64,000 bases of DNA from Loktanella atrilutea (GTDB lineage Bacteria > Pseudomonadota > Alphaproteobacteria > Rhodobacterales > Rhodobacteraceae). Below are positions 1 to 64,000 of the stretch, one piece after another (the stretch's first letter is position 1; the number at the start of each line of letters is the position of its first letter). The stretch is taken from contig NZ_FQUE01000001.1 of NCBI RefSeq assembly GCF_900128995.1, positions 682,001 through 746,000 on the forward strand, written 5' to 3'. Both the position numbers and the translations under genes were made by a program. The notes beneath the pieces are model-generated. The model had not been told where the DNA came from and searched no databases. It saw only the letters and a program-made list of their open reading frames with translations.

Positions 1-1
1 A

Positions 2-1753
2 CGCCTGATCCGCGTCGCCGCCGAACGCGCGTTGCGCAAGGCACCGGTGCTGGAGCCGATGGAAGGCATCTGGGACCAGTTCCTCGCCCGTTTCCCCTAT
101 TCGGAAACCGACGACCAGTTGGCTGCTATCGATGACGTGCTCACGGACCTCGAAAGCGGGCAACCGATGGACCGGCTGATCTGCGGCGACGTCGGCTTCG
201 GCAAGACCGAGGTCGCGATCCGCGCCGCCTTCGTCGCCGCCCTGTCGGGCGTGCAGGTAGCGATCATCGCACCCACGACATTGCTCGCCCGCCAGCATTA
301 TCAAAGCTTTGCAGAGCGTTTCCGCGGATTTCCCGTCACCGTGCGCCCGCTGTCGCGCTTCGTCTCGGCCAAGGACGCGGCGGCGACTCGCGCCGGCCTG
401 ACCGACGGCACGGTGGATATCGTCGTCGGCACCCACGCGCTGCTGGCGAAGTCGGTCAAGTTCCGCAACCTTGGCTTGCTTGTCATTGACGAGGAACAGA
501 AATTCGGCGTCCAGCACAAGGAACGGCTGAAGGCGCTGCGCACGGACGTCCACGTTCTGACCCTGACCGCCACACCGATCCCGCGCACCCTGCAACTGTC
601 CCTGTCCGGCGTCCGCGACCTGTCGATCATCGGCACGCCGCCCATCGACCGCCTCGCCATCCGCACCTATGTGTCGGAGTTCGACACCATCACCATCCGC
701 GAGGCGCTGCTGCGCGAACACTATCGCGGCGGGCAAAGCTTCTTCGTCGTGCCGCGCATTTCGGATATGGACGAGATGGTCGATTGGCTGAAGCGCGAGG
801 TGCCGGAGGTGAGCTATATCACCGCCACGGGCCAGATGGCGGCGGGCGAGCTCGATGACCGGATGAACGCCTTCTATGACGGCAAATACGACGTTCTAAT
901 GGCGACGACGATCGTGGAATCGGGCCTCGATATCCCCACCGCCAACACGATGATCGTCTGGCGTGCCGACATGTTCGGTCTCGCGCAGCTCTACCAGATC
1001 AGGGGCCGCGTTGGTCGGTCCAAGACACGGGCCTATGCCTATCTGACGACGATGCCGCGGCAAAAGCTGACCGACACCGCGCAGAAGCGTCTTCGCGTGC
1101 TGGCGAGCCTCGACAGCCTTGGGGCAGGCTTCACGTTGGCAAGCCAGGACCTTGACATTCGCGGTGCGGGCAATCTGTTGGGCGAGGAACAATCGGGCCA
1201 GATGCGCGAAGTCGGCTACGAACTCTATCAACAAATGCTGGAGGACCAGATCAACGCGATCCGGTCCGGCGCGGCCAAAGGCCTGCAGGACGACGGTGAA
1301 TGGTCGCCGCAGATCAACCTCGGCGTGCCGGTGCTGATCCCCGAGGACTATGTGCCCGACCTCGACGTGCGCCTCGGCCTATACCGCCGCCTGTCGGACC
1401 TGACGACGAAGGTGGAACTGGAAGGCTTCGCCGCCGAGCTGATCGACCGCTTCGGCAAGCTGCCGCGCGAGGTGAACACGCTGCTGCTGGTCGTGCGGAT
1501 CAAGGCGATGTGCAAGAAGGCTGGCATCGGACAGCTGGACGCCGGCCCCAAGGGCGGCACGATCCGGTTCCACAACGACAAGTTCGCCAATCCGGCGGGG
1601 CTGGTGGAATTCATCGGCGACTACAGGGGGCAGGCGAAGGTCAAGGACAACAAGATCGTCGTCATGCAGGACTGGACGCGCGAACGCGACAAGATTCAGG
1701 GCGCCTTCAACATCGCCCGCGATCTGGCGGGAAAGCTGGCCGCAGCGAAATAA
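2..1753 (+). CDS. mfd: Transcription-repair coupling factor Mfd, C-terminal half (5' end outside window)
   Basis: Mfd is a DNA translocase that removes RNA polymerase stalled at lesions and recruits UvrA. The reading frame is open from the first bases of the window (RLIRVAAERAL...), so the N-terminal UvrB-like and RNAP-interaction regions lie upstream of it. What remains is the RecG-like helicase core and C-terminal domain. Walker A GDVGFGKT is encoded near bases 185-208. The DEEQ box (VIDEEQKFG) lies near 480-500. The translocation region ends in a typical QIRGRVGRSK motif VI, followed by the C-terminal TRCF domain. About 580 residues of an expected ~1150 are present. The gene ends at a TAA directly before a strong hairpin terminator. 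Confidence 0.97.
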   Translation, partial: RLIRVAAERALRKAPVLEPMEGIWDQFLARFPYSETDDQLAAIDDVLTDLESGQPMDRLICGDVGFGKTEVAIRAAFVAALSGVQVAIIAPTTLLARQHYQSFAERFRGFPVTVRPLSRFVSAKDAAATRAGLTDGTVDIVVGTHALLAKSVKFRNLGLLVIDEEQKFGVQHKERLKALRTDVHVLTLTATPIPRTLQLSLSGVRDLSIIGTPPIDRLAIRTYVSEFDTITIREALLREHYRGGQSFFVVPRISDMDEMVDWLKREVPEVSYITATGQMAAGELDDRMNAFYDGKYDVLMATTIVESGLDIPTANTMIVWRADMFGLAQLYQIRGRVGRSKTRAYAYLTTMPRQKLTDTAQKRLRVLASLDSLGAGFTLASQDLDIRGAGNLLGEEQSGQMREVGYELYQQMLEDQINAIRSGAAKGLQDDGEWSPQINLGVPVLIPEDYVPDLDVRLGLYRRLSDLTTKVELEGFAAELIDRFGKLPREVNTLLLVVRIKAMCKKAGIGQLDAGPKGGTIRFHNDKFANPAGLVEFIGDYRGQAKVKDNKIVVMQDWTRERDKIQGAFNIARDLAGKLAAAK

Positions 1754-1756
1754 AAA

Positions 1757-1780
1757 GGGCGGCACCCTGCGGTGCCGCCC
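1757..1780. terminator. Bidirectional terminator between mfd and the cupredoxin gene
   Basis: A perfect 10-bp stem (GGGCGGCACC / GGTGCCGCCC) has a 4-nt loop. It is flanked by AAAAA on the left, which gives a U-tract for the minus strand, and by CCGTTTCG on the right. It lies between two convergent genes, so it probably serves both. Confidence 0.85.
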
Positions 1781-1804
1781 CCGTTTCGTAACGTCTGCAA
1801 CTGC

Positions 1805-2221
1805 TTACGGCGTGACGTTGATGGTGCCGATCATGCCCTGCTCTGCGTGACCGTCAGAGAAGTAGCGATAGGTGCCGGGAATGTTGAACGACTGGTCGTA
1901 GCTGCTGTTCGGCGCGATTTCGCCCGAGTCGAAGGGCGCGGCACCGGCGGGCATCAGGACGACCTTCGTCTCTGCCGGAGTGTCGGCCATGGTGCTGACG
2001 GACTGGGCAAAGGACGACACGTTCTGGAAACGCACCGACTGGCCCGCCTGAATCGACACGGCGGCCGGGGCGAACTGCAGGTTGTCGGACATCTGGACGG
2101 TCGCGGCCGGGATCGTCGATCCGGCACCACCGACGGGGGCCGTGCCACCGGTCGTGGTCATGCCGGCCCCGGCGCAGGCAGCGACAAGGGCAAGGGGGGC
2201 GAGGGCAATAAGGCTGCGCAT
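1805..2221 (-). CDS. Cupredoxin-fold lipoprotein with degenerate copper site
   Basis: A 138-residue exported protein. The N-terminus MRSLIALAPLALVAAC is a lipoprotein signal whose lipobox ends at Cys16, so the mature protein should be membrane-anchored in the periplasm. The rest has the plastocyanin/azurin pattern, ending GTYRYFSDGHAEQGMIG. In copper-binding relatives this end reads Y-x-C-x-x-H-x-x-x-M. Here His and Met are kept but the Cys is Ser, and the first His position (FAQSVST) is Gln, so normal type-1 copper binding is doubtful. The start was chosen for its GGAG at suitable spacing and the complete signal peptide. It lies downstream of the DsbA-like gene on the same strand. Confidence 0.85.
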   Translation of the reverse strand: MRSLIALAPLALVAACAGAGMTTTGGTAPVGGAGSTIPAATVQMSDNLQFAPAAVSIQAGQSVRFQNVSSFAQSVSTMADTPAETKVVLMPAGAAPFDSGEIAPNSSYDQSFNIPGTYRYFSDGHAEQGMIGTINVTP

Positions 2222-2330
2222 GGCATACTCCGGCTGTTGATTGGCTTCGCTGGCAAACGCGGCGCCGGACGATGATGTTCCATGTGACTTGGACATCCTG
2301 CCGCACTGCCGGCGGGGATGTGCCGACGCG

Positions 2331-2975
2331 TCAGTCGGCACCCTCAAGCTCTGCCATGATGTCGGCGATGATCTGCGACCACGTCTCGACCGGTTGGGCG
2401 CCGGGCACGGCGTGGCGGTTCGCCACGATGAAGGTCGGCACGGCGTCGATGCCCATCTTGCGGCTATGGGCGTCGCGGTCACGGATGTCCTGCACATCGG
2501 CATCGCTGGCCAGCAGGCGCGTCACGATGGCCGCATCCAGACCGACCACGTCGGCCAGATCCGCCAGCACCTCGTGGTCCGAAATGTCGCGGCCTTCGAC
2601 GAAATAGGCGTTGAAAAGCTGGTCGACCATCGAAGTCTGCTGCTTCTCGATCCCCGCCCAGTGGATCAGGCGATGCGCGTCGAGCGTGTTGGGCGTGCGC
2701 GCAATCCGGTCGAGGTTCAGCGTCAGGCCCGCCGCCTCTGCCCGCTCGACAACGGGAGCATAGGCCTTCACCGCCGCCTCCTTGCCGCCGAATTTCCGCT
2801 CGAGGTAAGTGCGTCGGTCCATGCCGTCCGCCGGCATGTCCGGGTTCAGCTGGAAAGGATGCCATTCCAGAACGAAGGGATGATCGGAAACGTCCTCCAA
2901 CGCTTTGAAGAGGTTCGTCTTTCCGATGTAGCACCAGGGGCAGATCGGATCGGAAAGGATATCGAGTTTGACCAT
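2331..2975 (-). CDS. DsbA-family (FrnE-like) thiol-disulfide oxidoreductase
   Basis: A 214-residue cytoplasmic protein without signal peptide. It begins MVKLDILSDPICPWCYIG with the CPWC redox motif at residues 12-15 of a thioredoxin fold, followed by the helical insertion typical of DsbA/FrnE and HCCA-isomerase relatives. The cis-Pro region VPTFIVANRHAVPGAQP is near the C-terminus. FrnE-type proteins are linked to oxidative-stress tolerance and polyketide biosynthesis; the substrate here is unknown. The start follows a GGAGG-type ribosome site. The gene is 109 bp upstream of the cupredoxin gene on the same strand and may share a transcript with it. Confidence 0.9.
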   Translation of the reverse strand: MVKLDILSDPICPWCYIGKTNLFKALEDVSDHPFVLEWHPFQLNPDMPADGMDRRTYLERKFGGKEAAVKAYAPVVERAEAAGLTLNLDRIARTPNTLDAHRLIHWAGIEKQQTSMVDQLFNAYFVEGRDISDHEVLADLADVVGLDAAIVTRLLASDADVQDIRDRDAHSRKMGIDAVPTFIVANRHAVPGAQPVETWSQIIADIMAELEGAD

Positions 2976-3141
2976 GGTGGCCTCCGGTTCTTCGCGCGCT
3001 TGCCCGGCATCGCCGACCGCGCCGTCGTTTCGCATGGCCGGACCCGTGGCCGCGACCCGCAGGTCCCGGTCGCCGCGTCCGGGTTTCGCATCTTCTAACA
3101 CAGCGGCACGTTCATGACAGCCGTGCCGTGGCAAAAGAAAA

Positions 3142-3168
3142 GCCCCGCTCCGGAAGCCGGGGTGGGGC
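3142..3168 (-). terminator. Intrinsic terminator for the CsbD-like gene (minus strand)
   Basis: A 12-bp stem, including G-U pairs, has a 3-nt loop. On the minus strand it is followed by TTTTCTTTT (plus-strand AAAAGAAAA at 3133-3141). It lies about 75 bp after the stop of the 3245-3592 gene. Confidence 0.8.
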
Positions 3169-3244
3169 GCTCTTTGCGGTGCCGGCACGCCGGACTGCGG
3201 TCACACCGCACGGGGTCGGACGATCCCGCGCGGTGGGTGCGTTG

Positions 3245-3592
3245 TCAGGACGCGCGGCCGATCGGCGCTGCGGCCTTGTTGTCGTCGCCGAACTTGGCGT
3301 CGTCGTCGGTCACGTCTTCACCGGCGGGCACGTTGGCGGCGCTGCCGTTGATGTTGGCGTTGTCGTTCTGCTCTGCCATCTTGACGTCGATCGGCTCTCC
3401 GCCCATCAGCCAGTCGGCCAGTTCCATCTGGGCGGCGACACGGTCTTCGCCCTTGGACTTCGACAGGTAGGCAAGGAAGGCGTCCTGATCACCGTCGATG
3501 CTCAGCACCTCGGATTCGTTCAGGTTCGGCCATTGCGTCAGGATGCGCGGTGTGTAGGCGGCCCAGTTCTGAGAAACGTCTCTCCATTGCAT
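3245..3592 (-). CDS. CsbD-like small protein
   Basis: A 115-residue soluble protein. Its first ~60 residues follow the CsbD pattern (MQWRDVSQNW... ITQWP-x-L-x-E-x-E-V-x-x-I-x-G-x-x-D-x-F-x-x-x-L, then a tryptophan near residue 62). CsbD proteins are stress-induced in many bacteria but have no defined biochemical role. The second half is an acidic, Asn/Ala-rich, probably disordered tail (EQNDNANINGSAANVPAGED). The start is set by a near-perfect AAGGAGA ribosome site. A minus-strand terminator follows at 3142-3168, and the aquaporin gene is 46 bp upstream on the same strand. Confidence 0.7.
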   Translation of the reverse strand: MQWRDVSQNWAAYTPRILTQWPNLNESEVLSIDGDQDAFLAYLSKSKGEDRVAAQMELADWLMGGEPIDVKMAEQNDNANINGSAANVPAGEDVTDDDAKFGDDNKAAAPIGRAS

Positions 3593-3638
3593 GGGAAATC
3601 TCCTTTTGTTGTTCGTTGCGGGACCAACGGCCCGGTCG

Positions 3639-4316
3639 TCACTTCTGTTCCGCAGCCGATTTCCACAAATGCGGCAGCAGCAGCAGGGCAAGCCCTGTGC
3701 CGCACAGTTGCGCAAGTATGAACATCGGCACATTGGCCGGATTGATGCCCGCGAAGGTATCGGTCATGGCGCGGGCCAGCGTGACTGCCGGATTGGCAAA
3801 GCTGGTCGATGAGGTGAACCAATAGGCCCCGGTGATGTAAAGTGCAACCAGTGTCGGCACCGTATCGGGCCTGTGCCGCACGCCCGCGAAGATCACGAAG
3901 ACGAGACCGAAGGTCGCGATGGCTTCCGACAGCCACTGCGCGGGACCGGACCGGGCGGTCACGCTGAACTGGAGAAGCGGCAGGTCGAACATCAGGTGCG
4001 CCAGCCAGACACCGAGGACGGCGCCGATGATCTGGACCGTGGTGTAGGCACAGGCATCACGGGTCCCGATCTCTCTCTTGATGCGGAATGCCAGGGTCAC
4101 CGCCGGGTTGAAATGCGCGCCGGAGACGGGGCCGAGCGTCGTGATCAGCACGTGCAGGATGCAGCCCGTGGCGATGGCATTGGCCAGCAGCGCCACCGCG
4201 TCGTTGCCCTGCGCCAGCCGGTCGGCCATGATGCCCGACCCCACGACACCGATCAGCAGGAAGGTCGTGCCAAGGGTTTCGGCGATCAGGCGGGCGCGAA
4301 GCGGGGGCTGTGTCAT
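3639..4316 (-). CDS. MIP/aquaporin family channel
   Basis: A 225-residue polytopic inner-membrane protein with six hydrophobic segments and two half-helices carrying the NPA signatures, at residues 70-72 (HFNPAVT) and 175-177 (FANPAVT). The conserved selectivity-filter Arg follows at 182. The length matches water- or small-neutral-solute channels. Sequence alone does not separate AqpZ-like water channels from glycerol or metalloid channels, and no arsenic genes adjoin. It is followed on the same strand by the CsbD-like stress gene, suggesting an osmotic or envelope-stress pair, which is inference. Confidence 0.92.
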   Translation of the reverse strand: MTQPPLRARLIAETLGTTFLLIGVVGSGIMADRLAQGNDAVALLANAIATGCILHVLITTLGPVSGAHFNPAVTLAFRIKREIGTRDACAYTTVQIIGAVLGVWLAHLMFDLPLLQFSVTARSGPAQWLSEAIATFGLVFVIFAGVRHRPDTVPTLVALYITGAYWFTSSTSFANPAVTLARAMTDTFAGINPANVPMFILAQLCGTGLALLLLPHLWKSAAEQK

Positions 4317-4375
4317 GACCTTCGATTATGACGGTTGCGTAACGGTTTGATGACAGCGCGCGGGGCGGGGCGGGA

Positions 4376-4419
4376 CCGGGGCCAGCCCCGGACCCCGAGG
4401 TATTTTCGACGAGAAGAAG
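4376..4419 (+). repeat. Hairpin plus 21-bp intergenic repeat, copy 1
   Basis: A GC palindrome (4376-4391, CCGGGGCCAGCCCCGG) is followed by the conserved unit GTATTTTCGACGAGAAGAAG with one extra leading G (4399-4419). The same unit occurs at 15248-15268 and 40265-40285, each time shortly after a GC hairpin. It lies between the aquaporin start and a small lipoprotein gene. Confidence 0.8.
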
Positions 4420-4431
4420 GGGGACCGCGGT

Positions 4432-4557
4432 TCAGATCGCGACGTCTGCGGCCCCGAGGGCCATGTGGCCCGCGCCGATCGCGGTCTTGCCGGCGATGCG
4501 GGCGGGCGTGCAGGCGGTGGCGGCGAGAAGGGCGGTCAGCATGAGCAGGCGGATCAC
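4432..4557 (-). CDS. Very small lipoprotein
   Basis: A 41-residue protein from a GTG start that overlaps the TGA of the upstream binding-protein gene (GTGA). It reads VIRLLMLTALLAATAC, a short lipoprotein signal peptide with an Arg and a lipobox ending in Cys16, then a ~25-residue mature tail (TPARIAGKTAIGAGHMALGAADVAI). An internal ATG at 4542 would lack the positive charge of the signal peptide, so GTG is preferred. Small Gly/Ala lipoproteins of this kind have no known function. The overlap implies translational coupling to the YejA-like gene. Confidence 0.6.
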   Translation of the reverse strand: MIRLLMLTALLAATACTPARIAGKTAIGAGHMALGAADVAI

Positions 4558-6368
4558 TCCTCCCACCACCAGACGTCGGGTTGCCAGCCGGGGGAATCGC
4601 CGAAGACCGGGATGACGTCCGGGTATTTCAACTGTTTCGCATGGGCGAGGCGGCTGACGTTCCACTGGTAGATCGGGATATAGTAGCGCCCCGCCGTCAG
4701 CACCCGGTCCAGCGCCTTGACCGAGGCCACGAAATCCTCTTGCGCCGTGACGGTGAGCAGTTGTCCGATCAGGGCGTCGACGGCGGGCGACTTCACACCC
4801 ATCAGATTGCGGGTGCCCGGCGTGTCGGCCATGGCCGAACCGAAGTAGAGGTATTGCTCGTTTCCCGGCGAGAGCGACAGGGCAAGGCGGCTGTAGGTCA
4901 TGTCGAAATCGAGCTGGTCAGTGCGGGCCTTGTACTGGGCGGGGTCCGTGACCTCGACCGTGGCGCGCACGCCGATCCGGGCAAGGCTTTCGACGAACAT
5001 GTCGACGATGGATTGATTCTCTGACCCGCCGCTTTGCAGCAGGATGTTGAAGGTGAAAGGCTGGCCCGCCGCGTTCTTCATCACGCCGTCCTGCACGGTC
5101 CAGCCCGCGGCCTCCATCTGTTTCAGGGCGGCGCGGGTGCCGGTGCGGTTGCGCTCTGTCCCGTCGCCGACGGGCAGGCTGTAGCCGTCCAGCGTGCCGG
5201 GGATCAGGTCGGCGGCGAAGGGGGCCAGCATCTCTGCCACGCGGCCCGTGGCGGGGCCGGGGTCCATGGCGAGGGGCGAGTTCGACCAGTAGGAGGTGAT
5301 GCGCGGCTGCGCGCTGCCGGTCATCGCCTCGTTGATGAATTCGAAGTTGAAGACGTGCAGCATCGCGTCGCGCACCCGCCAGTCGCTGAACTGGTCGTGG
5401 CGCGTGTTCATCACGAAACCGGTCATGCCTGACGGCAGTTGCTGCGGCAGCACGGATTTCACCACCGCGCCGGACTGCACGGCGGGAAAGTCGTACTGGC
5501 TGTCCCAGCGCGCCACGTTGAATTCGCGGTTGGAATTGACCTCGCCTGTCTTGAAGGCCTCGAAGGCGGCGGTCTCGTCGGCAAAGAACTCGATGCGCAC
5601 CTCGTCGAGGTTGTGCAGGCCGTTCTCGGTGGGCAGGTCGGCGCCCCAGTAGTCCGGATTGCGCTTCAGGCTGACGAAGCGGCCCGCCTCGAAATCATCG
5701 ATGACGTAGGGGCCGGTGGTGATCGGCACCATGTCAAGGCCGCTTTGCGCGAAATCGACGCCGTCCCACTGGGCCTTCTTCAGGATCGGGCGCAGGCCGG
5801 CCAGCATCACCAGTTCGCGGTCGGCTGTGTTGAAGGTCAGGCGCACGGTGCCGGGGGCGGTCTCCTCGATCTTCTCGACCTTTTCCCAGAAGCCGCGGTA
5901 GCGGCCGTTGCCCTGCGTGCCGAGTGTTTCGAAGGACCAGATCACGTCCTCCGCCGTCACCGGCGTCCCGTCGGAAAACCGGGCCTCGGGGTTCAGAACG
6001 TATTCCACCCACTCCCGGTTGGGCCCGGTTTCGACCGACTGGGCCAGTTGCGCGTATTCGGTGAAGGGCTCGTCGAGCGAGCGGACCATCAGGCTTTCGC
6101 CGATCAGGAACCGCAGCTGCCACGGCACGCTGCCCTTGAGGACGTAGGGGTTGAGGCTGTCGAAGCTGCCGACCTCTGCCGTGACGATGCGCCCGCCGGT
6201 CGTTGCGTCCGGATTGGCATAGGGCAGGGCGGTAAAATCGGCGGACAGGGCGGGTTCGCCGTACATCGCGATGCCATGCTGGGGTTCGGCCGGGGCCATG
6301 CCGGCAGGCAGGCAAAGGCCCGCCGCAAGCAGCAGCGGACGCAGCCGGGGGCGCGGTGGGAATGTCAT
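4554..6368 (-). CDS. YejA-like oligopeptide ABC transporter substrate-binding protein
   Basis: A 604-residue periplasmic solute-binding protein of family 5. A signal peptide (MTFPPRPRLRPLLLAAGLC...APA) is followed by PQHGIAMYGEPAL...LPYANPDATTGGRI, the characteristic start of YejA/microcin C-type peptide-binding proteins. The C-terminal region has the usual YIPIYQWNVSR and W-rich end. Such proteins deliver oligopeptides to YejBEF-type permeases, but no permease or ATPase gene is adjacent, so it is an orphan here. An in-frame Met 22 codons upstream (6434) is possible but lies before the signal peptide. A tiny lipoprotein gene overlaps its stop. Confidence 0.92.
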   Translation of the reverse strand: MTFPPRPRLRPLLLAAGLCLPAGMAPAEPQHGIAMYGEPALSADFTALPYANPDATTGGRIVTAEVGSFDSLNPYVLKGSVPWQLRFLIGESLMVRSLDEPFTEYAQLAQSVETGPNREWVEYVLNPEARFSDGTPVTAEDVIWSFETLGTQGNGRYRGFWEKVEKIEETAPGTVRLTFNTADRELVMLAGLRPILKKAQWDGVDFAQSGLDMVPITTGPYVIDDFEAGRFVSLKRNPDYWGADLPTENGLHNLDEVRIEFFADETAAFEAFKTGEVNSNREFNVARWDSQYDFPAVQSGAVVKSVLPQQLPSGMTGFVMNTRHDQFSDWRVRDAMLHVFNFEFINEAMTGSAQPRITSYWSNSPLAMDPGPATGRVAEMLAPFAADLIPGTLDGYSLPVGDGTERNRTGTRAALKQMEAAGWTVQDGVMKNAAGQPFTFNILLQSGGSENQSIVDMFVESLARIGVRATVEVTDPAQYKARTDQLDFDMTYSRLALSLSPGNEQYLYFGSAMADTPGTRNLMGVKSPAVDALIGQLLTVTAQEDFVASVKALDRVLTAGRYYIPIYQWNVSRLAHAKQLKYPDVIPVFGDSPGWQPDVWWWEE

Positions 6369-6445
6369 GGCGGTGGTGTCCCTGTCGGTCTGGTTGTTTC
6401 CGGTGAAGCTAAAGAAGGTTTCAAGGTTTTTCAAACTTTTGCCTT

Positions 6446-6474
6446 GGATACCTGCGCGGAAGGGATTATACAGA
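6446..6474 (+). promoter_or_regulatory. Possible promoter of the small RNA
   Basis: TTGGAT and TATACA are separated by exactly 17 bp. Both match sigma-70 consensus only partially (TTG core and TATA core). Initiation about 7 nt downstream would give an RNA of roughly 75 nt ending at the terminator near 6554. Positions are approximate. Confidence 0.3.
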
Positions 6475-6479
6475 ACTCA

Positions 6480-6554
6480 CTGCTCGATAGGTTTCTTGCC
6501 TGTATGAAACCTGCCTCAATAACTACACCCCGGCTTCGCGCCGGGGTTTTTTTT
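6480..6554 (+). ncRNA. Candidate trans-acting small RNA
   Basis: The segment contains a perfect 7-bp hairpin AGGTTTC / GAAACCT (6489-6495 with 6506-6512, 10-nt loop TTGCCTGTAT). A single-stranded A/C-rich linker follows, then a Rho-independent terminator with a 7-bp stem CCCCGGC / GCCGGGG (6528-6546) and eight T (6547-6554). No plus-strand gene lies upstream, because the neighbouring gene runs the other way, so the terminator must end an independent short transcript. This two-hairpin architecture resembles Hfq-dependent sRNAs. No Rfam family was recognised by eye. Confidence 0.5.
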
Positions 6555-6634
6555 CGTCCGACGCCATGTTTTGAAGGGGTTAACGCGGGTCGAATCGGGG
6601 GGCAAGGGCCAATCGCCCCGCCCACTGTGCGAGG

Positions 6635-6689
6635 GCGACTCAGTCAAATCCACTTCGTTTCGCAACCCGCTGTCCTGAGTCGCTTTTTT
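6635..6689 (+). terminator. Second orphan hairpin with T6 tail
   Basis: GCGACTCAG (6635-6643) pairs perfectly with CTGAGTCGC (6675-6683) around a 31-nt loop, followed immediately by TTTTTT. It could end another short RNA started after 6554, or act as an attenuator in the patatin leader. Confidence 0.45.
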
Positions 6690-6808
6690 GCGAATCAGGG
6701 GAGGGCCGGATAATTTTCGGGTAAGGTGTCGGCGGTGCCGAGCGACCTTGGCATCCGCGGGCCGTCCATGCGATGACACTGCAGTCGCAGCACGAAGGGA
6801 CAACCGCC

Positions 6809-7840
6809 ATGATCCGCATCAATCTCGGCCTGCAGGGCGGCGGTGCCCACGGTGCATTCACCTGGGGCGTGCTCGACCGTCTGCTGGACGAAGAGGACAT
6901 CGAGGTGGCTGCGATTTCGGGCACCTCGGCGGGGGCGATGAACGCGGCAGCCTTCAAGGCGGGGCTCGTCGGCGGCGGGCGGCAGGGCGCCCGCGACAAT
7001 CTCGACTGGTTCTGGGAACAGGTCGGCGCAGTCAACGCACCGTTCCTGCAGGACTGGCTGGCGGCAATGGCGCCTTCGGTCAAGGGATGGGCCGCGGCGC
7101 TGGAGCTCTCGCCCGCCTACCGCGCCTTCGACAGCGTGACGCGCATGACGTCGCCCTATGTCTACGGGCCCATGCTGCGCAACCCGCTGGCGCGGATCCT
7201 GGGGGATCTGCGGTTCGAGCATGTTTGCAGCGCCGCGGGGCCCCGCCTGTTCGTGGGTGCGACCAACGTGCGGACCGGCAAGATTCGCGTCTTCGCGGGG
7301 GAGGAGATTACCGTTGACGCGCTGCTCGCCTCTGCCTGCCTGCCCACGCTGTTCCAGGCGGTAGAGATCGCCGACCCCGCGACCGGCAGGACGGAAGCGT
7401 TCTGGGATGGCGGATACACCGGCAATCCCGCGCTCTTTCCCCTGTATGAAAAGGACCTGCCCGACGACATCCTGATCGTCGGCATCAATCCGATCGTGAG
7501 AGAGGAACTGCCGAAGACACCCGAAGCCATCGCCAACCGCATCAACGAGATTGGGTTCAACACCTCTCTCTTGCGGGAGTTGCGGTCGGTCGATTTCGTG
7601 CGGCGGCTGCTGGACGATCACAAGATCACGCCCGGCACGATGAAGCGCGTGCTGATCCACATGGTCGACGACGACCACCTGATGAACGAGCTGAACGTGG
7701 CGACCAAGACCATCCCGGTGCCCGTCATCCTCGCCCGGCTGAAGGCGGCGGGGCGGGCGGCGATGGACGGCTTCCTGAAGGATCACAAGGGCGATCTTGG
7801 CCAGCGCGACTCGGTCGATCTGCGCGCGATGTTCAGCTGA
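6809..7840 (+). CDS. Patatin-like phospholipase
   Basis: A 343-residue protein with the patatin Ser-Asp dyad. The oxyanion-hole motif GGGAHG is at residues 10-15, the nucleophile GTSAG at 38-42 (Ser40), and DGG at 200-202 (Asp200). It lacks a signal peptide and is probably cytosolic or membrane-associated, hydrolysing acyl esters of phospholipids. The start at MIRINLGL follows AAGGGA; an in-frame Met 36 bases upstream has poorer context. Its 3' end overlaps the convergent lysE-type gene by 8 bp. A gene-free region with a candidate sRNA lies upstream. Confidence 0.93.
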   Translation: MIRINLGLQGGGAHGAFTWGVLDRLLDEEDIEVAAISGTSAGAMNAAAFKAGLVGGGRQGARDNLDWFWEQVGAVNAPFLQDWLAAMAPSVKGWAAALELSPAYRAFDSVTRMTSPYVYGPMLRNPLARILGDLRFEHVCSAAGPRLFVGATNVRTGKIRVFAGEEITVDALLASACLPTLFQAVEIADPATGRTEAFWDGGYTGNPALFPLYEKDLPDDILIVGINPIVREELPKTPEAIANRINEIGFNTSLLRELRSVDFVRRLLDDHKITPGTMKRVLIHMVDDDHLMNELNVATKTIPVPVILARLKAAGRAAMDGFLKDHKGDLGQRDSVDLRAMFS

Positions 7841-8435
7841 GCAGCTTGGCCGCCAGCGCCCACATCACCAGTCCGATACCGGTGTCCAGCACCCGCCACG
7901 CGTGGGCGGACTGCATCACCGGTCCCATCAGACGCGCGCCATAGCCGAGGCTGAAGAAGAAGACGAAGGATGCCGCGACGGCGCCTGCGCCGAAGGCTGT
8001 CTTTGGCGCGGTCCCGTGAAAATCGGTCGAGATGGCGCCGATCAGGCCCAGCGTATCAAGATAGACATGTGGATTCAGCCAGGTGAAGGCGGCGGCAGTG
8101 GCCAGCGTCGGCCAGAGCCCGCGCGTCTGGCCCGCCAGCTGCAGCGCGTAATCCCCGCGCCATGCCGCGATCAGGCGCTGCAACCCGTAGACGACAAGGA
8201 ACGCGGCCCCCGCCAGCGCCATGACGCGCGGCAGACCGGGCCAGAGGGCGACGATCGCGCCGAACCCCAGCACGCCCGCCGTGATCAGCACCGCGTCGGA
8301 GGCGGCGCAGAACAGGCACAGCCAGAACACATGCGCCCGCGCCAGCCCCTGCCGCAGGACAAAGGCATTCTGCGCGCCGATGGCAAGGATCAGGGAAAAT
8401 CCCGTCGCGAATCCCGTCAGCGCCGCCGCGATCAT
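7833..8435 (-). CDS. LysE/ArgO-type amino-acid exporter
   Basis: A 200-residue inner-membrane protein with about six hydrophobic segments. The N-terminal signature GFSLILAIGAQNAFVLRQG is diagnostic of LysE/ArgO exporters, which export basic amino acids; the middle WLNPHVYLDTLG motif is also typical. It starts in an ATGA overlap with the stop of the upstream DUF502 gene, so the two are probably translated together. It converges with, and overlaps by 8 bp, the patatin gene. No LysG-type regulator is adjacent. Substrate identity (Lys/Arg) is inferred from the family. Confidence 0.92.
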   Translation of the reverse strand: MIAAALTGFATGFSLILAIGAQNAFVLRQGLARAHVFWLCLFCAASDAVLITAGVLGFGAIVALWPGLPRVMALAGAAFLVVYGLQRLIAAWRGDYALQLAGQTRGLWPTLATAAAFTWLNPHVYLDTLGLIGAISTDFHGTAPKTAFGAGAVAASFVFFFSLGYGARLMGPVMQSAHAWRVLDTGIGLVMWALAAKLLS

Positions 8436-9160
8436 GCGGTCACGGGCGGCAGCTTCGGATCCTTCGGGTTGGGATAGACGAGGCCGGCGGAAATCACGAG
8501 CTTGGCCGCGTCCTCCACCGTCATGTCAAGCACGATGACCTTGGACCGGGGCAGGAACAGCAGAAAGCCAGAGGTCGGGTTCGGCGTCGTCGGCAGGAAG
8601 ACGGTCGCGATCTCCTCGTCCCCGGGCAGGCGTGCGGCGATCTCTCCCTTCGCGGCGGTCGAAATGAAGGCGATGGCCCAAAGTCCATCTCGGGGATATT
8701 CGACGAGGCAGGCGTGATCGAAGGAGGTGTCGCGCTGGCTGAAGACTGTCTCTGCGATCTGCTTCACGCCGTTGTAGATGCTGCGCACGATGGGCGTGCG
8801 GTCGACGAGGCGCTCTCCTGCCCGGATGACGGCGCGCCCGATGTAGCCCTTGCCGATCCAGCCGACGATCACGGTGAAGACGAGGAAGATCACGACGCCG
8901 ATGCCGCGGACGTTGACGGCGATGGGCGGCGCGCCATCGGTGCCGAACCAGCGGTTGATCAGTGCGTCCGGGCGGTAGCGTCCGGGCACGAAGGGCCAGA
9001 CCCAGCCGTCGATCCAGCCCACGACCGTGTAGATCAGCCAGAAGGTCATCCCGATCGGGGCGACGATGATGAGGCCGGCCAGAAAGTTTCCGCGCAACCG
9101 CCCGATCAGGCCGGCACGGCGCGGACGCCTGATTTCTTCGGGATGGGGGTCGTGGCTCAT
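8432..9160 (-). CDS. DUF502 family membrane protein
   Basis: A 242-residue protein with two strong transmembrane helices near residues 30-50 and 95-115. It has the conserved DUF502 regions RTPIVRSIYNGVKQ and FLPTTPNPTSGFLLFLPR. The family occurs widely in bacteria and plant plastids and has no established biochemical role. The start was placed at MSHDPHPEE. A GTG start 27 bases upstream is possible. Its stop overlaps the start of the lysE-type gene by four bases (ATGA). Confidence 0.88.
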   Translation of the reverse strand: MSHDPHPEEIRRPRRAGLIGRLRGNFLAGLIIVAPIGMTFWLIYTVVGWIDGWVWPFVPGRYRPDALINRWFGTDGAPPIAVNVRGIGVVIFLVFTVIVGWIGKGYIGRAVIRAGERLVDRTPIVRSIYNGVKQIAETVFSQRDTSFDHACLVEYPRDGLWAIAFISTAAKGEIAARLPGDEEIATVFLPTTPNPTSGFLLFLPRSKVIVLDMTVEDAAKLVISAGLVYPNPKDPKLPPVTA

Positions 9161-9238
9161 GAACGGGTCCGTGCGAAGGTGTCGCACAGATATGCGGCGG
9201 CGCGGCGCTTCACAAGCGCGCGCGCACCGCCGGTCCCA

Positions 9239-10153
9239 TCATGATGCGGCGCTGCCCATTTCGATGGCGATTGCCGCGGCCAGACGCGCGTTGTTGCGCA
9301 CCAGCGCGATATTGGCGGTCAGCGACCGCCCGTCGGTCAGGGTAAAGATCCGGTCCAGCAGGAAGGGCGTGACGGCCTTCGCGCTGATGCCCTGCGCCTC
9401 TGCATCCGCCAGTGCCTCCGCGATGATCGGCGACAGGTCGGCGGCGGGAATTTCGTCCGCCTGCGCGATCGGGTTGCAGACCAGTTGCCCGCCGGGCAGA
9501 CCCATGACGTTGCGCACGACCATCGCGGTCGCGATGTCGCGGGCGGTGTCCATGCGCAGGGGCGCCGCCATGCCGCTGTCGCGCGACCAGAAGGCGGGCA
9601 GGGTGTCCTGACCATAGGCGATCACGGGAACGCCAAGGGTTTCAAGCACTTCGTAGGTCTTGTTGAGGTCGAGGATCGCCTTCGCCCCCGCCGCCACCAC
9701 GGTCACGGGCGTCTGCGCCAGCTCGTGCAGGTCGGCGCTGATGTCGAAGGTCGTCTCGGCCCCGCGATGCACGCCGCCGATGCCCCCCGTGGCAAAGACA
9801 GCGATGCCCGCCAGATGCGCCGCGATCATCGTGGCGGCCACGGTCGTGGCGCCGGTGCCGCCGATGGCGATGCAGGCGGCAAAATCGGCGCGGGACAGCT
9901 TGGCGACATCCTTTGCCTGACCCAGTGCCGTCAGCGCGTCATCCTCCAGCCCGATGTGCAGGGTGCCGTCGATCACCGCGATCGTGGCGGGCACGGCACC
10001 GGCGTCGCGCACGTCCTGTTCCACCAGACGCGCCGTCTCGACGTTCTGCGGATAGGGCATGCCGTGGGTGATGATGGTGCTTTCCAACGCCACGATGGCG
10101 GTGCCTGCATCCCGTGCGGTCTGCACTTCGGCGCTGAAGGTCATGGGGATCAT
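9239..10153 (-). CDS. psuG: Pseudouridine-5'-phosphate glycosidase PsuG
   Basis: A 304-residue cytosolic enzyme that cleaves the C-C glycosidic bond of pseudouridine 5'-phosphate to uracil and ribose 5-phosphate. Family blocks are clear: VALESTIITHGMPYPQN near the N-terminus, FAACIAIGGTGATTVAATM, FATGGIGGVHRGAE, and SRDSGMAAPLRMD later. The start is fixed by the ATGA overlap with the upstream kinase stop, so both proteins are probably made in a set ratio. Kinase then glycosidase is the standard two-step salvage of pseudouridine from RNA turnover. No dedicated nucleoside transporter adjoins. Confidence 0.96.
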   Translation of the reverse strand: MIPMTFSAEVQTARDAGTAIVALESTIITHGMPYPQNVETARLVEQDVRDAGAVPATIAVIDGTLHIGLEDDALTALGQAKDVAKLSRADFAACIAIGGTGATTVAATMIAAHLAGIAVFATGGIGGVHRGAETTFDISADLHELAQTPVTVVAAGAKAILDLNKTYEVLETLGVPVIAYGQDTLPAFWSRDSGMAAPLRMDTARDIATAMVVRNVMGLPGGQLVCNPIAQADEIPAADLSPIIAEALADAEAQGISAKAVTPFLLDRIFTLTDGRSLTANIALVRNNARLAAAIAIEMGSAAS

Positions 10154-11043
10154 AGGGGGGTCTCTCCGGATACGTAGGCGGCCGCGGCGTCGAGCGCGCG
10201 GGCAAGGGCGGCGCGGCGGTCGAGGCCCTGCCGTTCGGACGCGATATGCGCGGCCATGAAGGTGTCGCCGGCGCCGGTCACGCGGGTGACGAGGACGCTG
10301 GGCGGATGGGCGGTGATGACGTCGCCGGCGGTGCCTTCGGACGCGGCGCGCCCGCCGTCGGTGACCAGCACCCGGTGTGCGCCACGCGTCAGCAACGCCG
10401 CGCAAGCCTTTGCGCTGTCATCGAAATGCGTCTGGCACAGAAGACCCGCCTCTTCGAGGTTCACGTAAAGCGTGGCCGAGGGATGGCCGAGCAGCGCCAG
10501 CAGACGCTCGGCCTTGCCCGGGCTGGCCGGCGCGACCCGCAGATCGGCGCGCGCAAACAGCGGCGAGGTGGCGATGCTGCGCAGCAGATCTTCGGTCAGG
10601 TTGCCGTCGAGGGCGACGGACCCGGCGTAGGGCGCATCCGCGGTGCCAAGCCGTCCGTCGGACAGTGGCCGCAGGATCTTGTCGCCCGCCGCTTCCAGCG
10701 AATGGGCGTCGGCGATGGCGGCGATCAGGCCGTTCGCGGCTTCGATCGCCATGTACACGTCCGTCGGCAGATCGTCGGAGCGGTAGATGTGGTCACAGAT
10801 CAGCCCCATGCCCTGCGCCTCCGCCACCAGCGCGTCACCGTCCACGTCGCGGCCGATGACGGTCAGCAGGGCAGGGCTCAGGCCAAAACGCTTCAGCGTC
10901 ATCGCGATGTTCATGGCGACGCCGCCGGGCAGGCGGGTGATGCGCCCGGGCACGTCCGCCCCCGCCCGCATGTGGCTGGCGGTGCGGCCGATCACGTCCC
11001 ACAGGACGGAGCCGATGCAGATGATGTCAGGGGCGGCGCTCAT
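10150..11043 (-). CDS. psuK: PfkB-family kinase, probable pseudouridine kinase PsuK
   Basis: A 297-residue ribokinase-fold sugar/nucleoside kinase. The N-terminal motif GSVLWDVIGRTA and the GGVAMNIAMTLKRFG block precede the C-terminal PfkB signature RVTGAGDTFMAAHI, with catalytic Asp in GAGD. The psuG gene overlaps its stop by four bases, which gives the substrate: pseudouridine phosphorylated to its 5'-phosphate. The start follows AAAAGGG at good spacing. Other nucleoside specificity cannot be excluded from sequence alone. Confidence 0.92.
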   Translation of the reverse strand: MSAAPDIICIGSVLWDVIGRTASHMRAGADVPGRITRLPGGVAMNIAMTLKRFGLSPALLTVIGRDVDGDALVAEAQGMGLICDHIYRSDDLPTDVYMAIEAANGLIAAIADAHSLEAAGDKILRPLSDGRLGTADAPYAGSVALDGNLTEDLLRSIATSPLFARADLRVAPASPGKAERLLALLGHPSATLYVNLEEAGLLCQTHFDDSAKACAALLTRGAHRVLVTDGGRAASEGTAGDVITAHPPSVLVTRVTGAGDTFMAAHIASERQGLDRRAALARALDAAAAYVSGETPL

Positions 11044-11090
11044 GCGGCCCTTTTGGCGCGGCGGGTCGCCGCGCGCAAGGTGGAGCGGCG

Positions 11091-11891
11091 TCAGTCGGGA
11101 ACGGCCCAGGTCATGTTGGCCCAGAGCGTTTCCCACAGGGCGCCGGTTTCGGCGGCCAGATCCGCGGCGGGTTCGCGGATCAGCACGGCGTCCGCCATGT
11201 AGGTATAGCCGGGCTGCACCGGCACCGTGACCATGCCCTGATCGTCGGTCTTGAGGAAGGTTTGCGTGACCGTGCCGTCGGGGCTGCGGTCGTAGACCTC
11301 GAACCGAACGTTGGCGCGGGGCGCGTCGCCGTACCACAGCTGGAATTTCATGCCGTCCGCCAGATCGTCCGCATAGGGATTGGTCAGGGCCACGATCTCG
11401 GTTTCCAACCCGTCGCGCTGGTCGGCGCCCTGGCCGTCGCCCACGGCAACGAGCGACTTGGAATAGCGGGAATAGACCTCGCGAAAAGCCTCCTCGGCAA
11501 AGCCACGTTCGCGGTGGCGGTCGAGGATGCCGGGGAAATCCTTGTGTTCGGTGAAGCGCACGAAGGTGTCCCAGTCCTTGTAATCCACGGTCGCGTTCTG
11601 CGCCTGATAGACGAGGACGTTCAGCCCCTCCGGCGGATTCGGGATCTGGACGGCGGGAATGTCGCCCGTCCGGCCCGCGACGGGGCTGGCCGTGCCGTTC
11701 ACGACATCGTCAAACCGCACGAACCGCTGTGGCAGATAGGGCAGCTTCTGCCCGACGTAGTCCGAGCCGTTGACAATCTGGGCCATCAACGTAGCGTCCG
11801 GGTTCACCGTGTAGTCGAGCGGCTGCAGCCAGTATTCATGGGCGCTGACGGGCGACGCGAGCAGAGCAAGCATAAGGGTAAGACGACGCAT
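11091..11891 (-). CDS. DUF4198 periplasmic protein
   Basis: A 266-residue exported protein with a clean signal peptide (MRRLTLMLALLASPVSA, cleavage before HEYWLQP). The His-containing N-terminus HEYWLQP and a C-terminal Ig-like half match DUF4198, a family often found beside nickel/cobalt uptake genes. A ribosome site AAAGGA supports the start. The initiator codon overlaps head-to-head with that of the divergent HupE/UreJ-like gene, strongly suggesting a shared role in metal import. That role is inference from context, not demonstrated. Confidence 0.85.
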   Translation of the reverse strand: MRRLTLMLALLASPVSAHEYWLQPLDYTVNPDATLMAQIVNGSDYVGQKLPYLPQRFVRFDDVVNGTASPVAGRTGDIPAVQIPNPPEGLNVLVYQAQNATVDYKDWDTFVRFTEHKDFPGILDRHRERGFAEEAFREVYSRYSKSLVAVGDGQGADQRDGLETEIVALTNPYADDLADGMKFQLWYGDAPRANVRFEVYDRSPDGTVTQTFLKTDDQGMVTVPVQPGYTYMADAVLIREPAADLAAETGALWETLWANMTWAVPD

Positions 11892-13224
11892 GAAGAGTTC
11901 CTTTCGGGTTGATGGCAGGGTGTTCCTCCTGCGGCTGTTGTCAAGCTTTGCCCTGCTGACGCTCACGCTCGCGTCACCGGCTCGGGCGCACGAGGTGCTG
12001 CCGTCGATCACCGACATGACGCAGGACGGCGCGACGCTTGTCTTCGACATGCGGCTGAATATCGAAAGCTTTCTGGCCGGAATCGATCAGGACGCCGTCG
12101 CCGACACCGCCGAATCGGCGCAGGCGGCCACCTATGACGAACTGCGCGCCCTGCCTGCGGAAGAACTGGACACCCGGTTCCGCGACTTCTGGCCCGACAT
12201 GGCGGACAACATCACCGTGCAGGCGGGCGATACCGATCTTGCGCTGACCCTAACCGACGTGCAGGCGGCAGAGGTTGGCGACGAAAGCATCGCCCGCCAG
12301 TCCGCCATCCAGTTCACCGCCGCCCTGCCCGAAGGGGCCGACAGCGTGCGGATTGGCTGGATCCGCCCCTACGGCACGCTGGTCGTGCGTCAGATGGGGG
12401 TGGAGGACCCTTACGACGGCTTCCTCGAGGCCGGGCAGATGTCCGACCCGATCGTGCTGACGGGCGGCAATGCCATGGGGGCTGCGGCGACCTTCTTTTC
12501 CTACGTGCCGACGGGGTTCGACCATATCGTGCCGCTGGGCGTCGATCACATCCTCTTCGTGCTGGGCCTGTTCTTTCTGTCCACCCGCATGCGGCCGCTG
12601 CTGTGGCAGGTCAGCGCCTTCACGCTGGCGCATACGATCACGCTGGCGCTGGCGGCATTGGGCTACGTCACCGTTCCGGCCAGCATCGTGGAGCCGCTGA
12701 TCGCCCTGTCGATCGCCTATGTCGCGGTCGAGAACATCTTTCTGCGGACCCTGTCGCCCTGGCGGCCCTTCGTGATCTTCGGCTTCGGGCTGCTGCACGG
12801 GCTCGGCTTCGCCTCCGTCCTCGCGCAGTTCGGCCTGCCGGAGGCGAATTTCGTGCCCGCCCTGATCGGCTTCAACATCGGGGTCGAGATCGGGCAACTT
12901 TGCGTGATCGCGGTGGCTTACCTCTGCGTCTACATGGCGCGCGAATACAGCGAGAGGGGCGAGCGCAGCGGCATGGCGGCGGCGCTTTACATGGTGACGG
13001 CGGCGGTGGTGCTGGCCATCGCGATCCCGCTGTCGATCTGGGCGCCGGACCTGCTGGGCGACCTGTTCCCGCTGCTGGCGATCATCGCCGTCCTGCTGGG
13101 CCTGTCGGCGGTGGCGGTGAACGTGGGGCAGTACGACACCTATACCACGATGATCGCCATGCCCGCGTCGGTGCTGATCGCGCTGGTCGCGGTCTTCTGG
13201 GTGATCGAGCGCGTGTTCCTCTGA
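11890..13224 (+). CDS. HupE/UreJ_2 family membrane protein, probable Ni/Co permease
   Basis: A protein of up to 444 residues. A signal sequence (FLLRLLSSFALLTLTLASPARA) precedes HEVLPSITDM, then a ~170-residue extracytoplasmic domain, then about seven membrane helices. The membrane part begins GFDHIVPLGVDHILFVLGLFF, the His/Asp motif of the HupE/UreJ superfamily, followed by FTLAHTITLALA. HupE/UreJ proteins are thought to be secondary nickel or cobalt transporters. The ATG at 11890 overlaps the divergent DUF4198 start; a GTG at 11920 would give a more compact signal peptide, so the true start is uncertain. Confidence 0.87.
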   Translation: MKSSFRVDGRVFLLRLLSSFALLTLTLASPARAHEVLPSITDMTQDGATLVFDMRLNIESFLAGIDQDAVADTAESAQAATYDELRALPAEELDTRFRDFWPDMADNITVQAGDTDLALTLTDVQAAEVGDESIARQSAIQFTAALPEGADSVRIGWIRPYGTLVVRQMGVEDPYDGFLEAGQMSDPIVLTGGNAMGAAATFFSYVPTGFDHIVPLGVDHILFVLGLFFLSTRMRPLLWQVSAFTLAHTITLALAALGYVTVPASIVEPLIALSIAYVAVENIFLRTLSPWRPFVIFGFGLLHGLGFASVLAQFGLPEANFVPALIGFNIGVEIGQLCVIAVAYLCVYMAREYSERGERSGMAAALYMVTAAVVLAIAIPLSIWAPDLLGDLFPLLAIIAVLLGLSAVAVNVGQYDTYTTMIAMPASVLIALVAVFWVIERVFL

Positions 13225-13276
13225 CAGGCTTGCAACGGGGCGCGCCCGCGGCTATAGGGCGCGCACGTATCCCGCA

Positions 13277-13350
13277 GGCGGGGGCGGGTGAGGCGGGGAG
13301 ACATCCCGTCTGATCCACCGGTTGGGCCATTTCGGCCTGATACCCCCGCC
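13277..13350 (+). promoter_or_regulatory. Structured leader of rpsB
   Basis: GGCGGGGG (13277-13284) pairs perfectly with CCCCCGCC (13343-13350). Two smaller hairpins lie inside (one around CGGGGAGACATCCCG near 13294-13308; GGCC-ATTTC-GGCC at 13325-13337), giving a three-way junction that ends just before the ribosome site AAAAGGAT. Autoregulatory leaders are common for ribosomal protein genes; a role for S2 binding here is inferred. Confidence 0.4.
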
Positions 13351-13377
13351 GAGGCTAAACCGGAAAAGGATAAGACC

Positions 13378-14151
13378 ATGGCTCTTCCCGAGTTCTCCAT
13401 GCGTCAGCTGCTGGAAGCTGGCGTTCACTTCGGCCACCAGACCGCACGCTGGAACCCCAAGATGGGTGAATACATCTACGGCGCGCGCAACGGCATCCAC
13501 ATCATGGACCTGACGCAGACCGTTCCGATGCTGGATCAGGCCCTGCAGGTCATCCGTGACACCGTCGCCAAGGGCGGCCGCATCCTGTTCGTCGGCACCA
13601 AGCGTCAGGCGCAGGCCCCGATCAAGGACGCCGCAGAGAAATCCGCGCAGTTCTACATGAACCACCGCTGGCTGGGCGGCACGCTGACCAACTGGCAGAC
13701 CGTGTCCCAGTCGATCAACCGTCTGAAGCAGATCGACGAAGCCTCCGAGAACGGCTTTGCCGGCCTGACCAAGAAAGAGCGTCTGGGCATGGAGCGCGAG
13801 CAGGGCAAGCTGACCGCCTCGCTCGGCGGCATCCGCGAAATGGGCGGCGTGCCCGACCTGATCTTCGTCATCGACGTGAACAAGGAAGACCTTGCGATCC
13901 TCGAAGCGCAGAAGCTGGGCATCCCGGTCGTGGCCGTGGTCGACACCAACTGCTCGCCCAAGGGCGTCGACTACGTCATCCCCGGCAACGACGACGCCGC
14001 CCGCGCGATCCAGCTCTACTGTGACCTCGCCGCCCGCGCCGCCCTTGACGGCATGAGCGCGCAGCTGGGCGCCGCCGGCGTCGACATGGGCGCCATGGAA
14101 GAGCTGATGGCCGAGGAAGAGGCCGCCGGCCAGCAGACCGCCGACGCCTGA
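13378..14151 (+). CDS. rpsB: 30S ribosomal protein S2
   Basis: A 257-residue small-subunit ribosomal protein. It begins [29 protein letters not shown], the S2 signature, and contains the second conserved block [19 protein letters not shown] and [28 protein letters not shown]2 binds the 30S head/body junction and is needed for S1 attachment. The start follows AAAAGGAT. A tail rich in Glu and Ala ([17 protein letters not shown]) is typical for the group. It is followed 87 bp later by tsf, the standard rpsB-tsf arrangement, ending at a strong terminator. Confidence 0.99.
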
Positions 14152-14238
14152 GCGTCACGGACGGCTGCGACAAGATAGGGCAGGGGCCGTGCGCCTCTGC
14201 CCGTTTCAAATGAATTTCCCCACTTCAGGAGAGTGAGC

Positions 14239-15111
14239 ATGGCAATCACCGCTTCAATGGTCAAGGAACTGCGCGAATCCACCGGCGCAGGCATGATGGA
14301 CGCCAAGAAGGCGCTGACCGAGACCGACGGCGACATGGAAGCCGCGGTCGACTGGCTGCGCACCAAGGGTCTGGCCAAGGCCGCCAAGAAATCCGGTCGC
14401 ACCGCTGCCGAGGGCCTCGTCGCCGTGGCGACCGAAGGCGGCAAGGGCGTCGCCGTCGAGGTGAACTCCGAAACCGACTTCGTCGGTAAGAACGCCGACT
14501 TCCAGCGCATGGTCGGCAAGATCGCCACCGCCGCGATCGCGGTCGAGACGGTCGAAGAGCTGAAAGCCTCCTCCGTCGACGGCAAGACCATCGAGCAGAC
14601 CGTGACCGATGCCATCGCCGTGATCGGCGAGAACATGTCCGTGCGCCGCATGGCGACCGTGCACGGCACCAATGTCGTGTCCTACGTCCACAACTCCGTC
14701 GCACCCGGCATGGGCAGCATCGGCGTGCTGGTTGGCTTCGACGGCTCTGACGAAGGCTTCGCCCGTCAGGTCGCGATGCACATCGCCGCCGCCAACCCCG
14801 CCGCCCTGGGCGAGGCCGATCTGGACCCGGCCGTGGTCGAGAAGGAAAAGTCCGTGCAGATGGACATCGCCCGCGAGTCCGGCAAGCCGGAAGCGGTGAT
14901 CGAGAAGATGATCGTCGGCCGCATGGCGAAGTTCATGGCCGAATCGACCCTGATGGGTCAGGCCTTCGTCGTGAACCCCGACCTGACCGTCGAGAAGGCC
15001 GCCGAGGAAGCCGGCGTGAAAATTACCGGTTTCGTGCGTCTGGAAGTGGGCGAAGGCATCGCGGTGGAAAAGGAAGACTTCGCCGCCGAGGTCGCCAAGC
15101 TGAACGGCTGA
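14239..15111 (+). CDS. tsf: Elongation factor Ts
   Basis: A 290-residue guanine nucleotide exchange factor that regenerates EF-Tu-GTP. The N-terminal UBA-like domain contains [19 protein letters not shown]. The core EF-Tu-contacting block [14 protein letters not shown] follows near residues 73-86. The C-terminal [11 protein letters not shown] segment is also typical. The start at MAITASMV is preceded by AGGAG; a GTG two codons upstream is less likely. It is co-transcribed with rpsB and ends 23 bp before a perfect 10-bp terminator hairpin. Confidence 0.99.
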
Positions 15112-15133
15112 TTACTCAGATCCGATCGAAAGG

Positions 15134-15164
15134 GCGCGCCGGAGGTCTCTCCGGCGCGCTTTTT
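15134..15164 (+). terminator. rpsB-tsf operon terminator
   Basis: A perfect 10-bp stem GCGCGCCGGA / TCCGGCGCGC with loop GGTCTC is followed by TTTTT. It is positioned 23 bp after the tsf stop. Confidence 0.9.
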
Positions 15165-15220
15165 CGTGGGCTGTGCATGGGGCAGGGGGTTTCGGTTCGC
15201 CTGACGCGAACCGACCGGGC

Positions 15221-15268
15221 GGGGGGCTAGCCCCCCGCACCCCCCAAGGTATTTTCGACGAGAAGAAG
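15221..15268 (+). repeat. Hairpin plus 21-bp intergenic repeat, copy 2
   Basis: The palindrome GGGGGGCTAGCCCCCC (15221-15236) is followed by G plus GTATTTTCGACGAGAAGAAG (15248-15268). It lies between the convergent tsf and trkH genes. Confidence 0.8.
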
Positions 15269-15302
15269 GGGACCCGGCGCCGCGGCAACGGTTCGCGCGC
15301 GG

Positions 15303-16652
15303 TCAGCCGAGGTAAATCTGGCCCGCGGGATAGCGCACGCGCGGGACGCTGCGGGTGGCGAGGAAGAAGCCGATGGTCAGCGGGCCGACCCGGCCGATGA
15401 ACATGATGATCATGATCAGCGTCAGCCCGAAGGTGTCGAGTTGCGCGGTGGCCCCCCGCGACAGGCCGACGGTGCCGAAGGCCGAGGTCACTTCGAACAT
15501 CAGGTCGAGAAAGTTGCCGTCGTGGCTGATCGAGACCGCGAAGAGCCCCAGCGCCACCAGCAGCATGCTGACCGTGGTCAAGGCCATGACCTTCATGATC
15601 TCTTCCATCTTCAAGCTGCGGCCGAAGACGTGCAGCGTCGTCGAGCGGCGGAAGAAGGCCGCAGTGGCAAGGATCAGCACGATCAGCGTCGTGACCTTGA
15701 TGCCGCCGGCGGTGGAGGTGCTACCGCCGCCGACCAGCATCAGCAACATCGTCATCAGCGTCGTGCTGTCGTGCATTTCGGCGGTGTTGATCGTGTTGAA
15801 CCCGGCGGTGCGTGGCGTCACAGCCTGAAACCAGCTGGCCCAGAGCTTCGTCGCGGTGTCCGGCAGGTCGCCCAGCGTGCCGGGGTTGTTCCATTCCAGC
15901 GCCGCGAAGGTCACGAAGCCCCAGACGATCAGGGCCGCCGTGCCGACCAGCATCAGCTTGGAATGCAGGGTCAGCCGCGACCACTTGCGCTTCTGGTAGA
16001 TGTCGCCGACGACGATGAACCCGAGACCGCCGAGGATGAAGAGGGCGGGGATCACGATGTTCACCACCGGATCGCCGACGTAGAGGCTGAGGCTGCCGGG
16101 AAACAGCGCGAAACCCGCGTTGTTGAAGGCAGAGACCGCGTGGAAGGCGGAATACCAGAGGCCTTGCGCCCAGCCGAACTGCGGCACCCAGACCCAGGCC
16201 AGCGCCAGTACGCCGACCGCCTCGCACAGCAGGGCGACGGAGAAGATGATCCTGACCAGCACCGTGAGGTTGTTCAGCGTGGTCTGGTTCAGGTCCTCGC
16301 GCAGGATCAGGCGCTGCGGCATGCCGATGGGAATGCCCATCGCCGACAGCACCAGCACGGCGAAGGTCATCAGGCCAAGCCCGCCCAGCTGGATCAGGAC
16401 CATGATGACCGCCTCGCCGAAGAGGCTGAAGGTCGTGCCGATGTCCACCGTCGACAGGCCCGTCACGGTGACGGCAGAGGTCGAGATGAAGAGGGCGGTG
16501 AACAGGCTGATCTGCTCTTGCGTCGAGACCGGCAGCCAGAGCAGCAGGCCGCCCACAATCACCGATCCCAGATAGAGCAGCGCCAGCACCGCCGGCGGCG
16601 GAATGCGAAGGCTTTGCAGGTGCAGTCGGCCACGGGCGCGTTTCAGGTCCAT
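15303..16652 (-). CDS. trkH: TrkH/KtrB-type potassium uptake membrane subunit
   Basis: A 449-residue integral membrane protein of the Trk/Ktr/HKT superfamily, with four M1-P-M2 repeats. The four selectivity-filter regions are visible: TGLSTVDIG, FNNAGFALF, TPRTAGFNTI and FGTVGLSRG. It forms the K+ translocating dimer gated by the cytosolic RCK protein encoded directly upstream (4-bp gap, same strand). Size and filters fit KtrB/TrkH. The start MDLKRARG was chosen because upstream codons overlap the trkA stop. Confidence 0.93.
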   Translation of the reverse strand: MDLKRARGRLHLQSLRIPPPAVLALLYLGSVIVGGLLLWLPVSTQEQISLFTALFISTSAVTVTGLSTVDIGTTFSLFGEAVIMVLIQLGGLGLMTFAVLVLSAMGIPIGMPQRLILREDLNQTTLNNLTVLVRIIFSVALLCEAVGVLALAWVWVPQFGWAQGLWYSAFHAVSAFNNAGFALFPGSLSLYVGDPVVNIVIPALFILGGLGFIVVGDIYQKRKWSRLTLHSKLMLVGTAALIVWGFVTFAALEWNNPGTLGDLPDTATKLWASWFQAVTPRTAGFNTINTAEMHDSTTLMTMLLMLVGGGSTSTAGGIKVTTLIVLILATAAFFRRSTTLHVFGRSLKMEEIMKVMALTTVSMLLVALGLFAVSISHDGNFLDLMFEVTSAFGTVGLSRGATAQLDTFGLTLIMIIMFIGRVGPLTIGFFLATRSVPRVRYPAGQIYLG

Positions 16653-16656
16653 GGGA

Positions 16657-17319
16657 TCAGAGGCTTGCCGCGAAGTCGCGCAGATCCTTGCGCTGGCCCA
16701 AAAGCAGCAGCAGGTCATCGCGCTGCAGGGTGCAGCCCGATCCGTCCTGTCCCACGAATTCCGTCCCCCGCATCACGCCGACGCAACGCAGGTCGTAGTC
16801 CTGCGTATGCGGCAGTTCCGCCAGCTTGCGGCCTTCGAGGCTTTCGGGGATGCGGAAGTTCACCACGTGGTAGCCGTTGCCGAGGCTCACGTAGTCGCGC
16901 ACCAGCGGATTGTGCATCACCTGCGCAATGTGCTGACCGACCTCGACCTCTGGCTGGATGACGCGGTCGACGCCGAGTTTCAGCAGGATCCGGTGGTGGG
17001 TCTTGGTGCGGGCCTTGGCCCAGACCACGGGCACGCCGATCAGCTTGAGGTTCATGACCGCGACGATCGATGCCTCCAGATCGTCGCCCATGGCGACGAG
17101 GCCCACGTCGCAATCGCCGATTCCGGCCTCGCGCAGGGCGACATCGTCGCGGGCGTCGACGATCATTGCCTGAGAGATCTTCTCGATCATGTTCGCCACG
17201 GCCTGTTCGTCCGAATCCACGCCGATCACGTGATTGCCGAACCGGGCCAATTCCGTGCCGACCGTGCTGCCGAAAATCCCGAGACCGACGATCCCGAAGG
17301 TTCTCTTGCCCTGTGCCAT
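16657..17319 (-). CDS. trkA: TrkA/KtrA-type RCK gating subunit
   Basis: A 220-residue cytosolic protein with an N-terminal Rossmann RCK_N domain (TFGIVGLGIFGSTVGTEL, a GxGxxG dinucleotide-binding loop, then VIGVDSDEQAV). A C-terminal RCK_C domain follows from about residue 140. It regulates the partner membrane subunit by binding nucleotides. The single-RCK length is KtrA-like, whereas E. coli TrkA is a fused double unit. It is the first gene of a two-gene operon with trkH. The region upstream holds a CCTGA-N6-TCAGG dyad at 17456-17471. Confidence 0.93.
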   Translation of the reverse strand: MAQGKRTFGIVGLGIFGSTVGTELARFGNHVIGVDSDEQAVANMIEKISQAMIVDARDDVALREAGIGDCDVGLVAMGDDLEASIVAVMNLKLIGVPVVWAKARTKTHHRILLKLGVDRVIQPEVEVGQHIAQVMHNPLVRDYVSLGNGYHVVNFRIPESLEGRKLAELPHTQDYDLRCVGVMRGTEFVGQDGSGCTLQRDDLLLLLGQRKDLRDFAASL

Positions 17320-17455
17320 ACGCGCTTTCCGATGCCTGTTCTGGCGCGCAAGCTACAGCATTGGCGAGTGGTGGAAAGGGCGAAGCGGCAGATCGCGGCA
17401 ATTCGCGCGGGCCGTGTCGGGGTGGACGAAAAATGGCCGGGCCCGGACCGGAGAG

Positions 17456-17471
17456 CCTGATAATTGTCAGG
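17456..17471. promoter_or_regulatory. Inverted repeat upstream of trkA
   Basis: CCTGATAATTGTCAGG is an exact CCTGA-N6-TCAGG dyad in a 239-bp gap, about 140 bp upstream of the trkA start. It could be an operator. No known consensus was matched. Confidence 0.3.
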
Positions 17472-17558
17472 TTTGCACGGCCCGGGTGTCCGACGAGGCC
17501 CAAGGCCAATCGATGATCGAACCTCGTCACCCTGACGATTGACCCAAGGTAAGGAAAG

Positions 17559-18344
17559 TCAGGTTTTCCTGACCTTAACGTCAGCTTCCGCTGTGCCAAC
17601 GAACATCTGGTTGGTGAATGCGGCCTTCAGCACCGCCTGCGCGGTGGTTTCCACGCCAAGGGCGCTGCGGGCCAGACGCAGGTGCTTTTCCACCGTGGCG
17701 ACAGTCAGTCCCAGAAGGGTCGCGATGTCCTGCGTCGTCTTGCCGTCACCGGCCCATTGCAACACCTCCAGCTGCCGCTGGGTCAAAGGGCGGCAGCCCG
17801 ATTGCGGCAGTGTCATCAGCTTGAGGTGCATGACGTTGTTCAGGATCAGCAATTCCGTCTGGTGAACGTTCCAGATCGCATCGACCTCGGCCTGCGTCCG
17901 GTCCGGTCCGCCGACCAGCGCGATGGCGGCGGCCGTCCGGTCAGAGGTGGTGTGAAAGCTGATCGTGACGCCAGCGGTGATGCCGAAGCGCTGGTTGAAG
18001 GCCAATACCTCCATTTCCCGCGGAGACATTGCATCGCGCGCGACGCGGTCGCGGATGGTCTGCCAGCTGATGTGTTCGCCCGGATGGTTCAGCGCCCAGT
18101 GGATCATGGGCGCGTGGTGGATATGGCCCAGGCCGACGTAGTCGCGCATGAAGCCGTCCGGGTATGTCGTCAGCACGGTCCAGTCCAGCGGATCGCCGAG
18201 GGACGCGCGGTTGCGGTATCGGGTGCAGCCATACAGCAGATGATCGAACCCGTAGGACCGCATGGCGGCGCAATGGCCTTGCCACAGCAGCTGGTCCGTC
18301 TCGGCGCCGGTCAGAGCGGCAAGATGCGCGACGAGATCGGTCAT
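17559..18344 (-). CDS. LuxR-family solo regulator with altered autoinducer pocket
   Basis: A 261-residue transcription factor. An N-terminal autoinducer-binding-like domain (residues ~20-170) is followed by a C-terminal GerE helix-turn-helix (LTQRQLEVLQWAGDGKTTQDIATLLGL onward). No luxI-type synthase is nearby, so it is a solo. In the pocket region TTYPDGFMRDYV...HHAPM, the Asp that normally precedes Pro (TraR D70) is Ala78 and the Trp before it is Phe, so response to a canonical acyl-homoserine lactone is uncertain. The start follows AAGGTG. An A/T-rich promoter-like stretch lies upstream (18445-18480). Confidence 0.88.
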   Translation of the reverse strand: MTDLVAHLAALTGAETDQLLWQGHCAAMRSYGFDHLLYGCTRYRNRASLGDPLDWTVLTTYPDGFMRDYVGLGHIHHAPMIHWALNHPGEHISWQTIRDRVARDAMSPREMEVLAFNQRFGITAGVTISFHTTSDRTAAAIALVGGPDRTQAEVDAIWNVHQTELLILNNVMHLKLMTLPQSGCRPLTQRQLEVLQWAGDGKTTQDIATLLGLTVATVEKHLRLARSALGVETTAQAVLKAAFTNQMFVGTAEADVKVRKT

Positions 18345-18514
18345 GCGGTATGCACCTTGATGCGCCGGGGGGCGATGGTATGGCGATCGAGGCAATGCAC
18401 GAGTTGATCCTAGACCGTGGTGAAGCTGCGAGGCAACGGCGTTGCGCCCAACGACTTTATTTTACATAATACTGATTACGCGCGCGAGAGTTACGCTGGA
18501 TGTGGTGCGCCCCG

Positions 18515-19543
18515 TCAGTCTGTCACAGTTATTGCAGCTTCCAGACCTTGCCGCGCGAATTCCGGCACGTAGGCCCCAAGTTTTGCGGCTTTTTTCGGGT
18601 TGGCAGCGTTGCCGGACAGGCCACGCGCCTTTACCCCCTGCAGGATCGCCGCCATGCGGAAGAAGCAGAACGCGAGGTAGAAGTTGAACCGCGGGATTCC
18701 GTCCAGACCCGTGCGTTTGCAATAGGATGCTACGAAGGCCTCATCCGTTGGCAGACCCGCCGCCGCCCGGTCGACACCGGCCAGACCGCGCCCGTCCGGC
18801 CCCGGCGGCATACGCCATTGCATGATGACGGCTGCAAGGTCCGCGAACGGATGGCCCAGCGTCGACAGCTCCCAGTCCAGCACGGCCACGACATCGGTGC
18901 CGTCGGCGGCGAACAGCAGGTTGTCGATGCGGTAGTCGCCGTGCACCAGCGTCCGTCGCCCATCGTCCGCTGGCTGATGGTCCTCCAGCCAGCGTATCAG
19001 CGCCTCCATCTCCGCGATCTTCTCGGTGGCCGAGGCGCGGTATTGCTTGACCCAGCGTGCGATCTGGCGACCGTAGTAGTCGCCCCCCGGCCCATAGTCC
19101 GTCAGGCCGACCGCCGTCAGATCGACGCTGTGGATCGCGGCGAGCGTCCGGCCCATGGAGTCGATGATCGCAGCCCGGTCCGCCGGAGTCTGGTCCGGCA
19201 GTCGCGGATCGTCGAAGCTGCGTCCTGCGACGTGGTCCATAATATAGAACGGCGCGCCGATCACCGCCGGATCCTCGCAGAGCAGATGCATCCGCGGCAC
19301 CGGGACATCGGTGTCCCACAGCGCCCGCTGCACCGCGAACTCCCGCTCGACCGCATGGGCCGATTTCAGCAGCGTGCCGCCGGGCTTGCGCCGCAGGACG
19401 TAGTCGCCGGCGGGCGTCGCGATGCGGAACGTCGGATTTGACTGACCGACCTGAAACCGATGCACCGTGACCGGCCTGTCCAGCCCCGGCAGACGTCCCT
19501 CGACCCAGCTCGCGACGGCACGAATATTAAGATTTTCAGCCAT
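18515..19543 (-). CDS. APH-fold phosphotransferase family protein (ACAD10-like)
   Basis: A 342-residue protein with the aminoglycoside-phosphotransferase/choline-kinase fold. The N-lobe FQVGQSNPTFRI and YVLRRKPGG (nucleotide Lys region) precede the catalytic loop LVHGDYRIDNLLF and the metal-binding AVLDWELSTLGHP (DxE/D). This pattern matches the phosphotransferase family that includes ACAD10/YcbJ, often linked to acyl-CoA or hydroxyacyl metabolism, rather than antibiotic resistance. The start MAENLNIR is preceded by AAGGAC. The nitronate monooxygenase gene is 51 bp upstream on the same strand. Confidence 0.87.
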   Translation of the reverse strand: MAENLNIRAVASWVEGRLPGLDRPVTVHRFQVGQSNPTFRIATPAGDYVLRRKPGGTLLKSAHAVEREFAVQRALWDTDVPVPRMHLLCEDPAVIGAPFYIMDHVAGRSFDDPRLPDQTPADRAAIIDSMGRTLAAIHSVDLTAVGLTDYGPGGDYYGRQIARWVKQYRASATEKIAEMEALIRWLEDHQPADDGRRTLVHGDYRIDNLLFAADGTDVVAVLDWELSTLGHPFADLAAVIMQWRMPPGPDGRGLAGVDRAAAGLPTDEAFVASYCKRTGLDGIPRFNFYLAFCFFRMAAILQGVKARGLSGNAANPKKAAKLGAYVPEFARQGLEAAITVTD

Positions 19544-19594
19544 CTGTCCGGCGTCCTTCATGCGTCGTGCGAGCCCTGAACCGGCGGACATGGG

Positions 19595-20557
19595 TCACAG
19601 CGCCAGCCTCTGCCGGGCGGCGGCATACTCGCGTCCGATCCGGGCGATCAGGTCGGCGGCGGGCACGACGTCCCGGACCGCCCCGATGCCCTGCCCCGCG
19701 CCCCAGATCGCGCTCCATGCCTTGGGCTTGGACGCGCCGTCGGCAAAGTTCATGTCGGTCTGGCTGGCAGGCAGGTTGTCGGGGTCGAGCCCCGCCTTGC
19801 GGATCGACGGCCCGAGGTAATTGCCGGACACGCCGGTAAACAGCGCGGAGGTCACGATGTCCGACGCGCCGCTGTCCACGATCATCTGCTTGTAGTCCGG
19901 TGCGGCATTCGCCTCTTTCGTCGCGATGAAGGGCGAGCCGACGTAGGCCAGATCCGCGCCCATGGCCTGCGCCGCCAGCACAGCGTCGCCGGTGGCGATA
20001 GCGCCGGACAGCAGCAGCGGCCCGTCGAACCAGTCGCGGATTTCCCGGATCAGGGCAAAGGGCGACTGATGCCCCGCGTGCCCGCCTGCCCCGGCGGCCA
20101 CGGCGATCAGGCCGTCGGCCCCTTTCTCGATCGCCTTGCGGGCGAAACGGTCGTTGATGACGTCGTGCAGCGCAATCCCGCCGCAGGAATGGGCGGCCTC
20201 GTTCACCTCTGGCCGCGCGCCAAGGGACGTGATCCAGATCGGCACCTTCCAGCGGGCGCAGATCTCCAGATCCCGCTCCAGCCGGGCGTTGGACCGGTGC
20301 ACGATCTGGTTGACCGCGAATGGCGCCGCCGGCGTGTCGGGATGCGCCTGATTCCAGCGGTCCAGCGCCTCGGTGATGCGCTTCAGCCAGGCCTCCAACA
20401 TGACCGACTCGCCTTCGCCCTCGCGGGCATTCAGCGCCGGAAAGCTGCCGACGATCCCGGCGCAGCACTGGGCGATGACAAGGTCGGGGTGCGAGACGAT
20501 GAACAGCGGCGCCGCCACCATCGGCACCCGCAAGCGTGACAGAACATCCGGTAACAT
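19595..20557 (-). CDS. Nitronate monooxygenase family flavoprotein
   Basis: A 320-residue TIM-barrel FMN enzyme. It starts LRVPMVAAPLFIVSHPDLVIAQC, has the FMN-phosphate region VAAGAGGHAGHQSP and the second phosphate loop GPLLLSGAIATGDAVLAAQAMGADLAYVGSPF. The family oxidises alkyl nitronates or acts as 2-nitropropane dioxygenase-like or enoyl reductases, and exact activity cannot be told from sequence. A good GGGAGGA ribosome site supports the start. It is first in a minus-strand run with the APH-fold kinase and perhaps the LuxR gene; 123 bp separate it from the divergent gnd. Confidence 0.92.
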   Translation of the reverse strand: MLPDVLSRLRVPMVAAPLFIVSHPDLVIAQCCAGIVGSFPALNAREGEGESVMLEAWLKRITEALDRWNQAHPDTPAAPFAVNQIVHRSNARLERDLEICARWKVPIWITSLGARPEVNEAAHSCGGIALHDVINDRFARKAIEKGADGLIAVAAGAGGHAGHQSPFALIREIRDWFDGPLLLSGAIATGDAVLAAQAMGADLAYVGSPFIATKEANAAPDYKQMIVDSGASDIVTSALFTGVSGNYLGPSIRKAGLDPDNLPASQTDMNFADGASKPKAWSAIWGAGQGIGAVRDVVPAADLIARIGREYAAARQRLAL

Positions 20558-20680
20558 GCTGATCCTCCCGCAAGCCGCTGGCACCCACCTTATGGACTGG
20601 CGCCGGGGGGGCAACCCGTCACCCTGTTGTTTCGTGGCGTCACGATCTATGTCCTGTGGCAATCGGAATCGGAGAGCGAC

Positions 20681-22081
20681 ATGACCACAAGCGAGATCGG
20701 CCTGCTGGGCCTTGGCACCATGGGAGCGGCCCTGGCCCTGAACATCGCGGACCACGGGTTCGACATCGCGGTCTACAACCGCACCACCGCCGTCACCCGC
20801 GACTTCAAGCGCGACGCCGGCGATCTGTCGGACCGGATCACCCCGACGGAAAGCCTGCAGGATTTCGTCGCCGCCATCGCCAAGCCCCGCGCGATCATCC
20901 TGATGGTCCCCGCGGGCGATCCCGTCGATCAGCAGATCGCCGCCCTGCGCCCATTGCTGGACGACGACGACCTGATCATCGACGCGGGCAATGCCAATTT
21001 CCACGACACCAACCGCCGCGCGAGAGAGGCGGGCGACAAGCCCTTCCTCGGCATCGGCGTGTCCGGCGGTGAGGAAGGCGCGCGCTTTGGCCCGTCGATC
21101 ATGGGCGGCGGCAAGAAGGCGTCATGGGACCGTGTCGCGCATATCCTGACCGCCATCGCCGCCGACCACGAAGGCACCCCCTGCGCCACATGGATGGGCG
21201 AGGAAGGCGCCGGGCACTTCGTCAAGGCGGTCCACAACGGCATCGAATACGCTGACATGCAGATGATCGCAGAGGTCTACGGTATCCTGCGCGACGGCAT
21301 GGGACTCGACAACGCCGCCATTGCCGCGGTCTTCGACCGCTGGAACGCGGGCCCTCTGAAATCCTACCTGATCGAGATCTCGGCCCGCGTGGCAGAGGCG
21401 AAGGATACGGACACCGGCCGCCCCCTCCTCGACATCATCACCGACGCGGCGGGCCAGAAAGGCACCGGCCGCTGGACCGCGATCGAGGCGCAGCACCTCG
21501 GCGCCCCCGTCCCCGCCATCGAGGCCGCCGTCGCCGCCCGCAACCTGTCCGCCGCGCGCAACCTGCGCAAGATCGGCGAGGAGATGTACGGTGCCGCCCC
21601 GCAGCCGCTGGATGGCGCGCTGTCCGAGGACCAGCTGGAACAGGCGCTGATCGCGGGCAAGATCATCTGCTACGCGCAGGGCTTCCAGATGATCTCTGCC
21701 GCCTCCACCCAGTTCGGCTGGAAACTGCCCCTGCCCGACATCGCCCGCGTCTGGCGTGAAGGCTGCATCATCCGCTCCGTGATGCTGGACGACATGGCGA
21801 CGGCGCTGACCCAGACGCCGGACGAAAACCTGATGTTCGCCGCTAAGTTCGCCGACGATCTGAAGGCGAACCACACAGCCCTGCGGCAGGTCGTGGCGCA
21901 GGCGGCGCTGCACGGTCTGGCGGTGCCGGCCCTGTCGTCGGGTCTGGCCTATTTCGACACCATGCGCACGGCGCGCGGCACCGCCAACATGCTGCAGGGC
22001 CAGCGCGACTACTTCGGGCGCCACGGGTTCGAGCGGCTGGACCGCGACGGCAAGGACTATCACGGCCCCTGGGCCGACTAG
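20681..22081 (+). CDS. gnd: 6-Phosphogluconate dehydrogenase, decarboxylating
   Basis: A 466-residue cytosolic enzyme of the oxidative pentose phosphate pathway, converting 6-phosphogluconate and NADP+ to ribulose 5-phosphate, CO2 and NADPH. The Rossmann motif GLLGLGTMGAALALN is at the N-terminus. The substrate/catalytic block GIGVSGGEEGARFGPSIMGGG and GHFVKAVHNGIEYADMQ with catalytic Lys follows. Length fits the long dimeric class. The start follows GGAGAG. The stop TAG overlaps the TAG of the convergent M24 gene in a CTAG. Confidence 0.97.
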   Translation: MTTSEIGLLGLGTMGAALALNIADHGFDIAVYNRTTAVTRDFKRDAGDLSDRITPTESLQDFVAAIAKPRAIILMVPAGDPVDQQIAALRPLLDDDDLIIDAGNANFHDTNRRAREAGDKPFLGIGVSGGEEGARFGPSIMGGGKKASWDRVAHILTAIAADHEGTPCATWMGEEGAGHFVKAVHNGIEYADMQMIAEVYGILRDGMGLDNAAIAAVFDRWNAGPLKSYLIEISARVAEAKDTDTGRPLLDIITDAAGQKGTGRWTAIEAQHLGAPVPAIEAAVAARNLSAARNLRKIGEEMYGAAPQPLDGALSEDQLEQALIAGKIICYAQGFQMISAASTQFGWKLPLPDIARVWREGCIIRSVMLDDMATALTQTPDENLMFAAKFADDLKANHTALRQVVAQAALHGLAVPALSSGLAYFDTMRTARGTANMLQGQRDYFGRHGFERLDRDGKDYHGPWAD

Positions 22082-23259
22082 GCCTTCACCACCAGACCGG
22101 GGGGCGTGGCGCACAGCCGCTCCGCCCCGCGGTCGGTGATCAGGATCGGCTCCGTGATCTCGATCCCGCCATCGTCGAGCCAGAGCGCCGGCATGAAATG
22201 GAAGGTCATGCCGGCCTGAAGGGTCGTGGTGTCCCCGGCGCGCAGCGACATGGTGCGTTCGCCCCAGTCCGGCGGATAGCTCATGCCGATGGAATAGCCG
22301 ACTCGGCTGTCCTTGTGAAAGCCGTGCGCCGCCAGCGTGCCGTTGAAGACGCGCGCCAGATCCTCACAGCGCACGCCGGGCTGCGCCATGCCCAGCACCG
22401 CCTCCGTCGCCTCGCCCACGGCGGCCTCCGCCCGGCGATAGGTGTCCGGCACCTCGCCCAGGAACAGCGTGCGCGACTGCGGGCACTGGTAGCGCCGGTA
22501 AGCCCCTGCGATTTCAAAGAATGTCGGCACGCCGCGGGTCAACGGGCTGTCGTCCCACGTCAGATGCGGCGCCGTCGCGTCCCGGCCCGAGGGCGCCATC
22601 GGCACGATGGCCGGGTAATCCCCCCAATGGCCGTCGGCGCCTTCGATCCCCGTCGCCATGATCTGCGCCACCAGATCGTTCTTGCGCATGCCCTCCTCCG
22701 CCACTTCGGCGATATGGGCGTGCATCCGGGTCACGATCGCACCGGCGCGGCGCAGATAGGTAATCTCCGTCGGGGATTTCAGCGCGCGGCACCAGTTCAC
22801 AAGACCGGTGGCGTCGATCATCGCGGCCTGCGGCAATCCTGTCAACAACGTCTCGTAAGCCGCTGCGGTGAAATAGTAATTGTCCTTTTCGATCCCGATG
22901 CGCCTGGTGTCCCAGCCACAGGCCCGCACCAGACCGCACAGGTCCAGCATCGGATGCTTCACCGGGTTCTGCACAAAGCTGTCGTCGTAGCCGTGGATGT
23001 GGTCGTCGGGCATCCAGACCGTGCGCAGCGCCCCGGCCCCGTCCATGGTCCGGCCCCACCAGCGCGGAGGGACGTCAGGACCGACAAGCACCCCCTGATG
23101 CACGTAGAACGACCAGCCGTCGTAGCCTGTCAGCCAGCCCATGTTGCTGGGATCTGTGATGAACAGGCAGTCGAGGCCCGCATGTTCCATCGCGGACCGC
23201 ACGCGGGCCAGACGGGCGGCGTATTCCTCGGGCGAGAAGGCGGGATTCGGATGTGTCAT
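22078..23259 (-). CDS. M24-family creatinase-like hydrolase, probable DoeA-type ectoine hydrolase
   Basis: A 393-residue pita-bread-fold protein. An N-terminal creatinase domain contains DPSNMGWLTGYDGWSFYVHQ, and the C-terminal half contains GYSIGMSYPPDWGERTMSLR. Both blocks are characteristic of ectoine/5-hydroxyectoine hydrolases (DoeA/EutD) rather than DddP. Dinuclear metal ligands of aminopeptidase P are not evident, as in creatinase. No other ectoine catabolism gene (doeB, doeC, doeD, regulator) is adjacent, so the substrate is uncertain. Its stop shares CTAG with the convergent gnd. Confidence 0.8.
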   Translation of the reverse strand: MTHPNPAFSPEEYAARLARVRSAMEHAGLDCLFITDPSNMGWLTGYDGWSFYVHQGVLVGPDVPPRWWGRTMDGAGALRTVWMPDDHIHGYDDSFVQNPVKHPMLDLCGLVRACGWDTRRIGIEKDNYYFTAAAYETLLTGLPQAAMIDATGLVNWCRALKSPTEITYLRRAGAIVTRMHAHIAEVAEEGMRKNDLVAQIMATGIEGADGHWGDYPAIVPMAPSGRDATAPHLTWDDSPLTRGVPTFFEIAGAYRRYQCPQSRTLFLGEVPDTYRRAEAAVGEATEAVLGMAQPGVRCEDLARVFNGTLAAHGFHKDSRVGYSIGMSYPPDWGERTMSLRAGDTTTLQAGMTFHFMPALWLDDGGIEITEPILITDRGAERLCATPPGLVVKA

Positions 23260-23298
23260 GGTGCGACTATGCGCCCGCCCCCACGCACCGCGCAACGC

Positions 23299-23985
23299 CT
23301 ATCCCAGCGCGTAGCCCGCCCCGCGCACCGTCCGCACCGGATCGCTGCCGCCGGTCGCCGTCAGCGCCTTGCGCAGCCGTCCGACGTGCACGTCCACGGT
23401 CCGCGTATCGACATAGATGTCGCGCCCCCAGACCCGGTCCAGCAGCTGGTCGCGCGACCAGACGCGCCCCGGTTTCTCCATGAAGGTGGACAGCAGCCGG
23501 AACTCCGTCGGACCCAGCTTCAGAGAGGTGCCGTCGCGGCTGACCCGGTGGGTTTCCGCATCCAGCAGGATGTCGTCGAATGCCAGCACCTGCCCCACCG
23601 TCGTCGGCCGCACGCGGCGCAGCTGGCTGCGCACGCGCGCCATCAGTTCCGTCACCGAATAGGGCTTCGTGACATAGTCGTCCGCCCCGGTTTCCAGTCC
23701 GCGGACCTTGTCGACCTCTTCGGACCGGGCCGAGAGCATGATGATCGCGATGCCCCGGGTGGCCGGGTCCATCTTCAGGCGGCGACAGACCTCGATCCCC
23801 GTCACGCGCGGCAGCATCCAGTCCAGCACCATGACGTCCGGCGCATCCTCGGCCACCAGCAAAAGCCCCTCCTCGCCGTCCTCGGCGCGGCTGACCCGGA
23901 AACCCTCCGCCTCGAGGTTGTAGGCCAGCACCTCGCGCTGCGCCTCCTCGTCCTCGACGATCAGGACATGGGGTTGCGGTGCCAT
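23299..23985 (-). CDS. phoB: Phosphate regulon response regulator PhoB
   Basis: A 228-residue OmpR-class response regulator. The receiver domain has phosphoacceptor Asp55 (VMVLDWMLPR) and the conserved TKPYS lysine. The C-terminal winged helix begins around KLGPTEFRLLSTFMEKPGRVWSRDQLL. It binds Pho boxes, such as the one at 29249-29277 upstream of pstS. It is the last gene of the pst operon, 4 bp after phoU, so its expression should rise with phosphate starvation (autoinduction). Its sensor gene phoR lies about 6 kb away. Confidence 0.97.
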   Translation of the reverse strand: MAPQPHVLIVEDEEAQREVLAYNLEAEGFRVSRAEDGEEGLLLVAEDAPDVMVLDWMLPRVTGIEVCRRLKMDPATRGIAIIMLSARSEEVDKVRGLETGADDYVTKPYSVTELMARVRSQLRRVRPTTVGQVLAFDDILLDAETHRVSRDGTSLKLGPTEFRLLSTFMEKPGRVWSRDQLLDRVWGRDIYVDTRTVDVHVGRLRKALTATGGSDPVRTVRGAGYALG

Positions 23986-23989
23986 GGGC

Positions 23990-24709
23990 CTACTCCGGCT
24001 CCTTCATGTAGGACGTGCGGTCGCTCTTGGGACGCGCCTCCTCCGGCATCTCTCCGGTGATGAGGTAGATAACCTGTTCCGCCATGTTGGTCGTCAGATC
24101 GCCCATCCGTTCGATGTTCTTGGCCATGAAATGCAGGTGCATGCAGGCGGTGATGTTGCGCGGATCCTCCATCATGAAGGTCAGGAATTCCCGGAACAGG
24201 GCGTTGTACATCTGGTCCACGTCCTGGTCGTGCTGGCGCACGTCCTCGGCCATCTGCGCGTCGCCCTTGATGTAGGCATCCAGCGTGTCCTTCAGCATCC
24301 CCTGCACTTCCCGGGCCATGCGGCGCAAGGATGCCTCCGCGCCCGCGATCGGCGTCATGTCCACGAGGACAGAGGTGCGCTTCGCCATGTTCTTGGCATA
24401 GTCGCCGATCCGTTCCAGCGCCGCGGCCAGCCGCAGCACCGTCAGCACCGACCGCAGGTCCTTGCTGACCGGCGCCCGCAGGGCGATCGTACGCGCCGCC
24501 GCCTCGCTGATTTCCATCTCCAGCGCGTCGATGGCCTTGTCGCCCGCGCGGACCTTCTCGGCCAGTTCCACGTCGCGGTTCGCAAGGCTTTCGGCGGCCT
24601 GCAGGATCGCATCCTCGACCAGCCCGCCCATCTTGAGGATCAGCGTCGTGATCGCATCCAGATCGCGGTCGTAGGCAGAGGAGATATGTTGCTCTTTCAC
24701 GGGTGCCAT
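23990..24709 (-). CDS. phoU: Phosphate signalling protein PhoU
   Basis: A 239-residue all-helical protein made of two three-helix PhoU repeats. Both repeats carry the E/DxxxD metal-binding pattern (ALERIGDYAKNMAKR and NIERMGDLTTNMAEQ). It links PstSCAB status to PhoR/PhoB signalling and keeps the regulon repressed in high phosphate. It sits 3 bp after pstB and 4 bp before phoB. Confidence 0.97.
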   Translation of the reverse strand: MAPVKEQHISSAYDRDLDAITTLILKMGGLVEDAILQAAESLANRDVELAEKVRAGDKAIDALEMEISEAAARTIALRAPVSKDLRSVLTVLRLAAALERIGDYAKNMAKRTSVLVDMTPIAGAEASLRRMAREVQGMLKDTLDAYIKGDAQMAEDVRQHDQDVDQMYNALFREFLTFMMEDPRNITACMHLHFMAKNIERMGDLTTNMAEQVIYLITGEMPEEARPKSDRTSYMKEPE

Positions 24710-24712
24710 TCC

Positions 24713-25513
24713 TTATCCGATCCGGCCAGAGATGTAGCTTTCGGTGCGTGGATCCTCGGGGTTGGTAAAGATCCGGTCGGTCTCGCCGTATTCCACCATG
24801 TTGCCAAGGTGAAAGAAGGCTGTCTTCTGGCTGACGCGGGCCGCCTGCTGCATGGAGTGCGTCACGATGACGACCGAATAGCTCTGCCGCAGCTCGTCGA
24901 TCAGCTCTTCCACCTGCGCCGTGGCGATGGGGTCAAGCGCAGAACACGGCTCGTCCATCAGCAGGACCTCCGGCTCCGTCGCCACGGCGCGGGCGATGCA
25001 CAGGCGCTGTTGCTGGCCGCCGGACAACCCGGTCCCCGGTTCCTGCAGGCGGTCCTTCACCTCGTCCCAGATCGCGCCGCGGCGCAGGGCACGTTCGACG
25101 ATCTCGTCAAGGTCGGACTTGTTGCGGGCAAGGCCGTGGATCTTCGGCCCGTAGGCCACGTTGTCGTAGATCGACTTCGGAAACGGGTTCGGCTTCTGGA
25201 ACACCATGCCGACCTTGGCGCGCAGCTGCACGGGATCGACGCGGGGGTCGGTGATGTCCTCGCCGTCGATCAGGATGTCGCCGGTCACGCGGGCGATGTC
25301 GATGGTGTCGTTCATCCGGTTGATGCAGCGCAGGAACGTCGACTTGCCGCAGCCCGACGGCCCGATGAAGGCGGTGACGGTCTTGTCCGCGATCTCGACG
25401 CTCACGTCCTTGATGGCGTGTTTCTCGCCGTAATAGACGTTCACGTTCCGGGCCGAGATCTTGGTGTCCTGCTGTGCGTTCATCGCCCTGTCCATTCGAT
25501 ACATATCTTCCAT
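24713..25513 (-). CDS. pstB: Phosphate ABC transporter ATPase PstB
   Basis: A 266-residue ABC ATPase. Walker [10 protein letters not shown], the PstB-specific [20 protein letters not shown]-loop region, signature LSGGQQQRL, and Walker [13 protein letters not shown] are in order, with the H-loop at VTHSMQQ. It energises PstCA phosphate import. The start MEDMYRMDR follows a GGGGA site; later in-frame Mets exist within the first 11 residues. It is co-transcribed with pstA (10-bp gap) and phoU. Confidence 0.98.
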
Positions 25514-25523
25514 GTGGCGTCCC

Positions 25524-26843
25524 CTACCAGCGGCGTTCGAAGCGGCGGCGCAGCACGATGGCCACCGTATTCATGATCAGCAGAAACACCAGCAGCGTGA
25601 TGATGGCCCCCTGCGCACGTTCGACGAAGGCCGGATCGGCGCGCTGCGTCCAGTTGTAGATCTGCACCGGCAGCGCGGTCGAGGGATCGCCGAAGAGACC
25701 GGTGGCCGATGAATAGGCCTCCGGGTAGTCGCGCACGAAGGCGACCATGCCGATCAGCAGCAGGGGTGCGGTTTCCCCCAGCGCCTGCGCCAGACCGATG
25801 ATCGTGCCGGTCAGGATGCCCGGTGCGGCCAGCGGCAGGACGTGGTGAAACACGCTTTGCATCTTGCTGGCACCCACACCCAGCGCCGCATCGCGGATCG
25901 ACGGCGGCACGGCCTTCAGCGCCGCCCGGGTCGAGATGATGATCGTCGGCAGCGTCATCAGCGCCAGCACCATGCCCCCCACCAAGGGCGACGACTGGTT
26001 GAACTGCATGAAGTTGATGAATATCGCGAGCCCGAGGATACCGTAGACGATGGAGGGTACGGCGGCGAGGTTGGCGATATTCACCTCGATCACGTCGGTC
26101 CAGCGGTTCTTCGGCGCAAACTCTTCAAGGTAGATGCTGGCCGCGACGCCGATGGGCAGCGCCAGCACCAGCACCACGATCATCATGTAAAGGCTGCCCA
26201 GGATCGCGACACCCAGACCGGCGGCTTCGGGGCGCTGGTCGGACGCATCGGGCGCGGTCAGGAAGGCCCAGTTGAACTTGATCTGCATGATGCCCGCGTC
26301 GCGCAGCTTGTCGGCCAGGTCCAGTTTTTCCGGGCTGGTGTTCTGGTCGAGCGCGGCACTCGCCATCGTCACGCGGCCCTTGAAATAGCCGTCGATGCGC
26401 CCGTCCGCCAGCAGGCTGAACCGTTCCGGCTGACCGATCAGGTCCGGGTGCGCCAGCACCCGGTTGCGGACCGTGGCGGCGGCCTCCTTGGAAATCAGGT
26501 CGCCGATCTCCTTCTCGCTCAGATCGGTCTGGATGCCGGCCTCTGCAATGGCGTTGACCAGCCCGTCGCGCAGCAGCGGCGCATAGCCGATGGTCGTGAC
26601 CTTGCTCATCACCGCCATGTCGCGGGTGCCGGACTTGTCCAGCTTCGCCTCTGGCAGCGGCACGTCGACGGTGATGTAGGTCTGGCGGAAGGCACCGATG
26701 CCCTGCGTCACGACGGATGTCAGCAGGATCACCAGCGCCACCATGGCGATGCCGATGGCGGCGGCGCCGTAGGCCTTGAAGCGGCGCTCTGCCGCGTTGC
26801 GCCGCTTGGTGCGCGCATCGGCGGAATACAGGGACTTGGTCAT
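25524..26843 (-). CDS. pstA: Phosphate ABC transporter permease PstA
   Basis: A 439-residue membrane permease, longer than E. coli PstA (~296). After an N-terminal membrane helix (residues ~27-48) there is a periplasmic insertion of about 160 residues (DUF3333-type, common in alphaproteobacteria). The six-helix ABC permease domain follows, with the EAA loop around [21 protein letters not shown]. Its ATG overlaps the pstC stop by four bases, indicating coupled translation of the two permease subunits. Confidence 0.97.
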
Positions 26844-28045
26844 TCGTATTGCTCCCGGTAGCGGCGCACGATGTAGAGGGCGAGGACGTTCAGCCCCAGC
26901 GTGATGACGAAGAGTGTCAGACCCAGCGCGAAGGCGACCAGCGTCTCTGGCGAGGCAAAGTCGGTGTCGCCGGTCAGCTGGCTGACGATCTTGACGGTGA
27001 CGGTGGTCATCGCCTCGAAGGGGTTGAGGCTGATGCGGGCCGCGGCCCCTGCCCCCAGCACCACGATCATCGTCTCGCCGATGGCGCGGGATGCGGCCAG
27101 CAGCACGGCGCCGACGATGCCGGGCAGCGCGGCGGGCACGACGACCTGACGGATGGTTTCCGACTTGGTGGCGCCAAGCCCCAGCGACCCGTCACGCATC
27201 GACTGCGGCACCGCGTTGATGATGTCGTCGGACAAAGAGCTGACGAAGGGGATCAGCATGATCCCCATGACAAGACCCGCGGTCATGACCGAGGACGCCG
27301 AGTCGCCGAACCCCATCGGCTGCGCGAAGTAATCGCGCAGGAACGGACCCACCGTCGTCAGGGCGAACAGGCCGTAGACGATCGTCGGGATGCCGGCCAG
27401 AATCTCGATCGCCGGCTTGACGATGCCGCGGATCCGGGGGCCTGCGTATTCGCTCAGGTATATTGCGGCGAAGAGGCCCGTCGGCACGGCGAAGGCCAGC
27501 GCGATGAAACTGATGTAAAGCGTGCCCCAAAGCAGCGGGATGATCCCGAGGTCGGAATTGCCGCGGAAATTGGGCGACCAGTTGGTCGAGAAGAAGAACT
27601 CGGTCCACGGATACTGGCGGAAGAAACTGATCGTCTCGAACAGCATCGAAAACACGATGCCGACGGTCGTCAGGATCGCGATGGTCGAGGCGCCGATCAG
27701 CAGCCCCTTGATCCATGTTTCCGACGCGGTGCGGGCGCGGAAGGTGTTGGACACCTTCACCACCGAAAGGACGACGCCGGCCACGGCCAGCGCCATGATC
27801 GCCAGCGGCACCCACAGCGGCGCGGCGCCGCGGTATTCCATGATCCGCGCCGCCATCAGCCAGGCGATGATCGCCAGCAGCGGCGGCACCACGGTGGACA
27901 GGATCGCGTTCAGCCCGTGCTGCTTGGGCAGCGAGGCAAGGTGACGGATATCGCCCCCCGATACGGACAGCGCCCGACGCCGGGCAAGGAACGACCCGAC
28001 GATGGCAAGCACGATGATGACCAGAAGGGGCAGCGTCAGGGACAT
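26840..28045 (-). CDS. pstC: Phosphate ABC transporter permease PstC
   Basis: A 401-residue permease. An N-terminal region with extra helices (PstC_N-type) precedes the BPD transmembrane domain, with the EAA-loop region NAVPQSMRDGSLGLGATKSETIRQVV. It pairs with PstA to form the translocation pore. The start MSLTLPLLV was chosen over an upstream Met because it begins the first membrane helix; the ribosome site is weak. An intercistronic hairpin (28080-28106) separates it from the more strongly needed pstS. Confidence 0.96.
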   Translation of the reverse strand: MSLTLPLLVIIVLAIVGSFLARRRALSVSGGDIRHLASLPKQHGLNAILSTVVPPLLAIIAWLMAARIMEYRGAAPLWVPLAIMALAVAGVVLSVVKVSNTFRARTASETWIKGLLIGASTIAILTTVGIVFSMLFETISFFRQYPWTEFFFSTNWSPNFRGNSDLGIIPLLWGTLYISFIALAFAVPTGLFAAIYLSEYAGPRIRGIVKPAIEILAGIPTIVYGLFALTTVGPFLRDYFAQPMGFGDSASSVMTAGLVMGIMLIPFVSSLSDDIINAVPQSMRDGSLGLGATKSETIRQVVVPAALPGIVGAVLLAASRAIGETMIVVLGAGAAARISLNPFEAMTTVTVKIVSQLTGDTDFASPETLVAFALGLTLFVITLGLNVLALYIVRRYREQYE

Positions 28046-28079
28046 GTGGCAGCTTTCGGTCTGACGTGTGGAAGGGGTC

Positions 28080-28106
28080 GGACCGGATGCGCAGCGCACC
28101 CGGTCC
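28080..28106 (-). terminator. Intercistronic hairpin between pstS and pstC
   Basis: GGACCGG / CCGGTCC with an inner TGCGC-A-GCGCA helix forms a long stem with no T-tract. It probably stabilises the pstS mRNA end or attenuates read-through rather than ending the operon. Confidence 0.55.
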
Positions 28107-28127
28107 GGGGATTAGGCTTGCGCCTGA

Positions 28128-29165
28128 TTACATGGTGGTCTCGTCGGCCACGGCGGACTGGGTCGTGGCCAGCTCGGGGTCGGACACCAGACCGTATTCG
28201 GCAAGCGGGCCGTCGGGGCCGGCCATGTCGTCGCTGACGAAGAACTCGGCGTATTCCTTCAGGCCGGGGATCGTGCCGATGTGCTGCTTCTTGACGTAGA
28301 AGAACAGCGGACGCGACACCGGATAGTCGCCAGAGGCGATGGTCTCGGTCGACGGCTCCACACCGCCCATGGTCGCGACCTTCAGCTTGTCGGTGTTGTT
28401 CTCGTAGAACGACAGGCCGAAGACGCCGACGCCGTTGGGGTTCGCGTCGATGCGGGCCAGCGTCTCGGTGTAGTCGCCGTCGATGTCGACCGACATGCCG
28501 TCGGTGCGGATCGCCATGCAGGACGCTTCGGCCGCGTCTTCGTCGCCGCCGTTGATCGTCAGGATCTGCTCCATCGCGCCGCTGTCCTCGCAGCCCTGCA
28601 GGATGACCTTCTCTTCGAACACTTCACGGGTGCCGTGCTTGGTGCCGGGGATGAAGGCCATGATGTCCGCATCGGGCAGATCGCCGTTCACTTCGTTCCA
28701 GTTGCCGTTAGGGTTCGCAACCATCGCGCCGTCGACGGGCAGCTCGGCGGCCAGCGCGGTGTACCAGTCGGCGGGGGTGAAGGCAGTGAAGGCCGGGCCG
28801 TCGATCTGGCTGGCAAAGACGATGCCGTCATAGCCGATGCGCACTTCCATGATGTCGGTCACGCCGTTGGCGGTGCAGGTCTCGCGCTCGGAGTCCTTGA
28901 TCGGGCGGGATGCGTTCGCGATGTCGACGGTGTTTTCGCCCACGCCCTCGCAGAACCGCTTCAGACCGGCGGAAGAGCCGCCGGATTCGACGACCGGCGT
29001 CGGGAAATCGAAGTTCTCGCCAAAGGCTTCGGCGACGATGTTGGCATAGGGCAGGACGGTGGACGATCCCGCGATCTGCACGTTGTCGCGGCCTTGCGCG
29101 GCGGCGACGGTCGCCGTGGCGGCGGTGATCGCAAGGGCAGAGGTCGCGATTTTCATGAATGACAT
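28128..29165 (-). CDS. pstS: Periplasmic phosphate-binding protein PstS
   Basis: A 345-residue solute-binding protein. A signal peptide (MSFMKIATSALAITAATATVAAAQG) precedes NVQIAGSSTVLPYA, the phosphate-binding N-terminal strand-loop, then VVESGGSSAGLKRF and DIANASRPI. It captures phosphate for PstCAB. The start has AGGAGC at 7-nt spacing. It is the first gene of pstSCAB-phoU-phoB and is preceded by a Pho box. It is a PstS of the larger alphaproteobacterial type with four cysteines. Confidence 0.97.
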   Translation of the reverse strand: MSFMKIATSALAITAATATVAAAQGRDNVQIAGSSTVLPYANIVAEAFGENFDFPTPVVESGGSSAGLKRFCEGVGENTVDIANASRPIKDSERETCTANGVTDIMEVRIGYDGIVFASQIDGPAFTAFTPADWYTALAAELPVDGAMVANPNGNWNEVNGDLPDADIMAFIPGTKHGTREVFEEKVILQGCEDSGAMEQILTINGGDEDAAEASCMAIRTDGMSVDIDGDYTETLARIDANPNGVGVFGLSFYENNTDKLKVATMGGVEPSTETIASGDYPVSRPLFFYVKKQHIGTIPGLKEYAEFFVSDDMAGPDGPLAEYGLVSDPELATTQSAVADETTM

Positions 29166-29248
29166 GTGTTGCTCCTGTCAGGCTTCGTGGATCGAACCCC
29201 CCGGGTCCGACCGCTGCCGTCCACCTATGGTCCGGCAGCTACGCTTTT

Positions 29249-29277
29249 GTGACAGCCGTGTAAAAGTTTTATGACAG
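29249..29277 (-). promoter_or_regulatory. Pho box upstream of pstS
   Basis: On the minus strand three 11-bp units are in phase: CTGTCAT-AAAA, CTTTTAC-ACGG, CTGTCAC. The outer units match the PhoB consensus CTGTCAT and the middle one is degenerate. The box ends 84 bp before the pstS start and is in the gap shared with the divergent DUF4188 gene. Confidence 0.85.
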
Positions 29278-29346
29278 CGCCAAAGTTAACGTGACGGTAG
29301 CTATTTCCTGCGCAGCGGCTAGGATCGCGGCAACCCTCGCAGCCTC

Positions 29347-29850
29347 ATGGTCATCCCGATGCCACCCATCGACCCCCGCCGCATGTCCGCCCGGATCGAG
29401 GGCGATTTCGTCGTCTTCCTGATCGGGTTGCGCATCAACGCCTGGCACAAGCCGCAGAAATGGTTTCCCGCGCTGATGGCCATGCCGCGGATGCTGCAGG
29501 AACTGGCGGCGCGCCCGGTCGAGGAGACCGGCTTCCTTGGCCACAATGGACTGAACCGGCACTGCATCGTGCAATACTGGCGCAGTTTCGATCACCTCGA
29601 ATCCTATGCCCGCGCCCCGGATCGCTCCCATTTCCCCGCTTGGACCGCGTTCAATGCCCGGATGAAGGACAGCCGCGGCGACGTCGGCATTTGGCATGAA
29701 ACCTACCTTGTCCGCGCCGGTGACTTCGAGGCGATCTATTCCGGCATGCCGCCCTACGGACTGGGCCGTGTGGCGGAACGGGTGCCCGCGACCGGCAGCC
29801 GAAACGCCGCCCGAGGCCGGCTGCGGACGACGGCACCGACGCGCGACTAG
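29347..29850 (+). CDS. DUF4188 protein
   Basis: A 167-residue cytosolic protein. It carries the DUF4188 pattern: [32 protein letters not shown], then [27 protein letters not shown], and [25 protein letters not shown]. The fold is a dimeric ferredoxin-like barrel related to small monooxygenase-like proteins; function is unknown. It is divergent from pstS and convergent with phoR, sharing a CTAG stop overlap with the latter. Its start is uncertain because no clear ribosome site precedes 29347; Mets at 29359 and 29383 are alternatives. Confidence 0.8.
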
Positions 29851-30872
29851 GCCAGCGGCAGAATCACGGTGAATGTCGTGCCCTGCCCCAGCGTGCTGTC
29901 GATCACCAGCCGCCCGCGGTGCCGGTTCACGATATGCTTGACGATCGCCAGCCCCAGCCCGGTCCCCCCCAGCGCCCGGCTGCGGTGGGTGTCGACGCGG
30001 TAGAACCGCTCGGTCAGGCGCGGGATGTGGTGCGCGGCGATGCCCGGCCCACGGTCCTGCACATGCAGTGCCACGCCCTCGCCCCGCAGCACCCGGTGCG
30101 GTGCGGGCGCGTCCAGCGTCACGTTCAGCACCCCGCCGCTGGCGCCGTATTTCACCGCGTTCTCGATCAGGTTCCCCACCACCTGCCGCATCTGGTTTGC
30201 ATCCGCGCGGACCTCTGCCCGCCCGCTGTCGTCGGTCAGGGTGACGGTGACGCCAGAGGCCGCGATGACGGGTTCGAGGTCGGCCAGCGTCGCCGCAACC
30301 AGCGGCCCGAACTCCACCGCCGTGGCGGGGCGCATGCGCTCGTTCTCCTCGACACGGCTCAGCGACAGCAGGTCGTCGACCAGATGCGTCATCCGCGCCG
30401 TCTCGCGCTCCATGATGCCAAGGAACCGCTCGCGGGCCGGCGCGTCGTTGCGGGCAGCACCGCGCAGCGTCTCGATGAAGCCCTGCAGCGCCGTCAGCGG
30501 CGTGCGCAGCTCGTGGCTGACGTTGGCGACGAAGTCACGGCGGAACTGGCCCACCGCTTCTGCCGCCGTGCGGTCCTCGAAGGTCAGGACGATGCGACCC
30601 GCGTCGGGTGTCACATGCACCAGCCACGTCGTGTCGCGCCCGCCGTCGCTGCCCAGCCAGCGGGTCTGGCCGGGCTGGCCGCTGCGCAGGGCCGTCTCGA
30701 TCGCCTCCAGCGTGATCGGCTGGCGCAGGGCGTTGATGTAATGGCGGCCGACGACATGGTGGCCCAGCACCGCGGCCAGCGAGGGGCTGATCGCCGCGAC
30801 CGTCTGGTCGGCGGCGATCAGCATGACAGGGAACGGCAGGGCCGAGGTCGGGATCGCCGTCGCGTCAACCAT
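29847..30872 (-). CDS. phoR: Phosphate regulon sensor kinase PhoR, lacking membrane helices
   Basis: A 341-residue histidine kinase. Residues ~10-105 form a PAS domain, followed by the H-box [17 protein letters not shown]-box [13 protein letters not shown], and G-boxes [10 protein letters not shown] and [10 protein letters not shown]. Typical PhoR begins with one or two membrane helices. Here none is present, and a stop codon of the upstream gene lies in the same frame 12 bp before the ATG, so no hidden extension exists. It should phosphorylate PhoB (encoded at 23299-23985) but is the last gene of the yicC-gmk operon. Confidence 0.9.
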
Positions 30873-30884
30873 GCCCGCGTCCCA

Positions 30885-32090
30885 TCAGGTCTGGCTGGCC
30901 GCCGCCACGGCAGCGCCCAGTTCCGCGATCAGCAGGTCCGCATCCTCCACCCCGACAGAGACGCGGAAGAATCCTTCGGTGATCCCCAGCGCCGCGCGCC
31001 CCTCGGGCGTCAGGCCGCGGTGGGACGAGGACGGCGGATGCGACAGCGTCGTGCCGATGTCGCCCAGCGTCGGCGCGAACGCGATGTCGGGTGCGGCCTG
31101 CGTCAGCTTGTTTGCCGCTTCGCGCCCGCCGTGCAGGGCGAATGACAGCATGTTGCCGCCCTGCCCGTCCAGCAGCGCCACGGCGCGGTTGTGATCCGGA
31201 TGGTCGCTTCGCGTGGGATAGAGGACCTGCTTCACGCCCGGCATATCCGCCAGCGCATCCGCCAGACGCCGCGCATTGTCCTGTGCCGCGCGGTGGCGCA
31301 GGTGGAAGGAATGCAGCCCCCGCTCTGCCAGCCAGCAGTCGAAGGGGCTGGGGGTCAGCCCCCATGTCACGTTGGCGTCGTTCATCCGGGTCCGCAGATC
31401 GGGGTCCTGCGTCGCGACATAACCCAGCGTCGCGTCCGAATGGCCCGCCAGCAGCTTCGTCACCGAATGGACGACGATATCGGCACCCTTCGACAACGGC
31501 TGATAAGCCACGGGAGTCGTGAAGGTATTGTCCACAACCAGCAGGATGCCGCGCTCTTTCGCCAGCGCCACGATACCGTCCATGTCAGCAACCCGGATCG
31601 TCGGGTTCGACACGACCTCCACCAGGATCATGCGGGTGTTGGGCCGCAGCGCGGCCGCCATCGCCTTCGCATCCGTGGGATCGGCCAAAGAGGTCTCGAT
31701 TCCCAGCCGCGGCAGGTCCTGCGCCATCAGCCGCAGGGACCGACCGTAAAGCTGATCGCCGCCCAGAACGTGATCGCCCGCCTTCAGCAGACCGAGGAAC
31801 ACCGCACCGATCGCCGACATGCCGGACCCGGTGACGATACCGCCGCCGGACGCCGGATCGACGCCTTCCAGCATGTCGATCTTCTCGGCCAGCACCTGCG
31901 CGTTGGGGTGGCCTTCGCGGGCATAGGTATAACCAGACTTGTCCGCATACTGCGCGTCCAGCGCGTCGGGGTCCGGGCTGGAATAGACGACCGAGGGCTG
32001 CAGCGGCGTCACCACCGGCCGCGACACGGAGGTCGGCCACTCGGTGCGGCGGACGATGCTTTTCAGGGGGGCTTTCGGGGTCTGCGTCAT
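30885..32090 (-). CDS. Trans-sulfuration PLP enzyme (cystathionine beta-lyase type)
   Basis: A 401-residue Cys/Met-metabolism PLP enzyme. It has the SxxxG phosphate region [13 protein letters not shown]-like, and the PLP lysine in [17 protein letters not shown]. Tyr and Arg residues of the pocket occur in [10 protein letters not shown]. Closest matches by pattern are cystathionine beta-lyases (MetC) that convert cystathionine to homocysteine, but gamma-synthase/lyase activity cannot be separated by eye. Its ATG overlaps the stop of the gamma-carbonic-anhydrase-like gene by 4 bp. Confidence 0.88.
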
Positions 32091-32611
32091 TCCATCTCTT
32101 TCAGATCGCGGGCAAAGCGCGCCGCATTTTCGCTGTAGTGCAGGGCCGAGGCGCGCAGCCGCTGGATTGCCGCTTCGTCCAGATCGCGCACCACCTTGCC
32201 GGGCGCCCCCATGACAAGGCTGCCGTCGGGAATGACCTTGCCCTCGGTCACCAGAGCGCCCGCCCCGATCAGGCAGTTCGCGCCGATGACGGCGCCGTTC
32301 AGGACCGTCGCCCCCATGCCGATCAGGCTGTTGGCGCCGATGGTGCAGCCGTGCAGCATCGCCTTGTGACCGATCGTGCAGCCCGCGCCGATGGTCAGCG
32401 GAAAGCCCATGTCCGTGTGCAGCACGCAGTTTTCCTGAATGTTGCTGCCGGCGCCGACGCTGATCAGCTCGTTGTCGCCGCGCAGGGTCGCGTTGAACCA
32501 GACGCTGCTGCCCGGTTCCAGCCGCACACGGCCTAGAACATGGGCGCCGGGCGCGATCCAGACGTCGTCGGCCACGTCGGGTGTCACGTTGCCAAGGGCA
32601 TAAAGGGCCAT
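32087..32611 (-). CDS. Gamma-class carbonic anhydrase-like hexapeptide protein
   Basis: A 174-residue left-handed beta-helix protein with repeated [LIV]-G-x-x hexapeptides. Candidate zinc ligands are His65, His82 and His87 ([16 protein letters not shown]). The family (YrdA/CaiE/PaaY-like) includes carbonic anhydrases and thioesterases; a catalytic role here is plausible but unproven. It lies 2 bp after gmk and overlaps the PLP enzyme gene, so it is part of the yicC-gmk operon. Confidence 0.92.
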
Positions 32612-32613
32612 GT

Positions 32614-33249
32614 TCAGCGCTCCTCGAACTGGCGTTGCAGGGTGCGGACGTGGTCCAGCAGGTCGGGCTGCTGCGCCCGCCGCAGGCGTTCCGCGCTGAT
32701 GATGGTGCGCAGCTGCGCCTCGGTCACGTCAAGGTCGTCGTTCACCAAGACATAGTCATAGCTGTCCCAGTGACTGATCTCGTCCCAGCTTTTCTGCATC
32801 CGGCGGTTGATCGTGTCGGGCGCATCCTGCCCGCGTTCCACCAGCCGGCGGTGCAGTTCCGTGATCGAAGGCGGCAGGATGAAGATCGACAGCACCGCGT
32901 CCTGCAGGTCCGAGTTGGCGATCTGCTGCGCCCCCTGCCAGTCCACGTCGAACAGCACGTCGCGCCCCGCCTCGATCGCCCGCTGCACCGGGGCCTTCGG
33001 ACTACCGTAGTAATTGTCGAAGACCCGCGCGTGTTCCAGCATGCCGCGGTCGTCCACCAGCTTGCGGAAGGCGGGTTCGGTCACGAAATGATAATCGGTG
33101 CCGTCGATCTCTCCCGGTCGGGGGGCGCGGGTGGTGGCCGAGACGGAGAACGACAATGTCGCATCCCAGCCCATCAGCCGCCGCGCGAGGGTGGATTTCC
33201 CGGCCCCCGACGGCGACGACAGGATGATCAGTAAACCGCGTCGTGCCAT
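32614..33249 (-). CDS. gmk: Guanylate kinase
   Basis: A 211-residue cytosolic kinase converting GMP plus ATP to GDP plus ADP. The P-loop [10 protein letters not shown] is at residues 11-20. GMP-binding residues lie in [20 protein letters not shown], and the lid has [10 protein letters not shown]. Length fits the family. It is 4 bp after yicC, the classic yicC-gmk neighbourhood. Confidence 0.98.
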
Positions 33250-33253
33250 GGGG

Positions 33254-34138
33254 TTATTCCACGTTCTGGATCTGCTCGCGCATCTGGTCGACGACCAGCT
33301 TCAGCGCAAGGCCCACCTGTGTCAGATCCGTGTCCTGCGACTTGGCGCAAAGCGTGTTGACCTCGCGGTTGAACTCCTGCGCGAGAAAGTCGAGGCGGCG
33401 GCCCGCGGGGGCGTCGTCCTCGATGATGTCCCAGGCGGCGGCGACGTGGGCCTTCAGGCGGTCCAGTTCTTCGGTCACGTCCTGCTTGACCGCCAGCACC
33501 GCCAGTTCCTGTACCAGCCGCGCGTCGTCGGCGGCAGTGACCTCCATGATGCGGGCATAGGCCTCTCGCAGGGCCTGCCGCACCCGGGGCTGACGCGCTT
33601 CGGCCAGCGTGCGGGCCTCGTCGATAAGGGCGCGGATGCGGTCCAGCTGGTCGGCCACGATGCGTTGCAGGGCATCGCCCTCCTGCTTGCGCATGGCGCG
33701 GAAGTCCGACAGCAGCGGGCCGATGTCGGTGGTCAGCGCGGCGATCAGCGCGTCGTCGTTGCCCGTCGCCGCCGTCCCGATCACCCCGCGCGAGAACAGC
33801 ACGTCGGCCGCGGTCGGCTGAGCCAGCGTGACACCGGCCGCAAAGGCGCGTTCCTGCACCAGATCCAGCGCGTGCAGCACCCGGTCCAGTTGCCTTTCGT
33901 CGATGTCGAGGTCCTGCGCGTCCGACGTCCGCGTCAGCCGCAGGTTCACCGTGACCGTGCCCCGGTGCAGCGCCTTGCCAAGTGCCGTACGCAGCGTCTG
34001 TTCCAGCCGGTCCATGCCGTCCGGAAGCCGCGTGCGGATATCCAGACCGCGCCCGTTCACGCCCCGCATCTCCCAGTGCCAGCTGGCGGTGTCGGTCTGG
34101 CCGGTGCGGCTGGCAAAGGCGGTCATCGAATGCGTCAT
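33254..34138 (-). CDS. YicC family endoribonuclease
   Basis: A 294-residue protein with the YicC N-terminal domain ([13 protein letters not shown]...[21 protein letters not shown]) and the C-terminal DUF1732 domain ([28 protein letters not shown]). YicC proteins are toroidal endoribonucleases affecting stationary-phase survival and sRNA turnover. It is the first gene of a five-gene operon with gmk, a gammaCA-like gene, the PLP enzyme and phoR. Two CtrA-type boxes lie 87-137 bp upstream in the divergent gap. Confidence 0.95.
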
Positions 34139-34224
34139 GCAAGGTCCCTTTTGATCGTGGCAGCACCTAAGGGAATTCCGCCGCCCGGGGCAAGGGGCCG
34201 CCGTCTGCGGAGTCGATTAACCGC

Positions 34225-34239
34225 TTAAGACTTTCTTAA
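34225..34239. promoter_or_regulatory. CtrA-type binding box 1
   Basis: TTAAGACTTTCTTAA is an exact TTAA-N7-TTAA match in the divergent yicC / PAS gap, where TTAA is otherwise scarce. Confidence 0.6.
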
Positions 34240-34260
34240 GTGATTTCGGCCCATAAAAGT

Positions 34261-34275
34261 TTAAGATTTTCTTAA
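34261..34275. promoter_or_regulatory. CtrA-type binding box 2
   Basis: TTAAGATTTTCTTAA, followed by C, is a second exact TTAA-N7-TTAA match. It is 36 bp from the first and 56 bp before the PAS-protein start. Confidence 0.6.
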
Positions 34276-34330
34276 CAGCAGCAGTCCCGCCAAGGCCGCC
34301 GCGCCCCGTTGCCAAAGGACGTTTTTCCCC

Positions 34331-34969
34331 ATGTTCGACCGCACAGATCCCCGCTCCGCGCCGACCGCCGCCGCCTCTCGCCTGCCGGAGGCCGAGCGTG
34401 CCGTCCTGCGCCTGCTGGAGGAGGACTGGCGTCAGATGTGCAGCGGCAGGGAAATCCCGGTCCACGCCCAGCTGGACCCGCACGCCTTGCACAACGCCCT
34501 GCCCCATGCCTTCCTGCTGCAGCGCACGGCGCCCGGTGCAGTGCGGATCCGCGTCGCAGGACAGCGGCTGCACGACCTGCTGCGGGTCGACCCGCGCGGC
34601 ATGTCCTTCGGTACCTTCTTTACTGCCGCGGCGCGCGACGTGGCGATGAACATCGTCGAGTCCGCCTTCGACGCCCCCGCCATCGTGGGTCTGCCCCTGA
34701 CGGCGTCGCGCGGGCTGGGGCGCCAGCCGATGAAGGCGGAGTTGCTGCTGCTGCCGATGCGCGACGCCCAGGGCCAGACCACCCGCATGATGGGCGCGCT
34801 GGTTGCCGCGGGCCCGCTGGGCAACCGCAGCTATCGCTTCGACATCGCAGAGGACGCGACTCTGCGCTTCGACGACCTGAACCTGCCCTTCGACGACCGC
34901 CGCAGCCACCGCGCACGACCCGTCCCGGGCCAGCGGCCGGTGCTGCGACTGGTGGTGGACAACACCTGA
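34331..34969 (+). CDS. PAS_5 domain protein
   Basis: A 212-residue soluble protein. A single PAS-like domain (residues ~25-160) matches the alphaproteobacterial PAS_5 (PF07310) type, with RIRVAGQRLHDLLRVDPRGMSFGTFF and LLLPMRDAQGQTTRMMGALV. No output domain is attached, so it may act through a partner. The C-terminus is Arg/Pro-rich. The start follows AAGGACG at 9-nt spacing. Two CtrA-type boxes just upstream suggest control by the CtrA cell-cycle/motility regulator; this is inferred from the motif only. Confidence 0.82.
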   Translation: MFDRTDPRSAPTAAASRLPEAERAVLRLLEEDWRQMCSGREIPVHAQLDPHALHNALPHAFLLQRTAPGAVRIRVAGQRLHDLLRVDPRGMSFGTFFTAAARDVAMNIVESAFDAPAIVGLPLTASRGLGRQPMKAELLLLPMRDAQGQTTRMMGALVAAGPLGNRSYRFDIAEDATLRFDDLNLPFDDRRSHRARPVPGQRPVLRLVVDNT

Positions 34970-34974
34970 CCGGT

Positions 34975-35340
34975 TCAGCCGCGCCGCATGACTTTTTGAA
35001 GCGGCCTGCCCTTCGCCAGTTCGTCCACGACCTTGTCGAGGCGGCGGATGTCGCGGGTCAGCGGGTTGGCGATCTCCTCCACCCGGACGCCGCAGATGAC
35101 GCCGGTGATCCGCTCTGCTTCGGCAGGCGGACTTGCCTGCGCGAACAGCGTCGCAAAGGTGGCATCCGCTTGCGAAAGGACGTCGAGTGCTGCCTGATCC
35201 AGACCGGTCAGCCACCGGATGACGGTGTCCAGCTCCTCTTGCGTCCGGCCCTTGCGCCTCACCTTGGCCAGATACATCGGATAGACCTTTGCATAGCGCA
35301 GACCGGCGATTCGCGCGTCATGGGCCGTGGCTGTGGTCAT
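34975..35340 (-). CDS. DUF2200 family protein
   Basis: A 121-residue soluble protein matching DUF2200: HDARIAGLRYAKVYPMYLAKVRRKGRTQEELDTVIRWLTG, then ITGVICGVRVEEIANPLTRDIRRLDKVVDELAKG. The family has no known function. It is convergent with the PAS gene (5 bp apart) and 90 bp downstream of the DAHP synthase gene on the same strand, separated from it by a terminator. Confidence 0.88.
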   Translation of the reverse strand: MTTATAHDARIAGLRYAKVYPMYLAKVRRKGRTQEELDTVIRWLTGLDQAALDVLSQADATFATLFAQASPPAEAERITGVICGVRVEEIANPLTRDIRRLDKVVDELAKGRPLQKVMRRG

Positions 35341-35380
35341 CGCAACATCCTCCCCCGGTGCAACCAGCGCAGTTTACGCG

Positions 35381-35408
35381 AAAAAGGCGCCCCGCAGGAC
35401 GCCTTTTT
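35381..35408 (-). terminator. DAHP synthase terminator
   Basis: AAAAAGGCG and CGCCTTTTT pair around a 10-nt loop. On the minus strand the hairpin follows the stop at 35430 by about 20 bp and ends in TTTTT. The A and T runs also make it usable from the other side. Confidence 0.8.
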
Positions 35409-35429
35409 GAAACGCGCGTGCGGCCCGGC

Positions 35430-36800
35430 TCAGCTGGCCTTGGCTTCCGCCATCTTTTCGCGCCGCGCGCCGAGTTCCTCGGCCACGAGGAACGCCAGTT
35501 CCAGCGACTGGCTGGCGTTCAGCCGGGGGTCGCAAGCGGTGTGGTAGCGGCTCGACAGGTCCTCGTCCGTGACCGCCCGGACGCCGCCGGTGCATTCGGT
35601 CACGTCCTTGCCCGTCATCTCGAAATGCACGCCGCCGGGGATCGTGCCCTCTGCGTTGTGGATGTCGAAGAACTCGCGCACCTCGCGCAGCACGCTTTCG
35701 AACGGCCGGGTCTTGTAGCCCGAGGACGACTTGATCGTGTTGCCGTGCATCGGGTCGCAGGACCAGACGACCTTGGCGCCTTCCTCTTCCACGGCCTTGA
35801 TCAGCCGCGGCAGGTGATCGCCCACCTGCCCCGCACCGAACCGCGCAATCAGCGTCAGGCGACCGGCGTCGTTGTCGGGGTTCAAAGAGTTCATCAGCGA
35901 CTTGAGGTGGCCGGACGTCATGCTCGGCCCGCACTTCAGACCGATCGGGTTCATCACGCCCTTGCAGTATTCCACATGCGCGCCGTCCGGCTGCCGCGTG
36001 CGGTCGCCGATCCAGATCATGTGACCCGACCCAGCCAGCCACTTGCCAGAGGTGGAATCGACCCGCGTCAGCGCCTCTTCGTATTCCAGCAGCAGCGCCT
36101 CGTGGCTGGTGTAGAATTCAACCGTCTGCAATTCGTGGTTCGTCTCGGTGCTCAGCCCCGCCGCTTCCATGAAGTCGAGCGTATCGCTGATCCGGTTCGC
36201 CAGATCGCGGTATTTCTCGGCCTCGGGCTTGTCGGTGAACCCCAGCGTCCAGGCGTGGACCTTGTGCACGTCGGCGTAACCCCCCGTCGAGAACGCCCGC
36301 AGCAGGTTCAGCGAGGCCGCCGCCTGCAGGTAGGCCTGTTCCATCCGCGCCGGGTCCGGCATCCGGGATTCCGGCGTGAAGTCGAAACCGTTGATGATGT
36401 CGCCGCGGTAGCTGGGCAGCTCCTGTCCGCCCACCACCTCGGTCGGGGCGGACCGCGGCTTGGCCATCTGGCCCGCCATGCGCCCCAGCTTCACCACCGG
36501 GACCTTGGCGCCATAGGTCAGCACCATCGCCATCTGCAGCATCACCTTGAAGGTGTCGCGGATGCTGTCGGCGCTGAACTCGGCAAAGCTCTCGGCGCAG
36601 TCGCCGCCCTGCAGCAAGAACGCCTCGCCACGGCTGACCTTGGCCAGATGCGACCGCAGGCGGCGCGCCTCGCCCGCAAAGACCAGCGGCGGATAGGAAG
36701 ACAGCTTGCGCTCGACCGCGTCCAGGCTTGCGGCATCGGTATAATCCGGCATCTGCACCCGCGGCTTCGCGCGCCAGTCCGATTTTTTCCAGTTGGTCAT
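35430..36800 (-). CDS. aroG: 3-Deoxy-7-phosphoheptulonate synthase, class II
   Basis: A 456-residue class II DAHP synthase, the first step of the shikimate pathway (phosphoenolpyruvate plus erythrose 4-phosphate). Blocks include [12 protein letters not shown] near the N-terminus, [11 protein letters not shown] with the metal-binding Cys, [34 protein letters not shown] and [11 protein letters not shown]. The start MTNWKKSDW follows GGGAGGG, so upstream in-frame Mets are not needed. The terminator follows immediately. It is divergent from the GlxA-type regulator gene (188-bp gap). Confidence 0.97.
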
Positions 36801-36988
36801 CTGACCCTCCCGTGGCCGGTCCGTATTCATTCGAGCGGCGCTTATAGCGCGGGCGCCGTCGCGGGCCAATGGGGAATCGGGGTCGAAAAGCGACCGCTTC
36901 TGCCGCAAAAGATCATAATTCGGGCAGGCCCCCCTTGTGGCACCCGCCGTTCCGCGATTGTGTTTCGCGCAGAGTCAACGGGGTCGTC

Positions 36989-37990
36989 ATGCAAGTCGCG
37001 CCACAGATCATAGAGACCGGTCACACGGGCAAGCCGCGGCGCTTCGTCTTCGTGCTGCTGGACCAATTCACCATGCTTTGCTTCTCGGCCGCGATCGAAA
37101 GCCTGCGCATCGCCAACCGCACAGCGGGGCGCAAGCTCTATGACTGGACCATCCTCGGCGAGGGCGGCGAAACGGCGACCTGTTCCAATGGTTGCACCTT
37201 CCGGCTGGACGGCGACCTGATCGAGCTGGACCGCGACGACACCATCATGCTGTGCGGCGGCATCGACATCGCAGAGGCGACCACCCGCCGCATCCTGAAC
37301 TGGCTGCGCCGCGAGGCGCGCCGCGGCGCCGCCGTCGCGGGGCTGTGCACCGCGGGTTACACCATGGCACGGGCGGGACTGCTGAACGGGCGACGCGCCA
37401 CGATCCATTGGGAAAACCAGGACAGTTTCTCCGAGGAATTCGAGGACGTGAACCTGACCAAGTCGGTCTTCGTCATCGACGGCAACCGGATCACCACCGC
37501 CGGCGGCACGGCGTCCATCGACCTGATGTTGAAGATCGTGGCCGACGACCACGGCGAGGATCTGGCCAATGCGGTCGCCGACATCCTGATCTATTCCGCG
37601 ATCCGCACGGATCAGGACACCCAGCGCCTGTCGATCCCCACGCGCATCGGCGTGCGGCACCCCAAACTCAGCCGCGTGATCCAGCTGATGGAAAGCAATA
37701 TCGAGGATCCGATCAGCCCCGCGACGCTCGCCCATGACGTCGGCATGTCGACCCGGCAGCTGGAACGCCTGTTCCGCCGTTACCTGTCGCGCAGCCCCAA
37801 GCGGTATTACATGGAACTGCGCCTGTCGAAGGCGCGCAACCTGCTGATGCAGACCGACATGACGGTCATCAACGTGGCGCTGGCCTGCGGCTTTGCCTCG
37901 CCGTCGCACTTTTCCAAATGCTACCGGTCGCACTACGACACGACCCCCTACCGCGAACGCGGCACCCATGCGGGCAAGTTGCAGGCCTGA
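36989..37990 (+). CDS. GlxA family AraC-type transcriptional regulator
   Basis: A 333-residue regulator. The N-terminal DJ-1/PfpI-like domain (FVFVLLDQFTMLCFSAAIESLRIANR, GLCTAGYTMARAGLLNGRRATIHWE) has the nucleophile-elbow Cys in GLCTAGY. The C-terminal AraC helix-turn-helix pair is ISPATLAHDVGMSTRQLERLFRRY onward. This architecture is shared with GbdR/CdhR-type regulators of betaine, carnitine and amino-acid catabolism. The ligand here is unknown. The start MQVAPQ was chosen because earlier codons are unlike the family. The branched-chain amino-acid transporter operon follows 133 bp downstream. Confidence 0.9.
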   Translation: MQVAPQIIETGHTGKPRRFVFVLLDQFTMLCFSAAIESLRIANRTAGRKLYDWTILGEGGETATCSNGCTFRLDGDLIELDRDDTIMLCGGIDIAEATTRRILNWLRREARRGAAVAGLCTAGYTMARAGLLNGRRATIHWENQDSFSEEFEDVNLTKSVFVIDGNRITTAGGTASIDLMLKIVADDHGEDLANAVADILIYSAIRTDQDTQRLSIPTRIGVRHPKLSRVIQLMESNIEDPISPATLAHDVGMSTRQLERLFRRYLSRSPKRYYMELRLSKARNLLMQTDMTVINVALACGFASPSHFSKCYRSHYDTTPYRERGTHAGKLQA

Positions 37991-38123
37991 TCGCGATGCG
38001 CGGCCCGATCCGCCTGCAGACCTTGCGTCAATCGGGCGGAACGCCTTGAAATCGCGGCTTCACAATCCGTTCAGCGCTGCTAGTCTGCGCTGCAGAATAA
38101 TAAACCAACCTGGGAGACTTTCG

Positions 38124-39320
38124 ATGAACAAACTGCTTCTGGCGACCGCCGCCACCGCCCTGATGGCCGGACAGGCCTTTGCCGAGTCCCATACCGGCGA
38201 CATCAAGATCGGGGTCGAGCTTGGCTTTACCGGCCCGCTGGAATCCATCACCCCCGCCATGGGTGCCGGCGCCGACCTTGCGATCAAGGAAGTGAACGAC
38301 GCGGGCACGCTGCTGGACGGTGCCACCGTGACGGCCGTGCGCGCCGACAGCACCTGCATCGACGCGGGTGCCGCGACGGCCGCGGCCGAAGGTCTCGTGA
38401 CCGGCGACATGGTCAATGCGATCATGGGCGCCGACTGCTCCGGCGTGACCGGCGCGATCCTGCAGAACGTGGCCCGCCCCAACGGCATCGTGATGATCTC
38501 CCCCTCCGCCACCTCGCCCGCCCTGTCGGACGCAGAAGATGACGGTTTGTTCTTCCGCACCGCACCGTCGGACGCGCGTCAAGGCGTCGTGATGACAGAG
38601 ATCCTGATGGACAAGGGCATCAAGACCGTCGCCGTGACCTACACCAACAACGACTACGGCAAGGGTCTGGCCGACAGCTTCGAGGCGGCCTTCAAGGAAG
38701 CCGGTGGCGAGGTCACGATCTCTGCCGCGCACGAGGACGGCAAGGGCGACTATTCGTCCGAGGTGGCCGCACTGGCCGCTGCCGGCGGCGACGTGCTGGT
38801 CGTGGCCGGCTATACCGACCAGGGCGGCAAGGGCATCATCCAGAACGCGCTCGACACCGGCGCCTTCGACACCTTCGTCCTGCCTGACGGCATGGTCGGC
38901 CAGCAGCTGGTGGATGACATCGGCGAGGGGCTGAACGGGTCCTTCGGCCAGTTCCCCGGCACCGACAGCCAGGGCGCAGAGCTGTTCCAGGCGATGGCGA
39001 AAGAAGCGGGCTTCGACGGCACCGGGGCCTTCGCACCGGAATCCTACGACGCCGCGGCGCTGATCATGCTGGCGATGGAGGCGGCAAAGTCCAATCAGTC
39101 CGCAGACTTCAAGGACAAGGTCATGGACGTCGCCAACGCGCCGGGCACCGAAATCTTTCCGGGCGAGCTGGCCAAGGCGATCGACCTGCTGAAGGCGGGA
39201 GAGGACATCGATTATGTCGGCGCGACCGCGGTCGAACTGATCGGACCCGGCGAATCCGCGGGCAACTACCGCGAGATCGAGATCAAGGACGGCAAGATCG
39301 AGACCGTCAAGTTCCGCTGA
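38124..39320 (+). CDS. Branched-chain amino-acid-type ABC substrate-binding protein
   Basis: A 398-residue periplasmic binding protein (Peripla_BP_6). The signal peptide is MNKLLLATAATALMAGQAFA. The mature part starts ESHTGDIKIGVELGFTGPLESITPAMGAGADLAIKEVN, and carries IMGADCSGVTGAIL and VTYTNNDYGKGLADSF blocks. The start follows GGGAG. It heads a complete liv operon. A stable hairpin after its stop (39332-39357) fits high expression relative to downstream genes. The ligand may be branched-chain amino acids or related amides; specificity cannot be read from sequence. Confidence 0.95.
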   Translation: MNKLLLATAATALMAGQAFAESHTGDIKIGVELGFTGPLESITPAMGAGADLAIKEVNDAGTLLDGATVTAVRADSTCIDAGAATAAAEGLVTGDMVNAIMGADCSGVTGAILQNVARPNGIVMISPSATSPALSDAEDDGLFFRTAPSDARQGVVMTEILMDKGIKTVAVTYTNNDYGKGLADSFEAAFKEAGGEVTISAAHEDGKGDYSSEVAALAAAGGDVLVVAGYTDQGGKGIIQNALDTGAFDTFVLPDGMVGQQLVDDIGEGLNGSFGQFPGTDSQGAELFQAMAKEAGFDGTGAFAPESYDAAALIMLAMEAAKSNQSADFKDKVMDVANAPGTEIFPGELAKAIDLLKAGEDIDYVGATAVELIGPGESAGNYREIEIKDGKIETVKFR

Positions 39321-39331
39321 ACCGAAACCGG

Positions 39332-39357
39332 ACGGCGCGGAAGGTTTTCCGCGCCGT
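39332..39357 (+). terminator. Intercistronic hairpin after the liv binding-protein gene
   Basis: A perfect 11-bp stem ACGGCGCGGAA / TTCCGCGCCGT with loop GGTT has no T-tract. It probably acts as a partial terminator or mRNA stabiliser. Confidence 0.6.
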
Positions 39358-39404
39358 TCCAATAGCTTGCGGCGCACTCTGAATGGGCCGGACGGGGACA
39401 CCGC

Positions 39405-40190
39405 ATGATCGTCGTTGAAAATCTGGTGAAGACCTTTGGTGGTTTTCACGCCGTGGACGGGGCGAGCCTGACAATCCGCGAAGGGTCGATCACCGGGCTG
39501 ATCGGGCCCAACGGCGCCGGAAAGACCACGCTTTTCAACGTGATCGCGGGCGTTCTTCAGCCGACCTCTGGCCGCGTGACGATGCAGGGGCAGGACATCA
39601 CCGGCCTGCCGCCGCACGACCTGTTCCACCGCGGCTTGCTGCGCACCTTCCAGATCGCGCACGAATTCCCTTCCATGACCTGCCGCGAGAACCTGATGAT
39701 GGTCCCCGCGGGCCAGACTGGCGAGACCCTGTGGAACACCTGGTTCGGCCGCAAGCGGATCGCGAACGAGGAACGCGCCCTGCGGGCGAAAGCCGACGAA
39801 GTGCTGGACTTCCTGACGGTGTCCCATCTGGCCGACCACAAGGCGGGACAGATCTCTGGCGGGCAGAAGAAGCTGCTGGAACTGGGCCGCACGATGATGG
39901 TCGATGCCCGGATCGTGTTTCTGGACGAGGTCGGCGCCGGCGTGAACCGCACGCTGCTGAACACCATCGGCGACGCCATCCTGCGGTTGAATCAAGAGCG
40001 CGGCTATACATTCGTCGTGATCGAGCACGACATGGATTTCATCGAACGTCTCTGCGATCCGGTGATCTGCATGGCCGAAGGCCGCGTGCTGGCCGAAGGC
40101 ACGCTGGCCGAGATCAAGGCCAACGAGCAGGTGATCGAGGCCTATCTCGGGACCGGCCTCAAAAACAAAGATCAGGTGGCAACTGCATGA
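39405..40190 (+). CDS. livG: Branched-chain amino-acid ABC ATPase LivG
   Basis: A 261-residue ABC ATPase. Walker A is GPNGAGKTT, the Q-loop region RTFQIAHEFPSMT, and the signature is ISGGQKKLLELGR. Walker B VFLDEVGAGVN is unusual: the common LDEP(A/T)AG is LDEVGAG, though the catalytic Glu is present. The H-loop is VIEHDMDF. The C-terminal EVIEAYLG-type end (QVIEAYLGTG) is typical of LivG. It is co-transcribed with livF 117 bp downstream, with a repeat element between. Confidence 0.95.
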   Translation: MIVVENLVKTFGGFHAVDGASLTIREGSITGLIGPNGAGKTTLFNVIAGVLQPTSGRVTMQGQDITGLPPHDLFHRGLLRTFQIAHEFPSMTCRENLMMVPAGQTGETLWNTWFGRKRIANEERALRAKADEVLDFLTVSHLADHKAGQISGGQKKLLELGRTMMVDARIVFLDEVGAGVNRTLLNTIGDAILRLNQERGYTFVVIEHDMDFIERLCDPVICMAEGRVLAEGTLAEIKANEQVIEAYLGTGLKNKDQVATA

Positions 40191-40219
40191 TGTGTCCGCA
40201 CTTTTGGCCAGCGGCGGCA

Positions 40220-40285
40220 GGGGGCTGTCTGCCCCCTCTGCGCTGCCGCGCATTCACCCCCGAAGGTATTTTCGACGAGAAGAAG
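40220..40285 (+). repeat. Hairpin plus 21-bp intergenic repeat, copy 3
   Basis: The hairpin GGGGGC-TGTCT-GCCCCC (40220-40236) is followed by G plus GTATTTTCGACGAGAAGAAG (40265-40285). This copy lies inside an operon, between livG and livF, 22 bp before the livF start. Confidence 0.8.
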
Positions 40286-40307
40286 ACCCGACCGGAAGGG
40301 CTGGCGC

Positions 40308-41129
40308 ATGTCTGACACCCCCTACCAGGACGATCGCGGCAACAAGGACCGGTCGATCACCAGACCGGGCGGCGGCACGGCGCAGCCGCATGCGCCGGGG
40401 CGCACGACGCCCGCCCCCGGCACGCCGTTCCTGATCGGCGACGCGATGACGGGCGGCTACGGCAAGGGGCCGGACATCCTGCATGCCTGCACCATCGCCG
40501 TCGATCCGGGCGAGATCGCCGTGATCGTCGGCCCCAACGGCGCCGGCAAGTCGACGGCGATGAAGGCGATGTTCGGGATGCTCGACGTGCGGTCGGGCCA
40601 CGTGATGCTGGACGGCGAGGACATCACCGACCTGTCGCCGCAGCAGCGGGTCGTCAAGGGGATGGGCTTCGTGCCGCAGACGCAGAACATCTTCACCTCG
40701 ATGACGGTGGAGGAGAACCTCGAGATGGGTGCCTTCATCCGCCGCGACGATTTTCGAGACACGATGGCGCAGATCTACGACCTGTTTCCGATCCTGAAGG
40801 AAAAGCGCCTGCAGCCCGCGGGCGAACTGTCCGGCGGCCAGCGCCAGCAGGTCGCCGTGGGCCGGGCGCTGATGACCAAACCCAAGGTACTGATGCTGGA
40901 CGAGCCCACCGCCGGTGTCAGCCCGATCGTGATGGACGAGCTCTTCGACCGCATCATCGAGGTCGCCCGCACCGGCATCCCGATCCTGATGGTCGAACAG
41001 AATGCCCGGCAGGCCCTCGAGATCGCCGACAAGGCCTATGTCCTCGTGCAGGGCGCCAACGCCCATACGGGCACCGGCAAGGAACTGCTCGCCGACCCCG
41101 AGGTGCGGCGGAGTTTTCTGGGCGGATGA
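40308..41129 (+). CDS. livF: Branched-chain amino-acid ABC ATPase LivF
   Basis: A 273-residue ABC ATPase with Walker A GPNGAGKST, Q-loop GFVPQTQNIFTSMTVEENL, signature LSGGQRQQVAVGRAL, Walker B VLMLDEPTAGVS and H-loop VEQN, a LivF hallmark. An N-terminal extension of about 40 Pro/Gly/Thr-rich residues precedes the usual start of the domain (IGDAMTGGYG), so a shorter start is possible. Its stop overlaps the ATG of the small secreted protein gene (ATGA). Confidence 0.94.
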   Translation: MSDTPYQDDRGNKDRSITRPGGGTAQPHAPGRTTPAPGTPFLIGDAMTGGYGKGPDILHACTIAVDPGEIAVIVGPNGAGKSTAMKAMFGMLDVRSGHVMLDGEDITDLSPQQRVVKGMGFVPQTQNIFTSMTVEENLEMGAFIRRDDFRDTMAQIYDLFPILKEKRLQPAGELSGGQRQQVAVGRALMTKPKVLMLDEPTAGVSPIVMDELFDRIIEVARTGIPILMVEQNARQALEIADKAYVLVQGANAHTGTGKELLADPEVRRSFLGG

Positions 41130-41512
41130 TGCGCGCCGTGATCCTCACCGGTGCGCTGGCCTGCCATGCGACGCTCGCCGCGGCGGAGGGTGCGGTGCAG
41201 GTGCTGTCCTGCACCGCCACCACCTCCTGTGATGAGCGGGGGTCCTGCACGCCCGCGACCGATGCGGTAACCTTCACCCTGACCCCGGTGCAGGTGGATG
41301 CGGACGGCGCCGGGCAGTTCACCATTGCCTACGGTGATGTTACGGCCCAGATGGGCAGCCTGTCCCGGACCGGCCCCTTCGTCTGGGCCGAGGGCGAGGC
41401 CGACACACAAAGTCTGCTGGTCAGCGGCCCGGACAGCCTCGTCTGGGTCCGGCAGGACCGCGGCACGCCCAATGCCACCACACTCTTTCTGACCTGCAAG
41501 GACCCGGCCTGA
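41126..41512 (+). CDS. Small secreted protein with four cysteines inside the liv operon
   Basis: A 128-residue unrecognised protein with a signal peptide (MMRAVILTGALACHATLAAA). The mature ~108 residues contain four Cys (29, 35, 41 and 124), enough for two disulfides, and otherwise look like a small beta-rich domain. It is coupled on both sides: ATGA overlap with livF and TGATG overlap with livH, so it is made together with the transporter. It could be a periplasmic accessory. No family was recognised. Confidence 0.75.
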   Translation: MMRAVILTGALACHATLAAAEGAVQVLSCTATTSCDERGSCTPATDAVTFTLTPVQVDADGAGQFTIAYGDVTAQMGSLSRTGPFVWAEGEADTQSLLVSGPDSLVWVRQDRGTPNATTLFLTCKDPA

Positions 41513-42522
41513 TGGAACTGCTCAACGGTCTCGTCTTTCTGACGAACTTCGTCATCGTCCCGGCGCTGGCCTATGGCGCGCAGCTGGCCATCGGCGCGCT
41601 GGGGGTCACGCTGGTCTATGCGATCCTGCGGTTTTCCAACTTCGCCCACGGCGACACCATGGCCTTCGGCACTGCCGTCACGATCAAGGTGACAGCAGTG
41701 CTGGTGGCGCTTGGGGTGACGCTGGGACCCTTGCCGACGGCCCTGCTTGCGCTGCCCGTGGGGATCGCCGCGACGGGGCTTCTGCTGTTGGGGACCGACT
41801 GGCTGGTCTACAAGTTCTACCGCGAGCAGAAGGCGAAGCCGGTGATCCTCGTGATCGTCTCGCTCGGCGTCATGTTCGTGCTGAACGGCCTGACCCGTGT
41901 CTTCATCGGCGTGCGCGACATCCAGTTCGCCGACGGCGCGCGGTTCCTGTTCACCGTGCAGCAGTTCAAGGCCTGGTCCGGGCTGGACGAAGGGCTGGCG
42001 GTCCGCACGACGCAGGCGATCACGCTGGTCACGGCGGCGATCACGGTGGCGGTGCTGTTCTGGTTCCTGAACAAGACCCGCACCGGCAAGTCGATGCGGG
42101 CCTTTTCAGACAACGAGGATCTGGCCCTGCTGTCGGGCATCGACCCCGACCGCGTGGTCCGCGTGACATGGCTGATCGTCGCGGCGCTCGCGACCATCGC
42201 GGGGGTGCTCTACGGGCTCGACAAGTCGTTCAAGGCCTTCACCTACTTCCAGCTGCTGCTGCCGATCTTCGCCGCCGCCATCGTAGGCGGCATCGGCAAC
42301 CCGGTGGGTGCCATCGCGGGCGGCTTTCTGATCGCCTTCGCCGAGGTCACGGTGACCTATCCGCTGAAGAAGGTGCTGACCTACTGGCTGCCTGACGGCA
42401 TGGGGCCCGACGGGCTCGTCCAACTGCTGTCGGGCGACTACAAGTTCGCCGTCAGCTTCATGATCCTGCTGATCGTGCTGCTGTTCAAACCGACCGGCCT
42501 GTTCAAGGGGCAGAGCATATGA
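41512..42522 (+). CDS. livH: Branched-chain amino-acid ABC permease LivH
   Basis: A 336-residue membrane permease of the BPD_transp_2 type with about eight helices. The N-terminal GALGVTLVYAILRFSNFAHGD motif, the EAA-like region MRAFSDNEDLALLSGIDPDRV, and GGIGNPVGAIAGGFLIAFAE near the end are typical of LivH. The start is in a TGATG overlap with the upstream small gene, and its stop overlaps livM (ATGA). Confidence 0.95.
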   Translation: MELLNGLVFLTNFVIVPALAYGAQLAIGALGVTLVYAILRFSNFAHGDTMAFGTAVTIKVTAVLVALGVTLGPLPTALLALPVGIAATGLLLLGTDWLVYKFYREQKAKPVILVIVSLGVMFVLNGLTRVFIGVRDIQFADGARFLFTVQQFKAWSGLDEGLAVRTTQAITLVTAAITVAVLFWFLNKTRTGKSMRAFSDNEDLALLSGIDPDRVVRVTWLIVAALATIAGVLYGLDKSFKAFTYFQLLLPIFAAAIVGGIGNPVGAIAGGFLIAFAEVTVTYPLKKVLTYWLPDGMGPDGLVQLLSGDYKFAVSFMILLIVLLFKPTGLFKGQSI

Positions 42523-43853
42523 CCGACCGCCGTCGCACCGGCCTGTTCGCGGGCCTCGTCGCGCTGCTGATCCTCGGCACCGGGTTTTTCGACAACTGGA
42601 ACCTCGCGCTCATCATCCTGAACTACGGGTTGATCTCTGCCATCATGGCGCTGGGGGTGAACCTGCAGTGGGGTCTGGCCGGACTCTTCAACGTCGGCAT
42701 CATGGGCTTCGTGGCGCTGGGGGGCCTCGCCTCTGTCCTGCTGTCGATGCCGCCGGTCCGCGAAAGCTGGGCCGCAGGCGGCGGGCGCACGCTTTTGGGG
42801 CTGGCGATCGGGGCGGTGGCGATCGTGGCGCTGGTTGCGGTCTACAAGCGGATGCGCAAGGGGCGCACGCGCGCCTTCGTCATGCTGGCGCTGACCATCG
42901 CGGGCTTCTTCGCCTTCCGCACCGTGTTCGACGGCGGGGTAGAGGCGATCGAGGCGGTGAACGCGGCCTCTGCCGGCTACCTCGGCGGGCTGAACTTCGG
43001 CGGTGACACGGGACGCGACTGGTGGTGGATGCCGATTCTCGGCTGGCCGGTGGGCGGGTTGCTGGCCGCGGGCGCCGCATGGGCCATCGGCAAGACGGCG
43101 CTGGGGCTGCGCAGCGATTACCTTGCCATCGCGACGCTGGGCATCGCGGAAATCATCATCGCCGTGCTGAAGAACGAGAACTGGCTGTCGCGCGGCGTGC
43201 AGAACGTGACCGGCCTGCCCCGCCCCGTGCCGTACGAGACCGATCTGCAGGCCGATCCCGCCTTCGTCGCCGCGGCGGCCGAATTCGGCATCGACCCGAC
43301 GACGGCCTCGACGCTCACGGTCAAGCTGGCCTACGCCGGGCTCTTTGCCGTTTTCCTCATCGTGATCCTGATCCTCGCGCAACGGGCCCTGCATTCCCCC
43401 TGGGGCCGCATGATGCGGGCGATCCGCGACAACGAGGTCGCGGCAGAGGCGATGGGCAAGGACGTCACCCGCCGCCATCTGCAGATCTTCATCATCGGAT
43501 CTGCGATCTGCGGGCTGGCGGGCGCGATGATGACGACGCTCGACGGGCAGTTGACGCCCGCCTCCTACCAGCCGCTGCGCTTCACCTTCCTCGTCTGGGT
43601 CATGGTGATCGTCGGCGGTTCCGGCAACAACATCGGCGCGGCGCTGGGGGGCATGCTGATCTGGTGGCTTTGGGTCGCCGTAGGCGAATACGGGCCCGAC
43701 CTGATGATCTGGGCAACCTCGGCCCTGCACGCGGATTCCGCGCTGAAGGCCAGCCTGATCGATTCCGCGCCGCAGATGCGGTTCCTCGTCATGGGGACGG
43801 TGCTGTTGCTGATCCTGCGGTTCAGCCCCCGCGGCATCCTGCCCGAAAAGTAG
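42519..43853 (+). CDS. livM: Branched-chain amino-acid ABC permease LivM
   Basis: A 444-residue membrane permease, longer than E. coli LivM by an insertion containing extra hydrophobic and charged segments (residues ~85-150). The conserved LivM parts are [66 protein letters not shown] and [13 protein letters not shown]. It pairs with LivH to form the pore. It overlaps livH by four bases and is the last transport gene; psd follows 83 bp later. Confidence 0.95.
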
Positions 43854-43936
43854 GCCGCGGCCCCGCGATCGGCCTTGCGCTTCACGCCCTCACACCTATG
43901 AGGGGTGAATGGCACCTCATTACGGGACCGACGCGC

Positions 43937-44599
43937 ATGAACATGGCCAGCACCTTCATCAAGCCGATGCACCCCGAGGGGCGGCGCTTCGTCGCGATCT
44001 TCGGCGCGGTCACGCTGGTGCTGTTCCTGATCTGGGACCCGCTGGGCTGGCTGGGCGTGCTGCTGACGGTCTGGTGCTACTACTTCTTCCGCGATCCGGA
44101 GCGTGTGACGCCCGACCGCCCGGGCCTTGTCATCAGCCCCGCAGACGGCATCGTCAGCCTGATCGAACCCGCCGTCCCGCCGGCAGAGCTTGGGATGGCC
44201 GACGTGCCCCTGACCCGGGTCAGCGTCTTCATGAACGTCTTCAACTGCCATGTGAACCGCGCGCCGGTGGCGGGCACGGTCAAGGCCATCGCCTATCGGC
44301 CGGGCAAGTTCTTCAATGCGTCGCTGGACAAGGCGAGCGTGGATAACGAGCGCAACTCACTGCGGATCACCATGGCTGACGGGCGCGACATCGCCGTGGT
44401 GCAGATCGCGGGCCTCGTCGCCCGAAGGATCGTCTGCTTCGTGAAACCGGAGGCACCGCTTGCCGCCGGCGAACGCTTTGGCCTGATCCGCTTCGGGTCG
44501 CGCCTCGACGTCTATCTGCCCGACGGCGTGGCGCCGCTGGTCGCCATCGGCCAGACCATGGTCGCGGGCGAGACCGTCATCGCAGATCTGAAGGGCTGA
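43937..44599 (+). CDS. psd: Phosphatidylserine decarboxylase proenzyme (short type)
   Basis: A 220-residue membrane-associated enzyme converting phosphatidylserine to phosphatidylethanolamine. It is of the compact type found in alphaproteobacteria. A membrane segment is at ~20-50, then [29 protein letters not shown], and the self-cleavage site [11 protein letters not shown], where Gly187-Ser188 yields the pyruvoyl cofactor. The start MNMASTF was chosen; an ATG at 43898 would add 13 residues unlike the family. It is followed 3 bp later by pssA, giving the complete PS-to-PE pathway. Confidence 0.95.
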
Positions 44600-44602
44600 G
44601 GC

Positions 44603-45319
44603 ATGGCCCGCCGCGACGTCCCCCTGCTGCAACTGCTGCCCAACGCGCTGACGATCACCGCGATCGGCGCGGGCCTGTCGGCGATCCGCGCCGCGGTCGA
44701 GCACGACTTCAAGACCGCGGTGCTGCTGATCCTGTTCGCGGCCCTGCTGGACGGGATCGACGGACGTGTGGCACGGCTGCTGGGCAGTTATTCCAAGGTG
44801 GGAGCAGAGCTCGATTCCCTCGCGGATTTCGTCAACTTCGGCGTGGCGGCGCCCCTGATGCTCTACTTCTGGGCGCTGCAGGATTACCGCAAGATCGGCT
44901 GGATCGCGGTGCTGGTCTTCGCGATCTGCTGTGTCCTGCGGCTGGCCCGCTTCAACGTCGACGCCAAGGAGGCGCCGAGCGGCACCAAGGCCGACCATTT
45001 CGTCGGCGTCCCCTCGCCCGCGGGCGCGATGCTGGTCTTGCTGCCGATGTTCACCTCTTTCGCTTTCGCGGATGCGGCCCTGCTGCCGGACCCGCTTCTC
45101 TGCCTTTACATGGCGGGGATCGGCTTGCTGATGATCAGCGGCCTCCGCACCTCGTCCTTCAAGTCGGTGCGGATCGCCCGCGGCAACGTGCGCTATGCCC
45201 TGCTGGGCGTGGTCGTGCTGATCGCGGCGCTGCTGGCCTATCCATGGATCACGCTGGTCGCGCTGTGCCTGGCTTATATCGTGGGGGTCGTCTGGGGCGC
45301 CCTGCGGCCCTCGCACTGA
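44603..45319 (+). CDS. pssA: CDP-diacylglycerol-serine O-phosphatidyltransferase
   Basis: A 238-residue inner-membrane enzyme making phosphatidylserine from CDP-diacylglycerol and serine. It carries the CDP-alcohol phosphatidyltransferase motif D50xxD53G54xxA57R58...G67xxxD71xxxD75, with several membrane helices after it. Adjacency to psd fixes the substrate as serine. A PssA of the type-II (Bacillus-like) membrane family is normal for alphaproteobacteria. The ssrA promoter lies just downstream. Confidence 0.95.
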   Translation: MARRDVPLLQLLPNALTITAIGAGLSAIRAAVEHDFKTAVLLILFAALLDGIDGRVARLLGSYSKVGAELDSLADFVNFGVAAPLMLYFWALQDYRKIGWIAVLVFAICCVLRLARFNVDAKEAPSGTKADHFVGVPSPAGAMLVLLPMFTSFAFADAALLPDPLLCLYMAGIGLLMISGLRTSSFKSVRIARGNVRYALLGVVVLIAALLAYPWITLVALCLAYIVGVVWGALRPSH

Positions 45320-45352
45320 CCGGTCCCTTTCACGCCCCGCGCCGATCCCCCC

Positions 45353-45381
45353 TTGCCACTCCGCCCACTGGCGCCTATCTG
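45353..45381 (+). promoter_or_regulatory. ssrA promoter
   Basis: TTGCCA (45353-45358) and TATCTG (45376-45381) are 17 bp apart. This places initiation near 45388, just upstream of the acceptor segment. Confidence 0.6.
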
Positions 45382-45387
45382 TAAGGT

Positions 45388-45705
45388 GTCCTTCGGGACT
45401 ATGGACATAAACGCGCTCGTAATAAGCGGATCGGACCCGGGGGCGGTACCCGGCGGCTCCACCAACACTCTGGTCATTTGCCAGCGATGGGGCCGAAACA
45501 GGATCGACGAACGTCTAAAGGGGTTATGCTTTGTCCCGGTGAGTTACCACCGTTATCGGTACGAAAAAGCTAGTTGCAAATGACAACAAAGCACCGATGG
45601 CCCTCGCAGCGTAAGCTGTGCGGAATATCGAAACCTTAAGCCCTTAGGTTTTGCGACCTAAGGCGGGGTCCGCAGGTACCTGGCAACAGAAACCTGCACC
45701 TTTCC
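45388..45705 (+). ncRNA. ssrA: Two-piece tmRNA, circularly permuted gene
   Basis: The gene order is permuted as in other alphaproteobacteria. The acceptor piece comes first and ends in CCACCA at 45464; a short spacer (45465-45488) follows, then the coding piece from 45489 (GGGGCCG) to about 45705. GGGGCCG pairs with CGGCTCC to give a 7-bp acceptor stem with a G3-U pair, the alanine identity element. The T-arm is CCGGG-GGCGGTA-CCCGG. The resume codon GCA at 45576 starts the tag ANDNKAPMALAA, ending at TAA 45612-45614. The coding piece ends with a GCAGGT/ACCTGC pseudoknot stem. tmRNA rescues stalled ribosomes and tags products for proteolysis. Outer ends are approximate. Confidence 0.95.
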
Positions 45706-45781
45706 CCACGCATCACGCCCCCTTTTCGGCAGCCGCTTGGCCGTCTAGCCTGACGACATCCCGCCACGAAAGGATTTCGCC

Positions 45782-46513
45782 ATGCGCCTGCTTCTTCCGC
45801 TCCTCCTCTTCGCCGGACCGCTGGCGGCACAGGACACGCAGCCCAAGCTGGGGCCGAACGCCACGCCGATCACCGCCGACAACGCCTTTCTGCGCGATCA
45901 CCCGGCGCCGGATTACTGGGCGTTCTCGCCCTTCGTGAAACCGCAGTTCAGCACCTCTGCCTGTTCCATCGCCACCGTCACCGCGGCGTTGAACGGCCTG
46001 ACCGGCCTTGCCCCCAATGCAGAGGACGAGGTGATGACCCAACAGGTCCTGCTGGACCGCACCGGCGATTCCACCTGGGCCGACCTGTCGGCAGAAGGCG
46101 GCGACGGCGTCACCTTTCAGCAGCTGGCCGATTTCACCGCGCAGGCGCTCGCTGCCGACGGTCTGGCCGACCGCATCGTCACCACCTACCAGCCCGCCGA
46201 TACCGCGGCGATCGACGACGTGCGCACCATGCTGGCGGAAAACGAGGCGACCGCCGACAACGCCCTGCTGCTTTACTTCAATCAGGGCGTCGTGACAGGC
46301 GACTGGGACGGGCCGCACATTTCCCTCATCGGGGCCTATGACGCAGAAGCCGACCGGGTCCTTATCCTCGAGGTCGATCAGGAGTGGTATATCCCCTACT
46401 GGACCCCGGTGCCGGTGCTGATGGAGGCGATGACCAAGCCCACCGGCGCAGAGCATGGCCCGCTGGAGGGCGAGACCGGCGGCCTCGTGATGATCGGCGC
46501 CCCTGTCGGATGA
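45782..46513 (+). CDS. Phytochelatin synthase-like periplasmic cysteine protease
   Basis: A 243-residue exported protein (signal MRLLLPLLLFAGPLAAQ). It has the phytochelatin synthase catalytic triad pattern: Cys61 in TSACSIATVTAALN, His179 in GPHISLIGAYD, and Asp199 in ILEVDQ. Prokaryotic members usually act as glutathione gamma-Glu-Cys hydrolases and lack the C-terminal metal-sensing domain, as here. Export to the periplasm is notable. Its stop overlaps the ATG of the next gene (ATGA), so it is coupled to a vWA protein. A role in glutathione or metal homeostasis is inferred. Confidence 0.87.
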   Translation: MRLLLPLLLFAGPLAAQDTQPKLGPNATPITADNAFLRDHPAPDYWAFSPFVKPQFSTSACSIATVTAALNGLTGLAPNAEDEVMTQQVLLDRTGDSTWADLSAEGGDGVTFQQLADFTAQALAADGLADRIVTTYQPADTAAIDDVRTMLAENEATADNALLLYFNQGVVTGDWDGPHISLIGAYDAEADRVLILEVDQEWYIPYWTPVPVLMEAMTKPTGAEHGPLEGETGGLVMIGAPVG

Positions 46514-47163
46514 GGGGTGCGCTTCTCGGCCTGCTGGCCTGTCTGGGTGTGCCGGGGCTAGCCACGGCCTGCGACACGGCCCTGATGCTGACGATCGACG
46601 TCTCGAATTCCGTCGACACGGCCGAGTACCGCCTGCAGGCAGAGGGGCTGGCCGACGCCCTGACCGATCCCGACATCGTGGACGCGCTGGTGCGCGGTCA
46701 GGGCGCGCTCTCGGTCGTCCAGTGGTCCGGCGTCGACCGGCAAAGCGTCGCCGTCCCGTGGACGCGCATCCGCTCCGCTCTCGATGTGGCGCGCCTGTCG
46801 GACGCGGCCCGGCTGATGCCGCGCGCCTACACCCTGTCGGGCACCGCCCCTGCGCAGGCGATCCTGTTCTCGCTGTCGAACTTCGGCCCGGTGATGGACT
46901 GCAAGCGGCGCGTCATCGACATTTCGGGCGACGGCACGCCCAACACCGGCGGCGACGTCGCTGCCGCCCGGCGTCAGGCAGAGCGTGACGGAATCACCAT
47001 CAACGCCATCGCCATCGAATCGATGGGTCAGGCGATCACCAATTTCTACGCGCGGCAGGTCATCACCCGCGACGGTTTCGTCATGACCGCGCGCATGCAC
47101 CGCGACTATCCGCGTGCCATCCGGGCCAAGATCCTGCGCGAACTGACCCGCGTCATCAGCTGA
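46510..47163 (+). CDS. DUF1194 secreted von Willebrand factor A protein
   Basis: A 217-residue exported protein: signal peptide MRGALLGLLACLGVPGLATA, then a vWA domain with a MIDAS start DVSNS (Asp30, Ser32, Ser34) and SGDGTPNTGGD later. DUF1194 proteins of Rhodobacterales have no defined role; vWA folds bind proteins through a metal ion. The start is inside an ATGA overlap with the phytochelatin synthase-like gene, which suggests the two proteins act together in the periplasm. A hairpin (47164-47183) follows the stop. Confidence 0.87.
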   Translation: MRGALLGLLACLGVPGLATACDTALMLTIDVSNSVDTAEYRLQAEGLADALTDPDIVDALVRGQGALSVVQWSGVDRQSVAVPWTRIRSALDVARLSDAARLMPRAYTLSGTAPAQAILFSLSNFGPVMDCKRRVIDISGDGTPNTGGDVAAARRQAERDGITINAIAIESMGQAITNFYARQVITRDGFVMTARMHRDYPRAIRAKILRELTRVIS

Positions 47164-47183
47164 CCGGATGCCCTTTCATCCGG
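47164..47183 (+). terminator. Weak terminator after the vWA gene
   Basis: CCGGATG-CCCTTT-CATCCGG is a perfect 7-bp hairpin directly after the stop, followed by CGCCATTTTG rather than a strict T-run. It may be partial. Confidence 0.45.
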
Positions 47184-47230
47184 CGCCATTTTGGCTATGG
47201 TATGGACCAGACACTCGAGGGAAGATCAGC

Positions 47231-47707
47231 ATGTCGCGCACCATCGACTATGGAAACCTGATGCACCGCGCCATGCGGAGCCTGATCCAGAACGTCCTGA
47301 CCGACATTCAGAAGACCGGGCAACTGCCCGGATCGCATCATTTTTTCATCACCTTCGACACCCAGCACCCGGACGTGGAAATCGCCGACTGGCTGTCCGA
47401 CCGCTACCCGGGAGAGATGACGATCGTCATTCAGCACTGGTTCGAGGGGCTGGAGGTGACGGACGAGGGTTTCTCGATCGTGCTGAACTTCGGCAACGCG
47501 CCGGAACCCCTCTATATCCCCTATGACGCCATCAAGACATTCGTCGATCCAAGCGTCGAATTCGGCCTGCGGTTCGAAACCCAGCCCGGCGACGACGACG
47601 ACGAGGATGACGACGTCGAGGCGCCGATGGACGAGATGGTCGAGGATGACGACGACGCCCCCCGCAAGGATGCGGAAGTCGTCAGCCTCGACAAATTCCG
47701 CAAGTAA
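47231..47707 (+). CDS. sspB: SspB-type ClpXP adaptor (alpha class)
   Basis: A 158-residue adaptor that binds ssrA-tagged proteins and hands them to ClpX. The conserved tag-binding domain covers residues ~1-115 ([54 protein letters not shown]). A very acidic linker follows ([15 protein letters not shown]), then a C-terminal VVSLDKFRK ClpX-docking tail. The start MSRTIDYGN was chosen over an upstream Met. ssrA itself is about 1.5 kb upstream on the same strand, so tag and tag reader are neighbours. Confidence 0.93.
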
Positions 47708-47742
47708 GCGGCCCCCAAAAACAACAAAGCCGGGACAGACAA

Positions 47743-49130
<1,388 letters not shown>

Positions 49131-49134
<4 letters not shown>

Positions 49135-49313
49135 CCGACCACACGCCGATCAACCTCAACAAGGTGCGCAAGATCCGCGACCGCGCGGCCGAAAAGGCGC
49201 AGGCCGATGCCAACGCGGTAAAGTTTGGCCGCAGCAAGGCCGAACGCCTGCTGGAGGCCGCCCGTGCTGACAAGGCGCGCAGCGCCCTCGATCAGTCCAA
49301 GTTCGAGGAATGA
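49131..49313 (+). CDS. DUF4169 family small protein
   Basis: A 60-residue basic helical protein, [33 protein letters not shown], matching DUF4169, a family restricted mainly to alphaproteobacteria and of unknown function. It is coupled by overlap to fumC upstream and to the ribbon-helix-helix gene downstream (ATGA at 49310-49313). Confidence 0.88.
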
Positions 49314-49546
49314 AGCCCCCGGTGTCCGCGCGCCCGGTCAAGCATTCGCTGACCCTGCGCGGACACCGCACGTCCGTCTCGCTCGAAGATGCCTTCTGGC
49401 AGGCCTTCCGCGATCTCGCGGCCCGTCAGGACATGACGATCAACGCCCTCGCCACCCGCATCGACGCAGAGCGTGGGGACGTCGGCCTCGCCTCTGCCAT
49501 ACGGGTGCATGTGCTGCGCGACCTGCAAGCGATGCGTCAGACCTAG
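49310..49546 (+). CDS. Ribbon-helix-helix (RHH_4-type) protein
   Basis: A 78-residue protein with the RHH_4 pattern: KHSLTLRGHRTSVSLEDAFWQAFRDLAARQDMTINALATRID. The family is a small DNA-binding-like fold with an aryl-sulfate-transferase-associated history but no established target. It is the last gene of the fumC-DUF4169-RHH run. Its TAG stop shares CTAG with the convergent P450 gene. Confidence 0.85.
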   Translation: MKPPVSARPVKHSLTLRGHRTSVSLEDAFWQAFRDLAARQDMTINALATRIDAERGDVGLASAIRVHVLRDLQAMRQT

Positions 49547-50901
49547 TCACCCGCCCGCGGCGTCAGGCGCAGCCACATGCCATGGGCCGTCCGCACCGTC
49601 AGATGCGCGACCGGCACCGGCGGACGGTCTGCCGCGACCTCGAACCGGTAGGCTGCCAGCACCTGCGCCAGCAGCACGACCCCTTCGATCATCGCGAAAC
49701 CGGCCCCGGTGCAGACGCGGGGCCCGGCTGAAAACGGCATGTAGGCGGTGCGCTGCCCGGTCTTGCCGTTCTCGGTCTGCCAGCGGGCGGGATCGAAGGC
49801 GTCCGGGTTGTCCCAGATCCGCGTATGCCGGTGCAGGTGCCACGGCGACAGCACCACCTGCGCCCCCGGTTTGACGTCCCGCTTGCGGAAAACCTCGGCC
49901 CGCGTCGTCTCTCGCACCATCATCGGCACGGGGGGATAAAGCCGCAGGCTCTCTCGGAAGACGTCACGCGTGATCCGCAGCCCCGACAGCCCGGCAAAGC
50001 TGCCGTCCCAGCCTTGCGCTTCCTTCGCCACGCGGTCCTGCCAGTCGGGGTGCAGCGCCAGCAGGTAAAGCGTCCAGGCCAGTGCGGCGGCGCTCGTCTC
50101 GTGCCCCGCAAGGAAGAAGATCGCGACCTGATCGACCATCTGGTCCACGTCGAAGGTCTGCCCGGTCTCGGGGTCCGCGGTCGTCATGATCTTGGTCGCC
50201 AGATCGTCCGGGGCCGTGCCGTCCTCGATCTGCGCCAGCCGCGCCGCGGTCATGTCGGTGATCAGCCGCCGGATCAGTCGCGCCGTCGCCCGTGTATCTC
50301 TGCGGAAAAATCGCGGCATCCAGCGCGGGCCGGGGATGAAGGCCGCAAGGTTCAGGATCGGCTGGGTGCGCTGGTAGGTCTTGAAGGCGGCGAAGACCTC
50401 CGACGCGATGCGATCCTCGATTGGCACGGAAAAGAGCGTGCGAAAAATCACGTCGGCGGCGGCGTGGCTCGTCTCCGGCTCGATATCCTGCGGCGTGCCG
50501 TCGGCCAGTGGCGCCATGCGCGCGACGGCGGCCTGCCCCGCGGCCCGGATCGCCGGAAAGGTGTCGCGCAGCCGCCCGCCGGCAAAGGCGGGGTCGATGA
50601 TCCGGCGCTGCTGCTTCCACAACGCGCCGTTGGTCAGAAACACCGACTGCCCCAACAAGGGCCGCAACCCCGCGCCCACCCGGTCGGATTTCGGGAAATC
50701 GTCTGGCCGGTCCTGCAGCACCAGCTTCACCACCTCGGGGTCGTTCACCATGTAGCTGCGAAAGAACGGCGTCCGGAACTCTGCCATCCAGGCGCCATAG
50801 AGCTTGGCGGGCTGGGCCGACAGGATGTCCTGCCGAAAGAGCCTGAGGTAACGCCAGAGCGAGACCTTGTCGGGACGTGCCGGCGGCTTGGCGGGGATCA
50901 C
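49543..50901 (-). CDS. Cytochrome P450
   Basis: A 452-residue soluble haem monooxygenase. The I-helix oxygen motif AGHETS is at 265-270, the K-helix ExxR (ESLR) at 317-320, and the haem-binding loop FSAGPRVCTG at 390-399 with ligand Cys397. The sequence style (long C-terminal half, HLHRHTRIWDNPDAFDPARW) resembles CYP102/CYP4-like fatty-acid or alkane hydroxylases more than steroid types. No ferredoxin or reductase gene adjoins, so electrons must come from elsewhere. Its ATG overlaps the stop of the upstream hydrolase-like gene by four bases, indicating co-production. Confidence 0.95.
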   Translation of the reverse strand: MIPAKPPARPDKVSLWRYLRLFRQDILSAQPAKLYGAWMAEFRTPFFRSYMVNDPEVVKLVLQDRPDDFPKSDRVGAGLRPLLGQSVFLTNGALWKQQRRIIDPAFAGGRLRDTFPAIRAAGQAAVARMAPLADGTPQDIEPETSHAAADVIFRTLFSVPIEDRIASEVFAAFKTYQRTQPILNLAAFIPGPRWMPRFFRRDTRATARLIRRLITDMTAARLAQIEDGTAPDDLATKIMTTADPETGQTFDVDQMVDQVAIFFLAGHETSAAALAWTLYLLALHPDWQDRVAKEAQGWDGSFAGLSGLRITRDVFRESLRLYPPVPMMVRETTRAEVFRKRDVKPGAQVVLSPWHLHRHTRIWDNPDAFDPARWQTENGKTGQRTAYMPFSAGPRVCTGAGFAMIEGVVLLAQVLAAYRFEVAADRPPVPVAHLTVRTAHGMWLRLTPRAGD

Positions 50902-52139
50902 GGCGCCATGTCCGTGTATTTCGACGCCGGCACGTCGATGCGCGACGCCGACGGCGCGCGCCCGCGATACCGGTCGCCCAGTGTCAACGGCCCAGCGGTG
51001 ATGCGGAAATAGTCATAATCGCCGGGCCGGTCGAAGGCGCAAAGATACTGGAAATGCAGGCGAAAGAACTTCCACCGCAGCTCTTGCCAGCGGGCGGGCG
51101 ACAGGGTCTGCGTGAAGGCGGCAGAGATCACCAGCGGCCAGCGCTTGCCCGGCCCCTCGACCCCGGACACGCTGACCGGATCGCACAGCGCGAAGGCGCA
51201 GCCATCGCCGGGGGCGGTCACGTCGACCCAGGGCATCGACTGTTCGGACAGGAAATGAAGATCGCGGCGCAACCTTCTGGCATCTTTCAGGAAAGAGACC
51301 ATCGGCACCACCTGCCCCAGCGACAGGAACGACAGCACTGGCCCGTCCGGCGCGACCCGCCCGTTGCGGTGCAGGTCCGACAGGATCGACACCCCCAGAT
51401 GCGCGCCTGATGAATGGCCGACTACCAGCACCTCGTCCAGATCCTCGCACAGGGCCTCTGCGATGCGATCGGCAAAGGCCGCCATCCGCGTCTCCAGCGC
51501 AGGAGGATTGGCGCCGTTCCAGCGCGCTGAATAGGCGTAGTCGTGCAACAGGTAGTAGGCAAAGAGCTTGTTGTCCTTCCGCTTGAACCACCGCAGCACG
51601 GCGACGATCACCGCGGCCCAGACGACCCAGGACAGAACCGTGACGGCCCATCCGAGAGCCCCGCCGATGGGCAGCAACGCGACGCACCACGCGGCCAGCC
51701 CGCCCAGCAGGACGGCGACAGCCAACTGGACCAGCAGCATCCCGACGGGGTAGAGCGCCGCGATCACCGGCCCCTTGCGCAGCCACATCAGCCGCCGCAG
51801 CGTGCCGCTGGCGATATAGGTCCACGCCGTGCGGACCAACTGGGCATAGGTCGCGGGAATCGAGTTCGACATGCTGTCGCGCACGATGTCGGACCAGACC
51901 AGCACGTCGACCTCTGCCGCGACCTCCGCCCCCTCGATCACCGCGTCGACCTTCCAGCCATAGGTCTTGCCGCGCGGCTTGGGTGTCAGGCGCAGATCGT
52001 AGCCGCTGATCGTTGCCTGCGCCGTGCCTTCGGTGCGATACAGCTCGCGGTAGCGGCGCGGATGGATCGGGTCGTAGCCGGGGATGTAGAACACCCGCCG
52101 TCGCGCCACCTGCCCGTCCTCTGCCTGCATCTCGGTCAT
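50898..52139 (-). CDS. Membrane-anchored alpha/beta-hydrolase-like protein
   Basis: A 413-residue protein. The N-terminal VFYIPGYDPIHPRRYRELYR and nucleophile elbow VVGHSSGAHLG (Ser243 in GxSxG) indicate a lipase/esterase-like alpha/beta-hydrolase. Between them, residues ~125-185 form two or three membrane helices inserted within the fold. A C-terminal region carries LSPARWQELRWKFFRLHFQYLCAFDRPGDYDYFRI. The function is unknown. It is the first gene of a coupled pair with the P450, so a lipid-type substrate processed by both is plausible but unproven. Confidence 0.75.
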   Translation of the reverse strand: MTEMQAEDGQVARRRVFYIPGYDPIHPRRYRELYRTEGTAQATISGYDLRLTPKPRGKTYGWKVDAVIEGAEVAAEVDVLVWSDIVRDSMSNSIPATYAQLVRTAWTYIASGTLRRLMWLRKGPVIAALYPVGMLLVQLAVAVLLGGLAAWCVALLPIGGALGWAVTVLSWVVWAAVIVAVLRWFKRKDNKLFAYYLLHDYAYSARWNGANPPALETRMAAFADRIAEALCEDLDEVLVVGHSSGAHLGVSILSDLHRNGRVAPDGPVLSFLSLGQVVPMVSFLKDARRLRRDLHFLSEQSMPWVDVTAPGDGCAFALCDPVSVSGVEGPGKRWPLVISAAFTQTLSPARWQELRWKFFRLHFQYLCAFDRPGDYDYFRITAGPLTLGDRYRGRAPSASRIDVPASKYTDMAP

Positions 52140-52178
52140 GCCCGGACCCTGTCGCGCAAACCCGGCGAAATTAAGCCC

Positions 52179-52934
52179 CTAACCGATCGCGCCCAAGGCC
52201 GGAAAGCGTTCCAGCAGCCAGAAGCTGAAGGCGCTGAACTGCCCCGTCAGCATCATCAGCCCCACGGTCCAGAGCAGCAGGCCAGAGGTCCGCTCGATCC
52301 GGTCCATGTGCCGCTTCATCCATGCCATCGGGCGCTTCAACCGGGGAAAGAAGGCGGCGACCGCAAGGAACGGCAGGCCCAGCCCCAGCGCATAGACCGC
52401 CAGCAGCACGGTGCCGCGCGCGACGTCGCCTTCGGACGCGGCCAGACCCAGGATCGTGCCCAGGATCGGCCCCAGGCAGGGCGTCCAGCCGAAGGCGAAG
52501 GCGAGGCCGAGGATATAAGCCCCGAAAGCGGTGCCGCCGGTATCGCCGGTGGCGACCCGTGCCTCTCGGTCGAGGAACCGCAGGCGGAAGACGCCGATGA
52601 AATGCGCACCGAAGATCATCACGACGATCCCCGCGATCGGCACGAACCAGCCCTGCCATTGCAGCAGCGCCCGCCCGAGGGTCGAAAAGGCCATGCCCAG
52701 CAGCAAGAACACCGTGGACAGCCCCAGCACGAACATCAGCGCCGCCAGCATGACCCGCCGCCGGGCGGTGGCGGTCTGGTCCAGTTCCGTCACGGACACG
52801 CCGCCCATGTAGGCGAGGTAGGGCGGCACGATGGGCAGCACGCAGGGCGACAGGAACGACAGCAATCCCGCCATCAGCGCGATGGCCATGGCCGGCAGAA
52901 GGCTCGCGTCCAGCAGCGACAGATTCTCGAACAT
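52179..52934 (-). CDS. ccdA: CcdA/DsbD-type thiol-disulfide transport protein
   Basis: A 251-residue inner-membrane protein with six helices. The two redox cysteines lie in SPCVLPIVPPYLAYMGG (Cys31) and GWTPCLGPILG (Cys153). It carries electrons from cytosolic thioredoxin to periplasmic thiol proteins, usually for cytochrome c maturation. The start MFENLSLLD follows GAGGG. A divergent TusA-like gene is 113 bp away. Confidence 0.94.
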   Translation of the reverse strand: MFENLSLLDASLLPAMAIALMAGLLSFLSPCVLPIVPPYLAYMGGVSVTELDQTATARRRVMLAALMFVLGLSTVFLLLGMAFSTLGRALLQWQGWFVPIAGIVVMIFGAHFIGVFRLRFLDREARVATGDTGGTAFGAYILGLAFAFGWTPCLGPILGTILGLAASEGDVARGTVLLAVYALGLGLPFLAVAAFFPRLKRPMAWMKRHMDRIERTSGLLLWTVGLMMLTGQFSAFSFWLLERFPALGAIG

Positions 52935-53047
52935 GGGGGCCCTCGCGATGGTTCGCCCAAGGCTTAGGCCATCACGCCGCCCGCGTCACGCCGCGATGCG
53001 TCACGAGGGCGTTTACAAAATGCCTTCGGCCCCCTAGCTGATGCCGC

Positions 53048-53275
53048 ATGGACCATGATGCCGATCTCGATGCCGTCGGGCTGTTGTGCCCCCTGCCCGT
53101 CCTGAAGGCCCGCAAGCGCCTGCAGGCGCTGACCAGCGGTCAGGTGCTGCGAATGCGCGCCGACGATCCCGCCGCGGTCATCGACGTGCCGCACTTCTGC
53201 GCCGAGGCGGGCCACGCGCTGGCCGCGACCGCCGAAGACGGCCCGGTGCAGATCTACTTCATCCGCAAGGGCTGA
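53048..53275 (+). CDS. TusA-family sulfurtransferase-like protein
   Basis: A 75-residue protein with the TusA/SirA motif LDAVGLLCPLPVLKARKRL, where Cys14 of CPLP is the sulfur-carrying residue. The family moves sulfane sulfur to tRNA thiolation, molybdenum cofactor or sulfur oxidation proteins. The partner is unknown here. The neighbouring ccdA also handles thiols but is divergent. No strong ribosome site is seen before the ATG. Confidence 0.9.
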   Translation: MDHDADLDAVGLLCPLPVLKARKRLQALTSGQVLRMRADDPAAVIDVPHFCAEAGHALAATAEDGPVQIYFIRKG

Positions 53276-53291
53276 TCGGCCTGACCCCATG

Positions 53292-53320
53292 AAAAAAGGC
53301 GGGCCCGCGGGCCCGCCTTT
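53292..53320 (-). terminator. Terminator for rne (minus strand)
   Basis: A perfect 20-bp GC palindrome (53298-53317) has six A to its left, giving TTTTTT on the minus strand after the rne stop at 53341, and TTT to its right for the convergent tusA-like gene. Confidence 0.82.
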
Positions 53321-53340
53321 ACTGTGTCATGCGCGGGGGT

Positions 53341-56103
53341 CTAGCGCCCCAGCGACCACCAGCCGCGCTTCTTCGGCTTCTCTGCCACGTCCGCCTCGGC
53401 CTCGGCGGGGGCGGCATCGGGGGCGGCGGATTTCGTCTCTGGCGCGGCCTCCTGCGCCGTGGTTTCGGGCGCGGCGTCCGGCGCGGTCTGCTCCGGCTCC
53501 GGTTCCGTGGGCTGGACCGGGACGGCGACGGGGGCGGTTTCGGTCGCAGTGTCCGCGACCGGTTCCTCCGCCACCGCGACGGCGGCCTCGGCTTCAGTCA
53601 CGACCGCGGGCTCCACCGGCTTCTTGGCCCGGCTGCGGCGCTTGGGCTTCGGCGCGTCCTCCGCCGCAGGTGCATCCTCCGCCGCAGGTGCGGCCTCGGC
53701 CCCGCCTTCGGCAGCGGCGGCCGGCTTGCGCCGGGTCCGCGTCCGCTTCTTCGGGGCCTCTTCGGCGGCGGCGTCCTCTGCAGGTGCCTCTGCCGGCGCG
53801 TCGACGATGGCATCCGTGCCGGTCGCGTCCTCTGCCGTCACATCGGCCTTGGGCTTGCGGCTGCGCGACCGGGTGCGCTTGGGCTTCTCCTCGGCCGCGG
53901 CAACGACGGTTTCGGGCGCATCCGTCCCGGTCTCGTCATCGGTGTCGTCGCCGTCGTCGTCGCCCTGCGTCTGGTCGTTCGCCTGATCGCCACCGGCGCC
54001 ACCCCGCCGCCGCCGCCGGCGGCGCCGCTTCTTGCGGGGCTGGTCGCCCTCGTCCGCATCGGATGCACGGCCCTGCGGCGCCTTCTCCTCGGTCGCATCG
54101 TCGGTTTCGGTCACGGCGGGGGCCGCGACCTCTTCCTCCTCGACCTCGTCGAAGACATGCTCGTCGGCCTGATCGCGGGCGTCCATCGCGGGCGGCACGA
54201 AGGGCTGCGCCTCTGGCACCACGCGGGTCGCGGTCTTGAACTTGTCGATCGCGAAATCGGGGGACACCAGCGTCACGTCGCATTCGACACGCACGGACAT
54301 GCCGTAGCGTGCCTCGATCCCGGCGATGTGGTCACGCTTGCCGTTCATCAGCACGTTGGCGATGGACACGGGCGCGCGCACCAGCACTTCCTTGGACCGG
54401 GCGCGTGTGCCCTCTTCCTCGATCTGGCGCAGGATGTTCAGCACGACGTTGTCGTCGGACCGCAGCAGGCCTGTGCCATGGCAGTGCGGGCAAGGCTGCG
54501 TCGTCGCCTCCAGCATGCCGGGGCGCAGGCGCTGGCGCGACATCTCCATCAGGCCGAAGCCGCTGATGCGACCGACCTGGATGCGGGCGCGATCGGTCTT
54601 CAGCGCGTCCTTGAACCGCTTTTCCACCGCGACGTTGTTGCGGCGTTCGTCCATGTCGATGAAGTCGATCACGATCAGGCCCGCAAGGTCGCGCAGGCGC
54701 ATCTGGCGCGCCACCTCGTCGGCGGCCTCCAGATTGGTCTTCAGCGCGGTCTGCTCGATCGAGCCTTCCTTCGTCGCCCGGCCGGAGTTCACGTCGATCG
54801 CCACCAGCGCCTCTGTCACGCCGATCACGATGTAACCGCCGGATGGCAGCTGCACCGTCGGGTTGAACATGCCCGCAAGGTAGCCTTCGACCTGATAGCG
54901 CGCGTAAAGCGGCATCTGTTCGGCATATTGCTTCACGTTCTTGGCGTGGGACGGCATGATCATCCGCATGAAGTCCTTGGCGGTGCGGAAGCCTTCGGCC
55001 CCGGCCACGATGACCTCGTCGATGTCCTTGGAATACAGGTCGCGGATCGTCCGCTTGATCAGGTCGCCCTCTTCGTAGATCTTGGCCGGCGCGATGGATT
55101 TCAGCGTCAGCTCGCGGATCGTCTCCCACATGCGCTGCAGGTATTCATAGTCGCGCTTGATCTCTGTCCGGGTGCGCTGGGACCCCGCGGTGCGGATGAT
55201 CAGACCGGCGCCTTCGGGCACCGACATCTCTCCGGCGATGTCCTTCAGCTTCTTGCGGTCGGCAGCGTTGGTGATCTTGCGTGAAATGCCGCCGCCACGG
55301 GCGGTGTTGGGCATCAGCACGCAGTAGCGACCGGCAAGCGACAGGTAGGTGGTCAGCGCCGCGCCCTTGTTGCCGCGTTCTTCCTTCACGACCTGCACCA
55401 GCATGATCTGGCGGACCTTCACGACCTCCTGGATCTTGTAGCGCTTGGGCCGCGGCTTGCGCGCGGGGCGCATGTCGTCGCCGTCGTCGTCGGCCACGAC
55501 GTCGATGCTTTCGTCACGGTCTGCCGCCGTCGGCTGATCGTCGTCGCCGTCGTCGTCATCATCGTTGCTGGGCGTGTCGACCGGCGTCTCTCCGACCAGT
55601 TCCATCGGGCTGGAGCCTTCGTCGGGATCGTCGAGGTCGATGGTTTCCATGCCCGCGACGTCTCGCTTGGCCGTGGCATCATCGCCAGAGGCATCCGCAG
55701 CCCGCGATCCCCGGCGCCGGGTGCGTCGCACGCGGGGCTTGGACCCTGCGTCGTCGCCGGCGGCCTCGGCCTCGTCGGCCTCATCCTCTGCGTCGTCGTC
55801 GGCGCGCTGGCTGGCGGCATAGGCCCGCTCTTCTGCGATCAGCGCCTGCCGGTCGGCAATCGGGATCTGGTAGTAATCGGGGTGAATTTCGGAAAAGGCG
55901 AGGAAGCCATGGCGGTTGCCGCCGTAATCCACAAAGGCCGCCTGCAGCGAGGGTTCGACCCGCGTGACCTTGGCGAGGTAGATGTTGCCGGCAAGCTGAC
56001 GCTTGAACTGGCTTTCGAAATCAAATTCCTCGACCTTGTTTCCGTCGACCACAACGACGCGGGTTTCCTCCGCGTGGGTGGCGTCGATAAGCATTTTCTT
56101 CAT
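53341..56103 (-). CDS. rne: Ribonuclease E
   Basis: A 920-residue endoribonuclease that starts most mRNA decay and processes stable RNAs. The N-terminal S1 domain (MKKMLIDATHAEETRVVVVDG...YLAKVTRVEPSLQAAFVDYGGNRHGFL) is interrupted by an acidic, low-complexity insertion of about 150 residues (from ~85), common in alphaproteobacteria. The catalytic core follows, with the zinc link CPHCHG and the DNase-I-like Asp region VIDFIDMDERRNN. The C-terminal ~270 residues are Ala/Glu/Lys-rich and disordered with Arg-rich patches (RKKRRRRRRRRG), a degradosome scaffold. The end KPKKRGWWSLGR is typical. The start is MKKML; upstream Mets lack family similarity. Confidence 0.97.
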   Translation of the reverse strand: MKKMLIDATHAEETRVVVVDGNKVEEFDFESQFKRQLAGNIYLAKVTRVEPSLQAAFVDYGGNRHGFLAFSEIHPDYYQIPIADRQALIAEERAYAASQRADDDAEDEADEAEAAGDDAGSKPRVRRTRRRGSRAADASGDDATAKRDVAGMETIDLDDPDEGSSPMELVGETPVDTPSNDDDDDGDDDQPTAADRDESIDVVADDDGDDMRPARKPRPKRYKIQEVVKVRQIMLVQVVKEERGNKGAALTTYLSLAGRYCVLMPNTARGGGISRKITNAADRKKLKDIAGEMSVPEGAGLIIRTAGSQRTRTEIKRDYEYLQRMWETIRELTLKSIAPAKIYEEGDLIKRTIRDLYSKDIDEVIVAGAEGFRTAKDFMRMIMPSHAKNVKQYAEQMPLYARYQVEGYLAGMFNPTVQLPSGGYIVIGVTEALVAIDVNSGRATKEGSIEQTALKTNLEAADEVARQMRLRDLAGLIVIDFIDMDERRNNVAVEKRFKDALKTDRARIQVGRISGFGLMEMSRQRLRPGMLEATTQPCPHCHGTGLLRSDDNVVLNILRQIEEEGTRARSKEVLVRAPVSIANVLMNGKRDHIAGIEARYGMSVRVECDVTLVSPDFAIDKFKTATRVVPEAQPFVPPAMDARDQADEHVFDEVEEEEVAAPAVTETDDATEEKAPQGRASDADEGDQPRKKRRRRRRRRGGAGGDQANDQTQGDDDGDDTDDETGTDAPETVVAAAEEKPKRTRSRSRKPKADVTAEDATGTDAIVDAPAEAPAEDAAAEEAPKKRTRTRRKPAAAAEGGAEAAPAAEDAPAAEDAPKPKRRSRAKKPVEPAVVTEAEAAVAVAEEPVADTATETAPVAVPVQPTEPEPEQTAPDAAPETTAQEAAPETKSAAPDAAPAEAEADVAEKPKKRGWWSLGR

Positions 56104-56560
56104 GATATCCAATCGCATGACGCGCGCAGGCCGCCCCGGGTGGAGCGGTCGTGCGGCTGTCATGTCTGATGCTGGCGATGGGTGCGCGGGCCACGACGAC
56201 ACCCCTTGGGGTGCGGATCGTGTGGCCATCTGTCTGCGCGCCTCGCATCGCGGTCCTTATCTGGCCCAAGCGAACAGGGGCCGGTTCAATGCCCGGTCAC
56301 TGTTATTCACATGCAGACCAAGGGCGTTCTTGCGATCGTTGCCGATCCAATCAGCTGAGCGGCGCCGCGGGCCATGCCCGTGCAGACCGCGCCAGAGAAT
56401 CTCACCGGGGATTTGCACATACCGTCATGGCAACCGCCCGTATCACCTTCATAGGGGAGATGACTGTCATAAGACAATCACAAAGTGCGAAAGGGCCCCG
56501 GCGGGTGTGCCAAGGGTCGCGCGGCGACGGAGCCGCGCGCCCCGCCGCCGCCCGGGCAGG
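56104..56560. other. 457-bp rne leader / dctD downstream region
   Basis: No protein gene is evident. The minus strand begins with the dctD 3' hairpin GCGCGGC-GACGGA-GCCGCGC (56519-56538) and continues as the probable long 5' untranslated region of rne. A possible minus-strand promoter (TTGTCT at 56472-56477 and TATGAA at 56448-56453, 18-bp spacer) would give a leader of about 340 nt. Long autoregulated leaders are known for rne in enterobacteria. Confidence 0.4.
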
Positions 56561-57892
56561 TCACAGGTAGTCGGACCGGCTCAGGTTATATTTTGCCATC
56601 TTCTCGTTCAGCGTCCGGCGCGGCAGGCAAAGTTCTTCCATGACGGACGTGATGCTGCCCTTGTGCCGGCGCATGGTGTTGTCGATCAGCATGCGCTCGA
56701 AGGCCTCGACGAACTCCTTCAGCGGCTTGCCTTCGGTCGTCATCGCGGGGCGGCTGTCGTCGTTGTCGGCCATCAGCAGCGACGCGATGGACCCGGTGCC
56801 GCGCCGGTTCTGAAGGACGGCGCGTTCCGCCACGTTGATCAGCTGGCGCACGTTGCCCGGCCACGGCGCCTGCAGCAGCTGCGCCGCCTCCTGCGCGCTG
56901 ACTTCGGGCGCGTCGCAGCCGTATTCATCGGAAAACTGGTCCGACAGCCGCGTGAACAGGGTCAGGATGTCCTCGCCCCGTTGACGCAGAGGTGGAACAA
57001 CGATCCGCAAGGCACTGATCCGGTAATACAAATCCGGGCGAAGCACGCTTTCGCAGGTCTTGTCCTGTTCCTGCAGATTGCAGATCGCGACGATCCGCGT
57101 TTCGGCCGGGTTGCCCTGATCGTTGATGGCGGTCAGCAGACGGGCCTGCAGGGTCTGGCTCAGGCTTTCGATATCCTCCAGCACCAGCGTGCCGCCGCGC
57201 GCCTCCTCCATCGCGGGGATCGGCTCGTCCTCGCCCGCCGGGCCGAACAGGCGGCGTGTCAGGGTCGCCTCGTCATAGGCGGCGCAGGCGATCAGGACGA
57301 ACTTCTTCGTGGCCCGCGCCCCCACGGCGTGCAGCGCATGGGCGACCAGCGTCTTGCCGGTGCCAGTCTCGCCCTCGATCAGCACATGGCCGTCGGCCTG
57401 ACCGAGGTCGAGGATATCCTCCTTCAGCCGTTCCATCGGGGCGGACTGGCCCATCAGCTTCTTGATCAGGGCGGACCCGTCGGACAACTCCTTGCGCAGG
57501 GCGCGGTTGTCCAGTGTCAGGCGGCGGGCGTTGCAGGCACGCTTGGCCAGTTCGGTCATCCGGTCGGGATTGAACGGTTTTTCAAGGAAATCGAAGGCGC
57601 CGACGCGCATCGCCTCCACCGCCATCGGCACGTCGCCGTGGCCGGTGATCATGATGACGGGCAGCGCCGAATCGACGCCGCGCAGCTTTTTCAGGAACTG
57701 CATCCCGTCCATGCCGGGCATCTTGACGTCGCTGACCACGATTCCGGGAAAGTCCGCACCCACGCTGCGCAGCGCTTCCTCGGCGCTGGCATAGGCTTCG
57801 GTCTCGAACCCCGACAGGGCCAGCCACTGGCTGATCGACTGACGCATATCCTTCTCGTCGTCGACGATCGCGATCTTCATGGCTTTGCTCAT
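56561..57892 (-). CDS. dctD: DctD-like response regulator lacking the GAFTGA loop
   Basis: A 443-residue NtrC-class regulator. The receiver domain has phosphoacceptor Asp55 (VVSDVKMPG) and KPF. The AAA+ domain has Walker A GETGTGKT (174-181), and the C-terminal Fis helix-turn-helix is GSITSVMEELCLPRRTLNEKMAKYNLS. The sigma-54-contacting GAFTGA loop is absent (LFGPAGEDEPIPAMEEA instead), and Walker B reads LVLED rather than LFLDE. It therefore probably activates without sigma-54, as described for Rhodobacter capsulatus NtrC. The start ATG 57892 follows AAGGAT, 12 bp after dctB. Usual targets are C4-dicarboxylate transporters, none nearby. Confidence 0.88.
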   Translation of the reverse strand: MSKAMKIAIVDDEKDMRQSISQWLALSGFETEAYASAEEALRSVGADFPGIVVSDVKMPGMDGMQFLKKLRGVDSALPVIMITGHGDVPMAVEAMRVGAFDFLEKPFNPDRMTELAKRACNARRLTLDNRALRKELSDGSALIKKLMGQSAPMERLKEDILDLGQADGHVLIEGETGTGKTLVAHALHAVGARATKKFVLIACAAYDEATLTRRLFGPAGEDEPIPAMEEARGGTLVLEDIESLSQTLQARLLTAINDQGNPAETRIVAICNLQEQDKTCESVLRPDLYYRISALRIVVPPLRQRGEDILTLFTRLSDQFSDEYGCDAPEVSAQEAAQLLQAPWPGNVRQLINVAERAVLQNRRGTGSIASLLMADNDDSRPAMTTEGKPLKEFVEAFERMLIDNTMRRHKGSITSVMEELCLPRRTLNEKMAKYNLSRSDYL

Positions 57893-57904
57893 GGACAAAT
57901 ATCC

Positions 57905-59665
57905 TTATTCCGCCGCCTGTGCGGCTGTCTTCAGCAACGGCAACTGCACTTCGAATACAGCGCCGCCGTCAGCCCCGTTACGCGCCGTCAGGCGCCCGCC
58001 GAGATCGTTCACGATACCCGACGAAATCGCAAGGCCGAGGCCCACGCCGTCGCCGGGCTGTTTGGTTGTGTAGAATGGCTCGAACAGCTGTTCGAGGTCG
58101 TCGATTCCATCGCCGTTGTCGCGCACGGTCAGCGTCACGGTCTCGCCCACGGCGAGGATCACGTCGATGCGCGGATCGGTCGAGGATTTGGTGGCGTCGA
58201 TCGCGTTGCGCAGCAGGTTGATGATCACCTGCTCCAGCCGCAGCCGGTCGCCGTGGATCAACGCAGGCTCTCCCGGCAGGGTGCGGCTGATCTCGACGTG
58301 GCGGGTCTTCAGCTGCGGTTCCATCATCGAAAGGGCCGACGACACCGCCGCCCGGGTATCCACCGGCTCGAAGGCCTCCGACCCCTTGCGGGCATAGGAT
58401 TTCAGCTGCCGGGTGATCGCGCCCATGCGGTCGATCAGGTCGTCGATGCGCTGAAACGACGACAGCGTCTCTTCTGGCCGCTTGCGCTGTAGTAGCAGCC
58501 GCGCGCCGGCGAGGTAGGTCTTCATCGCCGCCAGCGGCTGGTTCAGCTCGTGGCTGACCGCCGCCGACATCTCGCCCAGGGCCGCCAGCTTCGAGGTCTG
58601 CGCCACGGTCTGCTCTGCGACCTCTAGATTGCGCTCCATCTGCTTGCGGGCCGCGATCTCGCGCTGCAGCGCCACGTTCAGGCTGCGCAGTTCCGCTGAT
58701 TCGCGGGCAAAGATCGCCATGCGCGACGTGGCCTTGCGGCTGGACAACCAGAACAGCAACGCCAGCAGGATGGCAAATCCCATGACCTCCAGCGCCAGCA
58801 CGCCGTTCACCCGCTCGCGCACGGACGAATAGGCGGTATAGCTGACCATGCGCCAGCCCTGGAACGGCACGCGCGCTTCGCGGCGCAGCACCGCTTCGCC
58901 GCGCAGGTAGGCGTCGATCGGCAGGGCGGCCCAGTCCTGCGTCGCCCGCAGGGCCATCTCGATCGCACTGGGCGGCGTCTGGCGGCGCAGCGCCTCTGCC
59001 TCGTCCAGACCGCGCCAGCGCGGTTCCGTGGACAGGATGATCTTGCCTTCGGAATTGGTGACGTAGACCGCGTCGGACACCCCCGCCCAGCCACGTTCCA
59101 GCTTCGCCAGATCGACGGCGACGGAGATCACGCCCAGCACCGTGCCGTTCTGGTCGACCCTGCGCGAATAGACGAAGCCGTAGCCGCCCTGCTTGGTCTC
59201 GCTGAGGGTAAAGACCGTAGTGTTGCTGCGCATCGCGTTGACGAAGAACGGATCCGTCCGGTGCTGTTCCCCCAGACGGTTGCGGTCGGTCGCGGCCACG
59301 GCGCGCCCGTCCTTGTCCAGCAGCATCAGCGACGCGGCACCGATCTCGTCCACGAAGGACAGCAGACGCTGGGTCGACAGGGTATAGTTCCCCTCGGACA
59401 GCGCGTTGATCAGTTCGGGGTCGCGGGCCAGCAATTGCGGCACGATGGAATTGCGCTGCAATTCGCTCATCAGGTTGGCGACATAAAGCGTCAGGCGCAC
59501 TTCCGACCGGTTGCGCGTCGTCTCGGTGAAACGTTCGGTCAGCAGCAGGTTGGTGGTATAGATCGTGCCGATTCCCAGCAGGCAGATCAGCAGGACACCC
59601 AGACGCAGCAGCCAGCGGCCCTGCCCTCCTGTGGTCCGGTCAGTCGTGGTTGCCCCGCTGTTCAT
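57905..59665 (-). CDS. dctB: DctB-like C4-dicarboxylate sensor histidine kinase
   Basis: A 586-residue membrane kinase. A first helix near residues 20-40 and a second near 305-325 flank a ~260-residue periplasmic tandem-PDC sensor (DctB type, with DPFFVNAMRSN and GYGFVYSRRVDQNG). A coiled stretch leads to the H-box AAVSHELNQPLAAM, N-box VIINLLRNAIDAT, and G-boxes VRDNGDGI and GVGLGLAISS. It senses external dicarboxylates such as succinate. It is co-transcribed with dctD. The start MNSGATTTD was chosen because upstream Mets overlap the purQ end region. Confidence 0.92.
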   Translation of the reverse strand: MNSGATTTDRTTGGQGRWLLRLGVLLICLLGIGTIYTTNLLLTERFTETTRNRSEVRLTLYVANLMSELQRNSIVPQLLARDPELINALSEGNYTLSTQRLLSFVDEIGAASLMLLDKDGRAVAATDRNRLGEQHRTDPFFVNAMRSNTTVFTLSETKQGGYGFVYSRRVDQNGTVLGVISVAVDLAKLERGWAGVSDAVYVTNSEGKIILSTEPRWRGLDEAEALRRQTPPSAIEMALRATQDWAALPIDAYLRGEAVLRREARVPFQGWRMVSYTAYSSVRERVNGVLALEVMGFAILLALLFWLSSRKATSRMAIFARESAELRSLNVALQREIAARKQMERNLEVAEQTVAQTSKLAALGEMSAAVSHELNQPLAAMKTYLAGARLLLQRKRPEETLSSFQRIDDLIDRMGAITRQLKSYARKGSEAFEPVDTRAAVSSALSMMEPQLKTRHVEISRTLPGEPALIHGDRLRLEQVIINLLRNAIDATKSSTDPRIDVILAVGETVTLTVRDNGDGIDDLEQLFEPFYTTKQPGDGVGLGLAISSGIVNDLGGRLTARNGADGGAVFEVQLPLLKTAAQAAE

Positions 59666-59708
59666 CGGCGTTAGATAGGGGATCGCCCGCCGACCGGCAA
59701 GCGATGGC

Positions 59709-60374
59709 TCACGCGTGGGCGAGTTGCTGCACAAGGCCCCGGAACAGCGCAAGGCCGGCGGTGCTGCCGGTCAGGGCGTCCACCGCCCGTTCCGGGTGGG
59801 GCATCATCCCCAGCACCCGGCGATTCGCGCTCAGCACGCCGGCGATCTCGTTCCGGCTGCCGTTGAAATTGTCGCCGTAGGTGAATGCGACGCGATCCTC
59901 GCCGCGCAGCGCGTCCAGCGTGGCGGCGTCTGCGGTATAGTTGCCGTCGTGATGCGCCACCGGCAGGCCGATGGTGTCGCCCGCGGTGTAGCCTTGGGTG
60001 AACGCGCTGTCAGAGGTGGCAACCGTCAGCGGCACCGTGCGGCAGACAAACTTCAGCCCCGCATTGCGCATCAGCGCGCCGGGCAACAGGCCGGTTTCGG
60101 TCAGCACCTGAAAGCCGTTGCAGACGCCAAGGGCATAGCCGCCCCGGTCCACGTGGTCCTTCAGCGCCCGGCAGACCGGCGACTGCGCGGCAATCGCACC
60201 GCAGCGCAGGTAGTCACCGAAGGAGAAACCGCCCGGCACGGCGACCAGATCGACGTCGCCGATCTCGGCGTCCTTGTGCCAGACCATCGAGACGTCGGCG
60301 CCGGCGGCGCGCAGCGCCACGGCCATGTCGCGGTCGCAGTTCGACCCCGGAAAGACGATGACGGCGGCCTTCAT
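59709..60374 (-). CDS. purQ: Phosphoribosylformylglycinamidine synthase subunit PurQ
   Basis: A 221-residue glutaminase subunit of FGAM synthase. It starts [16 protein letters not shown] and has the class I amidotransferase nucleophile GVCNGFQVL and the C-terminal MMPHPERA with His and Glu. It delivers ammonia to PurL together with PurS. It overlaps the upstream nucleotidase gene by four bases. The purL subunit is not in this window. Confidence 0.97.
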
Positions 60375-60901
60375 GACTGCATCTCCCGCAGGGTGTCGTG
60401 GGCGTGGTCCCAGTGCGTCAGCCGGTGCGGCCAGTCCACATTGGCATTGTGCAACGCATCGAACAGCAGGCCCTTCCCGCCGAAGCCGTCGAAGTGCCGC
60501 GTGTGATCGTCGATCAGCACGTCGGCTTTCAGGATGCTCTTGTCACCGCACATGACCAGTCGGCTCAGGTCGAAGAACGGGAAATGCCGCATCATCCACG
60601 CGACCTTGTGCGCGCAGGAGGCGGGATAATCCATCGCGGCGGTCGCGACGAAGATCTCGTGATCCTCGCAGAGCCGTTCCAGCGCATCTGCTGCGCCCGG
60701 CATCGGGTCGAGGTTGGCAAAGAAGGTGCCCTGATGCAGATGCCGCTCCACGGCGGTGACGGCCTCCGGCGGGGCAACCTCCTTCAGCTCCTGCCCGCGC
60801 AGGGCGTCGTCGGTAAAGGTGTGGCCCTCGGCCGCATACAACCGGCGCTGACCGCCATGGGCATCCGCCAGAACCTCGTCCATGTCGATGGCGATCCGCA
60901 T
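60371..60901 (-). CDS. 5'(3')-deoxyribonucleotidase family HAD phosphatase
   Basis: A 176-residue HAD protein. Motif I is DMDEVLAD (Asp nucleophile and acid), motif II lies in IFVATAAMD, and motif IV in VLIDDHTRH. This matches the NT5C (mdN/cdN) family, which removes phosphate from nucleoside monophosphates. Placement between purS and purQ, with a TAATG overlap with purS, suggests it belongs to the purine operon, perhaps trimming excess nucleotides. Confidence 0.88.
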
Positions 60902-61131
60902 TACAGGATTTCGATCCGGTAGGATTCGATCACCGTGTTGGCCAGCAGCGCCTCGCACATCCGGGCGATCGTGTCCTCGGACGTGCCGTCGGCGAGGTCG
61001 AGCGCGATGACCTTCCCTTGCCGCACGCCGTTGACGCCGTCGAACCCCATGGCCCCCAGCGCATGACGCACCGCCTCGCCCTGCGGGTCCAGCACGCCGT
61101 CCTTCAGCATCACATGAATATTGGCTTTCAT
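60901..61131 (-). CDS. purS: Phosphoribosylformylglycinamidine synthase subunit PurS
   Basis: A 76-residue structural subunit that joins PurQ and PurL in the multi-subunit FGAM synthase. It matches MKANIHVMLKDGVLDPQGEAV, VRQGKVIALDL and ANTVIESYRIE. It lies 13 bp after purC, and its TAA overlaps the ATG of the HAD gene. Confidence 0.97.
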   Translation of the reverse strand: MKANIHVMLKDGVLDPQGEAVRHALGAMGFDGVNGVRQGKVIALDLADGTSEDTIARMCEALLANTVIESYRIEIL

Positions 61132-61144
61132 GGTGTTGATATCC

Positions 61145-61906
61145 TTAGTTGATCAGCGTAGGCTTCGGCCGGTGGGTGACATTGCTGGGCAGCACACCCA
61201 GACGCCGCGCGACTTCCGTATAGGCATCGGCCAGATTGCCGAGGTCCTGCCGGAACACGTCCTTGTCCAGCTTCTGGCCCGTCTCCACGTCCCAGAGCCG
61301 ACAGCAATCGGGGCTGATCTCGTCGGCGACGACAAGGCGCGGGAACTCGTTGTCCCAGATGCGCCCGATCTCGATCTTGAAGTCGATCAGCTTGATGCCG
61401 ACGCCGTACATCGTGCCCGACAGGAAATCGTTCACCCGCAAGGCCATGCTGACGATATCGTCCATGTCCTGCTGGCTCGCCCAGCCGAAGGCGATGATGT
61501 ATTCCTCGGGCACCAGCGGGTCGCCCAGCTTGTCGTCCTTGTAAGAGAATTCGACGATCGGACGCGGCAGGGCGGCGCCTTCTTCCATTCCCAGACGCTT
61601 GGCCATCGATCCTGCGGCAAAGTTGCGCACGATGACTTCCAGCGGAATGATCTCGACCTGACGGATCAGCTGTTCGCGCATGTTGATCCGGCGGATGAAA
61701 TGCGTGGGGATGCCGATGTTGCCCAGACCGACCATGAAGAATTCGGACATGCGGTTGTTCAGCACGCCCTTGCCCTCGATCACGTCCTTCTTGGCGCCGT
61801 TCCCGGCGGTGGCATCGTCCTTGAAATACTGGACATAGGTGCCCGGCTCCGGCCCTTCGTACAGGATCTTCGCCTTGCCTTCATAGATCAGTTTGCGGCG
61901 CGCCAT
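61145..61906 (-). CDS. purC: SAICAR synthetase
   Basis: A 253-residue purine biosynthesis ligase joining CAIR and aspartate with ATP hydrolysis. The N-terminal [18 protein letters not shown] and the signatures [24 protein letters not shown] and [15 protein letters not shown] are all present. The start follows GAGG at 8-nt spacing. It is first in the purC-purS-HAD-purQ operon. The divergent ATPase inhibitor gene starts 137 bp away. Confidence 0.98.
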
Positions 61907-62042
61907 GGGATGCCTCACGTCTGGGGGCGGCCCCGTTGGCGGGCCGCCGCTGACCGCCTCTTACGCCAAGCCCCCCTTGCGGGCAAGCGGTGCGGTCCCC
62001 ATAACTTCTGCAATGCAACGCCGGACAAAGGACCAATGCCCC

Positions 62043-62357
62043 ATGTCGACGATGAAGGACCGCGAAAACGCGTTCGAGAACAAGTTCGCCCACGACGCCG
62101 AGATGCAGTTCAAGGCCGAGGCGCGCCGCAACCGGCTGCTGGGCCTCTGGGCCGCCGACCTGCTGGGCAAGACCGGCGAGGACGCGCAGGCCTATGCCAA
62201 GGAGGTCATCAAGTCCGACTTTCAGGAGGCCGGCGACGAGGACGTGTTCCGCAAGGTCCACGGCGATCTGGGCGACAAGGTCTCTGAATCCGACCTGCGC
62301 GCCAAGATGGACGAACTGCTGGTCGCCGCCAAGGCGCAGCTGATCGACGAAAACTGA
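62043..62357 (+). CDS. DUF1476 protein, F1-ATPase zeta inhibitor subunit
   Basis: A 104-residue helical protein matching the alphaproteobacterial zeta subunit: MKDRENAFENKFAHDAEMQFKAEARRNRLLGLWAADLLG, then a C-terminal four-helix-type domain. In Paracoccus denitrificans the zeta protein, of the same length, inserts its N-terminus into F1 and blocks reverse ATP hydrolysis. The inhibitory N-terminus appears intact. The ATP synthase operon is not in this window. Confidence 0.92.
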   Translation: MSTMKDRENAFENKFAHDAEMQFKAEARRNRLLGLWAADLLGKTGEDAQAYAKEVIKSDFQEAGDEDVFRKVHGDLGDKVSESDLRAKMDELLVAAKAQLIDEN

Positions 62358-62367
62358 TTGCATTTTA

Positions 62368-62402
62368 GGGGATACGCGGTCTTTCGGGTCCGCGTTTACC
62401 CC
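62368..62402 (+). terminator. Possible terminator after the zeta-inhibitor gene
   Basis: GGGG...ACGCGG pairs with CCGCGT...CCCC around a TCTTTCGGGT loop, 10 bp after the stop. There is no clear T-tract. Confidence 0.35.
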
Positions 62403-62454
62403 GCTTTCACACCGCCTGCGCTAGGCCCCTGACATCCCAGTCAGGAGGCCCCGG

Positions 62455-64000
62455 ATGGACGGCATATCTCTCTCGCCACGGGCCGCCGCGCGCACGGCCC
62501 TGCCGCTGGCTGTCGGTCTCGGCCTGCTGATCTGGGGCGCCGGGCAATTGCCGCCCGATGCGTTGCGAACGGCGCTGTCCGGCCTGCCCGCCATCGCGCC
62601 CTGGCGCTGGATCGCCGCCGTCGCCCTGACCGGCCTCAGCTTCCTCGCCATGGGCCGGATGGAGGCGTCGTGGCACGTCGCCCTGCGCCTGAACACGCAA
62701 CCCTGGGCCGCGCGCCGGACCGGTCGCCTTGCCGTCGCCATTGGGCAATGCCTCGGCGCCGCCAGCGTCGTCGCGGCCCTCATGCGCTGGCACCTGCTGC
62801 GCGAAACCGCCCGCGCCGCCGACATCGCCCGCCTGTCGCTCGCCGCTTCCCTTTCCTTCATGCTGTGCTGGGGCCTGACGGCGCTGGTCGCGCTCTGGTG
62901 GATCGCACTGGCGCAAATGCCGTCCCTGTCGCTGTCTGCGCTGCCATTGGTCGTGACAGGTGCGGCACTGGCGCTGTGGCGCTACGCCCCGATGCTGTGG
63001 CGGCACCGCAGGCTGGCGGCGGCGGTTTTCCTCTGGTGCCAGCTCGACCTGCTCTGCGCTGCGCTGGTCTTCGTCCTGCTGGCCCCCGCCGACCTGCCGG
63101 TGGCAGAGGTGGCGGCGGTCTTCACGCTCGCCCTTGGCGCGGGTCTGGCCACGCACCTGCCGATGGGCCTCGGCGCCTTCGATCTGGTCGTGCTGGCCCT
63201 GTTGCCTGTCCCGGTGGCGGACATGTTACCCGCCCTGCTCGCCTACCGCCTGATCTACGGCCTGTTGCCGGGTGTCGCGGGCCTGTTGTCCTTGCGCCAA
63301 GCCACCGCTCTGCCGGGCCGCGACGCCCTGCGCCACCTGCTGCGCGACCGCGCCCCCGCCATCTGGGGCCTCGCGGAGCAGGGCGGCGCCGTCTGGCAGG
63401 ACGCACGGGGCGCCGCCCTCGTCGGGCGGGCCCTCTTCGCCAAAACCGTCATCGGCGAACCCCTGGGCCGGATCCCCGCCGCCCTGACCCTTACCGCCCG
63501 CTACAAGTGCTGCGCCCGCACCGCGGTGCGCCTGCGGCGGGGCGGCTGGGCCGTCATGGTCATCGCCATGGACAGCATCATCGACCCGCAGGTCTGGTCA
63601 CTTGACGGGCCCCACCGCGCCGCCCTGCGGCGCAAGCTGCGGCAGGCGCAGGCAAAGGGGGCCACCGTCGCAATCATCGACCCCGCCAACCACCGGCACG
63701 ACATGGCACGCATCGCCGCCGCGTGGGCCCGCACCCATGGTGGAGAGCGGGGCTTCTCCATGGGCCGCTTCCATCCGCACGCCCTGTGCGATCAGCTTGT
63801 CTTCGGCATCCATGTGGACGGCACCCTACGCGGCTTCGTCAGCTTTCAGACCGGCCCGCAGGACTGGGTGCTCGACCTGATCCGCTACGACGGCACCCTG
63901 CCCTCCGGCGCGATCCACACTGCCGTCGCCGCGGGCCTCTCCGCCGCTCAGGCCGCCGACGTGACCGAGGTCAATCTTGGCGCCACCGTGACCCAGCGCG
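62455..64000 (+). CDS. MprF-like protein with DUF2156 domain (3' end outside window)
   Basis: The frame is open from ATG 62455 (after AGGAGG) to the window end, at least 515 residues. The first ~285 residues form about eight membrane helices of the MprF/LPG-synthase flippase type, ending near LLPGVAGLLSLRQA. From ~300 a cytosolic DUF2156 acyltransferase domain begins, with RRKLRQAQAKGATVAI, GFSMGRFHPHALCDQ and VLDLIRYDGTLPSGAI matching lysyl-phosphatidylglycerol synthase blocks. It may modify a membrane lipid with an amino acid or a related acyl group. The substrate is unknown. Confidence 0.85.
   Translation, partial: MDGISLSPRAAARTALPLAVGLGLLIWGAGQLPPDALRTALSGLPAIAPWRWIAAVALTGLSFLAMGRMEASWHVALRLNTQPWAARRTGRLAVAIGQCLGAASVVAALMRWHLLRETARAADIARLSLAASLSFMLCWGLTALVALWWIALAQMPSLSLSALPLVVTGAALALWRYAPMLWRHRRLAAAVFLWCQLDLLCAALVFVLLAPADLPVAEVAAVFTLALGAGLATHLPMGLGAFDLVVLALLPVPVADMLPALLAYRLIYGLLPGVAGLLSLRQATALPGRDALRHLLRDRAPAIWGLAEQGGAVWQDARGAALVGRALFAKTVIGEPLGRIPAALTLTARYKCCARTAVRLRRGGWAVMVIAMDSIIDPQVWSLDGPHRAALRRKLRQAQAKGATVAIIDPANHRHDMARIAAAWARTHGGERGFSMGRFHPHALCDQLVFGIHVDGTLRGFVSFQTGPQDWVLDLIRYDGTLPSGAIHTAVAAGLSAAQAADVTEVNLGATVTQR

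Follow-up and report, generated by a model that had tools for sequence, protein, structure and literature searches.

A nearly invariant small RNA gene of the Rhodobacteraceae, predicted back to back with a solute-binding protein gene

The locus and its predicted promoters

The stretch of DNA analysed here, called the window, comprises 64,000 nucleotides from the genome of Loktanella atrilutea. A gene for a solute-binding protein lies on its minus strand, and the first gene downstream on the plus strand encodes a patatin-like phospholipase. The segment between them that runs from the promoter through T8 is, as judged by comparing its sequence with that of its relatives, a stand-alone small RNA gene with its own promoter and intrinsic terminator. 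The features of the locus are the following.

4554-6368, minus strand: divergent gene for a family-5 ABC solute-binding protein (PF00496)
6406-6411, minus strand: putative -10 box TAGCTT of the divergent promoter (conserved as TAG..T, 17 bp from TTGAAA, in 201 upstream regions)
6429-6434, minus strand: putative -35 box TTGAAA of the divergent promoter (from the profile of 201 upstream regions)
6432-6443, no strand: conserved block CAAACTTTTNNC from the divergent -35 to the sRNA -35 (0.5 to 1.7 bits per position at -47 to -36 in 201 distinct regions)
6444-6554, plus strand: the whole unit, promoter through T8, as read from the window sequence
6444-6449, plus strand: -35 box TTGGAT of the sRNA promoter (TTGG conserved; T at -35 carries 2.00 bits in 201 regions)
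6467-6472, plus strand: -10 box TATACA of the sRNA promoter, after a 17-bp spacer and followed by six bases and A6479
6479-6554, plus strand: sRNA of about 75 nt, with a probable +1 at A6479, where invariance sets in sharply
6479-6518, plus strand: nearly invariant 40-nt block (135 of 135 distinct aligned rows; 33 of 36 BLAST-matched genomes)
6488-6513, plus strand: hairpin 1, 8 bp, with the 10-nt loop UUGCCUGUAU at 6496-6505 (fold and sequence)
6514-6526, plus strand: single-stranded linker that starts with CCUCAAUAACU (sequence and alignment), a candidate Hfq site
6527-6554, plus strand: intrinsic terminator, 8-bp stem and T8 (6 of 8 pairs changed on both sides)
6773-7840, plus strand: patatin-like phospholipase (PF01734), first downstream gene in the window

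In hairpin 1, the arms AGGTTTC (6489-6495) and GAAACCT (6506-6512) are extended to 8 bp by an extra U-G pair. The motif UGCCU occurs twice, first in the loop of this hairpin and then at 6512-6516, where it runs from the hairpin's 3' foot into the start of the linker. The terminator has the arms CCCCGGC (6528-6534) and GCCGGGG (6540-6546), followed by T8 (6547-6554). An 80-nt RNA from the locus folds with -25.6 kcal/mol (z = -3.8), and none of 200 shuffles is equally stable. Perfect stems of 7 bp or more that include no fewer than 5 G/C and lead into at least six T are present at two places in the 64-kb window when both strands are counted and at none in 20 mononucleotide shuffles, of which one strand each was searched. 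From this follows that the terminator at 6527-6554 is more than a product of chance.

A first-pass annotation, made from the letters of the window, had described these elements as an independent RNA gene of ~75 nt, and its coordinates and wording were right within a base or two. The plus-strand terminator with eight T is found at 6528-6554; the absence of a plus-strand gene upstream holds, since the neighbour at 4554-6368 is on the minus strand; the perfect 7-bp hairpin is present and gains one pair; and the -35/-10 pair with 17-bp spacing, TTGGAT/TATACA, has a weak consensus and is conserved in 201 regions. The comparative data, i.e., conservation, promoter profile and terminator, support the reading as an independent gene.

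By inspection, the sRNA promoter agrees with the consensus in 7 of 12 positions, and a promoter scan with a threshold of 9 of 12 called none at the sRNA locus. By consensus alone the promoter would be weak, and it is the conservation seen in the compared sequences that establishes it, as a promoter of sigma-70-like type. The profile of 201 upstream regions has TTGG at -35, TATAAA at -12 and A at +1; the -10 box reads TATAAA in 107 of these regions and TATACA, as in the window, in 15, and the gap from the -10 to A+1 is six bases in 192 of the 201. When spacers are counted automatically over the same regions, 16 bp are obtained in 100, 17 bp in 93 and 18 bp in 8. This mixture reflects the automatic choice between TTGGAC and TGGACT, and with the T invariant at -35 the spacer is 17 bp.

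The regions in the promoter profile (201), like the loci in the neighbourhood sets (215 and 192) and the matches in named contigs described below, were required to contain a 22-nt core of the RNA, so that identity of the core within them is a result of selection; in the sets of 215, 192 and 201 loci, moreover, some loci share genomes, and some contigs occur twice. A similar solute-binding protein gene lies divergently upstream in 201 of the 215 core-bearing loci, and the upstream gene is divergent in 185 of 192 loci as called with a simple gene caller of our own, which was also used for the other neighbourhood calls in the 192 loci and for the target sites below. The exact sequence CAAACTTTT lies over and between the two -35 boxes in 136 of the 201 upstream regions, and the block at 6432-6443 to which CAAACTTTTNNC corresponds is possibly a regulator site common to the sRNA and the solute-binding protein. 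We infer from these sequences a control region shared by the RNA and the solute-binding protein gene, and the back-to-back arrangement of the promoters suggests that the two are co-regulated.

The window holds a further RNA gene at 45349-45700 (plus strand), an alphaproteobacterial tmRNA gene with 294.9 bits, which is matched by the permuted-tmRNA model as well.

Distribution and constraint

When positions 6430-6560 were compared by blastn with 61 genomes, 36 matched: the genome of the window itself and all but one (G008) of the other 36 genomes from Rhodobacteraceae. None of the 24 genomes from other families matched in this search. A covariance model, R1, was built from 135 distinct aligned copies; it gives 102 bits at the window locus, which is the single strong copy in its genome, and it finds the RNA in 384 of 394 Rhodobacteraceae genomes and in 345 of the 347 good ones. 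The model accordingly misses 10 of the 394, two of them good. One of the 384 is doubtful, since the best match of that genome (G421), locus L194, is cut by a contig end; this locus was set aside, as was L195, a weak secondary match. The RNA occurs once per genome in all but about 10 of the 384. In the genus of a named Paracoccus species, R1 matches 124 of 125 genomes and misses one.

A draw over the whole class gave matches to R1 in 5 of 385 genomes, all five in Rhodobacteraceae; the 20 misses listed by name belong to other families, and 360 further misses are unlisted. In named genome contigs the 22-nt core was found in at least 118 stretches. Among the matches listed, the titles name Rhodobacteraceae or the wider Rhodobacterales (Paracoccus, Ruegeria, Roseobacter, Sulfitobacter, Cereibacter and others), and a few only Alphaproteobacteria. 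Neomegalonema, assigned by NCBI to a different family within this order, is also among the core matches listed. By these searches the RNA is a mark of the Rhodobacteraceae and their near neighbours. An origin in phage was considered and rejected, as the exact core is absent from viral contigs and phage records gave no match; so was an origin in plasmids, the four plasmid matches being to Paracoccus replicons that measure 1.46 to 2.24 Mb.

The constraint on the RNA is concentrated in its first part. In the alignment on which R1 is built (A1), from which duplicate rows and two loci cut by contig ends had been removed beforehand, all 135 distinct copies agree at each of the first 40 positions. 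This number must be read with the search in mind, since 22 of the 40 nucleotides are the search pattern and thus partly selected, while the other 18 are not. The BLAST loci are free from selection for the core: the best 30 of the 36 all carry it, and their invariance begins at A6479. Of the other six BLAST genomes, three have the 40-mer unchanged, two differ from it once and one differs six times, so that the exact 40 nt are present in 33 of 36 BLAST-matched genomes. A separate inspection covered 25 true copies, of which five were chosen by assembly size and 20 mostly as low scorers. In this set 21 copies are exact; three differ at a single position, always in the loop, and one at six positions, of which three belong to the loop. 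From the four changed copies it is seen that six of nine changes fall in the loop of hairpin 1, that the loop GCCU is retained in all four and the loop UGCCU in three, and that the second UGCCU and the 5' GCUCGA are retained in all. The presence in 384 of 394 family genomes of a 40-nt core that hardly changes implies severe constraint.

In the terminator the picture is different in kind, and it bears on a suggestion of the first-pass annotation that covarying stems be sought. For the terminator stem they are found: six of its eight pairs have changes on both sides, 99.1% of the cells are paired, and 115 cells are changed on both sides, as compared with 27.8 in shuffles, with none of 500 shuffles as high. 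When the structure was slid along the alignment as a control, at most 8 cells were changed on both sides. The covarying stem indicates, by comparison of sequences, an intrinsic terminator maintained by selection. For hairpin 1 there is no such signal, because its pairs do not vary across the 135 rows of A1; covariation speaks here neither for nor against the hairpin.

The same annotation had made its proposal depend on conservation among related genomes, and conserved the RNA is, in 35 of 36 other family genomes by blastn and in 384 of 394 by R1. What the present analysis adds to it is how little 40 nt of the RNA vary, how widely the RNA is spread over the family, and a pair of promoters arranged back to back. 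From the comparative sequence data, the locus is almost certainly an expressed sRNA gene.

A probable trans-acting RNA and its alternatives

A single-stranded 5' end, a hairpin with an open loop, an A/U linker and a terminator with a long U-tail make up the layout of Hfq-dependent, trans-acting sRNAs, and from our analysis we consider it probable, with moderate confidence, that the RNA belongs to this base-pairing type. The mechanism would then be as follows. Transcription would start at A6479 and yield a primary RNA of about 75 nt, whose A/U-containing linker and U-tail Hfq would bind. Acting in trans, the sRNA would form short base pairings with its exposed 5' ACUGCUCGAU, loop UUGCCUGUAU and linker CCUCAAUAACU. 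The two copies of UGCCU would suit AGGCA in the vicinity of ribosome-binding sites, by which several mRNAs could be repressed.

Base pairing, on the other hand, usually demands less than near-invariance of 40 nt including a stem, and the nearly frozen block of the present RNA therefore counts against the trans-acting reading. Exact 10-mer complements of three segments of the RNA were sought in eight genomes, with the region from -60 to +25 of a called start counted as a gene start; 218 of the 227 non-self sites were examined, the other nine being left without a flank. The sites at gene starts number 1 of 66, 3 of 30 and 5 of 122 for the three segments, shares that were compared solely with our own estimate of about 4% from gene density, and among the 218 sites no concentration at gene starts is visible. 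Two of the three patterns exceed the counts for the reversed patterns, and this excess goes with codon frame, since the sites inside genes are mostly in one frame. In the genome of the window there are two non-self exact sites, neither of them at a called gene start. In the genome that we take as that of R. sphaeroides, the exact complement of the sRNA loop, ATACAGGCAA, is found 21 nt before the start codon (L278, 1501-1510) of a gene which we take to be prrB/regB, encoding the PrrB/RegB protein; this site is an anecdote.

Pairing with the neighbouring genes was evaluated at 60 random loci with 20 shuffles each. In the leader of the solute-binding protein gene, the mean z is -0.52 for the 5' end and -0.66 for the loop, and in the other six tests the mean z lies between -0.08 and -0.25, with 2 to 7 of 60 loci below -2. 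There is thus a faint lean towards neighbour targeting, at most slightly above the shuffles, and we do not count it as a result.

The alternative that survives best is that the nearly invariant hairpin region of 40 nt is recognised whole by a protein, or by an abundant RNA, and that the RNA titrates its partner. To this we give a limited chance, and a slightly smaller one to the more specific proposal that the 40-nt body, instead of offering seeds for mRNAs, is recognised as a unit and serves throughout the family as a hairpin decoy or scaffold for a conserved protein or RNA. Recognition as a unit would explain why hardly anything changes in stem, loop and flanks: the invariance spans the three alike, and neither the 10-mer search nor the search for pairing with neighbours gave a target signal. 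Recognition of the stem would also fit the fact that the tolerated changes, known from four copies only, are mostly in the loop. However, in its terminator, linker and U-tail the RNA resembles the usual Hfq-dependent sRNAs, and no matching protein motif was identified short of a systematic search.

It is improbable that the RNA is instead a cis-acting leader or attenuator of bdhA, on the pattern of UpsM, which is processed from a leader. The proposal arises from the gene order: bdhA, identified as a 3-hydroxybutyrate dehydrogenase gene from its R. sphaeroides copy, comes first after the RNA and on the same strand in 144 of the 192 core-bearing loci. In the remaining loci, as called with the simple caller, the gene that comes next either faces the other way (27 of 192) or is a different one on the same strand (21 of 192), and in the window it is the patatin gene. 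The 27 loci with the next gene on the other strand make a leader role unlikely and favour action in trans over action in cis. The two predicted hairpins, furthermore, are separate and complete, and no anti-terminator pairing appears in the folds. As to the window, positions 6547-6773, between the RNA and the patatin gene, contain no bdhA.

Relation to known small RNAs

At the locus in the window, all Rfam 15 families stay below their gathering scores, in keeping with the first-pass annotation, which had recognised no known family. The best weak match is SorX (RF02784) with 24.0 bits (E = 0.0017 for the stretch) at a cut-off of 46.6. From this match, and from a similar layout with hairpin, C-rich linker and terminator, one could take the RNA for a diverged member of the SorX/SorY family. 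We hold this to be very improbable. Matches of SorX below the cut-off are also obtained in control genomes, in 11 of 14 with E up to 10 and in 4 of 14 with E up to 0.01, and in the genome of the window there is a separate SorX with 64.8 bits, to which R1 gives only 16.3 bits.

The SorX in the genome of the window is L001 (G000:C30:51198-51267), and a second SorX-like RNA with 46.1 bits is L002 (G000:C26:285635-285691); both are far from the sRNA of the window. In another genome, G082, our RNA is at 1,443,994-1,444,071 on the minus strand, flanked by bdhA and the solute-binding protein gene, SorX is at 2,598,225 (L199, C4:2598225-2598299) and a SorX-like RNA is at 1,632,636 (L200, C4:1632636-1632725). 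The published positions in R. sphaeroides 2.4.1, as given in the accessible text of PMC6238624, are 2,598,224 for SorX and 1,632,642 for the 5' end of SorY. Since these agree with G082 within a few bases, G082 is taken as R. sphaeroides 2.4.1. SorX and SorY thus exist elsewhere in that genome alongside the RNA, and with separate loci in one genome and 24.0 bits against a cut-off of 46.6, the RNA was rejected as an ortholog of either.

SorX of R. sphaeroides resembles the RNA of the window in size, in the order of hairpin, C-rich linker and terminator, and in bacterial family; it differs in sequence and in locus (2,598,225 as against 1,443,994-1,444,071), and, by the accessible text of PMC6238624, it is cut from a 3' UTR, whereas the RNA of the window has its own predicted promoter. 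SorY, according to the accessible parts of PMC6238624 and PMC8307010, is similar to the RNA of the window in having its own promoter and needing no processing, but its published 5' end at 1,632,642 lies apart from the ortholog of our RNA near 1,444,071. UpsM and PcrZ are likewise sRNAs of the same bacterial family. Their processing sites, in the published text that was accessible, are at 694,720 and 2,565,914, away from the ortholog, and UpsM derives from an mRNA leader. By position in these sequences, the RNA of the window is not SorX, SorY, UpsM or PcrZ. As an observation on the known RNAs themselves, the Rfam SorX model gives 43.6 bits in G082 at the published SorY position, slightly below the cut-off of 46.6, and 34.4 bits at a third place; from these scores SorX and SorY may be one family.

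It is possible that the RNA is identical to intergenic 60 or intergenic 134 of P. denitrificans, which are described in the accessible text of PMC5107571 as RNAs of 80 and 84 nt that are conserved in Rhodobacteraceae and have relatives in other orders. They are like the RNA of the window in being intergenic and conserved in the family; they are unlike it in their relatives, as neither the blastn set nor the class-wide draw gave a match to our RNA outside the family. Their coordinates are absent among the matches of R1 listed for the Paracoccus genus. The open literature that was searched, with subscription papers and supplementary tables outside its scope, contains no name for the RNA, which an RNA-seq list may hold, and a text search with pieces of the sequence returned only unrelated papers, as judged by titles and openings of abstracts.

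That the RNA encodes a tiny peptide from the ATG at 6505, which does lie within the invariant block, is hardly credible, because the length after the block varies by one or two bases among copies, so that the frame shifts, and because by inspection the frame in the window enters the terminator without a stop.

We return to the trans-acting, base-pairing sRNA as the preferred reading. As an sRNA it would be of a kind already known, though an unusually constrained one, and its interest lies in how strong this constraint is, in its nearly complete presence across the family and in the pairing of promoters. To the Rhodobacteraceae belong marine roseobacters, which are abundant, as well as Paracoccus and the phototrophic model R. 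sphaeroides, and for this family the RNA raises the question of what set of targets, or what partner, freezes stem and loop together. If the decoy or scaffold reading were true, the RNA would belong to a functional class that is new, its transcription starting back to back with that of a nutrient-uptake protein.
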